From Mycobacterium sp. UM_CSW (lineage in GTDB: Bacteria > Actinomycetota > Actinomycetes > Mycobacteriales > Mycobacteriaceae), in the NCBI RefSeq assembly GCF_000455205.1, contig NZ_AUWQ01000023.1:1-64000 (forward strand): a stretch of 64,000 bases of DNA, in the 5' to 3' direction. Below, in pieces: positions 1 through 64,000 of this stretch. Each line of letters begins with the position of its first letter. The first letter of the stretch is position 1. The notes beneath the pieces were generated by a model, which saw nothing but the letters and a program-made list of their open reading frames with translations, made no database searches and was not told the DNA's origin. The translations under genes were made by a program, and so were the position numbers.

Positions 1-51
1 GTGCGGGATGGCGGCGAAAGTAGCGGATTGGAAGTCTTCGATGGTGCTCAT
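1..51 (-). CDS. 5' end of an unidentified gene (partial)
   Basis: An ATG on the minus strand at 51 opens 17 codons that run off the left edge of the window. The peptide begins MSTIEDFQSATFAAIPH. A good ribosome binding site (AAGGGA, about 8 nt upstream of the ATG) supports the start. Too little is visible to assign a family. It does not look like the N-terminus of the DNA polymerase IV found near ileS in M. tuberculosis. Confidence 0.5.
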   Translation of the reverse strand, partial: MSTIEDFQSATFAAIPH

Positions 52-151
52 GGTGTGTTCCCTTAATGTCGTCGCGGCCCCCGTTGGGCCGCTGTCATAG
101 GTACGAGCAGCCACCCACAATGGGTCGGACACTTTTTTGGAAACTTTTTTC

Positions 152-217
152 CGCGAGGGTGCAACTGCGGACGCCATTACTCGCGAAATAGGTCGCTAGC
201 TGCACTTTCGCGGTCAG
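152..217. repeat. 66-bp palindromic repeat, copy A
   Basis: This stretch aligns without gaps to 1109-1174, with 54 of 66 positions identical by hand count. Its ends are imperfect inverted repeats (CGCGAGGGTGC at the left, GCACTTTCGCG at the right), as in a miniature element or a REP-like palindrome. It begins at the 3' end of the DUF559-type gene, so that gene's stop codon (214-216) lies inside the repeat. Confidence 0.75.
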
Positions 218-1077
218 CACTCGCAGCCCGCGGCCCGCAGAGCTTCGCGGATCCGGGCGATTAGGATGTCCGGCCGATTCCGCAATAGATCGGCACTCAC
301 CCGAATAATGCGCCAGCCCCGGCGCTGTAACTCGGCCGCGCGGTCGATGTCGTTGGCTCGGACGCGCGCGTTGATCCAGTGCTGGGCGCCGTCGTATTCG
401 ACGCCGACGAGCCACCGCTCCCACCCCATGTCTATGCGAGCGATGACCGCGCCGCACTCGTTGTAGATCGCGATTTGGGTATTGGGTCTGGGCAAGCCGG
501 CGGAGATGATCGCGAGTCTGGTCCTGGTTTCCTGAGGCGATTCCGCGCCCGCATCGACGAGAGCGAGCACCTGTCGCAGCTGCTTCATACCGCGGGCGCC
601 ACGGTGTGCCACCGTCAGCGGTTCGACCTGCTCGGCCGCGAGCCCGGTAGCCCTCGCCAACGCATCGACCGCGATGACGGCAGGAACCAGGCCCGGACGC
701 CGCCCCAGGTCGAAGGCGGTGCGGGCCGGCGAGGTGACCGCAACGCCGTTGACGGCGGTGACCTCACCCTCCAGAAGCGATTCGTTGCGGCTGACGATCA
801 GCGGTGGCGGACGTTTGCGCCCGCTGATGAGGTCCGCCGGCGACTCGGGATCGACCCACTCTGCGCCGAGCAGTGCGGCCGCGGAGTTTCCCGCCACGAC
901 CGCTTGCTTTCCCGACCAAAGCCAGGCCGCAATCACGCTGTCTTTCGCGGTCAGCGCGCTGTCGCGGCGTTGGTAGACGTTGCGATAAATCCGTGTGCAT
1001 GAGCGTCGAAGCTCGCGTCGCGTCAACGCGCCGGCGTCGACGGCATGCGTGCCGACAAACGGTGTCCCCTTCCCCAT
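214..1077 (-). CDS. DUF559-type protein (endonuclease-like fold, AbiEi-like N-terminus)
   Basis: This 287-residue protein resembles a family found in many copies in mycobacteria. Residues about 15-80 look like a winged-helix or AbiEi-antitoxin-like segment (LTRRELRRSCTRIYRNVY). The C-terminal third carries the DUF559 / very-short-patch-repair-like core: VGVEYDGAQHW, then RANDIDRAAELQRRGW and IIRVSADLL, so the acidic and histidine positions of that fold are present. Nuclease activity is inferred from the fold only. No partner toxin gene is adjacent. No clear ribosome binding site precedes the ATG. The gene sits between two 66-bp palindromic repeats, which suggests that gene plus repeat may have arrived as a unit next to ileS. 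Confidence 0.75.
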   Translation of the reverse strand: MGKGTPFVGTHAVDAGALTRRELRRSCTRIYRNVYQRRDSALTAKDSVIAAWLWSGKQAVVAGNSAAALLGAEWVDPESPADLISGRKRPPPLIVSRNESLLEGEVTAVNGVAVTSPARTAFDLGRRPGLVPAVIAVDALARATGLAAEQVEPLTVAHRGARGMKQLRQVLALVDAGAESPQETRTRLAIISAGLPRPNTQIAIYNECGAVIARIDMGWERWLVGVEYDGAQHWINARVRANDIDRAAELQRRGWRIIRVSADLLRNRPDILIARIREALRAAGCEC

Positions 1078-1108
1078 AGCCGCAGACTGCCACGGCGCTC
1101 CGACAAGT

Positions 1109-1174
1109 CGCGAAAGTGCGACTACCGACGCCCGTACTCGAGAAATGTTTCGCTAGTTGCACTTTCGCGGTCAG
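1109..1174. repeat. 66-bp palindromic repeat, copy B
   Basis: This is the second copy of the repeat at 152-217. Its ends form a near-perfect 16-bp inverted repeat: 1109-1124 reads CGCGAAAGTGCGACTA and 1154-1169 reads TAGTTGCACTTTCGCG, which match at 15 of 16 positions after reverse complementing. It lies 31 bp upstream of the DUF559-type gene. It contains the ileS stop codon (1171-1173), at the same place in the repeat as the stop codon in copy A. Confidence 0.8.
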
Positions 1175-4100
1175 GCCTTACTGATCGCCACTCGTACGCC
1201 GTCGCCGATCTCCGAGCCGTCAGCGGGCTCGCCGAACTCGAAGCTGGTGGCGAGGATCTCCCCCGCGATCAGGTCGCGGTGCGTCTGCGCCCAGTCGGCC
1301 CGCTCGCCGGGCACCGACATCACCACGCTGATGCGGTCGGACACGTCCAGCCCGGTCGACTTGCGTAGTTCCTGCAGCTCGCGGATCCGGTCCTTGGCCC
1401 AGCCCTCGGCCTCCAATTCCGGGGTCACCGTGCCATCGAGGACCACCAGACCGGACCCGTCGGGCAGCGCCGCGGTGTAATCCGGGTCGGCGGCGACCAG
1501 CCGGGAGCTGTACTCGTCGGGCTGTAGGACGGCGGGACCCGCCGTCAGGGTGCCGTCGGGGTTGACGACGCCCTCGCCGGCCTTGACGGCCTTGATCGCC
1601 GCCTGCACGTCCTTGCCCAGCCGCGGCCCGGCCACCCGCGCGTTGACGGTGAGCTCGAACCGGCCGTATGTGTCGATCGCGTCGGTCAGTTCGACCCGCT
1701 TGACGTTGAGCTCGTCGGCGATCAGGTCGACAAACGGCTCGAGCCGCTGCGGATTCTCAACGGCCACGGTCAGTTTCGGCAACGGCAGGCGCACCCGCAG
1801 CTTCTTCGCCTTGCGCAACGACGACGCCGCCGAGCAGACTTCCCGGACCTGATCCATGGCGGCGACCAAGCCGGCATCCGCGGGCAGCGCGTCCGCGTCC
1901 GGCCAATCGGTCAAATGCACCGAGCGCTCGAACGTCAGACCGCGCCAGATGATCTCCGTCACCGACGGCAACAACGGGGCGGCCAGGCGGGCGGTCACCT
2001 CCAGCACCGTGTGCAACGTGTCGATGGCGTCGGCGTCTTCCTCCCAGAACCGCGAACGCGACCGTCGCACATACCAATTCGTCAGCGCCTCGGTGAACTG
2101 GCGCAGCTGCTCGCAGGCCCCCGAGATGTCGCAGACATCCATCGACGCGGTGAGCTCGTCGCGCAGCTCCGCCAGCTTGGCCAGGATATAGCGATCCAGC
2201 ACATTGGCCGAATCCGTGCGCCAGTTGCCGACTTTCGGCGCGTAAAGGGCCAAAAAACTGTAGGCGTTCCACAACGGCAGCAGCACCTGACGCACGCCTT
2301 CGCGGATGCCCTGTTCGGTGACGATCAGGTTGCCCCCGCGCAGGATCGGCGAGGCCATCAGGAACCACCGCATCGCGTCGGAGCCGTCGCGATCGAACAC
2401 CTCCGAGACGTCGGGGTAGTTGCGCAGCGACTTGCTCATCTTCTGGCCGTCGGAGCCGAGCACGATGCCGTGCGCGACACACGTTTTGAACGCCGGACGG
2501 TCGAACAGCGCGGTGGCCAGCACGTGCAGGGTGTAGAACCAGCCGCGCGTCTGGCCGATGTACTCGACGATGAAGTCGCCCGGGTAGTGCCCGTCGAACC
2601 AGTCGCGGTTTTCGAACGGGTAGTGCACCTGGGCATACGGCATCGAGCCCGAGTCGAACCACACGTCGAGCACGTCGGGGATGCGCCGCATCGTGCTGCG
2701 CCCCGTGGGATCGTCGGGGTTGGGCCGAGTCAGCTCGTCGATGTAGGGCCGGTGCAAGTTGGTGGGCCGCACCCCGAAGTCGCGTTCCAGCTCGTCGAGG
2801 CTGCCGTACACGTCGACGCGCGGGTAGGCCGGATCATCGGACTTCCACACCGGAATCGGCGTGCCCCAGTAGCGGTTTCGCGAGATCGACCAGTCCCGCG
2901 CGCCCTGCAGCCACTTGCCGAACTGGCCGTCCTTGACGTGTTCGGGGTACCAGGTGATCTGCTGGTTGAGTTCGACCATGCGGTCGCGGAATTCGGTGAC
3001 GGCGACGAACCACGACGACACCGCCCGGTAGATCAGCGGATTGCGGCACCGCCAGCAGTGCGGGTAGGGGTGCTCGTAGGTCTCGTGGCGGATAAGCACG
3101 GCGCCGTTGGCCGCCGCCGGACCGCTGCCATTCTTCAGGTCGCGGATAATGTGCGGATTCGCGTCAAAGACGCGCTGCCCCTGGTAATCCGGGACGCTTG
3201 CGTCGAACCGGCCCTTCGAATCGACCGGGGTGACGGGCACGATGCCGGCCGCCTCACAGGTCGCCATGTCGTCCTCGCCGTAGGCCGGCGCCATGTGCAC
3301 GATCCCGGTGCCGTCCTCGGTGGTCACGAAGTCACCGGGCAGCACCCGGAATGCGTTGGGGGTGTCCATGAAATACGGGAACGGCGGAACGTAGCGCAGA
3401 CCCAGCAGGTCCGCGCCCCGATAGGTACCCAGCACGTCCGGCTCTTCACCCAATTCCCGCGCATACGCGGCCAGCCGCGCCTCCGCCAGCACGAAGCGGC
3501 GGCCGTCCGCCTCGACCGCCACGTAGGTCACCTCGGGGTTCACGGCCACCGCGAGGTTCGACGGCAGCGTCCACGGTGTCGTCGTCCACACCAACAGATA
3601 GGCGCCGTCGAGCTCACCCCCGTCCACCTTGAAACCGACGGTCAGGGCCGGGTCCTGGCGGCTCTGGTAGACGTCGTCGTCCATCCGCAATTCGTGGTTG
3701 GACAGCGGGGTTTCGTCGCGCCAGCAGTACGGCAGCACCCGATAGCCCTCATACGCCAGGCCCTTGTCCCACAGCTGTTTGAACGCCCAGATCACCGACT
3801 CCATGTAGCTGGGATCCAGCGTCTTGTAGTCGTTGTCGAAGTCGACCCATCGGGCCTGGCGCGTCACGTACGCCTGCCACTCGTCGGTGTAGCGCAGCAC
3901 CGATTCGCGGCAGGCTTCGTTGAACGCGGCGATCCCCATGTCGTCGATCTGGGACTTGTCGTTGATGCCGAGCTGGCGTTCGACTTCCAGTTCGGCGGGC
4001 AGCCCGTGCGTGTCCCAGCCGAACCGGCGCTCCACCTTGTAGCCGCGCATGGTCCGGTACCGCGGCACGATGTCCTTGACGTACCCGGTGAGCAGGTGAC

Positions 4101-4296
4101 CGTAGTGGGGCAGCCCGTTGGCGAACGGCGGCCCGTCGTAGAACACGTACTCCGGGGCGCCGTCGCGGCGGGCGATGCTGGCGCGGAAGGTGTCGTCGCG
4201 CGCCCAGTAGTCGAGAACCTCGACTTCGAGCGCCGGAAAATCGGGCGCACCGCCGGCCGGCTTGGGGTACGCCTTGACGTCAGCGTTCTCGGTCAC
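1171..4296 (-). CDS. ileS: Isoleucyl-tRNA synthetase
   Basis: Cytoplasmic class I synthetase that charges tRNA-Ile. The 1041 residues match the usual mycobacterial length. The HIGH signature is PHYGH near residue 64, and the KMSKS loop is [11 protein letters not shown] in the second half. The internal editing domain and the C-terminal anticodon-binding region are present. The long form resembles the eukaryote-like IleRS type of actinobacteria. The start is GTG at 4296, with AGGAGACG (4306-4313) as ribosome binding site. A T-box leader lies directly upstream, so expression should respond to uncharged tRNA-Ile. Confidence 0.97.
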
Positions 4297-4305
4297 GATC
4301 TGTGT

Positions 4306-4500
4306 CGTCTCCTGTGGCCATCATGCTCAGGCCGGGGACGACGACGCGCAAGGTGCGCGAGCGCCGCGGTACCACCCCGCTTGCCGCGCTCTCACGCGAC
4401 CGCTCGATGAGGGCTGTGACGGGCCTACCCGTTCGGTTCTACTGAGCCTGCTGGCCGTTCTTCCGAAGGCTCCCCGGTGATCGCCGGATCGATGCCTAGT
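4306..4500 (-). promoter_or_regulatory. T-box riboswitch leader of ileS
   Basis: The minus strand contains the T-box core GGGGTGGTACCGCG (4365-4378). Upstream of it lies a short specifier region reading CGATCACCGGGGAGCC (about 4475-4490), in which ATC is the expected isoleucine specifier codon. The leader ends at the ileS ribosome binding site (4306-4313). Actinobacterial ileS T-boxes are known to act on translation, by hiding or exposing the ribosome binding site. The position here and the lack of an obvious U-tract terminator before ileS fit that mode. The 5' boundary is estimated from a TAGAAT -10 element at 4507-4512. Confidence 0.88.
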
Positions 4501-4506
4501 GTCTCG

Positions 4507-4512
4507 ATTCTA
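4507..4512 (-). promoter_or_regulatory. Probable -10 element of the ileS T-box leader
   Basis: TAGAAT on the minus strand fits the mycobacterial TANNNT consensus and would start transcription near 4500, just before the specifier region. No good -35 hexamer is visible. That position falls next to the terminator hairpin of the upstream gene. Confidence 0.5.
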
Positions 4513-4525
4513 CTCAAACCCTGCA

Positions 4526-4580
4526 CTCCAAGGGGCTACCTGGTCTCAGGGAAGACCTGCGGCCGGGTAGCCCCTTGGAG
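4526..4580 (-). terminator. Strong hairpin after the Rv1535-like gene
   Basis: A perfect 15-bp stem (CTCCAAGGGGCTACC at 4526-4540 pairing with 4566-4580) encloses a 25-nt loop that can form a further GGTCT/AGACC stem. It begins 5 bp beyond the stop codon of the Rv1535-like gene and ends before the ileS leader. There is no U-tract, which is common for mycobacterial terminators. Confidence 0.75.
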
Positions 4581-4584
4581 GCAG

Positions 4585-4815
4585 TTAGGCCCGGACATCG
4601 AGCACGCCAACGCGCCACAGCGCGGCGTACACGTGACGCACCCCGATGGCCAAGAAGTGGGCGGCGCCGTCCACCAGCGGGTCGCTGATGACGATGGTCG
4701 TGCCCTCACGACGCGTTGCCTTCTTGGGCGCGGGGGCCGGGGTCGTGTCGCGCACCACGGTCAGCTTGCGGGCGGGCGCGACGGTTACCACTTCGTCGTG
4801 CAGAACTGCGGTCAT
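4585..4815 (-). CDS. Rv1535-like small protein of unknown function
   Basis: This 76-residue protein sits where Rv1535 sits in M. tuberculosis, upstream of ileS. The sequence has a basic, alanine/proline-rich middle (PAPAPKKATRREG) and a C-terminal half rich in hydrophobic residues (DPLVDGAAHFLAIGVRHVYAAL). There is no signal peptide, and I recognise no catalytic motif. The ATG at 4815 has a CAGGAGACG ribosome binding site. The long leader carries an M-box, so expression should depend on Mg2+, which suggests a role in cation homeostasis. That role is inferred from regulation alone. Confidence 0.85.
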   Translation of the reverse strand: MTAVLHDEVVTVAPARKLTVVRDTTPAPAPKKATRREGTTIVISDPLVDGAAHFLAIGVRHVYAALWRVGVLDVRA

Positions 4816-4925
4816 GATCGTCTCCTGACGGAACTCAAACGAACGTTGACTGGACTGACGTGTCCCATCCCGTTGTGGTTCCGATCCGAGAACGCTTGGC
4901 GGGTAAGCCGATTAGCGTTGGCGAC

Positions 4926-5006
4926 TCAGCCGAGAACGTCGCGCTTCAGGTCGGATCGGGACGGAACACAGCCCGGACTTCGATCCGGACTATCGCTGGA
5001 ACTCAT
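4926..5006 (-). CDS. 26-codon leader ORF inside the M-box transcript
   Basis: An ATG at 5006 is preceded by a very strong ribosome binding site (GAGGAGGTGAGGG, about 5010-5022). It opens 26 codons (MSSSDSPDRSPGCVPSRSDL...) ending in TGA at 4926. The ORF lies between the M-box aptamer and the Rv1535-like gene. The ribosome binding site is better than that of the main gene, so translation is likely. The peptide is polar and matches nothing I know. A role in coupling translation to the expression platform is possible but not shown. Confidence 0.5.
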   Translation of the reverse strand: MSSSDSPDRSPGCVPSRSDLKRDVLG

Positions 5007-5081
5007 ACGTCCCTCACCTCCTCGACGTCACGACGCGTGCGGTTGCCCGCGCGATCCACGCGCACCAAAGGAGTACAGAAA

Positions 5082-5096
5082 CCGGCGAACCGCCGG
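5082..5096 (-). terminator. Small GC-rich hairpin downstream of the M-box aptamer
   Basis: CCGGCG-GTT-CGCCGG on the minus strand is followed by TTTCTGT. It lies about 20 nt after the conserved 3' end of the M-box and is the best candidate for the conditional terminator of its expression platform. The U-tract is weak. Confidence 0.45.
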
Positions 5097-5109
5097 AGAT
5101 CCGCACCCC

Positions 5110-5270
5110 TCTCGTCAGAGCTTTGGCACTACACGACGTGTCCGATCCCTCGGAAGCCACCTGGGCTCAACCCTTAAGCCGGGAGGAGCTGTCCTGACCC
5201 GGGGCGTCTTTCGACGTTCGGGGTCAGTGGCCTGTATTCGTGTAGACGCCTCACCTAACGAGGTGCATAC
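5110..5270 (-). promoter_or_regulatory. M-box (ykoK) magnesium riboswitch
   Basis: The minus strand reads CTCGTTAGGTGAGGCGTC (around 5263-5246), then CGTCGAAAGACGCC (around 5216-5203), then GGGTCAGGACAG, and ends with AGTGCCAAAGCTCT (5130-5117). These are the conserved blocks of the M-box aptamer in the right order. M-boxes fold when Mg2+ is bound and usually switch off Mg2+-related genes. M. tuberculosis is known to carry one before Rv1535, which agrees with the gene found downstream here. Confidence 0.92.
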
Positions 5271-5277
5271 GCGACCG

Positions 5278-5306
5278 ATCATGCATGACCGCCACGACAC
5301 GGTCAA
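5278..5306 (-). promoter_or_regulatory. Promoter of the M-box transcript
   Basis: TTGACC (5301-5306) and CATGAT (5278-5283) on the minus strand are 17 bp apart. Transcription would begin near 5271, exactly where the M-box aptamer starts. Confidence 0.6.
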
Positions 5307-5363
5307 TGTGATCTGGTCGGTGTGGCCGAATCTTTATGCAGTCATTACGCGGGCACACAGGAT

Positions 5364-6008
5364 TTAACAAGTTTCATCGGCACCGCGCGGGCGCAGCCCG
5401 TCGAGCACCAGTGCCACCACGAAATCGGCCACCTGAGCAGCGGTGACGTCGTCGTCGGTGTTCAGCCGCCGTTGCGCCAACTGGCCCACCAGCGCGGCCA
5501 GTGTGTACGCCACCATGCGCGGCGGGGCGCTGATCACCTCGCCGCGCTCCTGGGCGGCGACGATGAAGCTTTCGATGTCGTCGATGAACCGCTCGTAGAT
5601 CCCGCCGAGATGTTTTTCGAAGCGCTCGCCCAGCGCGCAGGGATCCCGCAGCAACAGCTTGACCGTCGCCTTGTCGGACTCGAAGAACTCCAGCGTCGCC
5701 CGCACCGCGACCCGAAGCGACTCCTCCTGCCCGGCGTTCGCGGTCGGAGCCCCCAACGCCGCAGCGACATGGGCGCGCAGCGCGCCCTCCTCGGCCGCCA
5801 TCAACGCGTGGAACAGCTCGTCCTTGGAGGCGAAGTACCAATAGACCGAGCCGTAGGCCAGGCCGGCCCGCTTCGCGATGTCGGCGATCGTCGTCGCATG
5901 AAAACCCTTGCGCGCGAACACTTCTTTGGCGGCCGACACGATCTGCTCGCGCCGCTGCGACTTGTCCTCGTCGCTGACCGCGCGGCGCCGGCGGGTCGCG
6001 CTGGTCAC
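5364..6008 (-). CDS. TetR-family transcriptional regulator (Rv1534-like)
   Basis: This 214-residue TetR-type repressor has its helix-turn-helix at about residues 20-66 (RREQIVSAAKEVFARKGF then IAKRAGLAYGSVYWYFASKDEL). The rest is the ligand-binding and dimerisation domain, ligand unknown. The GTG start at 6008 overlaps the stop of the nitronate monooxygenase gene (GTGA), so the two are translationally coupled. It probably controls its own operon through a palindrome over the promoter at 7136-7164. Confidence 0.92.
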   Translation of the reverse strand: MTSATRRRRAVSDEDKSQRREQIVSAAKEVFARKGFHATTIADIAKRAGLAYGSVYWYFASKDELFHALMAAEEGALRAHVAAALGAPTANAGQEESLRVAVRATLEFFESDKATVKLLLRDPCALGERFEKHLGGIYERFIDDIESFIVAAQERGEVISAPPRMVAYTLAALVGQLAQRRLNTDDDVTAAQVADFVVALVLDGLRPRGADETC

Positions 6009-7129
6009 GTACCGACCAGGCCGTCGAGCCGGCCGATGGTGTCGATGAACTCCTCAACCATGTCGAGCACCACCGAGCGCACCGGCCGGACCCGGTCGAG
6101 CGAACCGACCACCTGGCCGACGAAGTACGTCGCCAGCTCACGCGCCTTGGAGTCCGGATTGGTCGCGGCCTGGTTGATGCGCACCTGAGAGCCGGTGACC
6201 AGCGCGGTCTGCAGCGGCATGCCGAGCGGATCGGGGGTGTCGGGCCGCTCCCACTCGTCGGTCCAGGCCGTGCGCAGCATCCGCGCCGGCTTCCCGGTCA
6301 TCGACCGGGAGCGCACCGTGTCCGAGGAGCTGGCCGCCAAGAACTTCTCCTTGACCACGGGGACCGTCTCGGCCTCTTCGGTGGTCAGCCACACCGAGCC
6401 GCACCACACCCCTTCGGCCCCCAGCGCCAGCGCGGCGGCGACCTGGCGGCCCCGCGCGATCCCGCCGGCCGCCAGAACCGGGACCGGCGACACGGCGTCC
6501 ACCACCTCGGGGACCAGCACCATGGTCGCCACCTCGCCGGTGTGCCCGCCCGCCTCGGTGCCCTGCGCGACGATCAGGTCCACGCCCGCGGCCGCGTGCC
6601 GCCGCGCGTGTTGCGTGGTGCCCGCGAGCGCGGCCACCACGACGCCCCGGTCATGGGCGCGCTGGACGAGGTCGGCGGGCGGCGGCCCGAGCGCGCTGGC
6701 GATCAGCCGGATGTCGTGCTCGAACGCCACGTCGAGCAGCGGCTCGTAGCCCTTGGGCGAGATGTTCAGGCCCCCGGCCGACGCACTGGGCTCCTCGGCG
6801 GCGGCCACGACGCCGTAGCGGGACAGGATGTCCTCGATGAACGCACGGTGCTCCTCGGGCAGCAGCTCGCGTGCCTGTTTGGCGTCGATCCCGCCCTGCT
6901 CGGCACCGACGTACTTGGGCGGCAACAGCAGGTCGACGCCGTAGGGTTTGCCGCCCGTCTGCTCCTCGATCCAGGTGAGCTCGTTGTGCAGGCGCTGGGG
7001 ACTGTGCGCGACGGCGCCGAGGATCCCGAACCCGCCGGCGTTGGTTACCGCGGCCACCACGTCGCGACAGTGGCTGAAGGCGCAGATCGGAAACTCAACG
7101 CCGAGCATCTCGGCGACCCTGGTTCGCAT
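6005..7129 (-). CDS. Nitronate monooxygenase / 2-nitropropane dioxygenase family (Rv1533-like)
   Basis: This 374-residue FMN-dependent TIM-barrel enzyme is expected to oxidise nitronates or related substrates with O2; the true substrate is unknown. Visible family features are the N-terminal PICAFSHCRDVVAAVTNAGGFGILG segment, VAQGTEAGGHTGEVATM in the middle, and the FMN phosphate loop AAGGIARGRQVAAALALGAEGVWCGS. A -10 element ends 6 nt before the ATG, so the mRNA is probably leaderless. It forms an operon with the overlapping TetR gene. Confidence 0.92.
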   Translation of the reverse strand: MRTRVAEMLGVEFPICAFSHCRDVVAAVTNAGGFGILGAVAHSPQRLHNELTWIEEQTGGKPYGVDLLLPPKYVGAEQGGIDAKQARELLPEEHRAFIEDILSRYGVVAAAEEPSASAGGLNISPKGYEPLLDVAFEHDIRLIASALGPPPADLVQRAHDRGVVVAALAGTTQHARRHAAAGVDLIVAQGTEAGGHTGEVATMVLVPEVVDAVSPVPVLAAGGIARGRQVAAALALGAEGVWCGSVWLTTEEAETVPVVKEKFLAASSSDTVRSRSMTGKPARMLRTAWTDEWERPDTPDPLGMPLQTALVTGSQVRINQAATNPDSKARELATYFVGQVVGSLDRVRPVRSVVLDMVEEFIDTIGRLDGLVGT

Positions 7130-7135
7130 CGCCCG

Positions 7136-7164
7136 ACGCTAAGAGTTACTGACTGATAAGTCAA
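7136..7164 (-). promoter_or_regulatory. Leaderless promoter with overlapping TetR-type palindrome
   Basis: On the minus strand TTGACT (7159-7164), a 17-bp spacer and TAGCGT (7136-7141) form a near-consensus promoter. Only 6 nt separate the -10 from the ATG at 7129. The palindrome TGACT-GATA-AGTCA (7150-7163) covers the -35 and part of the spacer and is a likely operator for the TetR protein encoded in the same operon. Confidence 0.65.
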
Positions 7165-7168
7165 TCGG

Positions 7169-7744
7169 TTAGGGCGACCGGCCGTCCGGCGGCCAGCTGG
7201 CCACGCCCTCTTCCAAGGGGACCTGGAGGCTGCGCAGGATCGACGAAACCATCCGCCACGCCCCGATGGCGGTGACCAGCTCGATGAGAACCGTTGTATC
7301 GCCGTGCAATTCGCGTTCACACGCGGCCCAGCTCTCGGCGCTCACCGCGCCGTCGCGGACCACGTCGTCGGTGGCCGCCAGCACCGCGCGCTCGGCCGGC
7401 CCGAAGCCCTCATACCCGTGCCAATCGCGCACGCCGACGAGGTCGTCGGCGCTCACGCCCAACCCCGACGCGACCCGCCAATGCTGCGTCCACTCGTAGT
7501 CGCACGCGGTGAGCCAGCCGATCCGCATGATGACCAGTTCGCGCAGGCGCGGGTCGAGGGCGCCGTGCCAGAGCATCGTGGCCAGCAGGTCGTTGATGCC
7601 ACGCGCCAGCGGCGGATGGTTGAGCAGAACCTGGAAGATGCTGAGCTCCGCCATGTAGTCGGGTACCGCGGCCTCGTCGGCGGCGGCCTTGGCCACGTCA
7701 AGCGGCAGTCGGGGGACCCGGGCCTGCCCAGTTGGTGGGGTCAT
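7169..7744 (-). CDS. Carboxymuconolactone decarboxylase / AhpD-like protein (Rv1531-like)
   Basis: This 191-residue alpha-helical protein of the CMD/AhpD fold has the core LRELVIMRIGWLTACDYEWTQHWRVA. AhpD enzymes carry a CxxC pair before the histidine; here only one cysteine is present (TACDYEWTQH), so a thiol-peroxidase-reducing role is doubtful. The start is placed at ATG 7744 (MTPPTGQARV). An in-frame upward extension exists, but its composition is unlike coding DNA. It ends 39 bp before the nitronate monooxygenase start, which has its own promoter. Confidence 0.8.
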   Translation of the reverse strand: MTPPTGQARVPRLPLDVAKAAADEAAVPDYMAELSIFQVLLNHPPLARGINDLLATMLWHGALDPRLRELVIMRIGWLTACDYEWTQHWRVASGLGVSADDLVGVRDWHGYEGFGPAERAVLAATDDVVRDGAVSAESWAACERELHGDTTVLIELVTAIGAWRMVSSILRSLQVPLEEGVASWPPDGRSP

Positions 7745-8731
7745 GGTGTGAGCACTCCGTCCACTGGTGGACACCTCGCGTTCACCGGCAATGGTAGCCA
7801 GCGGCAGCAGTCGCCAGAGGCGAAGAATCATGAACGAAAAGCCCGGAGCCCCAACGCCGCAACGCGGAACCGGGCGGTGAAAACCGCGGTTCCGGCGCGG
7901 GTTGCGCCGGGGCCGCGCGTGCGAATGCCGTTGGCGCCCACCTGGATACCCCGACGCCGTCGGCTTCGGGCCGGCTCGCCGCGCGGGCCCAGCCCGTCCC
8001 TCCCCAGCGAATGAATTCAAAGCCGGGGGCTGCCGTGATCGGACCGTGATCAGTCCCCCCGGACGGCGCCCACGCCCCGCGCCAGCCGCCACGGTTCGGC
8101 CCCGAACCGGACACGCCAATCGCGACAAAGTATGAATCTCGCCACAATTCAGTTGGGACTTAACTTGCAATCTTAAAGATTTCAGCGATTTCCCTGCGGA
8201 GTTTCGCAATAGCCCCTAGCATGGCGTGATTACGCATCCTCGATGCAGTGCATCGGTGCGCCCAATTTGGTCTCCGTCTCGGCCCGCGCGGGTCGGGCCG
8301 CCTCAGCCCGCCCTCGACGCCGCGCGCTGACAACGTCCCTGGTCACGCCCGTTCGGGCAGGTAAACGCCCGGACACCTTGGCGGACAGCGCCTCTGGCGG
8401 CGACGGCGGTACGACGTTATGGCCAAATACCGTCCCAAAAGTATGCGTCTGGGCCTTCGGCCAAGCCCGACGTCGACCGGCCCTGGCCAGGGCATTGTTA
8501 AATTTTTGTACGTTCGCACGATTTTTCCACGCGTGAGAAGCGAAGCCGCTACGCTGCTGATCGCGCCATGTTCTTACGGGTGGGCTTCGATCCGGGGGTC
8601 GGTGGGTTTTTTGCGCGTTGCGGCGGAGTTGCCAGCTCGCACAAAAAAATTCGACGAGATTTCTCGAAGCCCAGATAAGAGCGAGCAGCAGTGATAGGAA
8701 CTTGTGGATAGGCAAGGAGAGGTGAAGGACA
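7745..8731. other. Long intergenic region before the Pks gene
   Basis: About 1 kb has no convincing gene on either strand. It contains AT-rich patches (around 8150-8220 and 8500-8530), unlike the flanking coding DNA, and a 15-bp palindrome at 8241-8255. In M. tuberculosis a fadD24/adh pair lies on this side of the Pks locus, and neither is present here. It probably carries the promoter and a long leader of the Pks operon. Confidence 0.6.
8241..8255. promoter_or_regulatory. 15-bp palindrome upstream of the Pks gene
   Basis: CGATGCA-G-TGCATCG is a perfect palindrome next to an AT-rich patch in the long Pks upstream region. It is a candidate operator. Nothing in the sequence names the regulator. 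Confidence 0.35.
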
Positions 8732-11700
8732 GTGGATAAGGCAGGCGTGACTCCGGTTGCCGTCATCGGGATGGCATGCCGGCTGCCAGGGGGTATCAAC
8801 TCACCTGACCTCTTTTGGGAAGCGTTGCTCCGTGGCGACGACCTTGTCAAGGAAATTCCCGCCGAACGCTGGGACGTCGACTACTACTACGACCCCGAGC
8901 CGGGCGTCCCGGGCCGGTCGGTCTGCAAGTGGGGCTCGTTCCTGGACAACGTCGGCGACTTCGACCCCGAGTTCTTCGGCATCACCGAAAAAGAAGCCAC
9001 CGCGATGGACCCGCAGCACCGGTTGCTCATGGAAACCGCGTGGGAGGCCATGGAACATGCCGGCCTCACCAAGGACACCATGGCCGAGGAAACGGGCGTT
9101 TTCGTCGGATTGAACTACGGCGACTACCAATTCGTCCACGCCGCCACCGACGCCTTTGACGGTCCCTATGGAAACCCGGGCACCATCTCCTGCATGGCCT
9201 CCGGGCGCATCGCCTACGCACTCGGCCTGCACGGTCCCGCCGTCACCATCGACACCGCGTGCTCTTCCGGCCTGTTCGCCATCCACCAGGCCTGCCGCAG
9301 CCTCAACGACGGAGAGAGCAACCTCGCGTTCGCCGGTGGCGTGAACGTGATGATGGAGCCGCGCAGGTCCGCTTCCGCTTCGGCGGGGGGCATGCTGTCC
9401 GGCACCGGGCACTGCTTCGCGTTCGACGTCAAGGCCGACGGCTTCGTCTCCGGCGAGGGCTGCGTGGTGCTGCTGCTCAAGCGCCTGACCGACGCGCAGC
9501 GCGACGGCGACCGGATCCTCGGTGTGATCCGCGCCACGGCCGCCAACCAGGACGGCCACACCATGAACATCGCGATGCCGTCCGGCGAGGCGCAGGCGGC
9601 GGTCTACCGCACGGCGCTCGCGGCGGCCGGCGTCGACGCCAGCACCGTCGGCATGGTCGAGGCGCACGGCACGGGCACCCCGGTCGGCGACCCGATCGAA
9701 TACGGCAGCCTGGCCGAGGTATACGGCATCGGCAACCCCTGCGTGCTCGGCGCCTCGAAGACGAACTTCGGGCACACCCAGGCGGCCGCCGGTGCGCTGG
9801 GGATGATGAAGGCGGTTCTCTCCGTCCAGCACGGCGTGGTTCCCAAGAACCTGCACTTCGAAAGCCTGCCCGACGAAATGGCCCGGATCGACACCGGATT
9901 GTTTGTGCCGCAAGAGAATACGCCGTGGCCGCTGAATGGCGATCAACCGCGGCGCGCGGCGGTGTCGGCGTACGGAATCTCCGGCACCAACGTGCACGCC
10001 ATCGTCGAGGAAGCCCCAGAACCCTTGTCGCGCAACGGCGCCGCGACCCGGGCCGGCCGCGATGGCACGCTGCTGTTCCCGCTGTCGGCCACCTCGGACG
10101 ACAGCCTGCGCGAAACCGCCGCACGGCTCGCGGACTGGGTCGAGGCCCACGCCACCGAGCTGGCGGCGCCGGACCTGGCCTACACGCTGGCCCGCAAGCG
10201 GGGGCACCGCTCCGTGCGCACCACGGTGCTGGCCAGCGACACCGCGGAGCTGCTGACGGCCCTGCGGGACGTCGCCAACGGTGACGCCCTGTTCCAGGAA
10301 GTCGTCGGCCAGGAGGAGCGCGGCCCGGTCTGGGTCTTCTCCGGGCAGGGGTCGCAGTGGGCAACCATGGGCACCGACCTGCTGGCGAACGAGCCCGCCT
10401 TCGCGGCGGCCATCGCCGAGATCGAGCCGCTGATCGCCCACGAGTCCGGGTTCTCCGTGACCGAAGCGCTGACCGCGCCCGAGAAGGTCACCGGCATCGA
10501 CCGGGTCCAGCCGACGATCTTCGCCATGCAGGTCGCGCTGGCGGCCACGATGAAGTCCTACGGGGTCCGGCCCGGCGCGGTGATCGGCCACTCGATGGGC
10601 GAGTCCGCGGCGGCCGTGGTCGCCGGGGCGCTGTCGCTCGAGGACGGGGTGCGGGTCATCTGCCGCCGCTCGCGACTGATGACCAAGATCGCCGGCTCGG
10701 GCGCCATGGCGTCCGTGGAACTGCCTGCCCAGCAAGTGCTTTCGGAGCTGATGGCGCGCGGCGTCAACGACGCCGTGGTGGCGGTGGTGGCCTCCCCGCA
10801 GTCCACCGTCATCGGCGGCGCGACCGAGACGGTCCGCGAACTGGTGGCGGTGTGGGAGCAGCGTGAGGTGATGGCCCGCGAGGTGGCCGTCGACGTGGCA
10901 TCGCACTCGCCGCAGGTCGACCCGATCCTCGACGAGCTGTACGACGTGCTGGCCGAGATCGAGCCGCTGACCCCGGAGGTCTCCTACTACTCGGCCACCT
11001 CGTTCGACCCCCGCGAGGAGCCCTACTGCGACGCCAACTACTGGGTCGACAACCTGCGTCACACGGTCCGTTTCTCGGCCGCGGTGCAGGCGGCGCTGGA
11101 AGACGGCTACCGCGTCTTCGGCGAGCTCTCACCCCACCCGCTGCTGACCCACGCGGTCGACCAGACCGCCCGCAGCCTCGACATGACGGTGGCCGCGCTC
11201 GCCGCGATGCGGCGCGAACAGCCGCTGCCCCACGGCCTGCGCGGCTTGCTGGGTGACCTGTACGCCACCGGCGCCACGGTCGACTTCTCCGTGCTGTACC
11301 CGGGCGGTCACCTGGTGGACGCGCCGCTGCCTGCGTGGACGCACCGGTCGCTGCTGTTGAGCCGCGAGGGCCACAGCTCGCGCGCGCTGGCCTCCAGCGT
11401 CGCGGTGCACCCGCTGATGGGCCAGCACGTCCGCCTGCCCGAGGAGCCGGAACGCCACGTCTGGCAGGCCGACATCGGCACGGCGACGCTGCCCTGGCTG
11501 GCCGACCACCAGGTCCACGGCACGGCCACGCTGCCGGGTGCGGCCTACTGCGAGATGGCGCTGGCCGCCGCGCGCACCGTCTTCGGCGAGGCGTCCGAGG
11601 TTCGCGACGTCCGCTTCGAGCAGATGCTGATGCTCGACGAGGAAACCCACATCAGCCTCACCGCCACCGCTGAGACGCCCGGTGCGCTCACCTTCGTGGT

Positions 11701-14700
11701 GGAAACCAACGAGGACGGCGTCCAGGCCCGCCGCGCGTCCGCGGTGCTGCACGACGTCGACGACGAAGACCAGCCGTCCGTGCAGGACATCGACGAGCTG
11801 CTCGACGCCCACCCGAGCCGCCTGGAGGGCGCCGACCTCCGCGACGCCATGGACCTGTGCGGCATCCAGTACGGTCCCGCCTTCACCGGCCTGGCCGGCG
11901 CGCACACCGCCGAGGGAACCGGCACCACGGTGCTGGCCGAGATCGGGCTGCCCAGCGTGATCCGGACCCAGCAGACGAATTACGGGGTCCACCCGGCGCT
12001 GCTCGACGCCTGCTTCCAGTCGGTCGCCGCGCACCCCAGCGTCGCGAACGCCAGCCTGGGCGGCCTGCTGTTGCCGCTCGGTGTTCGCCGGCTTCGGGTC
12101 CACGGCCCCGTCAGCACTGCCCGCTACTGCTACTCGCGGGTGACCTCGGCGAGCGGCGGAGCGGTCGAGGCCGACCTCGACGTGCTGGACAAGCACGGCA
12201 CCGTGCTGCTGACCGTGCGCGGGCTGCAGATGGGCACCGGCATCTCGCCGAGCGGCGAGCGGGCCAAGGTGATGGCGGAGCGCCTGCTGACGGTGGAATG
12301 GCAGCAACGCCAGCTGCCCGAGGCCGCCGCCGCCGAGACCGGCGCATGGCTGCTGATCAGCACCTCCGACGCCGCCGACCTGGTGGCCGCAGCGTTCACC
12401 GACGCGATGAAGCTGCACGACGCGGAATGCAAGACCTTGTCCTGGCCGCACCAGGCCGACCACCGGGCCATGGCCGTACGGCTGCGCGACGAGGTCGAGA
12501 AGGGCGAGTTCGCCGGCGTGGTCGTGGTGACGGAGCCGAAGAACGGCAACCCGGACGACGAAAGCGCCGTGCGTGGCGGTGATTTGGTGCACCACGTGGT
12601 GCGCATCGCCCGCGAGCTCCCGGAACTGCAGGGCGAGTCGCCCCGGTTGTTCGTCGTCACCCGAAACGCCCAAAAGGTGCTGTCGGAGGACGTTCCCAAC
12701 CTCGACCAGGGCGGCCTGCGCGGCCTGCTGCGGGTGATCGGTGCCGAGCACCCGCACCTGCACACCACCCACATCGACGTCGACGAGCAGACCGGCGCCG
12801 AGCAGGTGGTGCGCCAGCTGCTGATGACGGGCCCGGGCGAGGACGAGACGGCCTGGCGCAACGACGAGTGGTACAGCGCGCGCCTGTGCCCCACCCCGCT
12901 GCGTCCCGAAGAGCGGCTGTCCACCGTCGTCGACCACGAGACCGACGGCATGCGGATGCAGATCCGCACACCGGGCGACCTGCAGACGATGGAGTTCGCC
13001 GCGTTCGACCGGGTTCCGCCGGGACCGGGGCAGATCGAGGTGGCGGTCACCGCGTCGAGCATCAACTTCGCCGACGTGCTGAACGCGTTCGGCCGCTACC
13101 AGAGCCTGGACAACATCCTGCCCCAGCTGGGCACGGACTTCGCGGGCGTGGTCACGGCCGTCGGACCCGACGTCACCAACCACAAGGTCGGCGACCACGT
13201 CGGCGGCATGTCCCCCAACGGCTGCTGGGCCACGTTCGTCACGTGCGACGCGCGCCTGGCCACCACGCTGCCCGAGGGGCTGAGCGACGCACAGGCGGCA
13301 GCGGTGACCACCGCGCACGCCACCGCCTGGTACGGGCTGAACGAACTGGCCCGGATCAAGGCCGGCGACAAGGTGCTGATCCACTCGGGCACCGGCGGCG
13401 TCGGGCAGGCGGCGATCGCCATCGCCCGCGCGGCCGGGGCCGAGATCTTCGCCACGGCCGGCAGCGAGCAGCGTCGACAGCTGTTGCGCGACATGGGAAT
13501 TGAGCATGTCTACGATTCGCGCACGGTCGAGTTCGCCGAGCAGATCCGGCGCGACACCGACGGCTACGGCGTGGACATCGTGCTCAACTCGGTGACCGGT
13601 GCCGCGCAGCTGGCCGGGATCAAGCTGCTCGCCCTGGGCGGACGGTTCGTCGAGATCGGCAAGCGCGACATCTACGGCGACACCAAGCTGGGTCTCTTCC
13701 CGTTCCGCCGCAACCTGGCGTTCTGGGGCGTGGACCTGGGCCTGATGTCGGTCAGCCACCCCAGCCAGGTCAGCCAGGTGCTGAGCACCGTCTACCGGCT
13801 GACCGCCGAGGGCGTGCTGCCGATGCCCGAGAGCACGCACTACCCGCTCTCCGAGGCGGCCACCGCGATTCGCGTGATGAGCGCGGCCGAGCACACCGGC
13901 AAGCTCATCCTCGACATCCCGCGGGCCGGCCGCAGCAGCGTGGTGCTGCCGCCCGAGCAGGCACCGGTCTTCCGGCGCGACGGCTCGTACATCATCACCG
14001 GTGGTCTGGGCGGCCTGGGGCTGTTCCTGGCCGAGAAGATGGCCGCGTCCGGTGCGGGCCGGATCGTGCTCACCTCGCGTTCCGAGCCCTCGCAGAAGGC
14101 GCTTGAAACGATCGAGCTCGTCCGAGCGATAGGTTCTGACGTGATCGTGGAGTGCGGTGACATCGCCCAGGCCGACGTCGCACAGCGGCTGGTGGCCACG
14201 GCGACCGCCACCGGGCTGCCGTTGCGGGGCGTGCTGCACGCCGCCGCGGTGGTCGAGGACGCCACCCTGACCAACATCACCGATGAGCTGATCGACCGTG
14301 ACTGGGCGCCAAAGGTGTACGGCGCGTGGAACCTACACGAGGCCACCGCATCCGCGGACCTGGACTGGTTCTGCTCGTTCTCGTCGGCGGCGGCCCTGCT
14401 GGGCTCGCCGGGCCAGGGCGCCTACGCCGCGGCCAACAGCTGGCTGGACGCCTTCACCCACTGGCGGCGCGCGCAGGGCCTGCCGGCCACCGCGATCGCC
14501 TGGGGCGCCTGGGGCGAGATCGGCCGCGGCGCGGACTTCGCAGAAGGCAGTGGCGCCGCGATCGCTCCCGACGAGGGCGCCTACGCGTTCGAGGCGCTGC
14601 TGCGCCACGACCGCGCGTACACCGGCTACAGCCCGCTCATCGGGACGCCGTGGATCGCGTCCTTCGCGGAGCGCAGCAAGTTCCTCGAGATGTTCAAGTC

Positions 14701-15013
14701 GGCCGGCGAAAAGCGTTCGGGCTCAAGCAAACTGCGCGCCGAGCTGTCCGACCTGCCGCTCGACGAGTGGCCCACCCGGCTGCGGCGCCTGCTCTCCGAG
14801 CAGATCGGCCTGATCCTGCGCCGCAACATCGACGTGGACCACCCGCTTTCCGAGTACGGCCTCGACTCGCTGGGCAATCTCGAATTGCGCACGCACATCG
14901 AGGCGCAGACGGGGGTACGCATCACCTCGGCCGACATCACCACGGTGCGCGGCTTGGCGGATCACCTGTTTTCGAAGCTGGCTCCTAAGGAGGACGCTGC
15001 GGCACCCGCGTGA
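8732..15013 (+). CDS. pks5: Pks5-type iterative polyketide synthase (mycocerosic-acid-synthase-like)
   Basis: This 2093-residue type I synthase elongates an acyl chain with fully reduced, probably methyl-branched units. Domains in order: KS (active Cys177 in DTACSSG, then [12 protein letters not shown] and NFGHTQ), AT (Ser621 in GHSMGES; VASHS motif, as in methylmalonyl-specific ATs), DH (His926 in [10 protein letters not shown]), ER (NADPH loop near 1551, HSGTGGVGQ), KR (GGLGGLG near 1757, YAAAN tyrosine) and ACP (Ser2046 in YGLDSLG). The start is GTG, with AAGGAGAGG upstream. A papA gene follows 58 bp downstream. Length and layout match Pks5/Mas proteins, and the LOS context favours Pks5. 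The product is inferred. Confidence 0.93.
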
Positions 15014-15071
15014 GATAGGTCCTACGTCAAAGTCGACTGCACTGCTTAGGCCGGTATTTAAGGAGGGAAAC

Positions 15072-16517
15072 GTGTTCATAGGTGGAGGCTCTGAGCACGA
15101 CAGCCTGCGAGTGGGCAACGCGTACGACTGGTACCCGGGCGCGGGTTCGGTCGTGACGTGGCAGCCCACGCCCGGCTGCATCGCGAAGGCTCGGCAGGCG
15201 CCGGTGAGCCCGGTGCCGCCCAGCTCCATGCAGGCGGGTCACCTTCGCGGGTTCGTCGAGTTCGGTGAGCGTGGGCTGGATTATTCGCGGGCGATCATGG
15301 GGTCCTGGGATGTGCCCGGGCGCTGCGACATCCGCGCGATGACCTACGTCATCAACGCGCACCTGCGCCGCCACGCGACGTACCACAGCTGGTTCGAGTA
15401 CACCGACGACAAGAACATCGTCCGGCACACCCTGAAGAACCCGCGCGACATCAACTTCGTCGCGAAGGAGTACGGCGTGATGACGGAGCTCGAGTGGCGC
15501 GAACACGTGCTCGCCACGCCCGATCCGCTGCAGTGGGACTGCTTCCGGTTCGGCATCGTCCAGCACGAGGACCACTTCGCGCTGTATGCGGTCGTCGACC
15601 ACCTGCACTGCGATCCGATGTTGCTCGCCGGGCTGTACGTCGAGATCTTGATGAACTACACCGCGCTCATCGAGGGCAAGGCGCCGGTCTCGCTGCCGCC
15701 GGCGGCCAGCTACGACGACTTCTGCATGCGGGAGCACAACATCGTGTCGGGGATGACGCTGGAGTCCCCGGAGGTGCGCAAGTGGATCGAGTTCGCCGAA
15801 GCCAACGGCGGGACCCTGCCCGACTTCCCGCTGCCGCTAGGTGACCAGTCGATTCCGTGCGGCGGTGACACCCATGTCGAGCGGTTGCTCGGCCCCGACC
15901 AAACGGCCCAGTTCGAGGCGCTGTGCCGGCAGGCGGGAGCCCGGTTCAGCGGTGGCCTGTTCGCCTGCGCCGCCCTGGCTCAGTACGAATTGACCGGCGC
16001 GGAAACGTATTACGGGCTTACCCCCACCGACAAGCGCAAGAGCCCGGCGGACTTCATGACGGTGGGCTGGTTCACCGGCGTGGTGCCGTTCACCGTGCCC
16101 GTCGACCCGAACTCGTTCGAGGAAACGGCCCGCGCGGCGCAGGCCTCCTTCGACGCGAACATGGATCTGGCGAACGTGCCGTTCGACCGCGTGCTGGAAT
16201 TGGCGCCCTGGCTCCGCAAGCACGGACCCCAGTTCACCATGATGAGCTACATGGACGCGGGCCTTCCTCCCCTGTCCGGCATCGTCGCCACCGCCCTGGA
16301 CGGCGTGAACGCGACCGCGTTCACCGATGGCCGCAGCCCGGCGTACATGTACTCGACGGTCTTCCGGCTGTTCGACGAGGTCTCGATCATGGTGTCCTAC
16401 CCGAACAACCCGGTCGCCCGCGAATCCGTGATTCGCTACACGGAGGCGTTGAAGTCGGTGTTCGACCGGGTCGTCGCGGGCAAGCTGGCCGAGGTGCCGG
16501 TTCGCGTAGCCAGGTAA
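15072..16517 (+). CDS. PapA-type acyltransferase
   Basis: This 481-residue polyketide-associated acyltransferase of the condensation fold transfers the acyl chain from the Pks to a hydroxyl of the glycan acceptor. The catalytic HxxxD motif is VVDHLHCDPML, near residue 178. The usual DFGWG motif is not evident, as in other Pap proteins of this group. The start is GTG with an ideal AAGGAGG site. The gene is full length, unlike the short PapA4 of M. tuberculosis. It lies between pks5 and the GT1 gene and is very probably co-transcribed with pks5. Confidence 0.9.
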   Translation: MFIGGGSEHDSLRVGNAYDWYPGAGSVVTWQPTPGCIAKARQAPVSPVPPSSMQAGHLRGFVEFGERGLDYSRAIMGSWDVPGRCDIRAMTYVINAHLRRHATYHSWFEYTDDKNIVRHTLKNPRDINFVAKEYGVMTELEWREHVLATPDPLQWDCFRFGIVQHEDHFALYAVVDHLHCDPMLLAGLYVEILMNYTALIEGKAPVSLPPAASYDDFCMREHNIVSGMTLESPEVRKWIEFAEANGGTLPDFPLPLGDQSIPCGGDTHVERLLGPDQTAQFEALCRQAGARFSGGLFACAALAQYELTGAETYYGLTPTDKRKSPADFMTVGWFTGVVPFTVPVDPNSFEETARAAQASFDANMDLANVPFDRVLELAPWLRKHGPQFTMMSYMDAGLPPLSGIVATALDGVNATAFTDGRSPAYMYSTVFRLFDEVSIMVSYPNNPVARESVIRYTEALKSVFDRVVAGKLAEVPVRVAR

Positions 16518-16566
16518 GCTGCGAAGCGCTTCGTCCTCGAGCGAAGTGGAAGGCTGAGCTCCGTCG

Positions 16567-17817
16567 ATGAAGTTTGTCTTGGCGGCCCACGGTACCCGCG
16601 GCGACATCGAGCCCGGTGCCACGGTCGGCGTGGAACTCCGGCGCCGGGGCCACGATGTCCGAATGGCGGTGCCGCCCAACCTGGTTGACTTCGTCGAGTC
16701 GGCCGGGGTGCCCGCCGTCTCCTACGGGCCGGACACGCGTGATCAGGTGGTGGCGGTCGCCGACTTCACCCACAACGCCTTCAAACCCCAGAACCCGGCC
16801 GACTTCATGCGCACCTTCAAGTCGCTTTTCGTCGAGGGCTGGGCGGAGATGAGCCGGACGCTCACCTCGCTGGCCGACGGGGCGGACCTGCTGCTGACGG
16901 GCCAGACCTACCACGGGGTGGTGGCGAATGTCGCAGAATACTACGACATTCCGGTGGCGGGGCTGCATCATTTCCCGGTGCGGGTCAACGGTCAGATCGG
17001 CGTTCCGTTTCTGCCGTCGCCGGCGCCGATCGTCCGCACCACGCTGTCGGCGGGCTGGCGGCTGTATAACCGCTTCACCAAGGCGGACGAGGACGCGCAG
17101 CGCCGCGAGCTGGGCCTGCCGCCCACGACGGTGCCCGCGTGGCAGCGGATGGCCGACGGCGGAACGCTCGAAATCCAGGCCTACGACCGGGCCTTGTTCC
17201 CCGGGCTGGCGGCGGAGTGGAATGGCAAGCGCCCCTTCGTGGGTTCGTTGACCCTGGAGTTGGCCGCGGAGACCGACGATGAGGTCGCGTCGTGGATCGC
17301 CGCGGGAAAGCCGCCGATCTACTTCGGTTTTGGCAGCACTCCGGTCAGCTCCCCCGCCGAGACGGTGGCCATGATCGCCGACGCCTGCGCCGAGTTGGGC
17401 GAACGCGCGCTGATCTATTCCGGCGCCGACGGTTCCGAGCCCGCTCCGCATAGTGAGCACATCAAGCTGGTCGGACACGTCAACTACAGCACGATCTTGC
17501 CCATGTGTCGGGCGGCCGCCCACCATGGCGGGGCGGGCACGACGGCGGCGAGCCTACGAGCCGGGCTCCCGACGTTGATCCTGTGGGACGTGGCCGACCA
17601 GTTCATCTGGGCGACCCAGGTCAAACGGCTGAAAGTCGGCTCCGCCAAGAAGCTTTCGACCATCACCCGCAAATCGTTGGTTAGGCAGCTGCGCAAGATC
17701 CTCGCGCCGGACTACGTGGCCCGGGCCCGTGAGATCGCACCGCAGATGTCCAAACCGGCCGTCGGGGTGGTCACCGCCGCCGACCTCCTGGAGCAGAGCG
17801 TCCGCGTCGGCGTCTGA
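16567..17817 (+). CDS. GT1 (UDP-glycosyltransferase-like) enzyme, Rv1526-like
   Basis: This 416-residue GT-B fold enzyme begins [16 protein letters not shown] and carries the C-terminal donor-site motif [20 protein letters not shown]. It is about 50 bp downstream of papA and on the same strand, so it probably belongs to the same transcript. Relatives attach deoxyhexose or glucose units to mycobacterial glycolipids such as GPL and LOS. Donor and acceptor here are unknown. It is a paralog of the protein encoded at 18664-19911. Confidence 0.9.
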
Positions 17818-17820
17818 ACG

Positions 17821-17844
17821 GCCGGTGCCGTTACGGCTGCCGGC
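17821..17844. terminator. Bidirectional hairpin between convergent glycosyltransferase genes
   Basis: GCCGG-t-GCCGT-t-ACGGC-tg-CCGGC forms a stem of two 5-bp blocks. It lies just after the stop of the plus-strand GT1 gene and overlaps the stop of the minus-strand GT2 gene. Confidence 0.55.
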
Positions 17845-18664
17845 TGGCGGCCGCGTCGCGCTGGACGAGCGGGTAAGACTTGTACCACTTGCGGTGGTGT
17901 GCCGCACCCATCTCGCGCAGGATGCCCATGGCCGCGAACCAGCCGTGCGTCTTGCGCAACCCCAGAATCATCGCCCGGCTGGAGCCCCAGTGGTACTTCA
18001 GGCCGCCGAAGTGAACCTTGGCGGTCCTGCGCCCGAAATGGTTGACGTAGGCCATTTCCGTTGTGTACACGCCGAATCCGGCTTTTCGCGCCCGCAGCGC
18101 GAGGTCGAGGTCGAGCCCCCAGCCGTAGCGGCCGAAGGTGTCGAGATCCATTCCCCCGACGGCTTCCCAGCATTCCCGGGACATCGCCAGCGCCGTGCCC
18201 TCGATGGCGGGCACCACCCGATACTGCGGCCGCGGAACGTAGCTCGCGGCGTCCGGTATTCCCTCGACCACCGCGTAGGGGAATCCGATGTTGAACAGCG
18301 GCCCCACCATCCCGACGTCCGCGGGCAGGCGCGGGTCGAGCAGGGCGGCGACGAATCCCCGGGACAGCCGGGTGTCGTTGTTGAGCGTCATCGCGTGGGA
18401 GTAGCCCTCCGCGAACGCGGTTCGGAAGCCGAGCTCGCTGCCCCCGGCCCACCCCAGGTTCGTGCCCGGCGTGGCGACGCGTTCGTTGCCGATCTTCGGG
18501 TAGTCGCCGCGATTGTCGACGATCAAGTAGTCGGCGCCCTCGCGCTCCAAATCCGCTACGAGCGCGTGTGTGTACTCGTGCTGGCCGAAGACCGGCACCG
18601 TGATCAGTAGGGACACACCGGGAGCGTACCCCGAGCCGCGCAACCCCGCGGGGCGTTCCGCCAT
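17831..18664 (-). CDS. GT2 glycosyltransferase, WbbL2/Rv1525-like
   Basis: This GT-A fold transferase of about 277 residues resembles rhamnosyltransferases of the WbbL type. Visible: LLITVPVFGQHEYTHALV, LIVDNRGDYP, a donor-binding NNDTRL, and VGGMDLDTFGRYGWGLDLDLALRARKAG. The ATG at 18664 overlaps the upstream GT1 stop (TGATG), which favours this start; a GTG at 18616 is an alternative. It is the last gene of a minus-strand set: methyltransferase, GT1, GT2. Confidence 0.88.
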   Translation of the reverse strand: MAERPAGLRGSGYAPGVSLLITVPVFGQHEYTHALVADLEREGADYLIVDNRGDYPKIGNERVATPGTNLGWAGGSELGFRTAFAEGYSHAMTLNNDTRLSRGFVAALLDPRLPADVGMVGPLFNIGFPYAVVEGIPDAASYVPRPQYRVVPAIEGTALAMSRECWEAVGGMDLDTFGRYGWGLDLDLALRARKAGFGVYTTEMAYVNHFGRRTAKVHFGGLKYHWGSSRAMILGLRKTHGWFAAMGILREMGAAHHRKWYKSYPLVQRDAAASRQP

Positions 18665-19911
18665 CAGTCCAAACCCCCGCGTCGGGCGGCTTTTTCCAGC
18701 AGATCGGCGGCGCTGGCGACGCTCTCGGCGGGCTTTGTCATCCGCGAGGCGACGTCGCGCGCCCGGCTGACATAGGCGGGCGCGAGGACCGATTTGAGGT
18801 CGGCGACCAACGTTTTGCGGGTGGTGCTCGAGAAGCGGCGGCCCGAGCCGACTTTCAGCTGTTTGATCTGGGCCGCCCAGATCGGCTGGTCGGAGGTGAT
18901 CCAGAGGATCAGCGTGGGGACGCCGGCCCGTAACCCCGCGGCTGTGGTGCCGGAACCGCCGTGGTGCACAACGGCGCGACAGGTCGGAAATATCGCGGCG
19001 TGATTGACCGCCGAGACAACCTTCACATGGTCGAATGCGGGGACGCCGCCGTCCTGCGCCCGCGAGCAGATCAGCGCCCGCTCGCCCAGCTCCGCACAGG
19101 CCCCGCCGATCATCGTGGCCAGATCCGCGAGCGACCCGGCGGGCATGCTGCCGAACCCGAAATAGATGGGCGGCGTTCCGGCGGTGATCCACGACGCGAC
19201 CTCGTCGTCGGCATCGGTGGGCGACTCCATGGTCAGCGCGCCGACGAACGGCCGCCGGGCGCCCCATTCCTCGGCCAACCCGGGAAAACAAAGCGCGTCG
19301 TAGGCCTGGATCTCCAGCGCGCCCAGTTCCGACATGCGTTGCGGCGCAGGGCAAGTGGCATTCGGCAGACCCAAATCCCGGCGCTGCGCGTCGTCGGCGC
19401 CCCGGGTGAACCGCCAATACATCCAGTCGAGGGTCTTCATCGTCGAGCGCACCAGCGGCGCGGGCAACCGCGCGGGAAACGCCACGTGGCCGTTGGGCCG
19501 CATCGGGTAGAAGTGCAACGCGGCCAACGGAATGTCGTAGCGCTCGGCGACGTTGGCGGCGATCTCCTGATAGAGCTGGCCGGTCAGCAGCAGGTCGACA
19601 CCGTCCACGAGCGAGTTGAGCGCGGCGCCCAGCTCTTCGAAGCCCGCCCGGACCGGCTCCATCGCCTCGCGCGCCAGCTTGACCGGGTTTTGGAACTTCC
19701 ACGAGTTATGCAGGAAATCCTCGTCCAGCTGTTGCTGGGAATCCCGCTGCCCGTAGGCGACGGCGGGCAGCCCGGCCGACTCGACGAAGCCGATCAGATT
19801 GGGCGGCACCGCAACCCGCACGTCGTGCCCCCGGCGCTGCAGCTCCCGGCCGATGGCGGCGCACGGCTCGATGTCGCCGCGAGTTCCGTAGCTCGCCAAC
19901 GCAAACTTCAT
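18664..19911 (-). CDS. GT1 (UDP-glycosyltransferase-like) enzyme, Rv1524-like
   Basis: This 415-residue GT-B fold enzyme is clearly a paralog of the one at 16567-17817. It has the same start ([16 protein letters not shown]) and the donor-site motif HHGGSGTTAAGLRAGVPTLI. It overlaps the GT2 gene by a TGATG and follows the methyltransferase gene by 16 bp. Having two GT1 copies on opposite strands implies two distinct sugar transfers on the same glycolipid. Specificity cannot be read from the sequence. Confidence 0.9.
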   Translation of the reverse strand: MKFALASYGTRGDIEPCAAIGRELQRRGHDVRVAVPPNLIGFVESAGLPAVAYGQRDSQQQLDEDFLHNSWKFQNPVKLAREAMEPVRAGFEELGAALNSLVDGVDLLLTGQLYQEIAANVAERYDIPLAALHFYPMRPNGHVAFPARLPAPLVRSTMKTLDWMYWRFTRGADDAQRRDLGLPNATCPAPQRMSELGALEIQAYDALCFPGLAEEWGARRPFVGALTMESPTDADDEVASWITAGTPPIYFGFGSMPAGSLADLATMIGGACAELGERALICSRAQDGGVPAFDHVKVVSAVNHAAIFPTCRAVVHHGGSGTTAAGLRAGVPTLILWITSDQPIWAAQIKQLKVGSGRRFSSTTRKTLVADLKSVLAPAYVSRARDVASRMTKPAESVASAADLLEKAARRGGLD

Positions 19912-19927
19912 GACGGAGTCGAGCCCA

Positions 19928-20713
19928 TCAATCCTTGACGAAGTGGTAGACGCGGTAAGAGAAGCCCCCGGCGCGGCGCAGATCCCAGTCCATCACCCCG
20001 ACGCCGTAACGGATCAGGGAGTTCATGAATCCGGGCAGGCGGTCGCTGATCTGCTGCTGGGTCCGCCGCGTGTTGGCGTCCAGCCCGCGCTTGGCCTCCG
20101 CGTCGATGTCCCTTTCCGAGACCTTGCGCAGCGGCGCGGCGGCCAGCGCCGCCTCCCACTCGCCGACGACGGGAGCGCGGCGGGAATCGGTGTACAGGAA
20201 ATGCCCCCCGGGCCGCAGCACGCGCGCCACCTCCTCGAGGAAGCGGGAGAAGTGGGGGTACTGATGCGAGGCCTCGACGTTGACCACCGCGTCGAAGGAG
20301 CCGTCGCCGAAGGGCAGGTTTTCGGCATCGCCCTGTACGAAATCCAGGCCGGGCAGCTGGTGGCGTTCCCGGCACTTGTCGATGCTGGCGGGGTTCAGAT
20401 CCAGCCCGGTGTAGGAGGCCGGGCCCAGGTTCCGCACGATGTAGGACGCGCCCCCGCCGGCCCCGCAACTGACCTCCAGCACCTTTTTGCCGGTGAGATC
20501 CACCTGCGAGGCGGTCACGTGATAGAGCTGAATGCAGTAGCGGTTGGGTTCGTCGGACGGCGCCAACGGCAGGCCCATCGGAGGGTCCTCTTCGTAGCCG
20601 AAGTTGAAGAAAACCACGTCGTCGCCGACCTGGCGGGTGCCGAGGGGCAGAAAGTACTTCGTGGTGAGCTTGCCGACGAGCGGGTTGGATTGCAGGCGGT
20701 ATTTGAGAGCCAC
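19928..20713 (-). CDS. SAM-dependent O-methyltransferase, Rv1523/Rv2952 family
   Basis: This 261-residue class I methyltransferase has motif I VLEVSCGAGGGASYI, the acidic loop TGLDLNPASI, and GDAENLPFGDGSFDAVVNVEASHQYP. Family members methylate hydroxyls of phthiotriol, of fatty acyl chains or of sugars in mycobacterial glycolipids. It is the first gene of a three-gene minus-strand set with two glycosyltransferases and is divergent from the mmpL gene, so the target is probably a hydroxyl of the LOS lipid or glycan. Confidence 0.88.
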   Translation of the reverse strand: MALKYRLQSNPLVGKLTTKYFLPLGTRQVGDDVVFFNFGYEEDPPMGLPLAPSDEPNRYCIQLYHVTASQVDLTGKKVLEVSCGAGGGASYIVRNLGPASYTGLDLNPASIDKCRERHQLPGLDFVQGDAENLPFGDGSFDAVVNVEASHQYPHFSRFLEEVARVLRPGGHFLYTDSRRAPVVGEWEAALAAAPLRKVSERDIDAEAKRGLDANTRRTQQQISDRLPGFMNSLIRYGVGVMDWDLRRAGGFSYRVYHFVKD

Positions 20714-20891
20714 GGCAAGAGTGTTGCACGGATCCGCGGCGCTACACGGCGAATAGCCGCCTTGACCGCTTCGCGACCGGCAATTGCGGCCTTGACCAGC
20801 GCGTTTACCCCAAGATCACAGCAATGTCACGGTCACCGCCCAGATCTTGATTAGCCCACGCGAGTGTGCGCCGGATTGTAGGGTGGTTGGC

Positions 20892-23800
20892 GTGTCGAGC
20901 CGGACTGGCACGGGCGAGGCAGCCAAGCCTGGGGGAATCTTCGACCGCATAGGCGACATCGTCGTGCGGTGGCCCCTGCTTGTCATCGCGGGCTGGATCG
21001 GGGTGGCGGTCACCCTGGCACTGGTCTTTCCGCCGTTGCCGGTCCAGGCCAGCAAGCGCGAGCCGAAGGCCCTCCCGGACAACGCCCCGACGGTGGTCGT
21101 CAACCAGGAAATGGCCAAGGCCTTCGCGATGCCCGGCGCCCCTAAAGCGGGCGGAGACGCCAAGAAGGCCCCGGACGCCGCCGGGGACGGGGGCGGCGAC
21201 AATCCGCTGGGCGGCGGCGGTTCCCTGCTGATGATCCTGCTCAGCGACGAGAACGGCATCACACCTGCCGACGAGGCCGTCTACGCCAGGCTGGTGGACA
21301 AGCTGCGCCAGGACAAGGCCGACAAGCTGACGGTGCAGGACTTTTTGACCAACCCTCAGATGCGCGAGGTCCTGGCGAGCAAGGACGGCAAGGCCTTCAT
21401 CCTGCCGATCTCGTTCCCAGGCGCCGGCACCGCGCCGTCGACGATCGCGGCCTACCACCACGTCAAAGACATCGCCAAAGAGGTAACCGCGGGAACCTCG
21501 CTGACCGCCCACGTCAGCGGGCCGCTGGCCACGATCGCCGACGCGACCGAAATGGCGCTCGAAGACGCGCATTTCATTGAGATCGGCACCGTGGTGTCGG
21601 TGCTGGCCATCCTTTTCCTGATTTACCGCAACATCATCACGATGTTGGTACCGCTGATCAACATCGGTGCGTCGATCGGAACGTCGCAGGGCGTCCTGTC
21701 CGGGCTGAGCGAGATCGGCCTGCCGTTCGCCCTGCAGACCCTCGTCCTGATGACCGCCGTCATGGTCGGGGCGGGGACGGACTATGCCGTCTTCCTGATC
21801 AGCCGCTATCACGACTATGTGCGAAAGGGCCACACGTCCGACGAAGCGGTCAAGATGGCGCTGATGTCGATCGGCAAGGTGATCGCCGCGTCGGCGGCCA
21901 CCGTCGCGGTCGCGTTCCTCGCAATGGTGTTCACCAAGCTGGAAGTGTTTTCGACCGTCGGTCCGGCGATTTCGATTTCGGTCATCGTGGCATTCCTGTG
22001 TGCGGTCACCCTGTTGCCCGCCCTGTTGGTGCTCGCCGGACGTCGTGGCTGGATCAAGCCGCGTCGCGACCTCACCACCCGGATGTGGCGAATCATGGGC
22101 ACGCGCGTCGTGCGCCGGCCGCGCGTCCACCTGATCGGAAGCCTGATCGTGCTCATCGGTTTGGCCAGTTGCACGGCGGTGATGCGCTTCAACTACGACG
22201 ACCTCAAGACGATGCCCGCCTCCGTGGACAGCTCCAAGGGGTATGACGTGATGAATCGCCATTTCCCGGCGAACGCGCTGACACCCATGGTGCTGTTCAT
22301 CAAGTCGCCCTCCCACGACCTGAGGACGCCGGCCGCCCTCGCGGACCTGGAGCAGATGGCCGCCCGGGTGAGCCAGCTGCCCGACATCACGATGGTGCGC
22401 GGGCTGACCCGGCCCAACGGCGAACCGCTGGAGCAGACCAAGATCTCGTTCCAGGCCGGTGAGGTCGGCAGCAAGCTTGACGACGGATCCCGCCAGATCA
22501 CCGAGCACGACAGCGATCTGGACCGCCTGGTCAACGGCTCCAATCAGTTGGCCGACGCCCTGGCGATGCTGCGCGATCAGGTCAACGGCGCCCTGACCAG
22601 CCTCGGCCCCGCGGTCAGCGCGCTGACGGCGATGGAGCAGATGGCGGGCGGCGATAGCACCATCGCCGCGCTCGACCAGGGCGCCGCCCTCACCGGGCGG
22701 ATGAAGACGCTCGGCGACAACCTCAACATGTCCACCATGAACGCCGAAAACATCGCCGCGTGGGCCACACCGATGTTGAACGCCCTCAATAACAGCCCGG
22801 ACTGCAACGCCGACCCGGGCTGCGTGAGCTCACGTTCGGGGTTGGCCGCGATGGTGCAGGCAAACAACGACGGAACCCTCAACTCCATCAAGATCATGGC
22901 TCACAACCTGCAAGCGGCCGGGAAATCGCAGACCGTCGGGCAGACGCTGAACACCGCCCAGCAAACGCTGACTCAGGCCTCCAGCGCCATGAAGACGATC
23001 AGGGATCTGCAGACCACGATGGGCCAGGCGCAACAGGGCGCCAACGCGCTTGCCGACGGCAGCCGCGCGATCGCCGGTGGGGTGAAACAACTCGTCGATT
23101 CCACCCGACAGATCGGCAGCGGCCTCAACGAGGCGTCGCAATTCCTGTTGAGCATGAAGCACGACACCGACAACAAGCCGTCGATGTCCGGCTTCAACAT
23201 CCCACCGCAGATCCTGACGAGGGACGAATTCAAGCAGGGCGCCGCGATCTTCCTGTCCCCCGACGGGCACGCGGCGCGGTATCTGATCCAGAGCGGACTC
23301 AACCCGTTCTCCACCGATGCCATGGACCAGATCCCGAAGATCATCAAGGCCGCGCAGTCGGCGCAGCCCAACACCGAGCTGTCGGACGCCACGGTGCAGG
23401 TGGCGGGTGTGCCGAGCGGGCTTGCCGACACGCGTAACTATTACAACAACGACATCGGCTACATCGTCTTCGCCACGATCATGATCGTGTTCCTGATCTT
23501 GGTCGGCCTGTTGCGTGCGGTGGTTGCGCCGCTGTACCTCATCGGTTCGGTGCTGCTTTCCTACCTGTCGGCAATGGGTTTGGGCGTCTTGGTGTTCCAG
23601 CTGCTGCTCGGGCAGAACCTGCACTGGAGCCTGCCCGGGCTGTCCTTCATCCTGCTCGTCGCGGTCGGCGCGGACTACAACATGCTGCTCATCTCGCGCA
23701 TCCGCGACGAGTCGCCGCACGGCGTGCGGGTCGGCGTCATTCGCACGGTGGGTTCGACCGGTGGCGTGATCACGTCGGCCGGCCTGATCTTCGCGGCCTC

Positions 23801-24611
23801 GATGTTCGGGTTGATGAGCGCCAGCATCTACACGATGGCCGAGGCCGGCTTCATCCTCGGGATGGGCATTCTGATCGACACGTTCCTGGTGCGCTCGATC
23901 ACCGTGCCGGCCATGGCCGCGCTGATCGGCCAAAAGAACTGGTGGCCTTCACACCTCGGCAAGACGCCCGCCCAGGTTTACGCGGCCCACCAGAAGAAGC
24001 AGCACCAGCTCAATCAGCTGACCGATCAGCTGGTCAAGATGAAGGTGATTCCGAGCCCGGCCGCTCTGGGACCGGCGGGCGCGTCCTCGGCGACGAGCGC
24101 GCCGAGCGAGCCGTTGATTCCCGACGACCTGCTCGTTCGCCTGAAACTCGTTCCGCCCGGGCACAAGCCGCGGACGAAGTCGCGTCGGACACGGCCCAAC
24201 GGTGTCGCCAAGACGGCGTCCGGCCCCGCGGCCGCCAAGAACGGGAAACGGTCGAAGAGACAACGTCTTTCGAACCACGCGCTCCCGCTGTTCGACCTCA
24301 GCGGCCTGTCGGGTCAGCTGACCGACGATCTTCGCGATCCGGGGTTGGATTCCGCCCCGCCCACCAACGGCAACGGCAGCCACAAGGGCGATCGCTATGT
24401 CGGCCACCCGCTGCCGCTGTTCGGCCAGGACTTCCTGTCGCCCCGGCCAATCACGGTCGGCGCCAACGGAAACGGGCATTCGAACGGCAACGGGCACAGT
24501 GAACAATCAGCCGACGACGACCGCGGCAATCCGTTGCCGCTGTTCGGGACGGGCGCCCCGGCGCAGCAGCCCACCAATGGCAACGGGCACGGCAAGCACC
24601 CGCTTCTCTAG
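20892..24611 (+). CDS. mmpL12: MmpL12-like RND lipid transporter
   Basis: This inner-membrane RND transporter of about 1239 residues has 12 predicted membrane segments in two halves and two large periplasmic loops; the second is coiled-coil-rich. Typical MmpL signatures are GAGTDYAVFLISRYHDYVRKG in the first half and VGADYNMLLISRIRDE in the second, with the Asp-Tyr pairs of the proton relay. The GTG start at 20892 (VSSRTGTG) is preferred; an in-frame start at 20847 exists. The cytoplasmic tail (about 1030-1239) is basic and NGNGH-rich, and repeats LPLF at residues 1131, 1174 and 1215. The context suggests export of LOS or its acylated precursor. Confidence 0.93.
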   Translation: MSSRTGTGEAAKPGGIFDRIGDIVVRWPLLVIAGWIGVAVTLALVFPPLPVQASKREPKALPDNAPTVVVNQEMAKAFAMPGAPKAGGDAKKAPDAAGDGGGDNPLGGGGSLLMILLSDENGITPADEAVYARLVDKLRQDKADKLTVQDFLTNPQMREVLASKDGKAFILPISFPGAGTAPSTIAAYHHVKDIAKEVTAGTSLTAHVSGPLATIADATEMALEDAHFIEIGTVVSVLAILFLIYRNIITMLVPLINIGASIGTSQGVLSGLSEIGLPFALQTLVLMTAVMVGAGTDYAVFLISRYHDYVRKGHTSDEAVKMALMSIGKVIAASAATVAVAFLAMVFTKLEVFSTVGPAISISVIVAFLCAVTLLPALLVLAGRRGWIKPRRDLTTRMWRIMGTRVVRRPRVHLIGSLIVLIGLASCTAVMRFNYDDLKTMPASVDSSKGYDVMNRHFPANALTPMVLFIKSPSHDLRTPAALADLEQMAARVSQLPDITMVRGLTRPNGEPLEQTKISFQAGEVGSKLDDGSRQITEHDSDLDRLVNGSNQLADALAMLRDQVNGALTSLGPAVSALTAMEQMAGGDSTIAALDQGAALTGRMKTLGDNLNMSTMNAENIAAWATPMLNALNNSPDCNADPGCVSSRSGLAAMVQANNDGTLNSIKIMAHNLQAAGKSQTVGQTLNTAQQTLTQASSAMKTIRDLQTTMGQAQQGANALADGSRAIAGGVKQLVDSTRQIGSGLNEASQFLLSMKHDTDNKPSMSGFNIPPQILTRDEFKQGAAIFLSPDGHAARYLIQSGLNPFSTDAMDQIPKIIKAAQSAQPNTELSDATVQVAGVPSGLADTRNYYNNDIGYIVFATIMIVFLILVGLLRAVVAPLYLIGSVLLSYLSAMGLGVLVFQLLLGQNLHWSLPGLSFILLVAVGADYNMLLISRIRDESPHGVRVGVIRTVGSTGGVITSAGLIFAASMFGLMSASIYTMAEAGFILGMGILIDTFLVRSITVPAMAALIGQKNWWPSHLGKTPAQVYAAHQKKQHQLNQLTDQLVKMKVIPSPAALGPAGASSATSAPSEPLIPDDLLVRLKLVPPGHKPRTKSRRTRPNGVAKTASGPAAAKNGKRSKRQRLSNHALPLFDLSGLSGQLTDDLRDPGLDSAPPTNGNGSHKGDRYVGHPLPLFGQDFLSPRPITVGANGNGHSNGNGHSEQSADDDRGNPLPLFGTGAPAQQPTNGNGHGKHPLL

Positions 24612-24632
24612 CCTCGAAAATTTTCGTCGAGG
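24612..24632. terminator. Palindrome between mmpL and fadD
   Basis: CCTCGAAAATTTTCGTCGAGG follows the mmpL stop directly. It contains the 12-bp palindrome CGAAAATTTTCG and outer CCTCGA/TCGAGG arms. It lies between convergent genes, so a weak bidirectional terminator is plausible. Confidence 0.35.
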
Positions 24633-24707
24633 TTGACGTGGTCGCGAAGAAGTACGAGTGGACCACGCGCTAGCGTCAATCTCGGCGTTCAGAGAATTCC
24701 GAAACGC

Positions 24708-26471
24708 CTAGCCGTCCAACCGGACGAACTCGTCCTGCCGGTAGAGCTCGACGCACTGCGATCGCCTGATCTTGCCACTCGTGGTGATGGGTATCGAACC
24801 CGGTGATACGAGAACGAGATCCGCCACCTTCAGCCCGTGAGACTTCGAAATCGCGGAGGTGACTTCGCGTTTGACGCCGCGCAGCTTGTCCGCTGCCTCC
24901 TCCTCGGAGGCGCCGCGCTTCTTCATCTCGATGATCGCGACCAGCTTCTCGACGCCCTTGTCGGGAACTGCGATCGCCGCGCAACGTCCCGCGGTGATCT
25001 CCTGGATGGTCGCCTCGATGTCGTCGGGAGAATGGTTGCGCCCGTAGACAATCAGCAGGTCCTTGATCCGTCCGATGATGAACATCTCGCCGCTGGAGAA
25101 GAAGCCCGAGTCGCCCGTTCTCAGCCAGGGGCCTTCGGGTGTGCCCTGCGACGGCTCGACGATCGTCGCCCCGAAGGTCCGCGCCGTCTCTTCGGGCTTC
25201 TGCCAATAACCGGCGGCGACGTTCTCGCCGTGCACCCAGATCTCACCGACCGTCCCCTCCGGGCACTCGCGACCAGTGTCGGGGTCGACGATGCGGTGCA
25301 GCATCGATGTGGGGTTGCCGTAACTGACCAGCGGTGTGCCACTTCCGGTTTCACACCGCACCGCCTCGCCGCCGGGCAGCTTCTCGGAATCGAAATAACC
25401 GATCTCGGGCGGGTCGCCCACCTGGCGGGTCGACATATACACCGTGGCCTCCGCCATGCCGTAGCAAGGCCGCAGCGCCCGGGGGTCGAAGTTGAAGGGG
25501 GCGAACCGGTCCGTGAATCGCTTGAGCGTTGCCGGCTGCACGCGCTCGCTGCCGTTGAGGATCGTGTGAACGACGCCGAGGTCGTGCCCGGCCATGTCGT
25601 CGTCGGAGGTCTTGCGCACCGCGAGCTCGTAGGCGAAGTTCGGCCCCGCCGAGATCGTGCAGTCGTTCTGGGCCATCATGTGCATCCAGCGAGCCGGTCG
25701 CTGCAGGAACCCCACCGGGCTGGACAGCACCGTCGGTACGCCGGCCAGGATCGGCATGATGATGCCCAACAGCAGACCCATGTCGTGGTAGAGCGGCAGC
25801 CAGGTCACCACCGTCATCCCGGGAGGCGCCACCCCGCCCTCGGGCGCAAAGAAGTCGCTCATGATCTGCTCGAAGTTGGCGAAGACGTTCCTGCTGGAGA
25901 CCATGACCCCGGCCGGCGTGCGGGTGGATCCGGAGGTGTACTGCAGATAGATGAAGTCCGACCCGTCGTCGGCGCCGGCGCGCGGTCTGGGGCCGGTGGG
26001 GCGCTGCCGAGTTTCGAGGTCCAGCAAATCGAGTTCGACGATCGAGGGCGCGGATTTTGCCTGTCCGGTCTGCACCGACGCGGCGACGTTGTCGACGACC
26101 GCGGACGTCGTGAGGACGACGGCGGGCGAGGTGTCGGCCAGCACCGAGATGGTGCGTTCGTCGTGCGCACCGCCATAGGGAACCGAAAGCGGAACCGCGA
26201 CCAGCCCGGCCTGCAGGGCGCCGAGAAAGCCCAGGACGTAGTCGAGTCCATTGGGGGCGAGGATCAGGGCCCGGTCACCGGGCGACCCGCTGGCCCTGAG
26301 CTGTTCGCCGAGGTTGACCACGCGCTTGTACAGCTCCGACCACGTCAGGGTCTGTCGGACGCCGTCCCAATCCTGGTCGTAGTCAATGTATGTGAACGCC
26401 GCGTCATTGGGCTGCAAGCTCGCGCGTTCGCGCAGCACACCAGGGATAGATGACTGAACCACGGACAACAC
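24708..26471 (-). CDS. fadD25: Fatty acyl-AMP ligase, FadD25-like
   Basis: This FAAL of about 587 residues activates a fatty acid as acyl-adenylate and loads it onto a Pks. Seen: the P-loop [12 protein letters not shown], the FAAL-type N-terminus ([22 protein letters not shown]), the hinge [20 protein letters not shown], and the catalytic lysine in [14 protein letters not shown] at 26471 is chosen because GAAGG precedes it and the length then matches the family. The expected partner is the Pks5-type synthase. The gene is divergent from a condensation-fold acyltransferase gene. Confidence 0.93.
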
Positions 26472-26592
26472 ACTACCTTCGTCGAAAGCGTTTCCGGCCC
26501 GGAACGGCCAGGTTACAACCGCGCGGCCCCCCGGCCGCCCCCGATGTCCCCCGCGCACAAAGCGCTCCGCCCCTGCTGGCAAATAAACTACC

Positions 26593-27939
26593 GTGTACGC
26601 GGTGGACAATCGACTCGCACACATGGACCAGGCGTCTTTCCTCGGTCTGCGGGCGCTTGGCTACGGGGCGCACGTGCAGTTCAGCTGGATTTACAACCGC
26701 CCCGCAAACGTTGACGGATTGCGCCGCTTCCACCGAAACCTCGGATACGGGTTGCTCGGGCGGCTGGTCGAACCCTCGCCGCTGCCTTTCGCGCGTGACC
26801 GCTGGGTGGTCGCGCGCGGACCCGCCGACATCGAGATCGCCGAAACACCGCGCTCCCGTGCGGATCTGAATGACTGGTTGCATGAGCGGGCCTGCCTGCC
26901 GCTGGATCCCGAATACGGGCCCGGCTGGCACCTCGGGGTCCTCCCCCTCGACGACGGCGGGACCGCGGTTTGCCTGACCACGTCGCACACCCTGGTCGAC
27001 GGCCTCGGGATCCTGCAGGCCATCTCCGACGCGGCGGAGGGACGAACCCGCCACCTGGGCTACCCCGGCCCAGGTTCGCGCACCCGCGGACGGGCAGCGC
27101 TACAGGACGCCCGGCAAACGATCGCGTCGGCCCCCGAGCTGGCGCGCGCGGTGGCGGCCACGGTGCGCATCGCCCGACACCGGCGCAAGGACGTCGTCGC
27201 CTCGATGACCTCGCCACCGCCTTCGCCGCGCAGGGCCGCCCACGATCGGCCCGTCGTGGTGCCGTACTTGACGGCCTACGTCGACGTGACGGCCTGGGAC
27301 GCGTGCGCGAAAACCATTGGCGGAAACAGCTTCACGCTTCTCGCGGGATTCGCGGGCAGGCTCGGCGTGCGAATGGGGCGCGTCTGCGACGACGGAACGG
27401 TCACGCTGGCGTTCCCGGTCAGCGACCGCACCGAAGACGACACGCGTGGCAACGCAGTGGTATTCCCCACCATTTCGGTCGACCCGGCGCGCCTGTCCTC
27501 CGACCTCGGGGAGGTCCGTCTCAAGTTCAAGCAGGCGTTCGCCGACCTCACCGAAATCACCGAGGAGCTGCTGGGGCCGCTGCCGCTGGCCTCGCTGGCG
27601 CCCAAATGGGCTGCACGGCGCGCGGCGGGAATGGGATTGGGTGTCGCCAGCCTTCCCATCGGCTGCTCTAACGTCGGGGATATGCCTCCGGCGACGAACC
27701 GCCCGGACGGGACCGACGCCGACTACGCATTCGGGCGGCTGATCGAACCGGGCATCAACCGGCGCGCCCTCGAACGCATGGGCGGGCAACTGTTCGTCGC
27801 TTCGGGGCGGATCCACGGAAAAATCTTCCTCGCGGTCAACGCCTACCTCGCCGAGCGGACGAACTCCCAAGCCGCGCTGCGCGAGGACGTCTCACGGACG
27901 TTGGACGAATTCGGCCTGACCGCCGAGATTCACGGCTAG
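26593..27939 (+). CDS. Condensation / WS-DGAT superfamily acyltransferase-like protein
   Basis: This 448-residue protein has the acyltransferase motif [11 protein letters not shown] (HHxxxDG type with the first His replaced by Ser and the catalytic His kept) and an N-terminal [13 protein letters not shown] segment like the LDxxFL of WS/DGAT enzymes. It is not a canonical PapA. It starts 121 bp from the divergent fadD25 gene. Its last 48 bp overlap the 3' end of the convergent GT2 gene. A role as second acyltransferase for LOS is inferred from context. GTG 26593 is the likely start; ATG 26623 is possible. Confidence 0.8.
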
Positions 27940-28866
27940 CGCCCGCGCGCGGGGGAATTCGCGAAAAGTGGCCTGCGCCAGAGTCTTCAGATGCTGCGCC
28001 CGCTGCGGCCCGAAGACCGCGATCTCCACGACCAGCGCCAGCCATGCGGGAAACCACCACAGCCGGGCGATGATTCGGATCGAGCGGGGTGACGCCGGAT
28101 CGACGGCCAGCCAACTGAGGATGCGCAGCTGATCGAGCAGGTAGCCGCGGGACTTCATCAGGTACGTGGTTTCGGTCCCCTTCATGTGACTGCGCACCGA
28201 CAGTTCCCGGGGAACAAAGCAAACGGTCGACCGCAGCATCAGGCGCAACCAGAAGTCCAGGTCGACGAGTTGGTAGATGTCGTTGCGCAGGCCCCCGACA
28301 TCGAGTGCCAGCCGGCGCCGGAACATCACGCAGGTGGGCTCGCCCACCCAGTTGTCCCTCAGGCCGCCCAGCGCCGCCTGCCGCACCAACGACCGCCCGT
28401 CATTGCGTTCCCGGAGGTTCCGGAAATGCGTGTACATCTTGCCGTATCGGCGCTGCCACCGCTCGTCGTCACCCACCACCTGCCGGGGCGCGAACGCGAG
28501 CCCGACGGCCGGGTCCTCGAAGCATCCCGCGAGGGTCGCCAGGGCGCCGGGCAGCAGCCAGTCGTCGCCGTGCACGAACTGAACGCAGGTGCCGCGCGCC
28601 AGTTCCAGGCATTTGTTGTGGTTGCCGCTGAGCCCGAGGCGCGGTTGATTCTTGACCAGCCGGTCCCCCGGCCGCAGCATCGCGGCGGCGACGGCGGCGC
28701 CGTCATCCGACGAGTCGTCATCGACGACGATGATCTCGAAGTCGACGCTGTCCTGGTCCAGGATGCTGCGCAGGCAGCGCTCGATGGTCGCGCCGTTGTT
28801 GTACATCGGCACGCAGACCGAGACCAGCGGGGTTGCGGGCACATCGTCAGCCCGGTCGGGAGTCAC
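27892..28866 (-). CDS. GT2 glycosyltransferase, Rv1520-like
   Basis: This 324-residue GT-A fold enzyme has [47 protein letters not shown] (the DxD position) and a hydrophobic C-terminal stretch ([17 protein letters not shown]) that may touch the membrane. It occupies the place of the Rv1520 sugar transferase. The C-terminal codons overlap the convergent acyltransferase gene by 48 bp. The sugar donor is unknown. Confidence 0.87.
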
Positions 28867-28891
28867 CGATGTGACGCCATCATCAACGATG

Positions 28892-29656
28892 TCAAAGAGC
28901 AGCGATGCCCTGCACCAAAAATGTGACCCCGGTGCCGCCGAGGATGACTTGAGCGATCTGCGCGCGGTATTTCCGCAGCCAGTGCTGAATCCTCAGCATC
29001 ACAGCTTCGGTTTTGCCCGGGATCACCAAGTAGCTGACCAGGGGAATCTCGATCACGGCAAGCACCATGAGGGTGAAGATGATGAATGCGCTGAACTGCG
29101 TGGTGAGAGACGTCCCCGATGCCATGATGAAGGCCAGCACCACCACGCCTTCGTAGGGCGGAAACGACGTTATGACGCCGACCGCGAACGCCGGCCACAG
29201 GGAATCACCGTCCAACATGGCGTGCGTCCTGGCCCCCATCCGCGCGAATCGGCTCTGTGGGCGCTCCTCCTCCACGAGGACCGCAGTGTTGCCGCCGCCC
29301 ACGGCTGGCTGCGCCGCACCGACCTGTGTCGCCGCCTTTGCGCGGGCCATCATGACGGCCAATCCCACCAGCGAGATCACACCGACGGTGATCATGATGC
29401 GGGGGCCCTCGAGGATAAAGGTCCCGGACCTGAGCTCCCCGACCGCGGTTACCAGGTTTCGGATCGCTACCAGCGCGACATCGCGCATCAGCAGCAGCAC
29501 TGCTACGGAGATAGAAATGCCCGCTGCGATGCCACCCAGCCAGAACGCGGCCAGATTCAGCATGGGTTTCCGCCGGGCCAGCATGACCACGGCGAGCCCC
29601 AGCCTCACGGGGTCAATCGCCATTCCCAACCCGGCTACCACCACTATCGCCCACAT
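28892..29656 (-). CDS. GAP-like polytopic membrane protein, Rv1517-like
   Basis: This 254-residue protein has about six hydrophobic segments, a short hydrophilic loop around residues 115-150, and the motif [17 protein letters not shown]. It resembles the small GAP (glycolipid addressing) membrane proteins required for surface transport of GPL. It lies 25 bp upstream of the GT2 gene on the same strand, so the two form an operon. A role in moving the glycolipid to the surface, together with MmpL, is likely but inferred. Confidence 0.8.
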
Positions 29657-29998
29657 CAGTTGGGACGCTACCTTGCCGCGGCGTATCTCGTGGCGTAACT
29701 GGCGAATTCATTCGTTGATCGGTGGTGTGTCCTGTCACCGCAACGGCGGCATCGAACACCTCGGCGAACCCCTCGACCTTGGCGGCGACCGCCCGCCAAT
29801 GCGGGACATGACCCGGAACTACTTGGCACTTCACGTCATCATGCCAGGGTCCGAGCCGTTGTTGCGCCGCCCGGCCACGACTTATCCGCAGGTTCGGGCG
29901 ATTGCTGTGCGGTGGTTCAATAGGGACCGATGGCGGCTAGACCGTGCGCACACCGCCAAGCTCACGGGTATCTCCGTCACAAGAATCAGGAGGGCGGC
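29657..29998. other. Divergent intergenic region
   Basis: About 340 bp separate the GAP-like gene (minus) from a GDP-mannose dehydratase gene (plus). A minus-strand stretch near 29760-29830 has coding-like codons but no start or family match. Otherwise I see only space for two divergent promoters. Confidence 0.5.
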
Positions 29999-30964
29999 AT
30001 GAGAGCGCTGATATGCGGCATCTCAGGTCAGGACGGCGCGTACCTGGCGCGCCTGCTGCTCGACAAGGGCTATGAGGTGTGGGGCACATCACGCGATGCG
30101 CAGATCGGCGGATTCGCCAATCTCGCGTGGCTCGGCATTCGGGACCGCGTGCACCTGGAGTCCATGGCAGCGAATGATTTTCGCAGCGTCCTGACCGTGC
30201 TGCGCAGAACCGCCCCCCAAGAGGTCTACAACATGGCCGGGCAAAGCTCGGTAGGCCTATCCTTCGAGCAACCGGTGGAAACGCTCGAAAGTATCGCCGC
30301 GGGGACGCTAAATCTGCTTGAAGCGATACGTTTTCTCGACGAACCGATCCGCTTCTACAACGCCGGATCTAGTGAGTGCTTCGGGGATACGGGAGGCCAC
30401 GCTGCAAAAGAAGACACGCCATTTCATCCCCGTAGTCCGTACGCGGTGGCAAAGGCAACGGCGCATTGGCTCGTCGCCAACTACCGTGACGCGTACGGGC
30501 TGCACGCGAGCACCGGCGTGCTGTTCAACCACGAATCCCCCTTGCGCCCTGAACGTTTCGTGACGAAGAAGATCGTCGCGGCGGCGGTGCGCATCGCCAA
30601 GGGTGAACGCTCGCGTCTGACGCTGGGCAACGTTCGTATCAAACGAGATTGGGGGTGGGCCCCGGAATATGTGGACGCAATGTGGCGCATGCTGCAGCAG
30701 TCCACCGGGTCGGACTTCGTGATCGCCACTGGCGAAAGCCACACTCTCGAAGAGTTTGCGGAGACCGCTTTCGCCCAGGTCGGGCTCGACTGGCACGAAC
30801 ATACGGACCTTTCCGAGGCCCTGATGCGGCCTACGGATCTTGCAGAAGGGCTCGGCGATGCTTCCAGGGCCCGCGAAATCCTCGGCTGGTCTCCGACGTA
30901 CCGGATGCCGGATGTCGTCACGGCAATGGTTGAGGCCGAGTGCGCTTTGAGTGAGCACCGGTGA
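29999..30964 (+). CDS. GDP-mannose 4,6-dehydratase paralog
   Basis: This 321-residue extended SDR enzyme has the GMD-type NAD(P) loop CGISGQDGAYL, SSECFGDTGG and the catalytic YAVAK. It would make GDP-4-keto-6-deoxymannose or act on a close relative such as a GDP-6-deoxyhexose. The ATG is preceded by AGGAGGGCGG. It overlaps the next gene by GTGA, so the GT4 transferase probably uses the sugar made from it. It is shorter than, and clearly different from, the standard gmdA at 33113. It may be specialised for another deoxyhexose. Confidence 0.85.
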   Translation: MRALICGISGQDGAYLARLLLDKGYEVWGTSRDAQIGGFANLAWLGIRDRVHLESMAANDFRSVLTVLRRTAPQEVYNMAGQSSVGLSFEQPVETLESIAAGTLNLLEAIRFLDEPIRFYNAGSSECFGDTGGHAAKEDTPFHPRSPYAVAKATAHWLVANYRDAYGLHASTGVLFNHESPLRPERFVTKKIVAAAVRIAKGERSRLTLGNVRIKRDWGWAPEYVDAMWRMLQQSTGSDFVIATGESHTLEEFAETAFAQVGLDWHEHTDLSEALMRPTDLAEGLGDASRAREILGWSPTYRMPDVVTAMVEAECALSEHR

Positions 30965-32058
30965 AGGTCGCGTTCGACCACCAGATCTTCTCCATCCAGC
31001 GATACGGCGGCATCTCGCGCTATTTCTTCGAGCTGGCTCGCCGACTACCCGCCCACGGCGTGTCGGAGGTGTCCATCGTGGCTCCGTTGCACGTCAACAA
31101 CTATCTGACGGCCGATTCCGCCCGCAGCTTCACGCGTGGCAGGTATGTGCCTGACAAGTTCAAAGACACCGCGCGCGTTGTGGGCGTCGTGAACAAGTTC
31201 GCCGCGCCGATCGCATTGCGCAAAGCAAATCCTGACATCCTGCACGAGACCTATTACGCCACCAAACCCGTTGGCAGGGCGCGCCGGCGCGTCGTGACCG
31301 TCTACGACATGATCCACGAGCTGTTCGCCGACGAGTTCCCCGACGCCGCACAGGCGACCGCCGCCAAGCGAGCCGCCGTCAATCGGGCCGACCACGTGAT
31401 CTGCATTTCCGAGAACACCCGCGGAGACCTGGTACGTCTCTTCGGCATCGACCCGGCGCGCACAAGCGTTGTCCACCTGGGCTATTCGGTGGACGTGGAG
31501 TCGCCTGGGGAGCAAGAACCTACCGACCGGCCGTCGCTTCTCTACGTGGGAAATCGCTACGGCTACAAGAACTTCACGGCTCTGCTGCAGGCGTTCGCCA
31601 GCTCTCCAATACTGAGAGAATTCGACCTCATCGCTTTCGGCGGAAGGGCTGTCGCGCCCGAAGAGGTCGAAGAGGTTGAGAGACTGGGTGTTGCCGACCT
31701 GGTGCGGTTCGAATCCGGGTCAGACCGTGAGCTCGTCGCTCGCTACCGGTCGGCTACCGCGTTCATCTATCCGTCCAAGTACGAGGGGTTTGGCATTCCT
31801 CCGCTCGAAGCCATGAACTACGGATGTCCAGTCGTGTGCAGCGATTCGGGCCCAATCCCGGAGGTGGTCGGGTCAGCCGGCGCGTACTTCGATCCCAATA
31901 GCGTCGAGGACCTGCGGGCAACCCTGGAGCGCGTCGTGACAAGTGACGAATTGCAGGCGGATTTGCGGGCGCGCGGCCGCGCCCGACTGAAAGCATTTTC
32001 GTGGGATGACTGCGCTGCGGCGACGGCGGGGATCTATCGCGAGGTGCTGACTTTCTAG
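30961..32058 (+). CDS. GT4 glycosyltransferase
   Basis: This 365-residue GT-B fold enzyme has VAFDHQIFSIQRYGGISRYFFELARRL at the N-terminus and the GT4 donor motif YPSKYEGFGIPPLEAMNYGCPVV (EX7E type). It is translationally coupled to the upstream GDP-sugar dehydratase (GTGA overlap), which suggests a GDP-linked deoxyhexose donor. Its stop codon shares a CTAG with the convergent methyltransferase gene. Confidence 0.9.
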   Translation: MKVAFDHQIFSIQRYGGISRYFFELARRLPAHGVSEVSIVAPLHVNNYLTADSARSFTRGRYVPDKFKDTARVVGVVNKFAAPIALRKANPDILHETYYATKPVGRARRRVVTVYDMIHELFADEFPDAAQATAAKRAAVNRADHVICISENTRGDLVRLFGIDPARTSVVHLGYSVDVESPGEQEPTDRPSLLYVGNRYGYKNFTALLQAFASSPILREFDLIAFGGRAVAPEEVEEVERLGVADLVRFESGSDRELVARYRSATAFIYPSKYEGFGIPPLEAMNYGCPVVCSDSGPIPEVVGSAGAYFDPNSVEDLRATLERVVTSDELQADLRARGRARLKAFSWDDCAAATAGIYREVLTF

Positions 32059-32852
32059 TCGCTAACTGCCGCCATCAGTCGCTCGTGGTCGGTCATGACT
32101 CGGGAGGCAAGGGCGCGCCGCGGTAACCAGTGCAGGAGACCTGAAACACGCGGTGACATGAGAAGACGCAGGGCCACCGGGTTGATTTTCGCTCGTGTCC
32201 AGATGTGATACATCCCCGAGCTGTACAGGTGCATACCGAAGCGCTTGCCGATCAGCTCCAGTGTCCGCTTCTGATAGAAGCTGATGTGCTGCCCCGTGGC
32301 GAAGCAGTAATACCACCACTCATCAGGGGCGGGAGGCTGCCCAGCAAACAATTCCGTGGAAAAGATGATCGTGTCGGTACCGGTACTGGTCAGGATCTCA
32401 TCGACAAACGCCACCGGGTCCGGCAGGTGCTCCATGACTTCGAAGGCTGTGACCGCGGTGTAAGGCAGGTCCGCGCCCTCGACCATCTCGAAGCCCCTCG
32501 CGACCAGATTAGGGCTGTATTTGTCCGCCCAGTAATAGTCGAAGCCGATGTCCCGCATGAGACGGGTGAAGATGCCGTAGCCTCCGGCTGCGTCGAGGAA
32601 GCGACCACGGTGGTCGAACAGGAAAAACAAGACCAGCGAAGTCACTCGCGCAAGGTCGAGGTTGCGCACCAAAATCCCCGTGTCCGCGGACGCGACGGGG
32701 CTGTCATAGGCTTCGTCCAACCAGTAGGGCTCTTCGGTCTGCAGACCGCCACAGCCGGCGCAATAGTAGTAGTGGCAATCGTGCCTGCCGAGCACCTTGT
32801 GATCGAACGCGATCTCGGCAGAGGAACCGCAAATTCGGCACTGCACGCGCAT
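32055..32852 (-). CDS. SAM methyltransferase with N-terminal zinc-binding motif
   Basis: Residues 1-45 hold two Cys pairs (CRICGSS and CAGCGG), probably a zinc ribbon. A class I methyltransferase domain follows (FLDAAGGYGIFTRLM, AFEVMEHLPDPV). This layout is shared with sugar C-methyltransferases and related enzymes that act on nucleotide sugars. The start is set at ATG 32852 because GGGAGGGAGGG precedes it, giving 265 residues. It is convergent with the GT4 gene and divergent from gmdA. The substrate is unknown; a branched or methylated LOS sugar is plausible. Confidence 0.85.
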   Translation of the reverse strand: MRVQCRICGSSAEIAFDHKVLGRHDCHYYYCAGCGGLQTEEPYWLDEAYDSPVASADTGILVRNLDLARVTSLVLFFLFDHRGRFLDAAGGYGIFTRLMRDIGFDYYWADKYSPNLVARGFEMVEGADLPYTAVTAFEVMEHLPDPVAFVDEILTSTGTDTIIFSTELFAGQPPAPDEWWYYCFATGQHISFYQKRTLELIGKRFGMHLYSSGMYHIWTRAKINPVALRLLMSPRVSGLLHWLPRRALASRVMTDHERLMAAVSD

Positions 32853-33112
32853 ACCCTCCCTCCCGGCCCGACGACACGACCGGCGACCGGGGCATACCTG
32901 GCGATCGATCGTCTCCACAATCTATCCAACCGGGCGGTCCTTCGTCGCAGGTTTGCCCTGACAACTACGCAGCTGTAGCACCGACTAGCGGTGCGTTCGG
33001 CCTCTAATATGAAGCGACGGCAGTGCCTGGCCATGGCGGCGGAGTAGGGTCAGTAGGCCCCACGATCCATGAGATTCGGGGAGAGGTCTGGATCGACAGA
33101 GGTGAGAAATTG

Positions 33113-34129
33113 GTGAAGCGAGCGCTCATAACTGGAATAACAGGACAGGACGGCTCCTACCTTGCCGAACTGTTGCTCAGCAAAGGCTACGAGGTCCACG
33201 GGCTGATACGTCGGGCCTCCACGTTCAACACCTCACGGATCGATCACCTCTACGTCGATCCGCACGACCCCGACGCTCGGTTGTACCTGCACTACGGGGA
33301 TCTCATCGACGGAACCCGCCTCGTAACTCTGCTCAGCACCATCGAACCCGACGAGGTGTACAACCTCGCGGCGCAGTCGCACGTGCGCGTCAGTTTCGAC
33401 GAACCCGTGCATACCGGCGACACCACCGGCATGGGATCCATGCGACTGCTCGAAGCGGTCCGGCTTTCCAAGGTGCACTGCCGCTTCTACCAGGCGTCCT
33501 CGTCGGAGATGTTCGGCGCGTCGCCGCCACCCCAGAACGAGCTGACGCCGTTCTATCCGCGCTCGCCGTACGGTGCGGCGAAGGTCTACTCGTACTGGGC
33601 AACTCGCAATTACCGGGAAGCGTACGGCTTGTTCGCGGTCAACGGCATCTTGTTCAACCACGAATCCCCAAGGCGCGGTGAAACATTCGTCACCCGAAAG
33701 ATCACCCGGGCCGTGGCCCGCATTAAGGCGGGTGTTCAATCCGAGCTGTTCATGGGCAATTTGGATGCGGTGCGCGACTGGGGGTACGCGCCGGAGTACG
33801 TCGAAGGCATGTGGCGGATGCTGCAGGCTTCCGAACCGGAGGACTTCGTTCTCGCGACGGGACGCGGCTACACCGTGCGGGAGTTCGCGCAGGCGGCGTT
33901 CGAGCACGCCGGCCTCGATTGGGAGAAGCACATCAAGTTTGACGAGCGCTATCTGCGACCCACCGAGGTGGACGCGCTCATCGGCGACGCGTCGAAGGCG
34001 GCCGAAACGCTTGGTTGGACGGCGTCGGTTCACACCGGCGACCTGGCCAGGCTCATGGTGGACGCCGACATCGCGGCGCTGGAGTGCGAGGGCAAGCCGT
34101 GGATCGACAAGCCGGCGCTCGCACAATGA
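33113..34129 (+). CDS. gmdA: GDP-mannose 4,6-dehydratase
   Basis: This 338-residue SDR enzyme converts GDP-D-mannose to GDP-4-keto-6-deoxymannose. Signatures: [17 protein letters not shown], the GMD-specific [16 protein letters not shown] loop, SSSEMFG and catalytic YGAAK, and [16 protein letters not shown]. The start is GTG 33113, with AGAGGTGAG upstream. The partner enzyme, GDP-fucose synthase, is encoded at 38869. Together they give GDP-L-fucose or related sugars. It corresponds to Rv1511. Confidence 0.94.
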
Positions 34130-34139
34130 AACGAGCTGC

Positions 34140-35087
34140 CTAACAGCTTTTGCTGTGGCGCGTTGCCCGTTTGGCTAGCAGCTTGAGCGCGGAGGCGGCA
34201 ATTCCAAGCCGCAACGGCGAGGCCTCCGTATTAGAGATGCGCAGCCTCGCCTCTAGTTGATCTATGTCAGAACTCGCAAGGAGGGCGGTCGGGTGGATGA
34301 GGGGCCATTCCAAGTCTTCGGCGACCAGGGAAGAGTAGATAGTGTCCCCCGTTGTGTGCGTACCAGCGTGGTGAAAGCCAATGTTACGCACTAAGTTACG
34401 GGCAGGAGCAACGCATAGGCCCGAGTTCGCCCAAATGCTGTACACCCATTGGTAATCCCAAGTATCAAGCTTGCCGTCGTAAACGCTCTGAAATGCGGAC
34501 TCCCAGTGGTAGCGTTCGCTCAGCTTCGGTAGGTACTGATCAAAGAGCTTCCTATCCCTGATCTCCGGCCAGTGCATCATGTTGAGGTCATACTTCGCCC
34601 AGGCCCGCCTCCACGTCGCCCAACCCCAAATGTGGGGATACCTCGAGAAGTAATAGCTATCCGAAGTCCCGGCGTGCCCGAAGAGATGATTGTCCCCCGA
34701 CACCATCATGATGCGCTCGTCGCTCTCGTAGCGATCGAGAAGGTCTGCGCAGTAGTGGAAAAACGAAGAAGACGGCACGCAGTCGTCCTCGAGAATTATC
34801 GCCTTATCGACCAGCTCGAAGGCCCACGAAATGCCCGAGGACACGCGGAGCCGGCAGCCCATATTGGTCTCCGAGAAATTTCTATGGACTTCGCAGTCCC
34901 AGTCGACTTCTTCGATGATCTCGCGTGTCGCTGCGCACTTCTCTGCCTCGTCCGGCCGGTTGCTGCGAGGACCGTCGGCAATCACCATGAGCTTCTCGGG
35001 CTTTGCGGCCCTGATCGTCTCGAACACCTGCCTGGTGGTGTCGGGCCTGTTAAAGACGATCAAGATGATCGGGGGCGACGTGGTCAC
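34140..35087 (-). CDS. GT2/GNT-I-like glycosyltransferase, candidate xylosyltransferase
   Basis: This GT-A fold protein of about 315 residues has IILIVFNRPDTTRQVFETI, VIADGPR, and the metal/donor motif AIILEDDCVPS. A long aromatic-rich C-terminal half follows (YPHIWGWATWRRAWAKYD). GTG 35087, with AAGGAT upstream, is preferred over an in-frame TTG at 35156 that would overlap the previous gene. It is third in the set ugd-uxs-GT, all minus strand with short gaps, so UDP-xylose is the obvious donor candidate. The DNA is visibly less GC-rich than its neighbours. Confidence 0.8.
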   Translation of the reverse strand: MTTSPPIILIVFNRPDTTRQVFETIRAAKPEKLMVIADGPRSNRPDEAEKCAATREIIEEVDWDCEVHRNFSETNMGCRLRVSSGISWAFELVDKAIILEDDCVPSSSFFHYCADLLDRYESDERIMMVSGDNHLFGHAGTSDSYYFSRYPHIWGWATWRRAWAKYDLNMMHWPEIRDRKLFDQYLPKLSERYHWESAFQSVYDGKLDTWDYQWVYSIWANSGLCVAPARNLVRNIGFHHAGTHTTGDTIYSSLVAEDLEWPLIHPTALLASSDIDQLEARLRISNTEASPLRLGIAASALKLLAKRATRHSKSC

Positions 35088-35127
35088 TGTCCCATCCTTG
35101 CGATAACTCTGAAGAGTGCCGAAAGCT

Positions 35128-36072
35128 TCATCCGGTCCTGTTCTTGAAATATTCAATGGTCCGCGCCACTCCCTGCGCGAAGGGGACTTGAGGACGCCAC
35201 CCGAGCTGGGACTCGGCGAGGCTGATGTCTGGTTTGCGCTGCCTCGGATCGTCCGGAGGCAGGGCCTTGTAGACGGTCGTCGATGCAGATCCGGTCATCT
35301 CTTTGATGAGGCTCGCGGCCTCCTCGGCGGTGAATTCAGCCGTGCTGCCAAGGTTGACGGGTCCGATGAACGAGGGCTCGCTTGCGGCCATCCTGATGAG
35401 TCCGTCGATGAGGTCATCTACATAGCAGAAGGAACGGGTTTGGCTGCCGTCCCCAAACACCGTGATCGGTTCACCTCGCAGCGCCTGGACGATGAAGGTG
35501 GCGACGATTCGGCCGTCCTTGGGGTCCATCCGTGGGCCGTAGGTGTTGAAGATGCGAACGACTTTGATCCGAACCCCGTAGCGGCGCGCGTATTCCAGCA
35601 TCAGCGTCTCCGCAATCCGCTTACCCTCGTCATAGCAACTCCGCACGCCGAAGCAGTTGACGTTGCCCCAATAGCTCTCGACCTGGGGATGCACCGTGGG
35701 ATCCCCATAGACCTCGCTGGTGGAGGATTGAAGCATAATCGCTTCCTTCGCGCGCGACAGTTCGAGGAGATTCTTTACCCCGCTGTAGTTCGTCTCGAGG
35801 GTGAACAGAGGGTCGCGTTGATAAGTGAGCGGCGACGCCGGACAGGCCATGTTGAAGACAAGGTCCAGCGGGCCCGCCACAGCCGCGTCCAGCGGCTGTG
35901 TGATGTCGTGCTCGAAGAAACTGAAACCCGGATCATCCTCGAGATGACTGATGTTTTCGCGACTGCCGGTGTAGAAGTTGTCCAGCCCAAGAACCTCGAT
36001 GCCGTCGCGGCGAAGACGGTCACAGAGATGGGATCCCAGGAAGCCAGCGGCGCCGGCGACGAGGGCTCTCAT
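35128..36072 (-). CDS. UDP-glucuronate decarboxylase (UDP-xylose synthase)
   Basis: This 314-residue extended SDR has GAAGFLGSHLCDRL, LDNFYTGSRENI, MACPASPLTYQRDP (a strong UXS signature), SSTSEVYGDP, an active-site tyrosine region CYDEGKR, and RIFNTYGPRM. It decarboxylates UDP-glucuronate to UDP-xylose. The start is ATG 36072 with GGAGAGCA upstream. It lies 16 bp after the UDP-glucose dehydrogenase gene, which supplies its substrate. Confidence 0.92.
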   Translation of the reverse strand: MRALVAGAAGFLGSHLCDRLRRDGIEVLGLDNFYTGSRENISHLEDDPGFSFFEHDITQPLDAAVAGPLDLVFNMACPASPLTYQRDPLFTLETNYSGVKNLLELSRAKEAIMLQSSTSEVYGDPTVHPQVESYWGNVNCFGVRSCYDEGKRIAETLMLEYARRYGVRIKVVRIFNTYGPRMDPKDGRIVATFIVQALRGEPITVFGDGSQTRSFCYVDDLIDGLIRMAASEPSFIGPVNLGSTAEFTAEEAASLIKEMTGSASTTVYKALPPDDPRQRKPDISLAESQLGWRPQVPFAQGVARTIEYFKNRTG

Positions 36073-36088
36073 TATTTGCTCTCCAATT

Positions 36089-37405
36089 TCAGTTCCGGCC
36101 CATGCCGTAGTACTCAAAACCTTCGGCCCGCAGCCGCTTTGGGTCATAGATATTTCGACCATCGAACACGACGAATCCCCGCATCACCGACTTGAGGCGC
36201 TGCCACGATGGCCGCTGGAACTGCTTCCACTCGGTGACCAGGAGCAGGGCATCGGCGCCCTCGGCGGCCTCGTACATGTTCTCGGCATACTCGACCGACT
36301 CCCCCAGCACCCTTTTCGCCTGCATGGTCGCTTCGGGATCATAGGCCCGCACGGTTGCCCCCAGCTCGACCAGCCTCCTCGCGATGACGACGGATGGGGC
36401 CTCGCGCATATCGTCGGTCTGGGGCTTGAAGCTGAGCCCCCAAAGCCCGAAGGACAAGCCTTCCAGGGTGGAAGCAGGCGACTGGCCTCCAAAATGAGTC
36501 ATGATCTTGGACACCAAGGCGGATTTCTGCCCGCTGTTGACCTCGTCGACCGCTCGCAGCAGTCGCGTGTCCAAGCCCAGGCTCGCGGCGGTATGTATAA
36601 GCGCCTGAACGTCTTTCGGCAAGCACGAGCCGCCGTAGCCCACCCCGGGGAACAGGAATTCATAACGAATGCGGCTGTCTGCCCCGATAGCTTCCCGCAC
36701 AGCGGAAATATCAGCGCCAGCCTTCTCGCACAGGTTCGAAATCTCGTTGATGAAGGAAATCTTGGTGGCGAGGAAGCAATTGGCCGCGTATTTCGTCATC
36801 TCGGCACTTCTGATGTCCATGGTGATCAAGGGATTGAAAGTGCGCAGGTATGGCTCGTAAACCTCTCGCATGATGTCGAGGGCGCGCTTCGAGTCACCGC
36901 CGACCACCACACGGTCGGGTTTCATGAAGTCGGCGATCGCTGTGCCTTCTTTAAGGAATTCGGGATTGGACACGACGTCGAACTCGTGCTTTGCCTTCTT
37001 GCCGATAATCGCTCGAACCTCGTCGGCAGTGCCAACCGGGACGGTCGACTTGTCGACCACGACCTTATAGCGATCCATATGCGACCCGATATCCTCTGCC
37101 ACGGCGTAGACGTAGGAGAGATCGGCCTCGCCGCCATCGCTCATGGGCGTAGCGACGGCGATGAATATCACGTCTCCATGCTCGACGCCGCGGCGCTTGT
37201 CGGTCGTGAAGTCGATGCACCCGTTCTCGCGATTCCTTTCGATCAGTTCCCCCAGGCCGGGCTCATAGATAGGGACGCCACCCGCGAGAAGCTCATCTAC
37301 CTTGGCCTGGTCGATGTCGACGCAGACCACGTCATTGCCACTGTCCGCCAAGCAGGCGCCCGTCACCAGGCCGACGTAGCCGCATCCGATGACCGATATC
37401 TTCAC
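36089..37405 (-). CDS. UDP-glucose 6-dehydrogenase
   Basis: This 438-residue NAD-dependent enzyme oxidises UDP-glucose to UDP-glucuronate. The N-terminal Rossmann fold is VKISVIGCGYVGLVTGACLA; the catalytic cysteine is Cys261 in GYGGSCLPKD; and the central TKYAANCFLATKISFINEI helix is typical. The GTG start at 37405 follows GAAGGGGGCC. It is the first gene of the UDP-xylose operon (ugd, uxs, GT). Confidence 0.94.
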   Translation of the reverse strand: MKISVIGCGYVGLVTGACLADSGNDVVCVDIDQAKVDELLAGGVPIYEPGLGELIERNRENGCIDFTTDKRRGVEHGDVIFIAVATPMSDGGEADLSYVYAVAEDIGSHMDRYKVVVDKSTVPVGTADEVRAIIGKKAKHEFDVVSNPEFLKEGTAIADFMKPDRVVVGGDSKRALDIMREVYEPYLRTFNPLITMDIRSAEMTKYAANCFLATKISFINEISNLCEKAGADISAVREAIGADSRIRYEFLFPGVGYGGSCLPKDVQALIHTAASLGLDTRLLRAVDEVNSGQKSALVSKIMTHFGGQSPASTLEGLSFGLWGLSFKPQTDDMREAPSVVIARRLVELGATVRAYDPEATMQAKRVLGESVEYAENMYEAAEGADALLLVTEWKQFQRPSWQRLKSVMRGFVVFDGRNIYDPKRLRAEGFEYYGMGRN

Positions 37406-37910
37406 AAGGCCCCCTTCATCTGCCAACCGATCGCCGCCCATACTCTCGCAAGTGCGGGCTCGTCATGTGGCTTTCCCGAACGATCCCAGGTACTTTTCTC
37501 CGCTTTTGTCCTACATTCCGCCCTTTTGAGGGGCTCGACGGCCCCGCAGCGTTCGTCGAGGCAGCATGTGAGAACGAAAACTTCGTTGTCGGTCGTCGAT
37601 CACAGCATCGTCGCCCTCCGTCAGATTCTGTCTACGAGAGCGGGTCGGTTGGAGCGGTGGCGTCGATGCGCGTTGCAGAGCCGCGCTATCGAACTGCATT
37701 CAGCGCTCGCACAACTAGCGGCTCGGCGGTCGAGGAGACGAGCGCACACCACCGCTGGCTGTGATGCATAGGCGCATCGCCAACGAACGTGCTGATGCTG
37801 ATAGTCTTCGCCTAACTCAGCTCACGTGGCCCCGCAACGGCGCGATCGGAAGGAGTTGCAGCATCCTCGACTCGGCCAAGCGACGCGCGTGCCAGGCCCT
37901 GGTCGGATCC
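37406..37910. other. Divergent intergenic region, 5' limit uncertain
   Basis: About 500 bp lie between the UDP-glucose dehydrogenase start and the first good start of the FkbM methyltransferase gene. The methyltransferase frame stays open back to 37761, so the gene could begin earlier. A GGAAGGAG at 37847-37854 is not followed by an in-frame start codon. No other gene is evident. Confidence 0.5.
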
Positions 37911-38795
37911 ATGCGCGCATGCATTGCAAGTGACCGCATACCCCTCTCGACCAAGCAGGCTTTCGTGAATCGAGGCCGTGGGCTGCTCACAGCGCTCGAC
38001 ATTGAGGCCGATGAGACACCAGTGGAGTCAGAGTACGGAACGAAGTTTGTAGCCGGTCGGGACAGTTCAATCATCACCTTCTGGATACGTGTTCGCGGCG
38101 TTTACGAACCGGTTCTATCCGAGTTCATTCTGCGGCACGTAGAGGAAGGTGATGTCTGCGTCGACGCAGGAGCCAACATCGGCTACTTCTCCCTTCTATT
38201 CGCGCGGCGTGTTGGGCCGTCTGGCAAGGTCATCGCGATCGAGGCCGGACCCGACACCGTGCGGCGGCTGCGCGCCAACGTCGAACTCAATGGGGCATCG
38301 AGCATCGTCGATGTCGTCGCAGCGGCATGCGCGGAAGAAAAGGGCGAGATTACGTTTTACCTGCACCCCGAGATTGACGCGTGGTCGCGGCTCAGCCCAC
38401 CCGCCGAGGGAGATCCCGACCGCGACGTCATGGGGAAGAGTTGGATTCCCGTGACTGTAGCCGCTGACACGCTCACCTCAATAGTGGGCGCCGACGCTGA
38501 GCGGGTCTCGTTCATCAAGCTCGACATCGAGGGCGCGGAAACCGCTCTAACGCCACAAATCGTCGGTGGATTCTCCAATCCGAGACTGGTAGTGGCACTT
38601 GAGGCGCGGGCGCCGATCGAAGGAGCGCTGACGCCGTTCCAAGAGCGGGGCTTTTACGTTTACGACCTGCACAATGACTACCGCTGGGCCTTCGAGCGCA
38701 AGGTGCCACACATCACCAAGGCTGCTTATAGCGACTTCTATCATCTAGACCACGCTGACGTGCTGCTGAGCCGCCAGCCTCTTGCCCTCTCGTAG
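37911..38795 (+). CDS. FkbM-family methyltransferase
   Basis: This SAM-dependent O-methyltransferase has about 294 residues from ATG 37911. Motifs: VCVDAGANIGYFSLLFARRVG (motif I), VIAIEAGPDTVRRL, FIKLDIEGAETAL. FkbM enzymes often methylate sugars of polyketides and glycolipids, and a similar gene (Rv1513) is next to epiA in M. tuberculosis. The start is uncertain; the frame is open back to 37761. It lies upstream of epiA on the same strand, about 70 bp away. Confidence 0.85.
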   Translation: MRACIASDRIPLSTKQAFVNRGRGLLTALDIEADETPVESEYGTKFVAGRDSSIITFWIRVRGVYEPVLSEFILRHVEEGDVCVDAGANIGYFSLLFARRVGPSGKVIAIEAGPDTVRRLRANVELNGASSIVDVVAAACAEEKGEITFYLHPEIDAWSRLSPPAEGDPDRDVMGKSWIPVTVAADTLTSIVGADAERVSFIKLDIEGAETALTPQIVGGFSNPRLVVALEARAPIEGALTPFQERGFYVYDLHNDYRWAFERKVPHITKAAYSDFYHLDHADVLLSRQPLALS

Positions 38796-38868
38796 TTGAA
38801 GCTGCACCATTTAAATCGGCCTGCACGGGCGTATGGCACCGGTAACGTACGCTCGGATCAGAGAAACC

Positions 38869-39840
38869 ATGAGCACAGCGAACCAACCAGTCGGTGTCCT
38901 GGACCGCGCAGCGCCCGTGTATATAGCGGGCCACCGCGGGCTGGTTGGCTCTGCTCTGCTAAGAAAATTTGAGGCCGAGGGCTTCACCAATGTCCTTGTG
39001 CGATCACACGCCGAACTTGACTTGAGGGATCGACCGGCGACATTCGACTTCATTCTTGATTCCAAGCCCCAAGTCATCGTGGACGCTGCTGCCAGAGTTG
39101 GCGGGATACTAGCGAACGACACCTATCCCGCCGAGTTTCTGTCCGAAAACCTTCAGATCCAGGTCAACCTCCTTGACGCTGCCGCCGCCGCTCGTGTACC
39201 GCGGCTCCTGTTCCTCGGATCGTCTTGCATCTATCCGAAATACAGTCCACAGCCCATCAAGGAAAGCTCGTTGCTCACCGGACCTTTGGAGCCGACGAAC
39301 GACGCTTACGCCATTGCGAAGATCGCGGGCATCCTGCAAGTGCAGGCCATCCGACGCCAATACGGGTTAGCTTGGATCTCTGCTATGCCGACCAACTTGT
39401 ACGGACCGGGTGACAACTTCTCGGCGTCGAGCTCGCACCTGCTACCGGCGCTGATTCGCCGGTACGACGACGCGAGAGCCAGTGGGACCCCGGAAGTGAC
39501 TAACTGGGGCACCGGAACTCCGCGGCGCGAGCTGCTGCATGTCGACGATCTGGCGACTGCTTGTTTGTATCTCTTGGAGCACTTCGACGGACCGAACCAA
39601 GTCAACGTGGGCACCGGTACTGATCACACCATTGCCGAGATCGCCGATATGGTGGCCGAAGCGGTCGGCTATTCTGGCGAGACGCGGTGGGACTCAACCA
39701 AACCAGACGGCACACCACGCAAACTCCTGGACGTCTCGGTTCTCCGGGAAGCTGGTTGGCATTCCAAGATCGCCCTGCGCGACGGCATCGAGACAACGGT
39801 GGCCTGGTATCGCTCGAACACCAGTGCACTGCGGCAGTGA
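38869..39840 (+). CDS. epiA: GDP-L-fucose synthase-like epimerase/reductase
   Basis: This 323-residue SDR enzyme has the NADP loop IAGHRGLVGSALLRKF, SSCIYPKYSPQPIKES, catalytic YAIAK, and the GDP-fucose-synthase hallmark PTNLYGPGDNF followed by HLLPALIRRY. It performs the 3,5-epimerisation and 4-reduction that turns GDP-4-keto-6-deoxymannose into GDP-L-fucose. It corresponds to Rv1512. Its substrate comes from gmdA or the paralog at 29999. Confidence 0.92.
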   Translation: MSTANQPVGVLDRAAPVYIAGHRGLVGSALLRKFEAEGFTNVLVRSHAELDLRDRPATFDFILDSKPQVIVDAAARVGGILANDTYPAEFLSENLQIQVNLLDAAAAARVPRLLFLGSSCIYPKYSPQPIKESSLLTGPLEPTNDAYAIAKIAGILQVQAIRRQYGLAWISAMPTNLYGPGDNFSASSSHLLPALIRRYDDARASGTPEVTNWGTGTPRRELLHVDDLATACLYLLEHFDGPNQVNVGTGTDHTIAEIADMVAEAVGYSGETRWDSTKPDGTPRKLLDVSVLREAGWHSKIALRDGIETTVAWYRSNTSALRQ

Positions 39841-39881
39841 AGTCGCCTTCGTGAGCAATTATCGCGTGTTAGTGTGACGCA

Positions 39882-40115
39882 ATGAATTTGTCGCGCGCTG
39901 CTCGTAACACATTGCGTCGCACCGGCATCGAGGCCGCCCGATACGATCCAGGACTCGACTGGAAACGAGATTTCGTGCACCGAGCGCGACCGTCTATCCG
40001 CGATGTCGCTTATTCGTTGGGCTTCACACCGACTGGGCTATCAGCTTGCCTTGCGGATATGCGCGATGGTCGGACGCTCCAAGCCGACGGCATCTTCTTC
40101 CGGCCGGAAGATTGA
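39882..40115 (+). pseudogene. Probable internally deleted FkbM methyltransferase remnant
   Basis: The 77-codon frame joins an N-terminal-like piece (NTLRRTGIEAARYDPGLDW) to a piece that resembles the C-terminus of FkbM enzymes (GFTPTGLSACLADMRDGRTL, then QADGIFF). The SAM-binding core in between is missing. This looks like an in-frame deletion of a second FkbM gene. It lies 5 bp upstream of a GT2 gene and may now serve only as a leader. Family membership is judged from the ends alone. Confidence 0.5.
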
Positions 40116-40120
40116 CTGAA

Positions 40121-40894
40121 ATGCCTGCGGTTCCGCTGTTTTCGATCATCGTGCCCACATTTAATGTTGCAGCGACGCTGCGCAGGTGCCTCGACAGTAT
40201 CGCTTCCCAAACCTGCAAGGACTTTGAGGTGGTGCTGGTCGACGGAGGTTCGACGGACGCCACCCTCGACATCGCCAACAGCTTCGCCTCTCGCCTCGGC
40301 ACGCGTCTGGTCATTCACTCGGGCCCCGATAAGGGCGCCTACGATGCCATGAACCGCGGCGTGAGCATGGCCAAGGGTGACTGGCTCCTTTTCTTGGGTG
40401 CGGATGACGCCTTATACGAGGCGGACACGCTTGCCCATGTAGCTGCATTCCTCGACGACCACGATCACAGCGACCTCATCTATGGCGATGTCATCATGCG
40501 CTCGAACTCGTCCCGGTACGCTGGCCCCTTCGACCTCGACCGTTTGCTTTTCGAGCAGAATATCTGTCACCAGGCGATCTTCTACCGTAGTGAGCTCTTC
40601 GCCGGCATCGGGCCATTCAACCTTCGCTATCCGGTGTGGGCCGACTGGGATTTCAATATCCGCTGCTTCTCCAACCCGGCGCTCGTCACCCGCTACATGG
40701 ACGTCGTCGTGGCACGTTACAACGACATGGCCGGGATAAGTAAACGCAAGGACAAAGAGCTGAAGAAGCGGCTGCCGTCGTACTTTCATTGGGCGGCGCT
40801 GGAGATGACCCGCCGAACGCTCGACCGTTTGAGACGACACATCGTCGACGGCTGGCAGACCCGCCGCGCGCGGTCGGGACCACATCAACGCTGA
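40121..40894 (+). CDS. GT2 glycosyltransferase, Rv1514-like
   Basis: This 257-residue GT-A fold enzyme has FSIIVPTFNVAATLRRCLDSI, VVLVDGGSTDATLDIA, GPDKGAYDAMNRGV, and LLFLGADDALY (donor/metal site). This subgroup (WcaA/colanic-acid type) transfers hexoses or deoxyhexoses. It follows epiA and the FkbM remnant on the same strand, so a GDP-fucose donor is possible. Confidence 0.9.
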   Translation: MPAVPLFSIIVPTFNVAATLRRCLDSIASQTCKDFEVVLVDGGSTDATLDIANSFASRLGTRLVIHSGPDKGAYDAMNRGVSMAKGDWLLFLGADDALYEADTLAHVAAFLDDHDHSDLIYGDVIMRSNSSRYAGPFDLDRLLFEQNICHQAIFYRSELFAGIGPFNLRYPVWADWDFNIRCFSNPALVTRYMDVVVARYNDMAGISKRKDKELKKRLPSYFHWAALEMTRRTLDRLRRHIVDGWQTRRARSGPHQR

Positions 40895-41147
40895 GCCGGC
40901 CGCAGTACCACGGAGAGAGAACCACAAGGCACAATGGCCGACCCAGGTTAAACGCTTACTCCGCGAGCGGATTTCGATTTGGCCAACTCGGACACCGTCA
41001 TCGCGAAGCGTACGGATGCGATCGATCGTCATGTTGACGTCTAGACGGCAGCCGGGGACGTTTGGTCCGCGTCGATCCCACCGGCCAGACTTCGGTATTC
41101 GAAGGGGCAGGGCGCCCAAGCCCGTCGAGTGCGGGTGATCGGGTTAC

Positions 41148-42767
41148 CTAGGGCCCAGCGTTCACCACAGCATCACGCTCAGCACCTGCAAGGCTCCGTC
41201 GCGCTGCGACGGCGAAGAACAAGCTGACCCCCAACGCCAGCAACACGGGCCCGATCGAAAGTATGACGTGAACCGCGGCGGCCGTCCCCTCAGCGAGAGA
41301 TCCCTTCAGCCACATACGGTTTCGCGCCGTTGCGATGTCGGCGCCAGGGGGACGGAATTCTGGCGGCAGGACCGCCCTGACATCCGGGTCTGCCAGAATC
41401 TCGGCGAGCTGCTGCGGGGGGAAATAGAGTTGCGCCTCAAGACCCGGGCCGTCCTTTGGTTTGAGATGGTCAAGGTCGTTGGTGGCGAGATAGGCCTTCA
41501 CCTCGACTTCCTGTTGGCGTGCCGCTTCAGACCATTTGATCGACCCGAGCACTCCCACGTTGCCCATCGCTGCGACGATCGCTACGAGGAAGAACACGTA
41601 CGTCGCAGTCAAGGATCTCGCGACTCGGCCGGGCCGCCTGGCTTGCGCTTGGCCAGCAAGGGTTAGCACGCCCACCAGCCCGAGTGGGTAGGCGAGCAGG
41701 AGCATGTCCAAATAGCGTGGCGCCACGAGGTTTCCACGACCGTATGCGAGTAGTACAACCTGGATGACAACCCACCCAGCGATTCCTACTGCTGCCCAGG
41801 CGCGGTCAGAGATCGCCGGGCGCGTCATAAGCGTGTGCCAACAGAACCAAACCGTCGGGATCATCGGAAGGATGATCCTCGCGGTGAACAGGACCAATCC
41901 CTCGATGAAGGTCCGCGGAGTGGACAACGGGTTCGCGTCCGATGCCTCCCAGAGGATCGTCGCCACAGCGGTTGATGCAATAACGACGACGGCGGCGAGC
42001 TCACGACCGCTGCGCTTCCTGACCCTGGTCGCCAGCTGCAGCCCCACCAGTAAACCGACAGCCAGAACGGTGGACACACCTGACGCGAAAGAAAGGCAAC
42101 TGAGGACCGCGGCCACCAATCCACCGAACCATCGTAAGGAGAACGCTTCCGCGGTGGCGAAAGCAACCAGCGCCGCGACGGCAAAAAGCAACGAGATGTA
42201 CACCATTGACTGAAACCCGGATAGCGCGTTCTCGTAGCCGATCGGAAACGCAAACACGAATGCGACGAAACAGGCCAGAAGCAACTGGCATTGCGGCGCG
42301 ACGAGGGGCATCAGCAAGGCCGCGAGCCAGGTGGCCACGGCGGTGAGCGCGAGCGCACCGAAAATCATCTCCAGGCGTGTGTTCCACTCGCCGGCCAGCT
42401 CGAGATGGGCCAGCGAGAGCAGCCGAAAAATGAAAATACGGTGTGAATTGTGCGGGGCGAAGAGGTCGGCGAAGGACAGTGTCCCCCGGAGATAAGGTCC
42501 GTAGACTTTCTGGCCTTCCCCATTCCACTGATCCAACAACGGCACCGGCGAACCGAGCGCCCAAATGACAATCAGCCTGGAACCGGCGACCGTGCAGGCG
42601 ACCGCCGCCATAATCGCCACCATGCCTCTCGGGCGTTGCGGTTTCTCCACGGGTGCGTTCGCGGGCTGCGCGGTGGTCTCGCCACGATCGTCGGCAGCAG
42701 GCGCGGTCGGCTCGGGTTGGGAGCTTCCGCCTGCTGGGTCGAGTACCAATTCGTCCTGTTCGCCCAT
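41148..42767 (-). CDS. Polytopic membrane protein, GT-C-like (paralog 1)
   Basis: This protein of about 539 residues has a hydrophilic N-terminus (1-45), about ten hydrophobic segments and a periplasmic-type domain near residues 400-490. The conserved first loop PLLDQWNGEGQKVY and the PHNSHRIFIFRLLSL segment recall GT-C transferases, which use an acidic residue in the first loop and a polyprenyl-phosphate sugar donor. It is close to the protein encoded at 47516-49099 and probably equivalent to Rv1508c. It is last in the minus-strand operon that starts at 46604. Transferase activity is inferred. Confidence 0.8.
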   Translation of the reverse strand: MGEQDELVLDPAGGSSQPEPTAPAADDRGETTAQPANAPVEKPQRPRGMVAIMAAVACTVAGSRLIVIWALGSPVPLLDQWNGEGQKVYGPYLRGTLSFADLFAPHNSHRIFIFRLLSLAHLELAGEWNTRLEMIFGALALTAVATWLAALLMPLVAPQCQLLLACFVAFVFAFPIGYENALSGFQSMVYISLLFAVAALVAFATAEAFSLRWFGGLVAAVLSCLSFASGVSTVLAVGLLVGLQLATRVRKRSGRELAAVVVIASTAVATILWEASDANPLSTPRTFIEGLVLFTARIILPMIPTVWFCWHTLMTRPAISDRAWAAVGIAGWVVIQVVLLAYGRGNLVAPRYLDMLLLAYPLGLVGVLTLAGQAQARRPGRVARSLTATYVFFLVAIVAAMGNVGVLGSIKWSEAARQQEVEVKAYLATNDLDHLKPKDGPGLEAQLYFPPQQLAEILADPDVRAVLPPEFRPPGADIATARNRMWLKGSLAEGTAAAVHVILSIGPVLLALGVSLFFAVAARRSLAGAERDAVVNAGP

Positions 42768-42795
42768 CGAATGACGTCCCCCGGTCAATCCAGAT

Positions 42796-44298
42796 TCATC
42801 GTGGCGACAATTTCTTTCGCGTCCCCCGCCGAAGATCGCCTCCCCTATACCGCCGCAGCAACCCAAGCGCCCCGAGCGATGCCAGCCCGCCGCCCGTCCA
42901 CCGCAGCATGGGGCCCCGCATCGCCAATCCATACCAATGCAGATAAGAAGGCAACCAGCCGACCAGGTCGAACCTGCTTGTGCCGGCGGTTCGGTCCTCC
43001 CAGCTGCTCGGGACTTCATCGACCCGATAACCCAAAAGGTGCGCCTTCGTCGTGAGCTCCAGCCCCACCTCGAACCCCCGCTCACTCTCCACCGGAACCT
43101 CGTCGAGAAAACGGCGGCTGTAGGCGCGAAAGTTCGTCGTTGCGTCATGAGTCGCAATGCCGCCCACGTAATGGAGGCTGAGCCCCGCCGTCCGTGACAT
43201 CAGCGTCTTCAACCTGGGGCCCCCGCGCTGGCTACCGCCGCGCATATACCGCGACCCGCTGACCACAGCTGCACCCTCTTCACGAATCTTGGCCGCCATC
43301 AAGGGAATCGCCGAGGGCGGATCCGACAGGTCTGCCATGCTCGTGACCACGACGTCACCACGCGCGGCCGCGAAGCCGGCGATCAGCGCATTCGCCACAC
43401 CCTTTCCGATCGAGTTGCGAACCAACCGGACGGTGGCGGGCCTGTCGGGCATGGCGGCCAGCGCCGGCAGCGTGTCGTCCTCATCGAAGTCGTAACAGAC
43501 GAGCAGTTCGTGCGGGGTCTCCGCCAACGCCTCGGTAAGCCTCCTGATGCAGACCTGAATGTTCCCGCCCTCGTTGTAGACCGGGATTACCACACTCACC
43601 AGACGCTGATCGCCCGTCTCCGATCCAGGTCCGGGCTTGCGAGCGCGAATCACGAACTGCTTGCCCAAGATTCGCCACGCCGGCTTAAAAAGCAGATACA
43701 GGCGCACCAAAATCGGAACCTGCGGCAACGACGACGACGCCGTGTACGGCATGAACCGGTCGTAGCTCTCCACGATCTCGAAGTCGGAGGCCTCCAGCAG
43801 TTCGATCAGGGAGCGATCGCTGATCGGCACGGTGTGATCCCAGAAATCCCAATAGGCACCCGGGACCAGACGGATATTCGGCCCCATCGCGATGAGATGC
43901 CCGCCCGGCTTGAGCACCCGACGCGCCTCGGCGATGGTCCGCTCGACGTCATCTTTGCCCCGCATGTGCTCCAAGAAGTTGCTCGTGAAGACGACGTCGA
44001 CCGAATCCTCCTCGAGGAACCCGAGGTCGTCGGCTCGGCCGTGATGGAACTCGACCTCGGGATCGAGCATGGCCGCGCTGTCCGGGTTCAGATCGATCCC
44101 GATCCGATGCGCCGCATGCACGTGGTTCAGGAACTCGCCGTAGCCACAGCCGAGGTCTACCACCGTGTCGCTGCGGCTGATCCACGCCTGGAAGAAGTCC
44201 CGCACCAATACCGCCCAGATGGCCGACCGCGACTCGCGGGCATGACCGAAGCGATTGCGATAGAGCTGCTGGAGGTCGGGTTCACCCGCGATGTGCAT
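42796..44298 (-). CDS. Methyltransferase-GT2 fusion protein
   Basis: About 500 residues contain two enzymes. Residues 1-220 are a class I methyltransferase (TVVDLGCGYGEFLNHV, FTSNFLEHMRGKDDVERTI). Residues 230-480 are a DPM1-like GT2 (VSVVIPVYNEGGNIQVCI, TSMADLSDPPSAI, GSRYMRGGSQRG). The usual start would be ATG 44298; TTG 44322 is also in frame. The gene is 30 bp after the epimerase gene and 28 bp before the GT-C-like gene. DPM1-like enzymes make polyprenyl-phosphate sugars, which would suit the GT-C-like protein downstream. Confidence 0.87.
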   Translation of the reverse strand: MHIAGEPDLQQLYRNRFGHARESRSAIWAVLVRDFFQAWISRSDTVVDLGCGYGEFLNHVHAAHRIGIDLNPDSAAMLDPEVEFHHGRADDLGFLEEDSVDVVFTSNFLEHMRGKDDVERTIAEARRVLKPGGHLIAMGPNIRLVPGAYWDFWDHTVPISDRSLIELLEASDFEIVESYDRFMPYTASSSLPQVPILVRLYLLFKPAWRILGKQFVIRARKPGPGSETGDQRLVSVVIPVYNEGGNIQVCIRRLTEALAETPHELLVCYDFDEDDTLPALAAMPDRPATVRLVRNSIGKGVANALIAGFAAARGDVVVTSMADLSDPPSAIPLMAAKIREEGAAVVSGSRYMRGGSQRGGPRLKTLMSRTAGLSLHYVGGIATHDATTNFRAYSRRFLDEVPVESERGFEVGLELTTKAHLLGYRVDEVPSSWEDRTAGTSRFDLVGWLPSYLHWYGLAMRGPMLRWTGGGLASLGALGLLRRYRGGDLRRGTRKKLSPR

Positions 44299-44328
44299 CA
44301 CGTTCCAATGGTGGCAAAACAATCCACG

Positions 44329-45348
44329 TCAGATGGTCCCGGCCTGGACGGCGTCGACGATCCAGGGAATGACCTCGTCCAGCATGGCATCGAGCGTTGT
44401 CACCGCCTCGAAGCCGAGAACCTCGGAAGCCTTGTGAACGTCCGGTGAGCGTAACTGGACGTCGTGCTCGAACGGCGGGTCGCTTTCATAGCGAAACGGA
44501 GTGCCCGGACGCATCTTCTTCCAGATCGCCTCCGCCAGCTCCAACACCGTGGTCGGTTCGGGCGTCGAGAGGTTGAAGTCCCCGTTCAGCGCGGCCGGAT
44601 GCTCCATGCAGGTCCGAATGCCGCGGGCCAGGTCACCGCCGTAGGTGTAGTGCCGCACCTGGGTGCCGTCGCCGAGGATGCGTAGCGGGTCCTGACCCTT
44701 CGCCACCTTCTGAACGAGGTCCGGCACGACGTGACTCATGGCGAGTTTGACATTACCGCTTGGGATTTCGCGCCCACCCAGTGCCCGCTGTTCGCCGGTC
44801 CCCACACAGTTGAACGGGCGGATGATCGTGTACGGAAGGCCATACTGCTCATAGGCACCATGCGCGAAATACTCACAGGCCAGCTTCTGAAAGCCGTAAG
44901 TGCTTGTCGGAGGCGGGCATTCGGTGATGTGCTTCTCCGGCGTGGGGAAGACGGTGGCGTTTTCGAACACCATCGACGAACTGATCACATTGATCTTCTT
45001 GAGCCAGCCCTTGCGGTACGCGTAGATGGCGGTGTCGAAATGGGCGGCGGCGATGCGTTCGTTCTCGGCCAACAGGTCGTAGGCGTACTCGTGGAAATAG
45101 GTTATGCCGCCGATGCGGGCCGCGCTGGCCACCATCTGCTCGCAGCCCTCGATCAGCTGGAACATCAGGTTCAGGTCTTTGACGTCGCCCTCGACGAAGT
45201 GATACCGCGGGTGATCGTCGTAGCTTTTCTTGACCTTCCCATATTTCGAGTAATTGTCGACGCCGACGACCTCGTGGCCCGCGCGCAGCAGCTCGTCGAC
45301 AACGTACCCATTGATGAATCCCGCGCTGCCAGTGACGAGAACTTTCAC
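44329..45348 (-). CDS. NAD-dependent epimerase/dehydratase
   Basis: This 339-residue extended SDR has an unusual NAD loop, TGSAGFINGYVV, where the third glycine of the usual GxxGxxG is an Asn. The catalytic tyrosine is in STYGFQKLACE, and IIRPFNCVGTGEQ and GDGTQVRHYTY are typical of nucleotide-sugar 4-epimerases. The GTG start overlaps the stop of the WecC-like gene (GTGA). The pair probably makes an epimerised nucleotide sugar or uronic acid. Confidence 0.85.
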   Translation of the reverse strand: MKVLVTGSAGFINGYVVDELLRAGHEVVGVDNYSKYGKVKKSYDDHPRYHFVEGDVKDLNLMFQLIEGCEQMVASAARIGGITYFHEYAYDLLAENERIAAAHFDTAIYAYRKGWLKKINVISSSMVFENATVFPTPEKHITECPPPTSTYGFQKLACEYFAHGAYEQYGLPYTIIRPFNCVGTGEQRALGGREIPSGNVKLAMSHVVPDLVQKVAKGQDPLRILGDGTQVRHYTYGGDLARGIRTCMEHPAALNGDFNLSTPEPTTVLELAEAIWKKMRPGTPFRYESDPPFEHDVQLRSPDVHKASEVLGFEAVTTLDAMLDEVIPWIVDAVQAGTI

Positions 45349-46604
45349 GGGGCCGGGTTTCCCATGCTCAGCGTCGCCAACGAGGCTCCGTTCGGCGCGT
45401 CCGCTTCAGCCTGCTTGACCTCCAGGCAACCCCAGACATCCTCGACAATCTTGTCTTCCGGAATCTGCAGACCGCGGTAGATCGAGTGCGGCACGCCGAT
45501 GACGATGACATCGGCGCGGCCCAACACGACATCGAGTGCGTAGTACTCCGGGCCGTCCAGGAACGGATCGTGCAGCATCACCTGCTTGGCCTCGAGCATC
45601 AGGAGGTGCCGGAGTTTGAAGCTGAGCGAGTCGCGCGTGTCATCACAGTCCGCCTTGAACGTCATGCCGAGCAGGCCAACGGTCTTGTTGCGCAGATCAA
45701 CCCGGCGCTTGAGCATGTTGACGATGAACTGGGGCTGGCCCTCGTTGATCAGCATGGCCGCGTGTCCCAGCATGAAGTTGTTGTTGCTGAACCCCGCAAG
45801 CTGCATGGTGTCCTTCAACAGGCACGGGCCCGCCGCCAGCCCGGCCCTGGGCAGGCTGTCGACGCGCTTGTTCTGGTATGTCGCCGCGTGATGAATGCGG
45901 TCGAAGTCGAGCCCGGCCTCACGGCTGAGCAGGTAGAACTGATTGGCGACCGCGAACTGGATGTAGCGGTAAGCGTTGCAGAACAACTTGGCCAGCTCGG
46001 CTTCCTGCGGCTCTACCTCGATGATCTCGGGGGTTATCCGCGAGAAGAGCTCGCGAACGATCCGACACCCTTCCTCGTCGAACCCGCTGATGATCTGCGG
46101 AATCTCGCGCAGCTCACGGATGGAGTGACCCTGCGCGATGCGCTCGGGGCAAAAAGTGACGTGAACGCCAACCCCGCGCTCGGAGAACAAGTCGTGGACG
46201 CGCTGGCTTAGTCCTGGGTAAACGGTGCTCCGCAAGATGAGCGTCTGTCCGTCGTGAAAGTACGGACTGATCTCGTCGATGATGCGGAAGAAGGTGTGCG
46301 CCTGCGGTGTCAGATACTCGTCCACCGGCGTCCCGACGACGCAGATCACGATGTCGGAATTCCTGACCGCCCACGAATCGGTCGTTGCCGAGATACGGCC
46401 GGTCGGCAACAGCCGCTTAAGCAGATCCTGGGCCCCGTTCTCGACGAATGGCATTCGGCCGGCCATGATCGTTTTCAGCGCTGTGGTGTTCGTGTCGAGA
46501 ATGTCGACGTGGAAACCCTCGTCCGCAAGCACGAGCGCCAGCGGCAGCCCGACGTGCCCGGCGCCGCCGATAATGCAGATGCGTTGATCGGTTTGAGCTG
46601 CCAT
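45345..46604 (-). CDS. UDP-sugar 6-dehydrogenase, WecC-like
   Basis: This 419-residue member of the UDP-glucose/GDP-mannose dehydrogenase family has an N-terminal RICIIGGAGHVGLPLALVLA, CPERIAQGHSIRELREIPQI (as in UDP-ManNAc dehydrogenase), LAKLFCNAYRYIQFAVANQF, and the catalytic cysteine in AAGPCLLKDT. It differs clearly from the UDP-glucose dehydrogenase at 36089. It is the first gene of a four-gene minus-strand operon. A UDP-N-acetylhexosaminuronic acid product is suggested by the WecC resemblance. Confidence 0.87.
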   Translation of the reverse strand: MAAQTDQRICIIGGAGHVGLPLALVLADEGFHVDILDTNTTALKTIMAGRMPFVENGAQDLLKRLLPTGRISATTDSWAVRNSDIVICVVGTPVDEYLTPQAHTFFRIIDEISPYFHDGQTLILRSTVYPGLSQRVHDLFSERGVGVHVTFCPERIAQGHSIRELREIPQIISGFDEEGCRIVRELFSRITPEIIEVEPQEAELAKLFCNAYRYIQFAVANQFYLLSREAGLDFDRIHHAATYQNKRVDSLPRAGLAAGPCLLKDTMQLAGFSNNNFMLGHAAMLINEGQPQFIVNMLKRRVDLRNKTVGLLGMTFKADCDDTRDSLSFKLRHLLMLEAKQVMLHDPFLDGPEYYALDVVLGRADVIVIGVPHSIYRGLQIPEDKIVEDVWGCLEVKQAEADAPNGASLATLSMGNPAP

Positions 46605-46962
46605 TCGAAAGCCCCTCCGCTCCTTGCTTCAAGCCCCCCACGGGTTGAACAACCACAAGTTCGTATTGCTAACGTGGTTCCGTTGGTTGGAGCGTACGAG
46701 ATCTCGGGCCACCACGCGGCGTTTCGGGAAAATATCAACCCAGGCCGGAGCTCCCGACTGTCCGACAGCGTCGGAAGCCTTGAGGCGCAGCGCCTCTGGC
46801 AACGGCTCGAGTATGCCACCGGCTGAATTTCGTCTGAAAAGTATGTGAATGACCTTCGACGTACGTTACCGCCGAGGACCTGGCTAACGCCGAAAGCCAT
46901 TCACCGCGTGAGTTCCGCCAATTTCAGCCCGCGGCGACGAGTCCCCGAGTACTTTGCTCACC
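46605..46962. other. Divergent intergenic region
   Basis: This stretch of roughly 350 bp separates the WecC-like gene (minus) from the GtrA-like gene (plus). It carries the WecC ribosome binding site (GGAGGGG) and an AT-richer patch around 46650-46690. I see no gene and no strong repeat. Confidence 0.5.
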
Positions 46963-47430
46963 ATGCAGCTCCTGGGGGGCTCCGTCGCGAACGCCCACAC
47001 GGTCGAAACGCGCAAGAAGCTACGCTACGCAGCCGTAGCGGCCGCCTTTCTGCCTATCGGCCAGGGCCTGATCCAGGTGATGGGGGTGTGGCTCAATAGC
47101 TACACCGCCGCGTCGCTCCTCGCGGCGGCCATCGTCACCGTTCCCAACTTCTTCGCTAACAAGCACTTCGTCTGGCGGGCGACGTCGGCGGAGAACCTGC
47201 GCAGACAGGTGATCGTGTTCTGGCTGGTCGTGATGCTGGCGGTGTCACTGGCAACGCTTTTCACTTCTCTAGTCGATGACGCGATGGCCGGTGACACCAC
47301 GGCCATCCATGGTGCTGCCGTGTTCTCGGTGCAGGTGCTGGGGTTCGGCGTCGTGTGGGTCGGCCGCTTCCTGATCCTGGATCGGTGGTTCCGCGACTCG
47401 CAGACGGCGCACGCGGCAACACGGTCGTAA
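46963..47430 (+). CDS. GtrA-like small membrane protein
   Basis: This protein of about 155 residues has four hydrophobic segments and the GtrA signature NFFANKHFVWR between segments two and three. GtrA proteins are thought to flip or present polyprenyl-phosphate sugars. That fits the adjacent DPM1-like fusion and GT-C-like proteins. ATG 46963 is taken as start; a TTG at 46954 is also in frame. Neither has a clear ribosome binding site. Confidence 0.82.
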   Translation: MQLLGGSVANAHTVETRKKLRYAAVAAAFLPIGQGLIQVMGVWLNSYTAASLLAAAIVTVPNFFANKHFVWRATSAENLRRQVIVFWLVVMLAVSLATLFTSLVDDAMAGDTTAIHGAAVFSVQVLGFGVVWVGRFLILDRWFRDSQTAHAATRS

Positions 47431-47515
47431 TTTCGGGACGCCGGTCCTGGGCGACGCCTTTGGACTCCATCCGTCGCTCCGGCCGAATCCCGGCGGAAGC
47501 CAACGGCATCCGCGG

Positions 47516-49099
47516 TCACTGACGCTGGGTTTGCAGGCTCCATCGCGCGCCGGCCGCGAAGAATAAACCGATTCCCAGCGCCAGCAATACGGGGGCTAGC
47601 GCAAGTACGAGGTGAACCGTCGTAGCCGTGCCGCTCGCGAGTCGTCCCCTGAGCAGCAAACGGTTGCGAACTCCGGCGTTGTCGGCGTCGGCAGGTCGGA
47701 ATTGGTGCGGCAGTATCGCCCTGATATCTCGATCTTCCAAAGTTTGTGCCAGCTGTTGCGGGTGCGGGTAGGAAAGGTCGAACATCTGGCCGTGCCCGCC
47801 CTTTGCTTTGAGCTCGTCGACGTTCCGGGTGGTGAGGTAGGCCTGGACGTCGACCTCCTGTTGGTGTGCCGATTCGCCCCACCCGATCGCCCCGATCACG
47901 GATATCCAGCCCGTCGCCGCGGCCCCGGCGGCGACAACGAACACCCACGCGACGGCGGCCGGTTTCGCGTACCGGCCGAACCGTGCGACCCGCGCCCCGT
48001 CGAAGAGCGCGAACATCGCCATCAGCGCAACGGGATAGACCAGCAGGACGATGTCGAGATACCGCACCGCGACCGAGGCTCCACGGCCGTAGGCCAGGAG
48101 CACCAGCTGGATGCAGAGCCACCCGCCGATTCCGACCGCGACCCAGGCCCGATCGGACAGGTCCGGTCGCCGCTTCAGCGTGTGCAGGCAAAACCAGACC
48201 ACCGGGACCAATCCGACGATCGACTGGCCGCCGACCAGGAGCAATCCCTGGATAAACGTCCACGGAGTGGTGCTCGTCGGATGGGCGGACGAGACCGACC
48301 ATCCGATCATCGCCAGACCGATCGATGCCAGGACGGCGACGCCGGCGAACTCCCGGCCGCCCCGTCTTCTGGCTTTGGTTGCCAACTGCAAGCTCACGAG
48401 CGCGCCCGCCGCGAGAACGGCGGCCACGCCTGTCGCAAACGAGAAGTAACTGAGGATCGCGGCGGCCAATCCGCAAAACCAGCGCACGGAGAACGGGCGC
48501 GCGAAGGCGAAGGCGACCAGGGCCGCGATGCCGAAGAACAGCGCGAGGTAGACCTGGCTCTGAAACCCCGACAGTGTGTTCTCGTAGCCAATTGGAAGCG
48601 CAAACAGAAGTGCGATGAAACCCGCCAGGAGTACGCGGCATCGCACCGCGACCAAGGGCAGCAGCAATGCCGAAAGCCAGATGATCGTCGCGGTATGGAC
48701 GATCGCGCCCAGGATCATCTCGAGGCGTGTATTCCACTCGCCCGCGAGTTCCAAATGTAAGAGTGCGAACAACCGGAACACAAAGATGCGGTGTTCATTG
48801 TGCGGGGCGAACAGGTTGGCGCAGGACAGTGCGCCCTTCAGGTACGGCGAGTACAGGTTCGCTGCTTCCCCGTACCACTGATCGTAGAAGGGCATCGGCG
48901 AACCGAGGGCCGAAATGGTGGCCAGCTTGGCGCCGAAGACAACGCAACTGATTGCGGCCACTAAGGCAAACGTGCCCTTCTGCCGTCGTTTTCCAAGTGA
49001 TGGGTCCGGTGGTACAGAAGGGGTCCGTCCATTTTCATCTGTCGCCGCAGTGCGATGTTGTAGGCCGAGGGCCGAATAACTCTCAACCTGCTCACCCAT
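47516..49099 (-). CDS. Polytopic membrane protein, GT-C-like (paralog 2)
   Basis: This 527-residue protein aligns along its length with the product of 41148-42767. Shared: the start MGEQ, the loop PFYDQWYGEAANLYSPYL, PHNEHRIFVFRLFALLHLELAGEWNTRLE, and the soluble segment SAHQQEVDVQAYLTTRNVDELK. The two genes flank a sugar operon and a GtrA gene. Acidic residues in the first loop suggest a GT-C transferase, but no function is proven. Confidence 0.8.
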   Translation of the reverse strand: MGEQVESYSALGLQHRTAATDENGRTPSVPPDPSLGKRRQKGTFALVAAISCVVFGAKLATISALGSPMPFYDQWYGEAANLYSPYLKGALSCANLFAPHNEHRIFVFRLFALLHLELAGEWNTRLEMILGAIVHTATIIWLSALLLPLVAVRCRVLLAGFIALLFALPIGYENTLSGFQSQVYLALFFGIAALVAFAFARPFSVRWFCGLAAAILSYFSFATGVAAVLAAGALVSLQLATKARRRGGREFAGVAVLASIGLAMIGWSVSSAHPTSTTPWTFIQGLLLVGGQSIVGLVPVVWFCLHTLKRRPDLSDRAWVAVGIGGWLCIQLVLLAYGRGASVAVRYLDIVLLVYPVALMAMFALFDGARVARFGRYAKPAAVAWVFVVAAGAAATGWISVIGAIGWGESAHQQEVDVQAYLTTRNVDELKAKGGHGQMFDLSYPHPQQLAQTLEDRDIRAILPHQFRPADADNAGVRNRLLLRGRLASGTATTVHLVLALAPVLLALGIGLFFAAGARWSLQTQRQ

Positions 49100-49394
49100 T
49101 TGACAACTGACCCCCTAGCCAAGCAGCCCTGGCGACCGACGTTTTCGCGCCAGGCGCATCGCAGATCGCGGCTTTATGCTGCCGTGGAACCCCGAAGTAC
49201 GCCGCGTTCGTAAACCCAAACGCCAGCCGACTTCCGACCTGCCCGCCGCCGCTGCGCGCCCCGCCCAACCCGACCCAAGGTTCGGACGACGACGAGGGCG
49301 AATACCTACCTATCTGAATCCCGATTATGGGAGCGTACGAGATTGACGTGTCCGAAGTCGGAGTTTTCAGTGGGAGCCCCCCGGAGGGATCGCT

Positions 49395-49622
49395 ATGAGC
49401 AATCACACCTACCGCGTGATCGAGATCGTTGGATCCTCGCCCGACGGGGTCGACGCCGCCATCCGCAGCGGTCTGGCGCGGGCGTCGCAGACCATGCGCG
49501 GCCTGGACTGGTTCGAGGTGGACTCGATCCGTGGCCACCTGGTCGACGGGGCCGTCGGACACGTCCAGGTGACGATGAAAGTCGGCTTCCGCCTGGAAGA
49601 TTCCGAGGTCAGCCAGCCCTAG
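49395..49622 (+). CDS. Dodecin, Rv1498A-like
   Basis: This 75-residue flavin-binding protein forms dodecameric shells that store FMN or CoA. It shows the full dodecin pattern: YRVIEIVGSSPDGVDAAIRSGLARAS, the stacking tryptophan in GLDWFEVDSIRGHL, and GHVQVTMKVGFRLE. The ATG follows GGAGGGATC. Its stop codon shares a CTAG with the convergent lipL gene. Confidence 0.95.
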   Translation: MSNHTYRVIEIVGSSPDGVDAAIRSGLARASQTMRGLDWFEVDSIRGHLVDGAVGHVQVTMKVGFRLEDSEVSQP

Positions 49623-50905
49623 CCGGCGACGGCTCCCGGCTCCGAGAAGGGCGCCCCGAACTCGGTCACCGGCTGCAGCCCGCGCTTCCGTACCTTCGCG
49701 GCGGCGTCGCGGATCAGCTTGTAGATGCCGACGAACGCCGCGTGATCGGTCATCACGAACGGCGTCAGCAGCCGGTTGTGCACCAGCGAGAACGCCACAC
49801 CTTGGGCAGGGTCGGCCCAGCCAAGCGAACCGCCCAGTCCGACGTGACCGAAGCCGGGCATCACATTGGCATACGGCAGGCTGTGGTAGCCGAGGTGGAA
49901 AGCCAACGGCACGAACAGGTTTCGGTCCGGCCGCAGGCTCCGCCGGCCGGTCAGGCCCGCGACGAGTTCACGGGACAGGAACTGGATGCCGTCGATCTCC
50001 CCGTGGTTGGCGATCGCGCCGTACATCCGGGCCAGCGCGCGGGCCGTCACCACCCCGTTGGCCGCCGGGATTTCGGCGTCCAGCATCGGCATCTCGCCCT
50101 GGACGGCGGCGATCATGCCGGGGAAGTACATGGACCGCCATCCCCCGGACAGCTCGTTGGCGACCTTGCGCGTCACGTAGGACAGGACCGGGTTGCCCAC
50201 CAAGTTCTGCGGCGTGATGATCTGGGCCACCCGCGTCGGCGACTCGGCCGGCGGGCGGCCCAGGTGCATGCCGTCGGTGCCCAGCGGCTCGGCGAGTTCT
50301 TCACGGATCAGCGCGCGCATGCCTTTACCGGTCACCGCCCGGCCGAGACCGGACATCAGCCAGCCGAATGTCAGCGCGTGATAGGCGGACTTGCCCAGCA
50401 GGCGCCCCGGCGGGGCGGCCGCCAGCCGCTGCTCCATCACGAGGTGATCGAACAAGTCTTCCTGCGTGGCGCCGCGCAGGCCCGACAGGCCGGCGGCGTG
50501 CCTCATCACCTCGCGCACGGTGAGCTCGGCTTTGCCGTTGGCGGCGAAGTCCGGCCAGTACTCGGCGACGGGAGCCTCGTAGTCGATGAGCCCACGGTCG
50601 GCGAGCCGGTGGATGACCGTGGCGGCCATGCCCTTGGTTGCCGAGAACACCATGGGGGCGGTGTCGGCCGACCACGGCACCTGACCGCCCCGGTCCGCCC
50701 AGCCGGTCCACACGTCGACCGCGGGCTGGCCGTCGACGTAGACGGCCAGCGCCCCGCCGCCGAACCGGCGGGCCGGGAACATCGTGGAGAAGGCGCGAAC
50801 GACGCACGCAAAATGGGGGTCCGCCGCGCCGGACACACGATGGCCTGCGTCAGGGCCATCCTGTACAGGGACCGCGCGGCGAGCGACCCGAGACTCCATC
50901 GTCAC
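49619..50905 (-). CDS. lipL: Beta-lactamase-fold esterase, LipL-like
   Basis: This 428-residue serine hydrolase of the class C beta-lactamase / esterase family has the SxxK motif SATK at residues 88-91, a YHALTFG region for the catalytic Tyr, and GHVGLGGS for the third motif. It corresponds in place and length to Rv1497. The substrate is probably a short-chain lipid ester. Its stop codon overlaps that of the convergent dodecin gene. Confidence 0.92.
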   Translation of the reverse strand: MTMESRVARRAVPVQDGPDAGHRVSGAADPHFACVVRAFSTMFPARRFGGGALAVYVDGQPAVDVWTGWADRGGQVPWSADTAPMVFSATKGMAATVIHRLADRGLIDYEAPVAEYWPDFAANGKAELTVREVMRHAAGLSGLRGATQEDLFDHLVMEQRLAAAPPGRLLGKSAYHALTFGWLMSGLGRAVTGKGMRALIREELAEPLGTDGMHLGRPPAESPTRVAQIITPQNLVGNPVLSYVTRKVANELSGGWRSMYFPGMIAAVQGEMPMLDAEIPAANGVVTARALARMYGAIANHGEIDGIQFLSRELVAGLTGRRSLRPDRNLFVPLAFHLGYHSLPYANVMPGFGHVGLGGSLGWADPAQGVAFSLVHNRLLTPFVMTDHAAFVGIYKLIRDAAAKVRKRGLQPVTEFGAPFSEPGAVAG

Positions 50906-50969
50906 GCTATCGAATTTACTTGGATTTCATACCTTCCGCCGGGAAAACGGAGGCTAAGTTACCTTTCCG

Positions 50970-51944
50970 TTAGGCGGACGCGGCCTTGAGGATTTGCTGG
51001 GCCGCCAGCGCGGGGGTCAGCTCCCCCGCCTTGACCTGCCGTTCCAGGTCGGCGCGGATTTTGCGGACGCCCGGGTTGGACATCACCCGGTCCAGCACCG
51101 TGTCGCGGACCATCTGCCAGGTCCAGTCGACCTGCTGGGCCCGGCGGCGCTCGTCGAGTTCCCCGGCTTCGGATAGCACCCGGCGATGGCGCTCGATCGT
51201 GTCCCAGAGCTCGGCCAGGCCGGTGCCCTCGGTCGCGCTCATCGTGAGAACCGGTGGCCGCCAGAGCGTTTCGCCCGGGTGGATCAGCCTGATCGCCGCG
51301 GACAGCTCGCGCGCGGCCTTGCGCGCCTCGGGCAGGTGCTCCCCGTCGGCTTTGTTGACCACGACGATGTCGGCCAGCTCCAGCGCGCCCTTCTTGATGC
51401 CCTGCAGCTGATCGCCGCTGCGCGCCAGGGTCAGCAACACGAAAGTGTCCACCATGTTTGCCACGGCCACCTCGGACTGGCCGACGCCGACGGTCTCGAC
51501 GAGTATGACGTCGAACCCGGCGGCCTCCAGCAGAACGATGGTTTCCCGCGTGGCCTTGGCCACCCCGCCTAACGTGCCTGACGTCGGGGACGGACGGATG
51601 TAGGCGTCCGGGTGCACCGCCAGGCGGGCCATCCGGGTCTTGTCGCCCAGGATCGAGCCGCCGGTGCGGGTCGACGACGGGTCGACGGCCAGCACGGCCA
51701 CCCGATGGTCCCGCTCGATCAGGTACATGCCGAGCGCCTCGATGCTGGTGGACTTGCCCACCCCGGGCGTCCCGCTGATGCCGACGCGGCGCGCGTTGCC
51801 CGAGTGTGGCATCAGCTCCAGCAGCAGCTGCTGCGCTTTCTCCCGATGGTCGGCGCGGGTGGATTCCAGCAGCGTGATCGCCCGCGGCAGCGCCGCGCGA
51901 TCGCCATTACGGACCGCCTCGGCCAATGCCTCGATTCCCGACAC
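50970..51944 (-). CDS. meaB: Methylmalonyl-CoA mutase chaperone GTPase
   Basis: This 324-residue G3E-family GTPase protects and reloads the B12-dependent mutase. Walker A is GTPGVGKST (residues 58-66), with DPSSTRTGGSILGDKTRM (MeaB signature), ETVGVGQSE (switch) and NKAD (base recognition). It corresponds to Rv1496. It is on the same strand as mutBA but separated from them by an extra membrane-protein gene. Confidence 0.95.
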   Translation of the reverse strand: MSGIEALAEAVRNGDRAALPRAITLLESTRADHREKAQQLLLELMPHSGNARRVGISGTPGVGKSTSIEALGMYLIERDHRVAVLAVDPSSTRTGGSILGDKTRMARLAVHPDAYIRPSPTSGTLGGVAKATRETIVLLEAAGFDVILVETVGVGQSEVAVANMVDTFVLLTLARSGDQLQGIKKGALELADIVVVNKADGEHLPEARKAARELSAAIRLIHPGETLWRPPVLTMSATEGTGLAELWDTIERHRRVLSEAGELDERRRAQQVDWTWQMVRDTVLDRVMSNPGVRKIRADLERQVKAGELTPALAAQQILKAASA

Positions 51945-51971
51945 GATCCCCCAGCGTATAGGGCCATCGGC

Positions 51972-53273
51972 TCAGAAAAGGTGCACGCTCCATACGCCGA
52001 CGTTGTTCGCGGCCCCGGTCGGAAGCAACGCCAGCGCGACGACGATGTACACGAACAGCAGCACGCTTCGCCTAGACGGCGCCTGCTCGATCTCCGGCCG
52101 CTTGATCGCGTAGAGGAAGTACACGGCGGCCACGTCGAAGGTGATCAAGATCCACCACCGAGTCCAATCGACGGCGGTGACAAAGAGCGGAACCACCAAT
52201 GCCGCCCCGAGCAACGGCAGCACGAGATTATGGCGTAATTCGCCGAGGAAAACACGGATCGGAACACCGGAGAAATAGCGAATTGTCCATGCCGTGCCGG
52301 CGAAGTACACCACCCCGAGGACGAAGGCGCCGAGCAGCGGGAAGAAACCCCACTGTAAAACCATGTAGACGGCGCCGGCCGTGTCGGAGTCGAAAATCGG
52401 TATGACTTTAGCGCACATGAAGTCGTGAAAATCCGTGCGGCTCTCGACCCGACCGAGCATGTAGTCGAGCGCTTTCTGCGGCGTTGTCGAAACGCCCCAC
52501 GGATGCTCGATCATCCCGTGCGGGACTTGGGCACAAATTTGCGCCGCGACATCGCGGCGCCCCAGCGCGGCGACCAACAGGGTCGATACGATCCCCGGAC
52601 CGACCGCCAAGACGGCGCACATTCGCTGGGTGGCACGCGTCGAATCCTTCGCGAGCACGACGATCGCCAATACCGCTCCGAGCGCGAACTCGAGCGGAAT
52701 CGCCTCGTGCATCAGGGCCAGCACGGCTATCCCGATTCCATACAGGGCGCTGAGGCTCATTCTGGCGCGGGAGGTTCTCACCGCGGTGAGGGAAACGGTA
52801 TAGGCCAACAGCGCGGTCATGCCGAAGAGTTCGGGATGTGGGCTGTAGATGGCATAGGAAAGCGAGAAGGGCAGGACCGGAACCAGGAGGGCAAGCATTG
52901 CCCTGCGCTGAGACCGGGCTCCACTGGTAAAAATCCGCCACGTCAGCACGGCGAGGGCGGTCAACCAGACCACGATGGACGCCCACAGGATCGCATACGC
53001 GGCGGTGAAGTAGTGGCCGGGCGCGAAGATGCGGATCAGTTCACCCCCGAGCCCGCGTCGAACGAATCCCGGTGCGTAACTGCCGACGTAGTACTGCAAC
53101 CACCATAAATCGTTGGAAAAGACAACCCGCTGGAAATACATGTGGGCGATAACCCAGCCGATCACCCAGGCCGAGGTGAGTGCGTAAGCCCACGGGAGCC
53201 TGCCGGTAAGGTACGGGTATCGATGCGGAATTAAGTGGTCCGCCGGATAGGTGGAAATGGCCGACACCGGCAT
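51972..53273 (-). CDS. Polytopic membrane protein of unknown function
   Basis: This 433-residue protein has roughly ten hydrophobic segments and a conserved-looking N-terminal loop (FSNDLWWLQYYVGSYAPGFVRRGL). The layout is like that of membrane glycan-assembly proteins, but no motif gives a function. It sits between meaB and mutB, where M. tuberculosis has a small toxin-antitoxin pair. The 238 bp upstream are noticeably AT-richer, which suggests insertion. It ends 28 bp before meaB and may be co-transcribed with it. Confidence 0.7.
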   Translation of the reverse strand: MPVSAISTYPADHLIPHRYPYLTGRLPWAYALTSAWVIGWVIAHMYFQRVVFSNDLWWLQYYVGSYAPGFVRRGLGGELIRIFAPGHYFTAAYAILWASIVVWLTALAVLTWRIFTSGARSQRRAMLALLVPVLPFSLSYAIYSPHPELFGMTALLAYTVSLTAVRTSRARMSLSALYGIGIAVLALMHEAIPLEFALGAVLAIVVLAKDSTRATQRMCAVLAVGPGIVSTLLVAALGRRDVAAQICAQVPHGMIEHPWGVSTTPQKALDYMLGRVESRTDFHDFMCAKVIPIFDSDTAGAVYMVLQWGFFPLLGAFVLGVVYFAGTAWTIRYFSGVPIRVFLGELRHNLVLPLLGAALVVPLFVTAVDWTRWWILITFDVAAVYFLYAIKRPEIEQAPSRRSVLLFVYIVVALALLPTGAANNVGVWSVHLF

Positions 53274-53484
53274 AAAGGCACCTTTCCCGACAAAGGTTAG
53301 CCGGAGAATAGCCCATGCCGGGTCAGCGCGGTAGAGAATGTGACCATTTGGCCCAAAGAACTGCGATGGTAAAACGGTAGAACGGCTTACAAAATTCGCG
53401 ATATCCGTCGCTCAATGGCCGAATATGAATGCATCGCAGCCCCCCATCGGGCGATGATTCGGGCGCGCCGGTGACAATCCATGA

Positions 53485-53503
53485 TTACCAACGCAATTGG
53501 TAA
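53485..53503 (-). terminator. Small palindrome after mutB
   Basis: TTACCAA-CGCAA-TTGGTAA lies 8 bp beyond the mutB stop. It could be a weak terminator or a binding site. It is AT-rich and has no U-tract. Confidence 0.35.
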
Positions 53504-53511
53504 ATGGGCGG

Positions 53512-55728
<2,217 letters not shown>

Positions 55729-55732
55729 GGCG

Positions 55733-57616
55733 CTACGCTCCCAACCGGGTGAGCAGGTTCGACATGGCTTGCACCGCATTGATTTTCGCGGTCAGGTACT
55801 CGTCCGGCCGGGGTGCGGCGTCGTCCAGCTCGCTCAGCGCCTTCTCCGGGCCCGCCAGATAGACCCTCTCCGCACCGGCGCTTCGGGCCGCCTCGACGAC
55901 GCCCGAGGCCTCGTCGTGATACCGCTTGTCGGTGCCGCAGATAATCGCCACCGTCGAATCCGCGCCGGCCACCGCGGCCCCGACCCCGGCGGCGTCCACC
56001 GGCCCCGGGTTGATCGCCTCGATGCCGCCCGACGCCAGCAGGTTGGCCGCGAACGTCGTCCGAATGTTGTGCTCGGCCGAGGGGCCGAGTGGCAGCAGCA
56101 GCGCCTTGGGGCGCGAACCCGTGCGCGCCAGGAAGGCGTCGGAACGGTTCCGCAGCGCCTCGAACTCTGCCGCGTAGCGTCGGACGCCGGATGGCGAATC
56201 CTCTTGCGGCTCAACCTGCGTCTCGGCCTGCGTTAAAGGCGGTTCCTCGAGGTTCGGGTATTCGTTGACACCGGTGATCGCGGTGCGGCGATGCGCGATG
56301 TCGTCGGCGCGCCGCGCGGCGACCTCGGCGATCTGCTCGGTGATGTAGTCGCGGGCGGCGGCGAACCCGCCGCGCTCCGCCCATTCTTCAGCGGCCTGGA
56401 ACTGCTGCCACGCCCGCTGCGCCAACTGCTCGGTGAGGTCCTCGACGTACCAGGACCCGCCGGCCGGATCCAGCACCCGCCCGACGTGCGACTCCTCCAG
56501 CAGCAGCAGCTGCGTGTTGCGGGCGATGCGGCGTGCGAAGCCGGCGCCTACGCCGGGAAAACCGCCGGGGATGGCCACGTCGAACGGCAATACCAGCACG
56601 GTGTCGGCGCCGCCGACGCCCGCGCCGAACGCGGCCACCGTGCCGCGCAGCATGTTCACCCACGGGTCGCGCTGGGTCATCATCGGCAGCGACGTCTGGG
56701 CGTGCACCAGCGCCGCGCCGGCGTCCGGCTCGCCGACCACCTCGGCAACGCGCGCCCACAGCTGACGTGCGGCCCGGAACTTGGCGATGGTGGTGAACTG
56801 GTCGTCGTCGGCGGCCAGCCGGAAGCTGATCTGCCGTAGCGCCTGGCCGACCGGAACCCCGGCCTCGGTGAGCAGACGCAGGTAGGCCACCCCGGCCGCG
56901 ACGCTGCCGGCCAGCTCCCAGCTCGCGTTGGCGCCCAGGTTGTGGAAGGCGGGACCGTCGACGGTGATCGCTCGCACGCCGTGGCTCCCGGCCACCCGCG
57001 TGGCCACGGCCACCACTTGTTCCGTGGACGGGGATTCCCGGCCGCTCAGCGACGCGGTCAGCGGGTCCGCGCCAAGGTCGATCGACAGGGCGCCGCGCTT
57101 GTCGTCGTCCACCCGGTCGACCAACGCCAGCAGGGCGTCGCTGGCCTCGGCGTAGTCGGCGCCCGCGTCGAGGATCACCGGAACCAGGTCCAGGTACACG
57201 CCCGAGAGCAGCTGCCCGATCTCGCCGGCCGACACCCCCGACTTTCCTATCCGGAGCAGCAGCGCGCTGACCCCGTCGGTGAGGGCGGACAGCACCGCGG
57301 CGTTGGGGTCGTCGCAGCCCGGCGCGGGGAACGCCTCGGCGACCTTCCAGCCGGCGTCGACGTCGCGCGCCGCGTCGCCGCCACGCACGTAGGGCCACTC
57401 GCCGGGCAGCGCCGGTTCGGGCAGCTCGTCGAGGGCGGTGTAGAGCGCCCGAACCGCGATCCCGTCGTAAGTCGGGCTTTCCAGCAGCCGTTCGGGCTCG
57501 TCACCCAGTTGCTCGGGATCCTTGCGCGAGCTCTTCGACAGCACACCCGCGACCGCAGTGCGCCAACGCCCGCGAACCTGTTCCAGTCCGACGCGCTCGG
57601 GTACATCAATGGACAC
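55733..57616 (-). CDS. mutA: Methylmalonyl-CoA mutase small subunit
   Basis: This 627-residue non-catalytic partner of MutB shares its fold ([32 protein letters not shown]) but lacks the DxHxxG cobalamin-binding histidine in its C-terminal domain, as usual for MutA. The start is GTG 57616 after GGGAGCA. With mutB it links propionyl-CoA/methylmalonyl-CoA metabolism to the methylmalonyl units used by the Pks5-type synthase. Confidence 0.95.
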
Positions 57617-57795
57617 CGATTGCTCCCTTTATCCCTGCAAATGGGGCTCCGCCACTTGCTAACGAGGCTAATTGATGGGGCCTCCCCGCAAAAAACCGCG
57701 CGCACCGGTGGTCGGGGCGTCCCGGCCGAGTGCGGCAAGGAAACGCCAGGCTTCTGAAAGGACTTATCCTCCTCCGCCCCGTAACCTTGACAGCC

Positions 57796-58557
57796 GTGAC
57801 GGCTTCCGCCACCTGCAAAATCACCCGAAGACTCCGCGACGCCGGCTGCGTCGTGGGCGCGAGGGCACGTCGGCTGTCCGGGCCCCGGACGGTCGCGACA
57901 GTGGTCGGTATCACAGTCCTGATCGTGGTGGCCACCTGGCTTCCCCTGCCGACGCCGGTGCAGATGCGGGATTGGGCCGAGTCGGTCGGCCCCTGGTTCC
58001 CGTTGGCGTTCCTCGCCGCGCACATCGTGGTCACCGTGGTGCCGGTGCCCCGCACCGCGTTCACCCTGGCCGCCGGGCTGCTGTTCGGCCCCCCGCTGGG
58101 GATCGCCATCGCGGTGACCGCCAGCACCGCGAGCGCGGTGATCGCGATGCTGCTGGTGCGCGCGGCCGGGTGGCAGCTCAACCGCCTGGTTCGCCACCGC
58201 GCGATCGACACGGTCGACGAGCGCCTGCGCGAACGCGGCTGGCTCGCGGTCTTCTCGCTGAGGTTGATCCCCGCCGTACCGTTTTCGGCGATCAACTACG
58301 CCGCCGGCGCCTCGGCGGTGCGGGCTGTGCCGTACACGTTGGCAACGCTGGCGGGTTTGCTGCCTGGCACCGCGGCCGTGGTGATCCTCGGTGACGCCCT
58401 CGCCAGCCACCCCAGCCCGCTGCTGCTTTTGGTGTCGCTGTGCACCGGCGCCTTGGGGCTGACCGGGCTGATCGTCGAGATCCGCCAGTTCCGGCGCCAC
58501 CACCGCCGTAAGGCGCACACCGCCACGCCCTCCCCAGAACCGGCCGTCGTCCGCTGA
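57796..58557 (+). CDS. VTT/TVP38 (DedA-like) membrane protein, Rv1491-like
   Basis: This 253-residue polytopic protein of the VTT domain family has PVPRTAFTLAAGLLFGPPLGI and FSLRLIPAVPFSAINYAAGASAVR, the two re-entrant-loop motifs of the family. Related proteins scramble or flip lipids such as undecaprenyl phosphate. GTG 57796 is chosen for length. It is divergent from mutA. Confidence 0.88.
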   Translation: MTASATCKITRRLRDAGCVVGARARRLSGPRTVATVVGITVLIVVATWLPLPTPVQMRDWAESVGPWFPLAFLAAHIVVTVVPVPRTAFTLAAGLLFGPPLGIAIAVTASTASAVIAMLLVRAAGWQLNRLVRHRAIDTVDERLRERGWLAVFSLRLIPAVPFSAINYAAGASAVRAVPYTLATLAGLLPGTAAVVILGDALASHPSPLLLLVSLCTGALGLTGLIVEIRQFRRHHRRKAHTATPSPEPAVVR

Positions 58558-58571
58558 CGTCGCCCGCGGAT

Positions 58572-58631
58572 TTCTGAACCAAACCTGAAGATATGGGCAC
58601 TGAGGGCCGCTCTTCAGGTTGATTTCAGATC
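58572..58631. promoter_or_regulatory. Divergent pair of operator-like repeats before the proline-rich genes
   Basis: CTTCAGGTTGATTTCAG (58612-58628) on the plus strand and CTTCAGGTTTGGTTCAG (58574-58590) on the minus strand share the pattern CTTCAGGTTnnnTTCAG. Each is a half-site repeated with an 11-bp period, typical of OmpR/PhoB-type regulators. The plus copy lies just upstream of a TANNNT element (TAACGT, 58639-58644), so it overlaps the -35 region of the promoter for the gene at 58677. A third copy lies before the response regulator gene. Confidence 0.7.
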
Positions 58632-58676
58632 GCCTTTCTAACGTCGCCGGCATCACCCGAGCAACGAGGAGGCACA

Positions 58677-59024
58677 GTGACCAGCGAGGAATCGACACAC
58701 ACCACGCAGCCCGCTACCCCACCTTCGGTCCTGCAGCGGCACCCCGTGGGCGTCGCGGTCGGCAGCGGGTTGGCCGGGCTCGCCGTCGGCGCGTTCGGTG
58801 CCGCCACCCTGATCGGCCTCTGGGCCCCCGCGCCCCCACCGCCGGGCTGGGGTTTTCCGCCGCCGCCGGGCGCCCTGGGTCCCCCGCCGCCACCGCCGTT
58901 CGCCTGGCACCCGCCGCCGCCCTGGGCCGCCCCGCCGCCGCCGGGCCAGCCGCCGCAGCCCGGCCTCCCGGCCCCTCCCGGCGGTCCGGCGTCCCCGCCG
59001 TCGTCACCACCGCCGGCCCGATAA
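58677..59024 (+). CDS. Proline-rich small membrane protein
   Basis: This 115-residue protein has a single hydrophobic segment near residues 22-45 (PVGVAVGSGLAGLAVGAFGAATLIGLW). Its C-terminal 65 residues are made mostly of Pro, Gly, Ala and Trp (PPPPPPFAWHPPPPW and similar). The start is GTG with GAGGAGG upstream. A proline-rich exported protein follows 22 bp later. Operator-like repeats at the promoter tie it to the nearby two-component system. I know no function for it. Confidence 0.8.
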   Translation: MTSEESTHTTQPATPPSVLQRHPVGVAVGSGLAGLAVGAFGAATLIGLWAPAPPPPGWGFPPPPGALGPPPPPPFAWHPPPPWAAPPPPGQPPQPGLPAPPGGPASPPSSPPPAR

Positions 59025-59046
59025 CGCAGCAAAGGAGAAACCGACA

Positions 59047-59298
59047 ATGAAGATCAAGCAAGCGATCGCCGGTTCGTTGCTCGCGGGCGCCCTCGGGGTG
59101 GCCGCGGCCGGCTTCGGCGCCGCGGTGGCCAGCGCCGATCCGCCGCCGCCACCACCGGGACCGGGGCAACCCGGACCGCCGCCGGGTCCGGGGGGTCCTG
59201 GCGGACCGTTCGGGGCTCCCCCGCCCGGGCCCGGTGCACCGGGCGGACCCTTTGGGCAGCATCCCGGCGGACCACCTCCACCGCCGCCGGGATTCTGA
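59047..59298 (+). CDS. Secreted proline/glycine-rich small protein
   Basis: This 83-residue protein has an N-terminal signal peptide (KIKQAIAGSLLAGALGVAAAG, then a probable cleavage after VASADP). The mature part is about 50 residues of Pro and Gly with repeats such as GGPFGAPPPGPGAPGGPFG. The start is ATG 59047, with AAAGGAG upstream. It is co-transcribed with the proline-rich membrane protein gene and ends before a strong terminator. Function unknown. Confidence 0.82.
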   Translation: MKIKQAIAGSLLAGALGVAAAGFGAAVASADPPPPPPGPGQPGPPPGPGGPGGPFGAPPPGPGAPGGPFGQHPGGPPPPPPGF

Positions 59299-59321
59299 CG
59301 CCGGCCGTCCAGCGCACCGGC

Positions 59322-59365
59322 GAGCGGTGGTCGCCCCAACAATCCGGTTGGGGCGACCACCGCTC
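59322..59365. terminator. Strong bidirectional terminator hairpin
   Basis: A perfect 19-bp stem (GAGCGGTGGTCGCCCCAAC at 59322-59340 with 59347-59365) has a 6-nt loop. It lies between the convergent proline-rich gene and the histidine kinase gene and can serve both. Confidence 0.9.
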
Positions 59366-59367
59366 CC

Positions 59368-60834
59368 TCAATTCACGCCCGCGTCGAGCGGCAGGCTGAG
59401 CCGGAATTGAGCCCCGCCCTCGCGCGGCAGGCACGTCAGCTCCCCGCCATGGGCGCGCGCCAGCGCCCTGGCGATCGGCAGGCCCAGCCCGGCACCGCCG
59501 TGGTCGCGGGCGCGCCCGGCATCCAGGCGCACCAGCCGCTCGAAGATGCGGTCGCGTTCGTCGTCGGGAATGCCGGGGCCGGTGTCGGTGACGGTGACCT
59601 CGGCCGCGTGGTCGCGGGAGCGCAGGTCGACGTGGATGGCGCCGGCCTCGGGGGTGTAGCGCCGGGCGTTGTCGAGCAGGTTGGACAGGATCTGCGCCAG
59701 CCGGTTCGGGTCCGCTTTCATTCGCAGTTCGTCCGGGCCGGTCCGGATGACCGTGACGCCAGGCGCCAGCAAGGCCGCCCGGTCGGCTTCGGCGTCGACG
59801 ACAGCGGCGAGGTCGACATCTTGCAGATCCAGCGGCAGTCCCGCGTCGATTCGGCTCAGGTCGAGCATGTCGGCCACCAGGCGCCCGGCGCGGCGGGCGT
59901 CGGACAGCAGCAGGCTGGCACGGCGGTGCTGGGCACGGGCCGCGTCGTCGCGCTGCTGGCCGGCGTTGCTGACGAGTTGTTCGGCGGCCGCCTGGATGCC
60001 GGCGATCGGCGTCCGCAGCTCGTGCGCCGCGTCGACGAGAAATCGCCGGGTGGCCGCCTCGGCGCGCCGGGCATCCTCGGCCGAGTGCTGGGCCCGCCGC
60101 TCGGAGGCTTCCAGCGCCTCCAGCATTCCGTCGAAAGCTGCTGCGGCACGGCCTAATTCGGTATCGGCGCGCTTCGGGCGCAATCGTCGGCCGCGATCAC
60201 CCGTCGCGATGTTGGTGGCCAGCGCGGTGAGCCGGTCCAGTGGCCGCAGCGCGACCCGGCTGACCGCGATCAGCAGCAGCGCCGCCACCACCAGCGTCGC
60301 CACACCCGCGCCGATCATCAGCTGGCGCAGCTCCCGGGTCACCTGCGTGGTCTGCGTCGTGTCCGCCACCAGGATCACGCGACCGCCGTCGGGCAACGGA
60401 TGCACCAGCTCGGTGGCGGTCGCGTCCGGCGGCGGGGGCGGCACGCCCGGCGGCGGCCCGAACGGCGGGTAACCGGGCGGCGGCGGTGGCGGTGGCCCAA
60501 GCGGGGGAACGAACGCGCCGGCGGTGGTCTGCGGGCTGATCGCCGGGTCGCCGTAGGCCGTGCCGTCCGCGGTGACCACGAGCGCGCGCACGGTGCCGCC
60601 GCCCAGTTGGGCGGCGATCTGCTGCGGCGGCGTGCGCGCGATCGCCAGGGCGTCCGCGCGGGAGGTGGCCGCGAGAAGCCGGTCGTTGAGGTTTCGACGG
60701 GCCTGGGCGCGCACGGTGACGTCGATGATCACGCCCAGGATCAGCAACACGACGGCGAGCACGCCGATAGCGACGACGACGACCCGGCGCTGCAGCGACG
60801 GCGTCGGGGTCGCCGGATCGGCTGGTGCCGTCAT
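59368..60834 (-). CDS. Sensor histidine kinase with proline-rich extracytoplasmic segment
   Basis: This 488-residue membrane kinase has TM1 at about 17-41, a sensor domain at 42-171, TM2 at 172-194, then HAMP, HisKA with phospho-acceptor His271 (DAAHELRTPIAGI), and HATPase (N box QILSNLLDNARRYTPE; G boxes DTGPGIPDDERDRIFERL and GAGLGLPIARAL). The sensor domain carries a run of prolines at 110-137 (PPLGPPPPPPPGYPPFGPPPG), very like the neighbouring small proteins. The ATG at 60834 overlaps the response regulator stop (ATGA). The signal is unknown. Confidence 0.92.
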   Translation of the reverse strand: MTAPADPATPTPSLQRRVVVVAIGVLAVVLLILGVIIDVTVRAQARRNLNDRLLAATSRADALAIARTPPQQIAAQLGGGTVRALVVTADGTAYGDPAISPQTTAGAFVPPLGPPPPPPPGYPPFGPPPGVPPPPPDATATELVHPLPDGGRVILVADTTQTTQVTRELRQLMIGAGVATLVVAALLLIAVSRVALRPLDRLTALATNIATGDRGRRLRPKRADTELGRAAAAFDGMLEALEASERRAQHSAEDARRAEAATRRFLVDAAHELRTPIAGIQAAAEQLVSNAGQQRDDAARAQHRRASLLLSDARRAGRLVADMLDLSRIDAGLPLDLQDVDLAAVVDAEADRAALLAPGVTVIRTGPDELRMKADPNRLAQILSNLLDNARRYTPEAGAIHVDLRSRDHAAEVTVTDTGPGIPDDERDRIFERLVRLDAGRARDHGGAGLGLPIARALARAHGGELTCLPREGGAQFRLSLPLDAGVN

Positions 60835-61540
60835 GATCGGTGGGCCTGCATGCGGTAGCCGATGCCGCGGACCGTGTGCACGATTCGCGGGCCGTGTGCC
60901 TCGAGCTTGCGGCGCAGCCCGCTGATGTGCACCTGCACCAGGTTGGGGTCGTAGGCGTCGTAGCCCCACACCGCGTTCAGGATCTGCGGGGCGCTCACGA
61001 TTCGGCTGCGCTGTTCGACCAGGAATCGCAGCAACCGCAGCTCGGTGGCGGTCAGGTCCAGCGGATGTCCCGCGCGCACGGCGACCCCCGCGTCGACGTC
61101 GAGCATCAGGTCGCCCACCTGGAGCGCCCGCGGCAGCCGTCCCCGCCGGCGCAACACCGCACCGACCCGCGACACGAGTTCGGCCAGCTCGAACGGCTTG
61201 ACACGTAGTCGTCGGCCCCGCCGTCGAGGCCGCGCAGCCGGTCGTCGAGGCCGTCACGCGCGGTGATCAGCACGATGCCCGCGTCGCCCCAATCGCGGAT
61301 TACCTCGATGAGCTCGAATCCGTCGCGGCCCGGCAGCATCACGTCGAGCACCACCAAGTCCGGTCGCAGGCCGTCGAGCGCGGCCTCCAGACCGTCGCCG
61401 TCGGGGCAGGCGTCGGCGTGGTATCCGGCGTCGGTCAGCGCCTCGCTGACCATCTCCCGGATCGTCTCGGAATCCTCGACCACCAGCACCCGCGGTGTGC
61501 CGGCCGCCGGGTGCCTGCCCGCGCGCGGGTTACTCACCAT
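60831..61540 (-). pseudogene. OmpR-family response regulator with a single-base frameshift
   Basis: The receiver domain (Asp66 in DLVVLDVMLPG; Thr93 in LITARD) and the winged-helix DNA-binding domain (LTATELRLLRFLVEQRS, VQVHISGLRRKLE) are both intact but in different frames. After Val113 (ADDYV; codon at 61202-61204) one base is missing, so the frame leaves KPFELAELVSRVG, including the conserved lysine, and hits stop at 61106. Adding one base would restore a 236-residue regulator ending at 60831, overlapping the kinase start. Either the gene is broken or the base is a sequencing error; the site is not a homopolymer. Confidence 0.85.
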
Positions 61541-61589
61541 GCCTCATTGTTAGCGCCACTTTGCTGGACCTGCCTGTCCAGCCCGCTAT

Positions 61590-61609
61590 CTTCAGGTTCG
61601 CTTCAAGTT
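61590..61609. promoter_or_regulatory. Third operator-like repeat, upstream of the response regulator
   Basis: CTTCAGGTTCGCTTCAAGTT contains TTCAGGTT-cgc-TTCAAGTT, the same 11-bp-spaced repeat found at 58574-58590 and 58612-58628. It lies about 50 bp upstream of the regulator start, which fits autoregulation. Confidence 0.7.
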
Positions 61610-61641
61610 CCCGGCGCCGCCGTCGGGCACCGCGCCAAGCG

Positions 61642-63003
61642 TCATGCCGGCTCCGCCCGTGCCGCCGCTGCCGCGCTGAGGTCGACGACACCGGAACCAA
61701 GCAGCGGCTTGCCCGCCACCTCCGGGGCGAAGATCAACGTGACGGCGCCGACCAGCCCGGCGAACATCAGCATGTACGCGGGCATCATCGGATTGCCGGT
61801 TCCGGCCACCAGCGTCTCGGCGATCAATGGCGTGGTGCCGCCGAAGGCCGAAACCGCGATGTTGAACCCGATCGACACCGCGCCGTAGCGCACGTGGGTG
61901 GGAAACAGCGCGGGCAGGATCGCCGGCTCGAGGCTACTCAGGAAGAGCATGGGCAAGGCGACGAGCGCCACGCCGGCGAACTTCGTCGGATACGCCCCGC
62001 CGAACCGCATCAACGCGAACGCCGGCAGCGAGACCCCGACCAGCAGCCCGCAGCCCGTCCACATCAGCGGTTTGACCCCGATGCGGTCGGACAGCATCGC
62101 GACCAGGAGCACCCCGACCGTCAGGACCGCCAGCACCACCAGGACCATCACCAGGGCCGCGGTGTCCCCCACGCCCGCGGTCTTCTTGAGATATGTCGGC
62201 ACGTACCCGCTGACCATGTAGCTGGTGTCGGTGACCGCGAGCTCCACCCCGAGGCAGATCAGTAACCCTTTCCACTGCCGCACGACGGTCAGCACGAACT
62301 GGGTGCGGACGGAGACCGGCACCGCGACCTTATGCACCTTCTCGTAACCGGGCGACTCCTCGATCCGCGAACGCAGGTAGATCGCGACCAGGCCGAGCGG
62401 CGCGGCCAGCAGAAACGGGATGCGCCAGCCCCAGCTCAGCATCTCGGCGCTCGACAGCGCCGTTTGCAGGCCCGTCACCAGCACGGCGCCCACGACGAAC
62501 CCGCCGAGCGTGCCCACCGGGAGAAATCCGGCCATCATCCCGCGTTTGTGGTCGGGGGCGTGTTCGGCGATGAACGTCATGGCGCCCGCGTATTCGCCGC
62601 CGGAGGAAAGTCCCTGACCGATGCGAATGACCGTGAGCAGGATGGGCGCCCAGATCCCGATGGTGTGGTAGCCGGGCAGTGCGCCGGTCAAGGCGCCGCA
62701 GACCGCCATCAGCGAGATCGTCATCACCAGCACGGGCTTGCGCCCGATCCGGTCGCCGAGCGGGCCGAAGATGAACCCACCGAGGGGCCGGACGACGAAT
62801 CCCGCCGTCATCGTGCCGAACGTGGCGATCAGGTTGCCCGCGTCGGAATTGCTCCCGGGATAGAACGTCTGCGCAAGGAGCGTGGCGACGAGGCTGAACA
62901 GGGTGAAGTCGTACGCCTCCATGAAGTTGCCGATGGCCGTGCCCTGGATGGACCGATGCGCCGCTCGGCGATCGGCGGCCCGGACCTCAGCATTTCCACT
63001 CAT
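61642..63003 (-). CDS. MHS-family MFS transporter
   Basis: This 453-residue transporter has 12 membrane segments and belongs to the metabolite:H+ symporter branch (ProP/KgtP/ShiA). Seen: GNFMEAYDFTLFSLVATLLA in TM1, the MFS loop GPLGDRIGRKPVLV, and IRIGQGLSSGGEYAGAMTFIAEHAP. The substrate is probably a small organic acid, betaine or similar compound, but it cannot be read from the sequence. Confidence 0.9.
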   Translation of the reverse strand: MSGNAEVRAADRRAAHRSIQGTAIGNFMEAYDFTLFSLVATLLAQTFYPGSNSDAGNLIATFGTMTAGFVVRPLGGFIFGPLGDRIGRKPVLVMTISLMAVCGALTGALPGYHTIGIWAPILLTVIRIGQGLSSGGEYAGAMTFIAEHAPDHKRGMMAGFLPVGTLGGFVVGAVLVTGLQTALSSAEMLSWGWRIPFLLAAPLGLVAIYLRSRIEESPGYEKVHKVAVPVSVRTQFVLTVVRQWKGLLICLGVELAVTDTSYMVSGYVPTYLKKTAGVGDTAALVMVLVVLAVLTVGVLLVAMLSDRIGVKPLMWTGCGLLVGVSLPAFALMRFGGAYPTKFAGVALVALPMLFLSSLEPAILPALFPTHVRYGAVSIGFNIAVSAFGGTTPLIAETLVAGTGNPMMPAYMLMFAGLVGAVTLIFAPEVAGKPLLGSGVVDLSAAAAARAEPA

Positions 63004-63098
63004 TGGGTAGGTCAGTTACCCGAAACGCCGCGCAACTATTCGATCCCCGTCCGGGCTCGGCCGAAAAGCGCAATCGTTCGCCAAGATTGAAGCGGGGA

Positions 63099-63455
63099 CT
63101 AATCCCGCTCCGGACCCTTGATCGTCATCGCCGCGAAGGTGGCCAAAAACGTCGCGGCGGGCACCGCGTTGACGATCTTGTCCCGCGCCCGGATGTGCGC
63201 GCCGACGGCCAGGGTGAAATACAGCGTCAGCATCGCCGTCGTCAGCCTCGCCAAGCCGGGGAACCGGGTGACCGAGAGCAGGCCGACCGCCGCGGCCGCC
63301 TTGACGACCGGCAGCACGGGTCGGATCTCGTCCGGCACCCCGACGTCGTCCAGAACTTTCTTGATCGGGGCGACCTGCACCCCGCACGCCACCGCGTCGA
63401 CGGCGTGGAACACGGCAAGCGCCGCATAGGTTTTCGGTGAAGTCAGCGCACTCAT
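63099..63455 (-). CDS. DoxX-like small membrane protein
   Basis: This 118-residue protein has four hydrophobic segments and the DoxX-like order (PVLPVVKAAAAVGLLSVTRFPGLARLTTAMLTLYFTLAVGAHIRARD). It begins 10 bp after the SPFH gene stop on the same strand, so it probably belongs to that operon. Some DoxX proteins act in membrane redox complexes; no such role is shown here. Confidence 0.82.
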   Translation of the reverse strand: MSALTSPKTYAALAVFHAVDAVACGVQVAPIKKVLDDVGVPDEIRPVLPVVKAAAAVGLLSVTRFPGLARLTTAMLTLYFTLAVGAHIRARDKIVNAVPAATFLATFAAMTIKGPERD

Positions 63456-63465
63456 GCAAGCGAGC

Positions 63466-64000
63466 CTATTGGGTCAGCTGCGGCGGCGCGCCGGGCTCGC
63501 CGTCCACCGGCGCGCGGGCGCTCGCCTCGGCCTTGGCCACCGCCTGGGCGATCGCGGGGTCGGTCTCGGTGGAGAACCAGTCGGCGATGTCGGCGTCGTC
63601 GGACTCGGCGGCGTGCTTGGGGACGTCGTCGACCGGGGATGGCTGGAACCGGAATACGCCGTCCTCGCCGGGGGCACCCAGCAGTTTGGTGAAGCCCTGC
63701 AACGCCGAGCTGAAGTCGCTGGGCACCACCCACACCTTGTTAGCGTCACCGCGCGCCATCTCCGGCAGCGTCTGCAGGTACTGGTAGGCGAGCATCTCCG
63801 GGGTGGGCCTGCCGGCCTTGATCGCGGCGAACGTCTTCTCGATGGCCTTGGCCTGCCCCTGCGCCCGCAGGTAGGCCGCCGCGCGCTCACCCTGGGCGCG
63901 CAGCATGCGGGACTGCCGGTCGGCCTCGGCGGCCAGGATCGCGGCCTGCTTGGCGCCCTCGGCGGCCAGGATCTGCGCCTGCTTGGCTCCCTCGGCCTGA
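63466..64000 (-). CDS. SPFH/stomatin-like protein, C-terminal part (Rv1488-like)
   Basis: The frame continues to the right edge of the window, so only the C-terminal 177 residues are visible. They show the coiled-coil region with repeated AEGAKQAQILAAEGAKQA units, then AQGQAKAIEKTFAAIKAGRPTPEMLAYQYLQTLPEMARGDANKVWVVPSD, which is typical of bacterial stomatin/prohibitin-like proteins. These form membrane-bound scaffolds, often with an NfeD protein. The N-terminal membrane anchor and SPFH domain lie outside. Confidence 0.92.
   Translation of the reverse strand, partial: QAEGAKQAQILAAEGAKQAAILAAEADRQSRMLRAQGERAAAYLRAQGQAKAIEKTFAAIKAGRPTPEMLAYQYLQTLPEMARGDANKVWVVPSDFSSALQGFTKLLGAPGEDGVFRFQPSPVDDVPKHAAESDDADIADWFSTETDPAIAQAVAKAEASARAPVDGEPGAPPQLTQ

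What the first reader, a model, noticed from the sequence alone, without database searches (positions are those of the whole stretch)
58572..61609. Proline-rich proteins and a two-component system sharing one operator pattern
Two small proline-rich proteins (one membrane, one exported), a kinase whose extracytoplasmic domain has its own poly-proline run (residues 110-137), and an OmpR-type regulator are packed together. The matching composition of the sensor loop and the small proteins suggests that the small proteins contact or tune the sensor. I know no described system of this kind. The composition and layout are seen directly; the contact is inference.
Basis: partly seen in the sequence, partly recalled or inferred. 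Interest (0 to 1): 0.72.

Follow-up and report, generated by a model that had tools for sequence, protein, structure and literature searches.

The report
Proline-rich sensor with private outputs
A mycobacterial sensor with a long proline stretch on its outer side appears wired, through one precisely placed DNA switch, to genes for small proline-rich envelope proteins, and related sensors without the stretch are wired to a different kind of surface protein, which suggests that sensor and product are matched.

Summary
At 58574-61606 lie two small proline-rich genes (membrane, exported), a kinase with a poly-proline insert in its outer domain, and an OmpR-type regulator that is split over two frames here (1 of 87 loci). 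The shared operator, TTCAR-N6-TTCAR, is strongly confirmed: 3 of the window's 4 matches are here (0.08 expected), and over 106 loci a -10 box starts exactly 26 bp after the site in 72 of 141 sites, against 3 hits at 43 other offsets. It is nearly private: in 32 genomes 33 of 43 strict matches lie at this system or at its small genes; a reversed control gives 16. Insert and small genes go together (58 of 59 against 2 of 23). Kinases without the insert have PE/PPE genes beside them in 15 of 25 loci, 12 with the operator. So sensor loop and output class change together, though on few branches. It is not TcrXY, which also activates small proline-rich proteins (PMC10883919). Contact with the sensor is inference, with a precedent in EnvZ/MzrA (PMC6023141). 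A new variant of a known kind.

The parts
57730..58557 (+). VTT-domain membrane protein gene, neighbour in one clade of relatives
   Evidence: Pfam PF09335 E 1e-23; synteny
58574..58589 (-). operator site, divergent partner of the next one (spacing 23 bp by the script's measure)
58613..58628 (+). operator site TTCAGGTTGATTTCAG in front of the small proline-rich genes
58639..58644 (+). -10 box TAACGT, 26 bp after the operator start as in the relatives
58677..59024 (+). class A small proline-rich membrane protein, 115 aa, GTG start, GAGGAGG upstream
59047..59298 (+). class C small proline-rich exported protein, 83 aa, ends PPPPPPGF; probably co-transcribed with class A (22 bp gap, no operator of its own)
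59368..60834 (-). sensor histidine kinase, 488 aa
60418..60522 (-). poly-proline insert of the kinase outer domain (residues 105-139; proline run 110-137)
60834..61175 (-). DNA-binding half of the OmpR-type regulator (Trans_reg_C)
   Evidence: Pfam PF00486 E 8.6e-24; best solved chain PrrA
61223..61540 (-). receiver half of the regulator, in another frame than the DNA-binding half in this assembly
   Evidence: Pfam PF00072 E 1.3e-17; frame comparison
61591..61606 (+). operator site upstream of the regulator, pointing away from it, without -10 box at the conserved place
61642..63003 (-). MFS metabolite/H+ symporter gene, neighbour only

Best explanation
A nearly self-contained two-component circuit. 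The kinase senses an unknown envelope signal. The regulator binds a direct repeat (TTCAR-N6-TTCAR, 11-bp period) whose start lies 26 bp before the -10 box, and activates genes for small proline-rich proteins: membrane classes A and D and exported class C. Relatives of the kinase without the proline insert have the same operator in front of PE or PPE genes instead, so the class of surface protein made changes together with the sensor's outer loop. Few or no other targets are recognisable. Sites also lie before the regulator gene, but often facing away, so autoregulation is possible, not established. Shown by sequence: the operator, its fixed promoter geometry, its near restriction to this system, and the association of the kinase insert with the output class. 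Inferred: that the regulator is what binds the site; that the small proteins serve the envelope; and that they touch the kinase insert through their proline/aromatic tails and tune it, as MzrA does with EnvZ. I put the regulatory wiring at about 0.9 and the contact at about 0.4 (0.35 before the PE/PPE result).
For: Operator per class: A 22 of 29; D 32 of 38 (4 of the 6 misses are class B genes that my rule missed); C 10 of 22 on their own plus 7 behind a gene with an operator (3 none, 2 without flank); B 0 of 27 on their own (4 lie behind a gene with one, 1 lacks flank). -10 box exactly 26 bp on: 72 of 141 sites, 3 at 43 other offsets; at the site nearest the gene D 32 of 32, C 10 of 10, A 16 of 22. 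PE/PPE genes beside kinases without insert: 12 with the operator, 8 of them with the -10 box at 26; Pfam confirms PPE in L217 and L093 and PE in L089. Operator upstream of the regulator, either orientation, in 52 of 85 loci (shuffles mean 0.08, max 1). Strict pattern in 32 genomes: 43 hits, 33 at this system or its small genes, reversed-pattern control 16. Small genes that lie apart keep the site: G060 A+C pair about 800 kb away, G046 C gene about 14 kb away, G233 C gene on another contig. No site in 6 of 6 class-B loci of genomes without the system, nor in 5 of 5 class-B loci where the kinase is elsewhere, nor in the regulator promoter of 10 of 10 TcrXY-like loci. Insert and small genes: 58 of 59 against 2 of 23. 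Strong class C hits (70 bits or more) in 21 genomes, all 21 with the kinase.
Against: Tree-aware test: 2 independent pairs on starred branches (4 on all), the second trait following in 1, sign test p 1; the PE/PPE cases fall in two clades. L039 and L040 have the small genes but a kinase without the run; L070 the reverse by HMM, though a diverged proline-rich membrane protein is visible there. Sites facing the regulator occur in only 29 of 85 loci, and 0 of these 29 have the -10 box at 26. 7 of 29 class A genes lack the strict site. Weaker class C matches (under 56 bits) occur in 57 more genomes, many without the kinase; I take them for generic exported proline-rich starts. Composition matching holds for class A only; D r 0.13 p 0.17, B r -0.007 p 0.54, C r -0.32 p 0.98. 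In the window the regulator is split, so the circuit may be dead here unless this is an assembly error. The outer-domain model is of low confidence (mean pLDDT 64.7). There are no expression or binding data.
Confidence: 0.65

Rival explanations
1. The small proline-rich proteins are plain protective outputs, like TarA/TarB under TcrXY, and never touch the kinase; the insert is a stiff spacer or serves another ligand.
For: TcrXY activates small proline-rich proteins that limit redox stress at acid pH (PMC10883919, abstract, passages, sections 6 and 9 read), and the 11 TcrY-like kinases read have no comparable insert. Composition matching fails for three of four classes. L039/L040 keep the small genes without the run.
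Against: Small genes adjoin 58 of 59 kinases with the insert and 2 of 23 without it, and PE/PPE genes stand in beside 15 of 25 kinases without it: a plain output need not change with the sensor loop. EnvZ/MzrA shows that such contacts exist (PMC6023141).
Confidence: 0.42
2. The pairing is common descent plus G+C-rich low complexity: proline runs drift in length and mean little, and the genes merely stayed neighbours.
For: Few independent changes on the kinase tree; inserts vary widely in length and sequence.
Against: Operator and -10 spacing are rigid over diverged loci and over three gene families; outer neighbours change while class A stays; A and C genes that lie apart keep the operator.
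Confidence: 0.07
3. Poly-proline is a translational device: stalling relieved by EF-P sets sensor and small-protein levels, so the circuit reads translation capacity.
For: Runs of up to 11 prolines in the outer loop; polyproline motifs cause stalling that needs EF-P (PMC6023141, abstract).
Against: In EnvZ stalling had little effect on kinase level and the motifs served protein contacts (PMC6023141, abstract). Not tested here.
Confidence: 0.05
4. Proline tracts on opposite strands act as inverted repeats; inversion swaps the kinase input for a small-protein membrane anchor, a switchable sensor.
For: Non-standard relative strands in 4 of 37 testable loci (L041, L046, L102, L124); in L041, L046 and L124 a small-protein start and the kinase share one open frame. 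In L195 the class A frame and the kinase match meet at their proline tracts.
Against: All four come from draft assemblies, and many contigs end in the tract; misassembly explains this equally well. L102 has only a kinase fragment. In the window the arms between small genes and insert are 21-33 nt and 70-90% complementary.
Confidence: 0.05

Closest known systems
TcrXY with TarA/TarB (Rv3706c, Rv3705A), Mycobacterium tuberculosis
   Same: Two-component system that directly activates two small proline-rich proteins (PMC10883919, sections 6 and 9)
   Different: Not orthologous: kinases beside lpqH-family genes (taken as TcrY from recalled gene order) are 34-38% identical in the core, their regulators 38-45%. 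No such operator in the regulator promoter of 10 of 10 of these loci (one chance-like reverse match behind the regulator in L231), nor in 6 of 6 asd regions fetched, 4 of which show a TarA-like gene by eye. The TarA-like proteins are not matched by the four models here. The paper reports no TcrX motif in the tarA/tarB promoters; here the motif is exact. Autoregulation is shown for TcrXY and only possible here.
EnvZ-MzrA (Escherichia coli)
   Same: Periplasmic polyproline motif of a kinase, a modulator protein that binds it, and co-occurrence of the two (PMC6023141, abstract and section 21)
   Different: The motif there is VVPPA, not a 30-residue run; contact is shown there and not here
CpxA-CpxP type feedback (recalled, no call)
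   Same: Small envelope protein made by the system that may feed back on the sensor
   Different: No sequence comparison was made; CpxP is not proline-rich (recalled)
PrrA/PhoP-type OmpR-family regulators
   Same: Best solved chains for the DNA-binding half
   Different: No membership in those systems follows; partner kinase and operator were not compared

Membership tests
OmpR-type two-component system | Kinase with HAMP, HisKA, HATPase_c | tested here: met
OmpR-type two-component system | Regulator with receiver and winged-helix DNA-binding domain in one protein | tested here: inconclusive
   Both halves match; one open frame in 86 of 87 loci, split in the window
TcrXY | Orthology of kinase and regulator | tested here: not met
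   34-38% kinase core identity and 38-45% regulator identity, against 56-100% kinase core identity within this lineage; TcrY identity rests on recalled gene order
TcrXY | Activates small proline-rich proteins | tested here: inconclusive
   Operator and -10 geometry predict it; no expression data
TcrXY | Autoregulation | tested here: inconclusive
   Site facing the regulator in 29 of 85 loci, facing only away in 23, none in 33; no TANNNT at 26 in any of the 29
TcrXY | Response to acid pH | not testable with these tools
   needs experiment
EnvZ-MzrA-like modulation | Polyproline in outer domain co-occurs with small membrane or exported protein | tested here: met
   58 of 59 against 2 of 23, without correction for descent
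EnvZ-MzrA-like modulation | Physical contact through the polyproline motif | not testable with these tools
   only single-chain prediction was available; composition match weak
EnvZ-MzrA | Homology of the small protein to MzrA | not tested
   no MzrA sequence was compared

The most novel reading that the evidence does not exclude
An output-matched receptor: the system makes essentially one thing, a surface protein, and its sensor loop is built to recognise that very class. Where the output is proline-rich the sensor grows a hypervariable proline insert that pairs with the tails; where the output is PE/PPE the insert is absent. The level of the system's own product in the envelope would then set the gain of the sensor, and sensor and product co-evolve like a lock and its own keys.
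Probability: 0.25. Interest if true: 0.83.

Novelty: new variant of a known kind. Interest (0 to 1): 0.67.

Why it matters
TcrXY and its two small proline-rich targets are known, but that paper found no DNA motif in their promoters and no mechanism. This separate lineage gives a clean case: an exact operator, a rigid promoter geometry and few or no other targets, so the purpose of small proline-rich proteins in mycobacteria can be asked with few confounders. The same promoter design in front of PE/PPE genes in sister lineages offers a rare handle on how such surface genes are controlled, and the parallel change of sensor loop and output makes a direct test of sensor-product matching possible.

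Tried and rejected
Orthology with TcrXY: rejected. A kinase beside dapC-like genes (L093), first taken for TcrY: rejected from its neighbours (gene identities recalled). A first reading gave class B an operator; (0 of 27 in loci with the system; in the control loci my signature rule found the gene in 3 of 6 and 4 of 5, 0 with operator) and one search showed that it belongs to the gene behind. Firm autoregulation: dropped on rechecking. 'No targets but small proline-rich genes': corrected on rechecking, since PE/PPE genes carry the operator in sister clades. Inverted-repeat switching: kept only as a weak rival. Tree-corrected significance of the co-occurrence: tried, not reached. A fold search on the outer-domain model met a busy machine and was not repeated. 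Papers: the searches showed no description of this lineage in the rows listed; the claim of novelty rests on these, in an open-access library. The MprA box, recalled as a similar direct repeat, was searched for by name (0 occurrences in the rows listed) and not compared.
Full report
What is there. The window is mycobacterial by its relatives: named loci with the kinase come from M. interjectum, M. colombiense, M. paraense, M. terramassiliense and unnamed species. Reading left to right: a VTT-domain gene, a divergent pair of operator sites, a class A proline-rich membrane protein, a class C proline-rich exported protein, then on the other strand a histidine kinase and the two halves of an OmpR-type regulator, another operator site and an MFS transporter. 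The regulator halves lie in different frames; of 87 loci in which both halves could be placed, 86 have them in one open frame and only the window does not. A very near relative, strain E796 (kinase 97-100% identical over its first 206 residues), is among the 86. Whether this is a sequencing error or a real lesion cannot be told here.

The kinase family. In 248 genomes of the genus 88, by my hand count of the table, have a match at E 1e-100 or better; six candidates per genome were scored. I fetched 99 loci, one of them the window itself, and 36 from the named collection (many of them distant kinases). Eight of the named loci repeat genomes already fetched; the distant ones (under 44% identity) and two with only a kinase start fell away, leaving 106 loci, the window included. 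In most an insert lies at one fixed place of the outer loop, between '..YGDPAISP..' and '..DATAT..HPLP'; loops with it hold 20 to 43 prolines. A model of residues 11-210 puts it in a disordered loop between two strand pairs, at low confidence (mean pLDDT 64.7).

Small proteins. Four classes were modelled from sequences: A (RHPVGVAVG-type membrane), B (RRHSTG-type with VRVELPPPPYP), D (RRHSTG-type without that end) and C (exported; 15 or more of 22 end in PGF). Of 98 kinases with at least 80% of the core (8 of 106 dropped), 82 could be scored for both traits: 58 have insert and small genes, 21 have neither, 3 disagree (L039, L040, L070); 16 were unscored, mostly for contig ends. Fisher's p is 2.9e-16, but the rows are related: on the tree the insert changes 4 times and the small genes 3 times, and the independent-pairs test has 2 to 4 pairs and is not significant. 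I treat the co-occurrence as real but evolutionarily thin.

What kinases without the insert have instead. Rechecking the sites that face away from the regulator showed that in sister clades they stand before PE or PPE genes. Of 25 kinases scored as without insert, 15 have a PE or PPE gene on the divergent side and 12 of these have the operator within 260 bp of it, 8 with the -10 box at 26; of 60 with the insert none has an operator-bearing PE/PPE gene (2 of 60 have a PE gene elsewhere in the locus, without operator); of 21 unscored one has a PE gene. Pfam gives PPE for L217 and L093 and PE for L089. The 10 others without insert are the two that keep small genes (L039, L040), three of a clade with other neighbours (L094-L096) and the five outgroup kinases L103-L107. 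The 15 lie in two clades of the tree, so this too rests on few changes.

Without the kinase. The membrane classes match in 70 of 248 genomes. Ten of these have no full kinase match and I fetched their loci: four (G029, G061, G097, G238) hold the regulator and a broken or cut kinase; six (G076, G105, G110, G164, G242, G244) hold a class B gene in the mutA-VTT region and no kinase or regulator of this lineage nearby. An eleventh, G188, has a kinase fragment. Class C matches in 78 of 248 genomes at E 1e-6; the 21 with 70 bits or more all have the kinase, while the next best match has 55.7 bits and many of the weaker ones lie in genomes without it.

The operator. TTCAR-N6-TTCAR lies upstream of the regulator in 52 of 85 loci against a shuffle mean of 0.08: facing the regulator only in 8, facing away only in 23, both in 21; none of the 29 sites facing the regulator has TANNNT at 26. 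Over 106 loci 141 sites were found; a TANNNT -10 box starts 26 bp after the site in 72, against 3 at the 43 other offsets tried. Taking the site nearest each small gene: D 32 of 32, C 10 of 10, A 16 of 22, the other six A genes having CAACGT at that place. Divergent site pairs have their 5' ends 22-24 bp apart in 25 of 29 pairs, the window's pair at 58574/58613 included. This is the layout of an activator that stands in for the -35 region (general knowledge of OmpR-family activators; inference here).

Privacy. The stricter CTTCAGNYNNNYTTCAR finds 5 places in the window's genome, 2 of them here. Over 32 chosen genomes 43 places were found: 33 at the system or at a small proline-rich gene and 10 elsewhere, while the reversed pattern gives 16. 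The attribution of the 33 is mine, from positions. Seven of the 10 could be read; none has TANNNT at 26 and none has a small gene by the models, though one (G237, 3403667) is close to the consensus and may be real. Two of the 33 are not beside the kinase: the A+C pair of G060, about 800 kb away, and the C gene of G046, about 14 kb away; a C gene on another contig in G233 has the relaxed site. Of the seven genomes in these calls without a kinase of this lineage, six have no strict site (G105, G002, G183, G175, G065, G072) and G075 has one, without the -10 box.

Comparison with the known. Kinases beside lpqH-family genes, TcrY by gene order that I recall, are 34-38% identical to the window kinase core; their regulators are 38-45% identical and their promoters lack the operator in 10 of 10 loci. 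So this is not TcrXY, although TcrXY too directly activates two small proline-rich proteins, without a recognised motif in their promoters (PMC10883919: abstract, passages, sections 6 and 9 read). TarA-like proteins seen by eye near asd in four of six genomes are membrane proteins with proline-, glycine- and histidine-rich tails; they are not matched by the models here. EnvZ offers the precedent for contact: its periplasmic polyproline motif is needed for MzrA binding and co-occurs with MzrA (PMC6023141: abstract, section 21 read).

Contact. The one test that I could make of 'matching composition' was a partial Mantel test with kinase distance held constant: class A r 0.25, p 0.003, n 21; D r 0.13, p 0.17, n 23; B r -0.007, p 0.54, n 23; C r -0.32, p 0.98, n 14. 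With four classes tested, one positive is weak support. The parallel change of insert and output class adds to it; I moved contact from about 0.35 to about 0.4 for that.

Judgement. The wiring is about as well supported as sequence alone allows; what the circuit senses and what the small proteins do are open. It is a new variant of a known kind (a two-component system with small proline-rich targets), of interest because it is compact, exact and testable, and because sensor loop and output class change together.

Noticed in passing
60834-61540: The regulator is split over two frames in this assembly only (1 of 87 loci); raw reads should decide whether it is an error.
   Followed up: partly
L041, L046, L124: Draft loci in which a segment between the kinase proline tract and a small-gene proline tract appears inverted, with hybrid frames; inverted-repeat recombination or misassembly.
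   Followed up: partly
L195:4633-5187: In a 2.2-Mb contig (G097) a class A frame and the kinase match meet at their proline tracts, as if the segment between had been lost.
   Followed up: no
L192:6500-8500: G029 keeps regulator and small genes but only remnants of the kinase, and no operator was found in its 11 kb.
   Followed up: partly
L188:1487-2147: Strain E796 has a PIN-domain (VapC-like, by eye) gene between regulator and MFS gene, where several relatives have a class B gene; the window has only about 100 bp there.
   Followed up: no
L073: Kinase frame broken inside the proline tract in a one-contig genome (G045): slippage or sequencing error.
   Followed up: no
59275-59298 and class C relatives: Most exported proteins end in PGF, a conserved aromatic C-terminus that may be a recognition end.
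   Followed up: no
L229-L238, regulator promoters: TcrXY-like promoters share a different conserved stretch by eye (around TTCACAG..GCGCATAG..CATAG) that could help to find the missing TcrX motif.
   Followed up: no
G237:C1:3403667: A consensus-like strict operator far from the system with a TATCAA box at the expected place; its target gene was not identified.
   Followed up: partly
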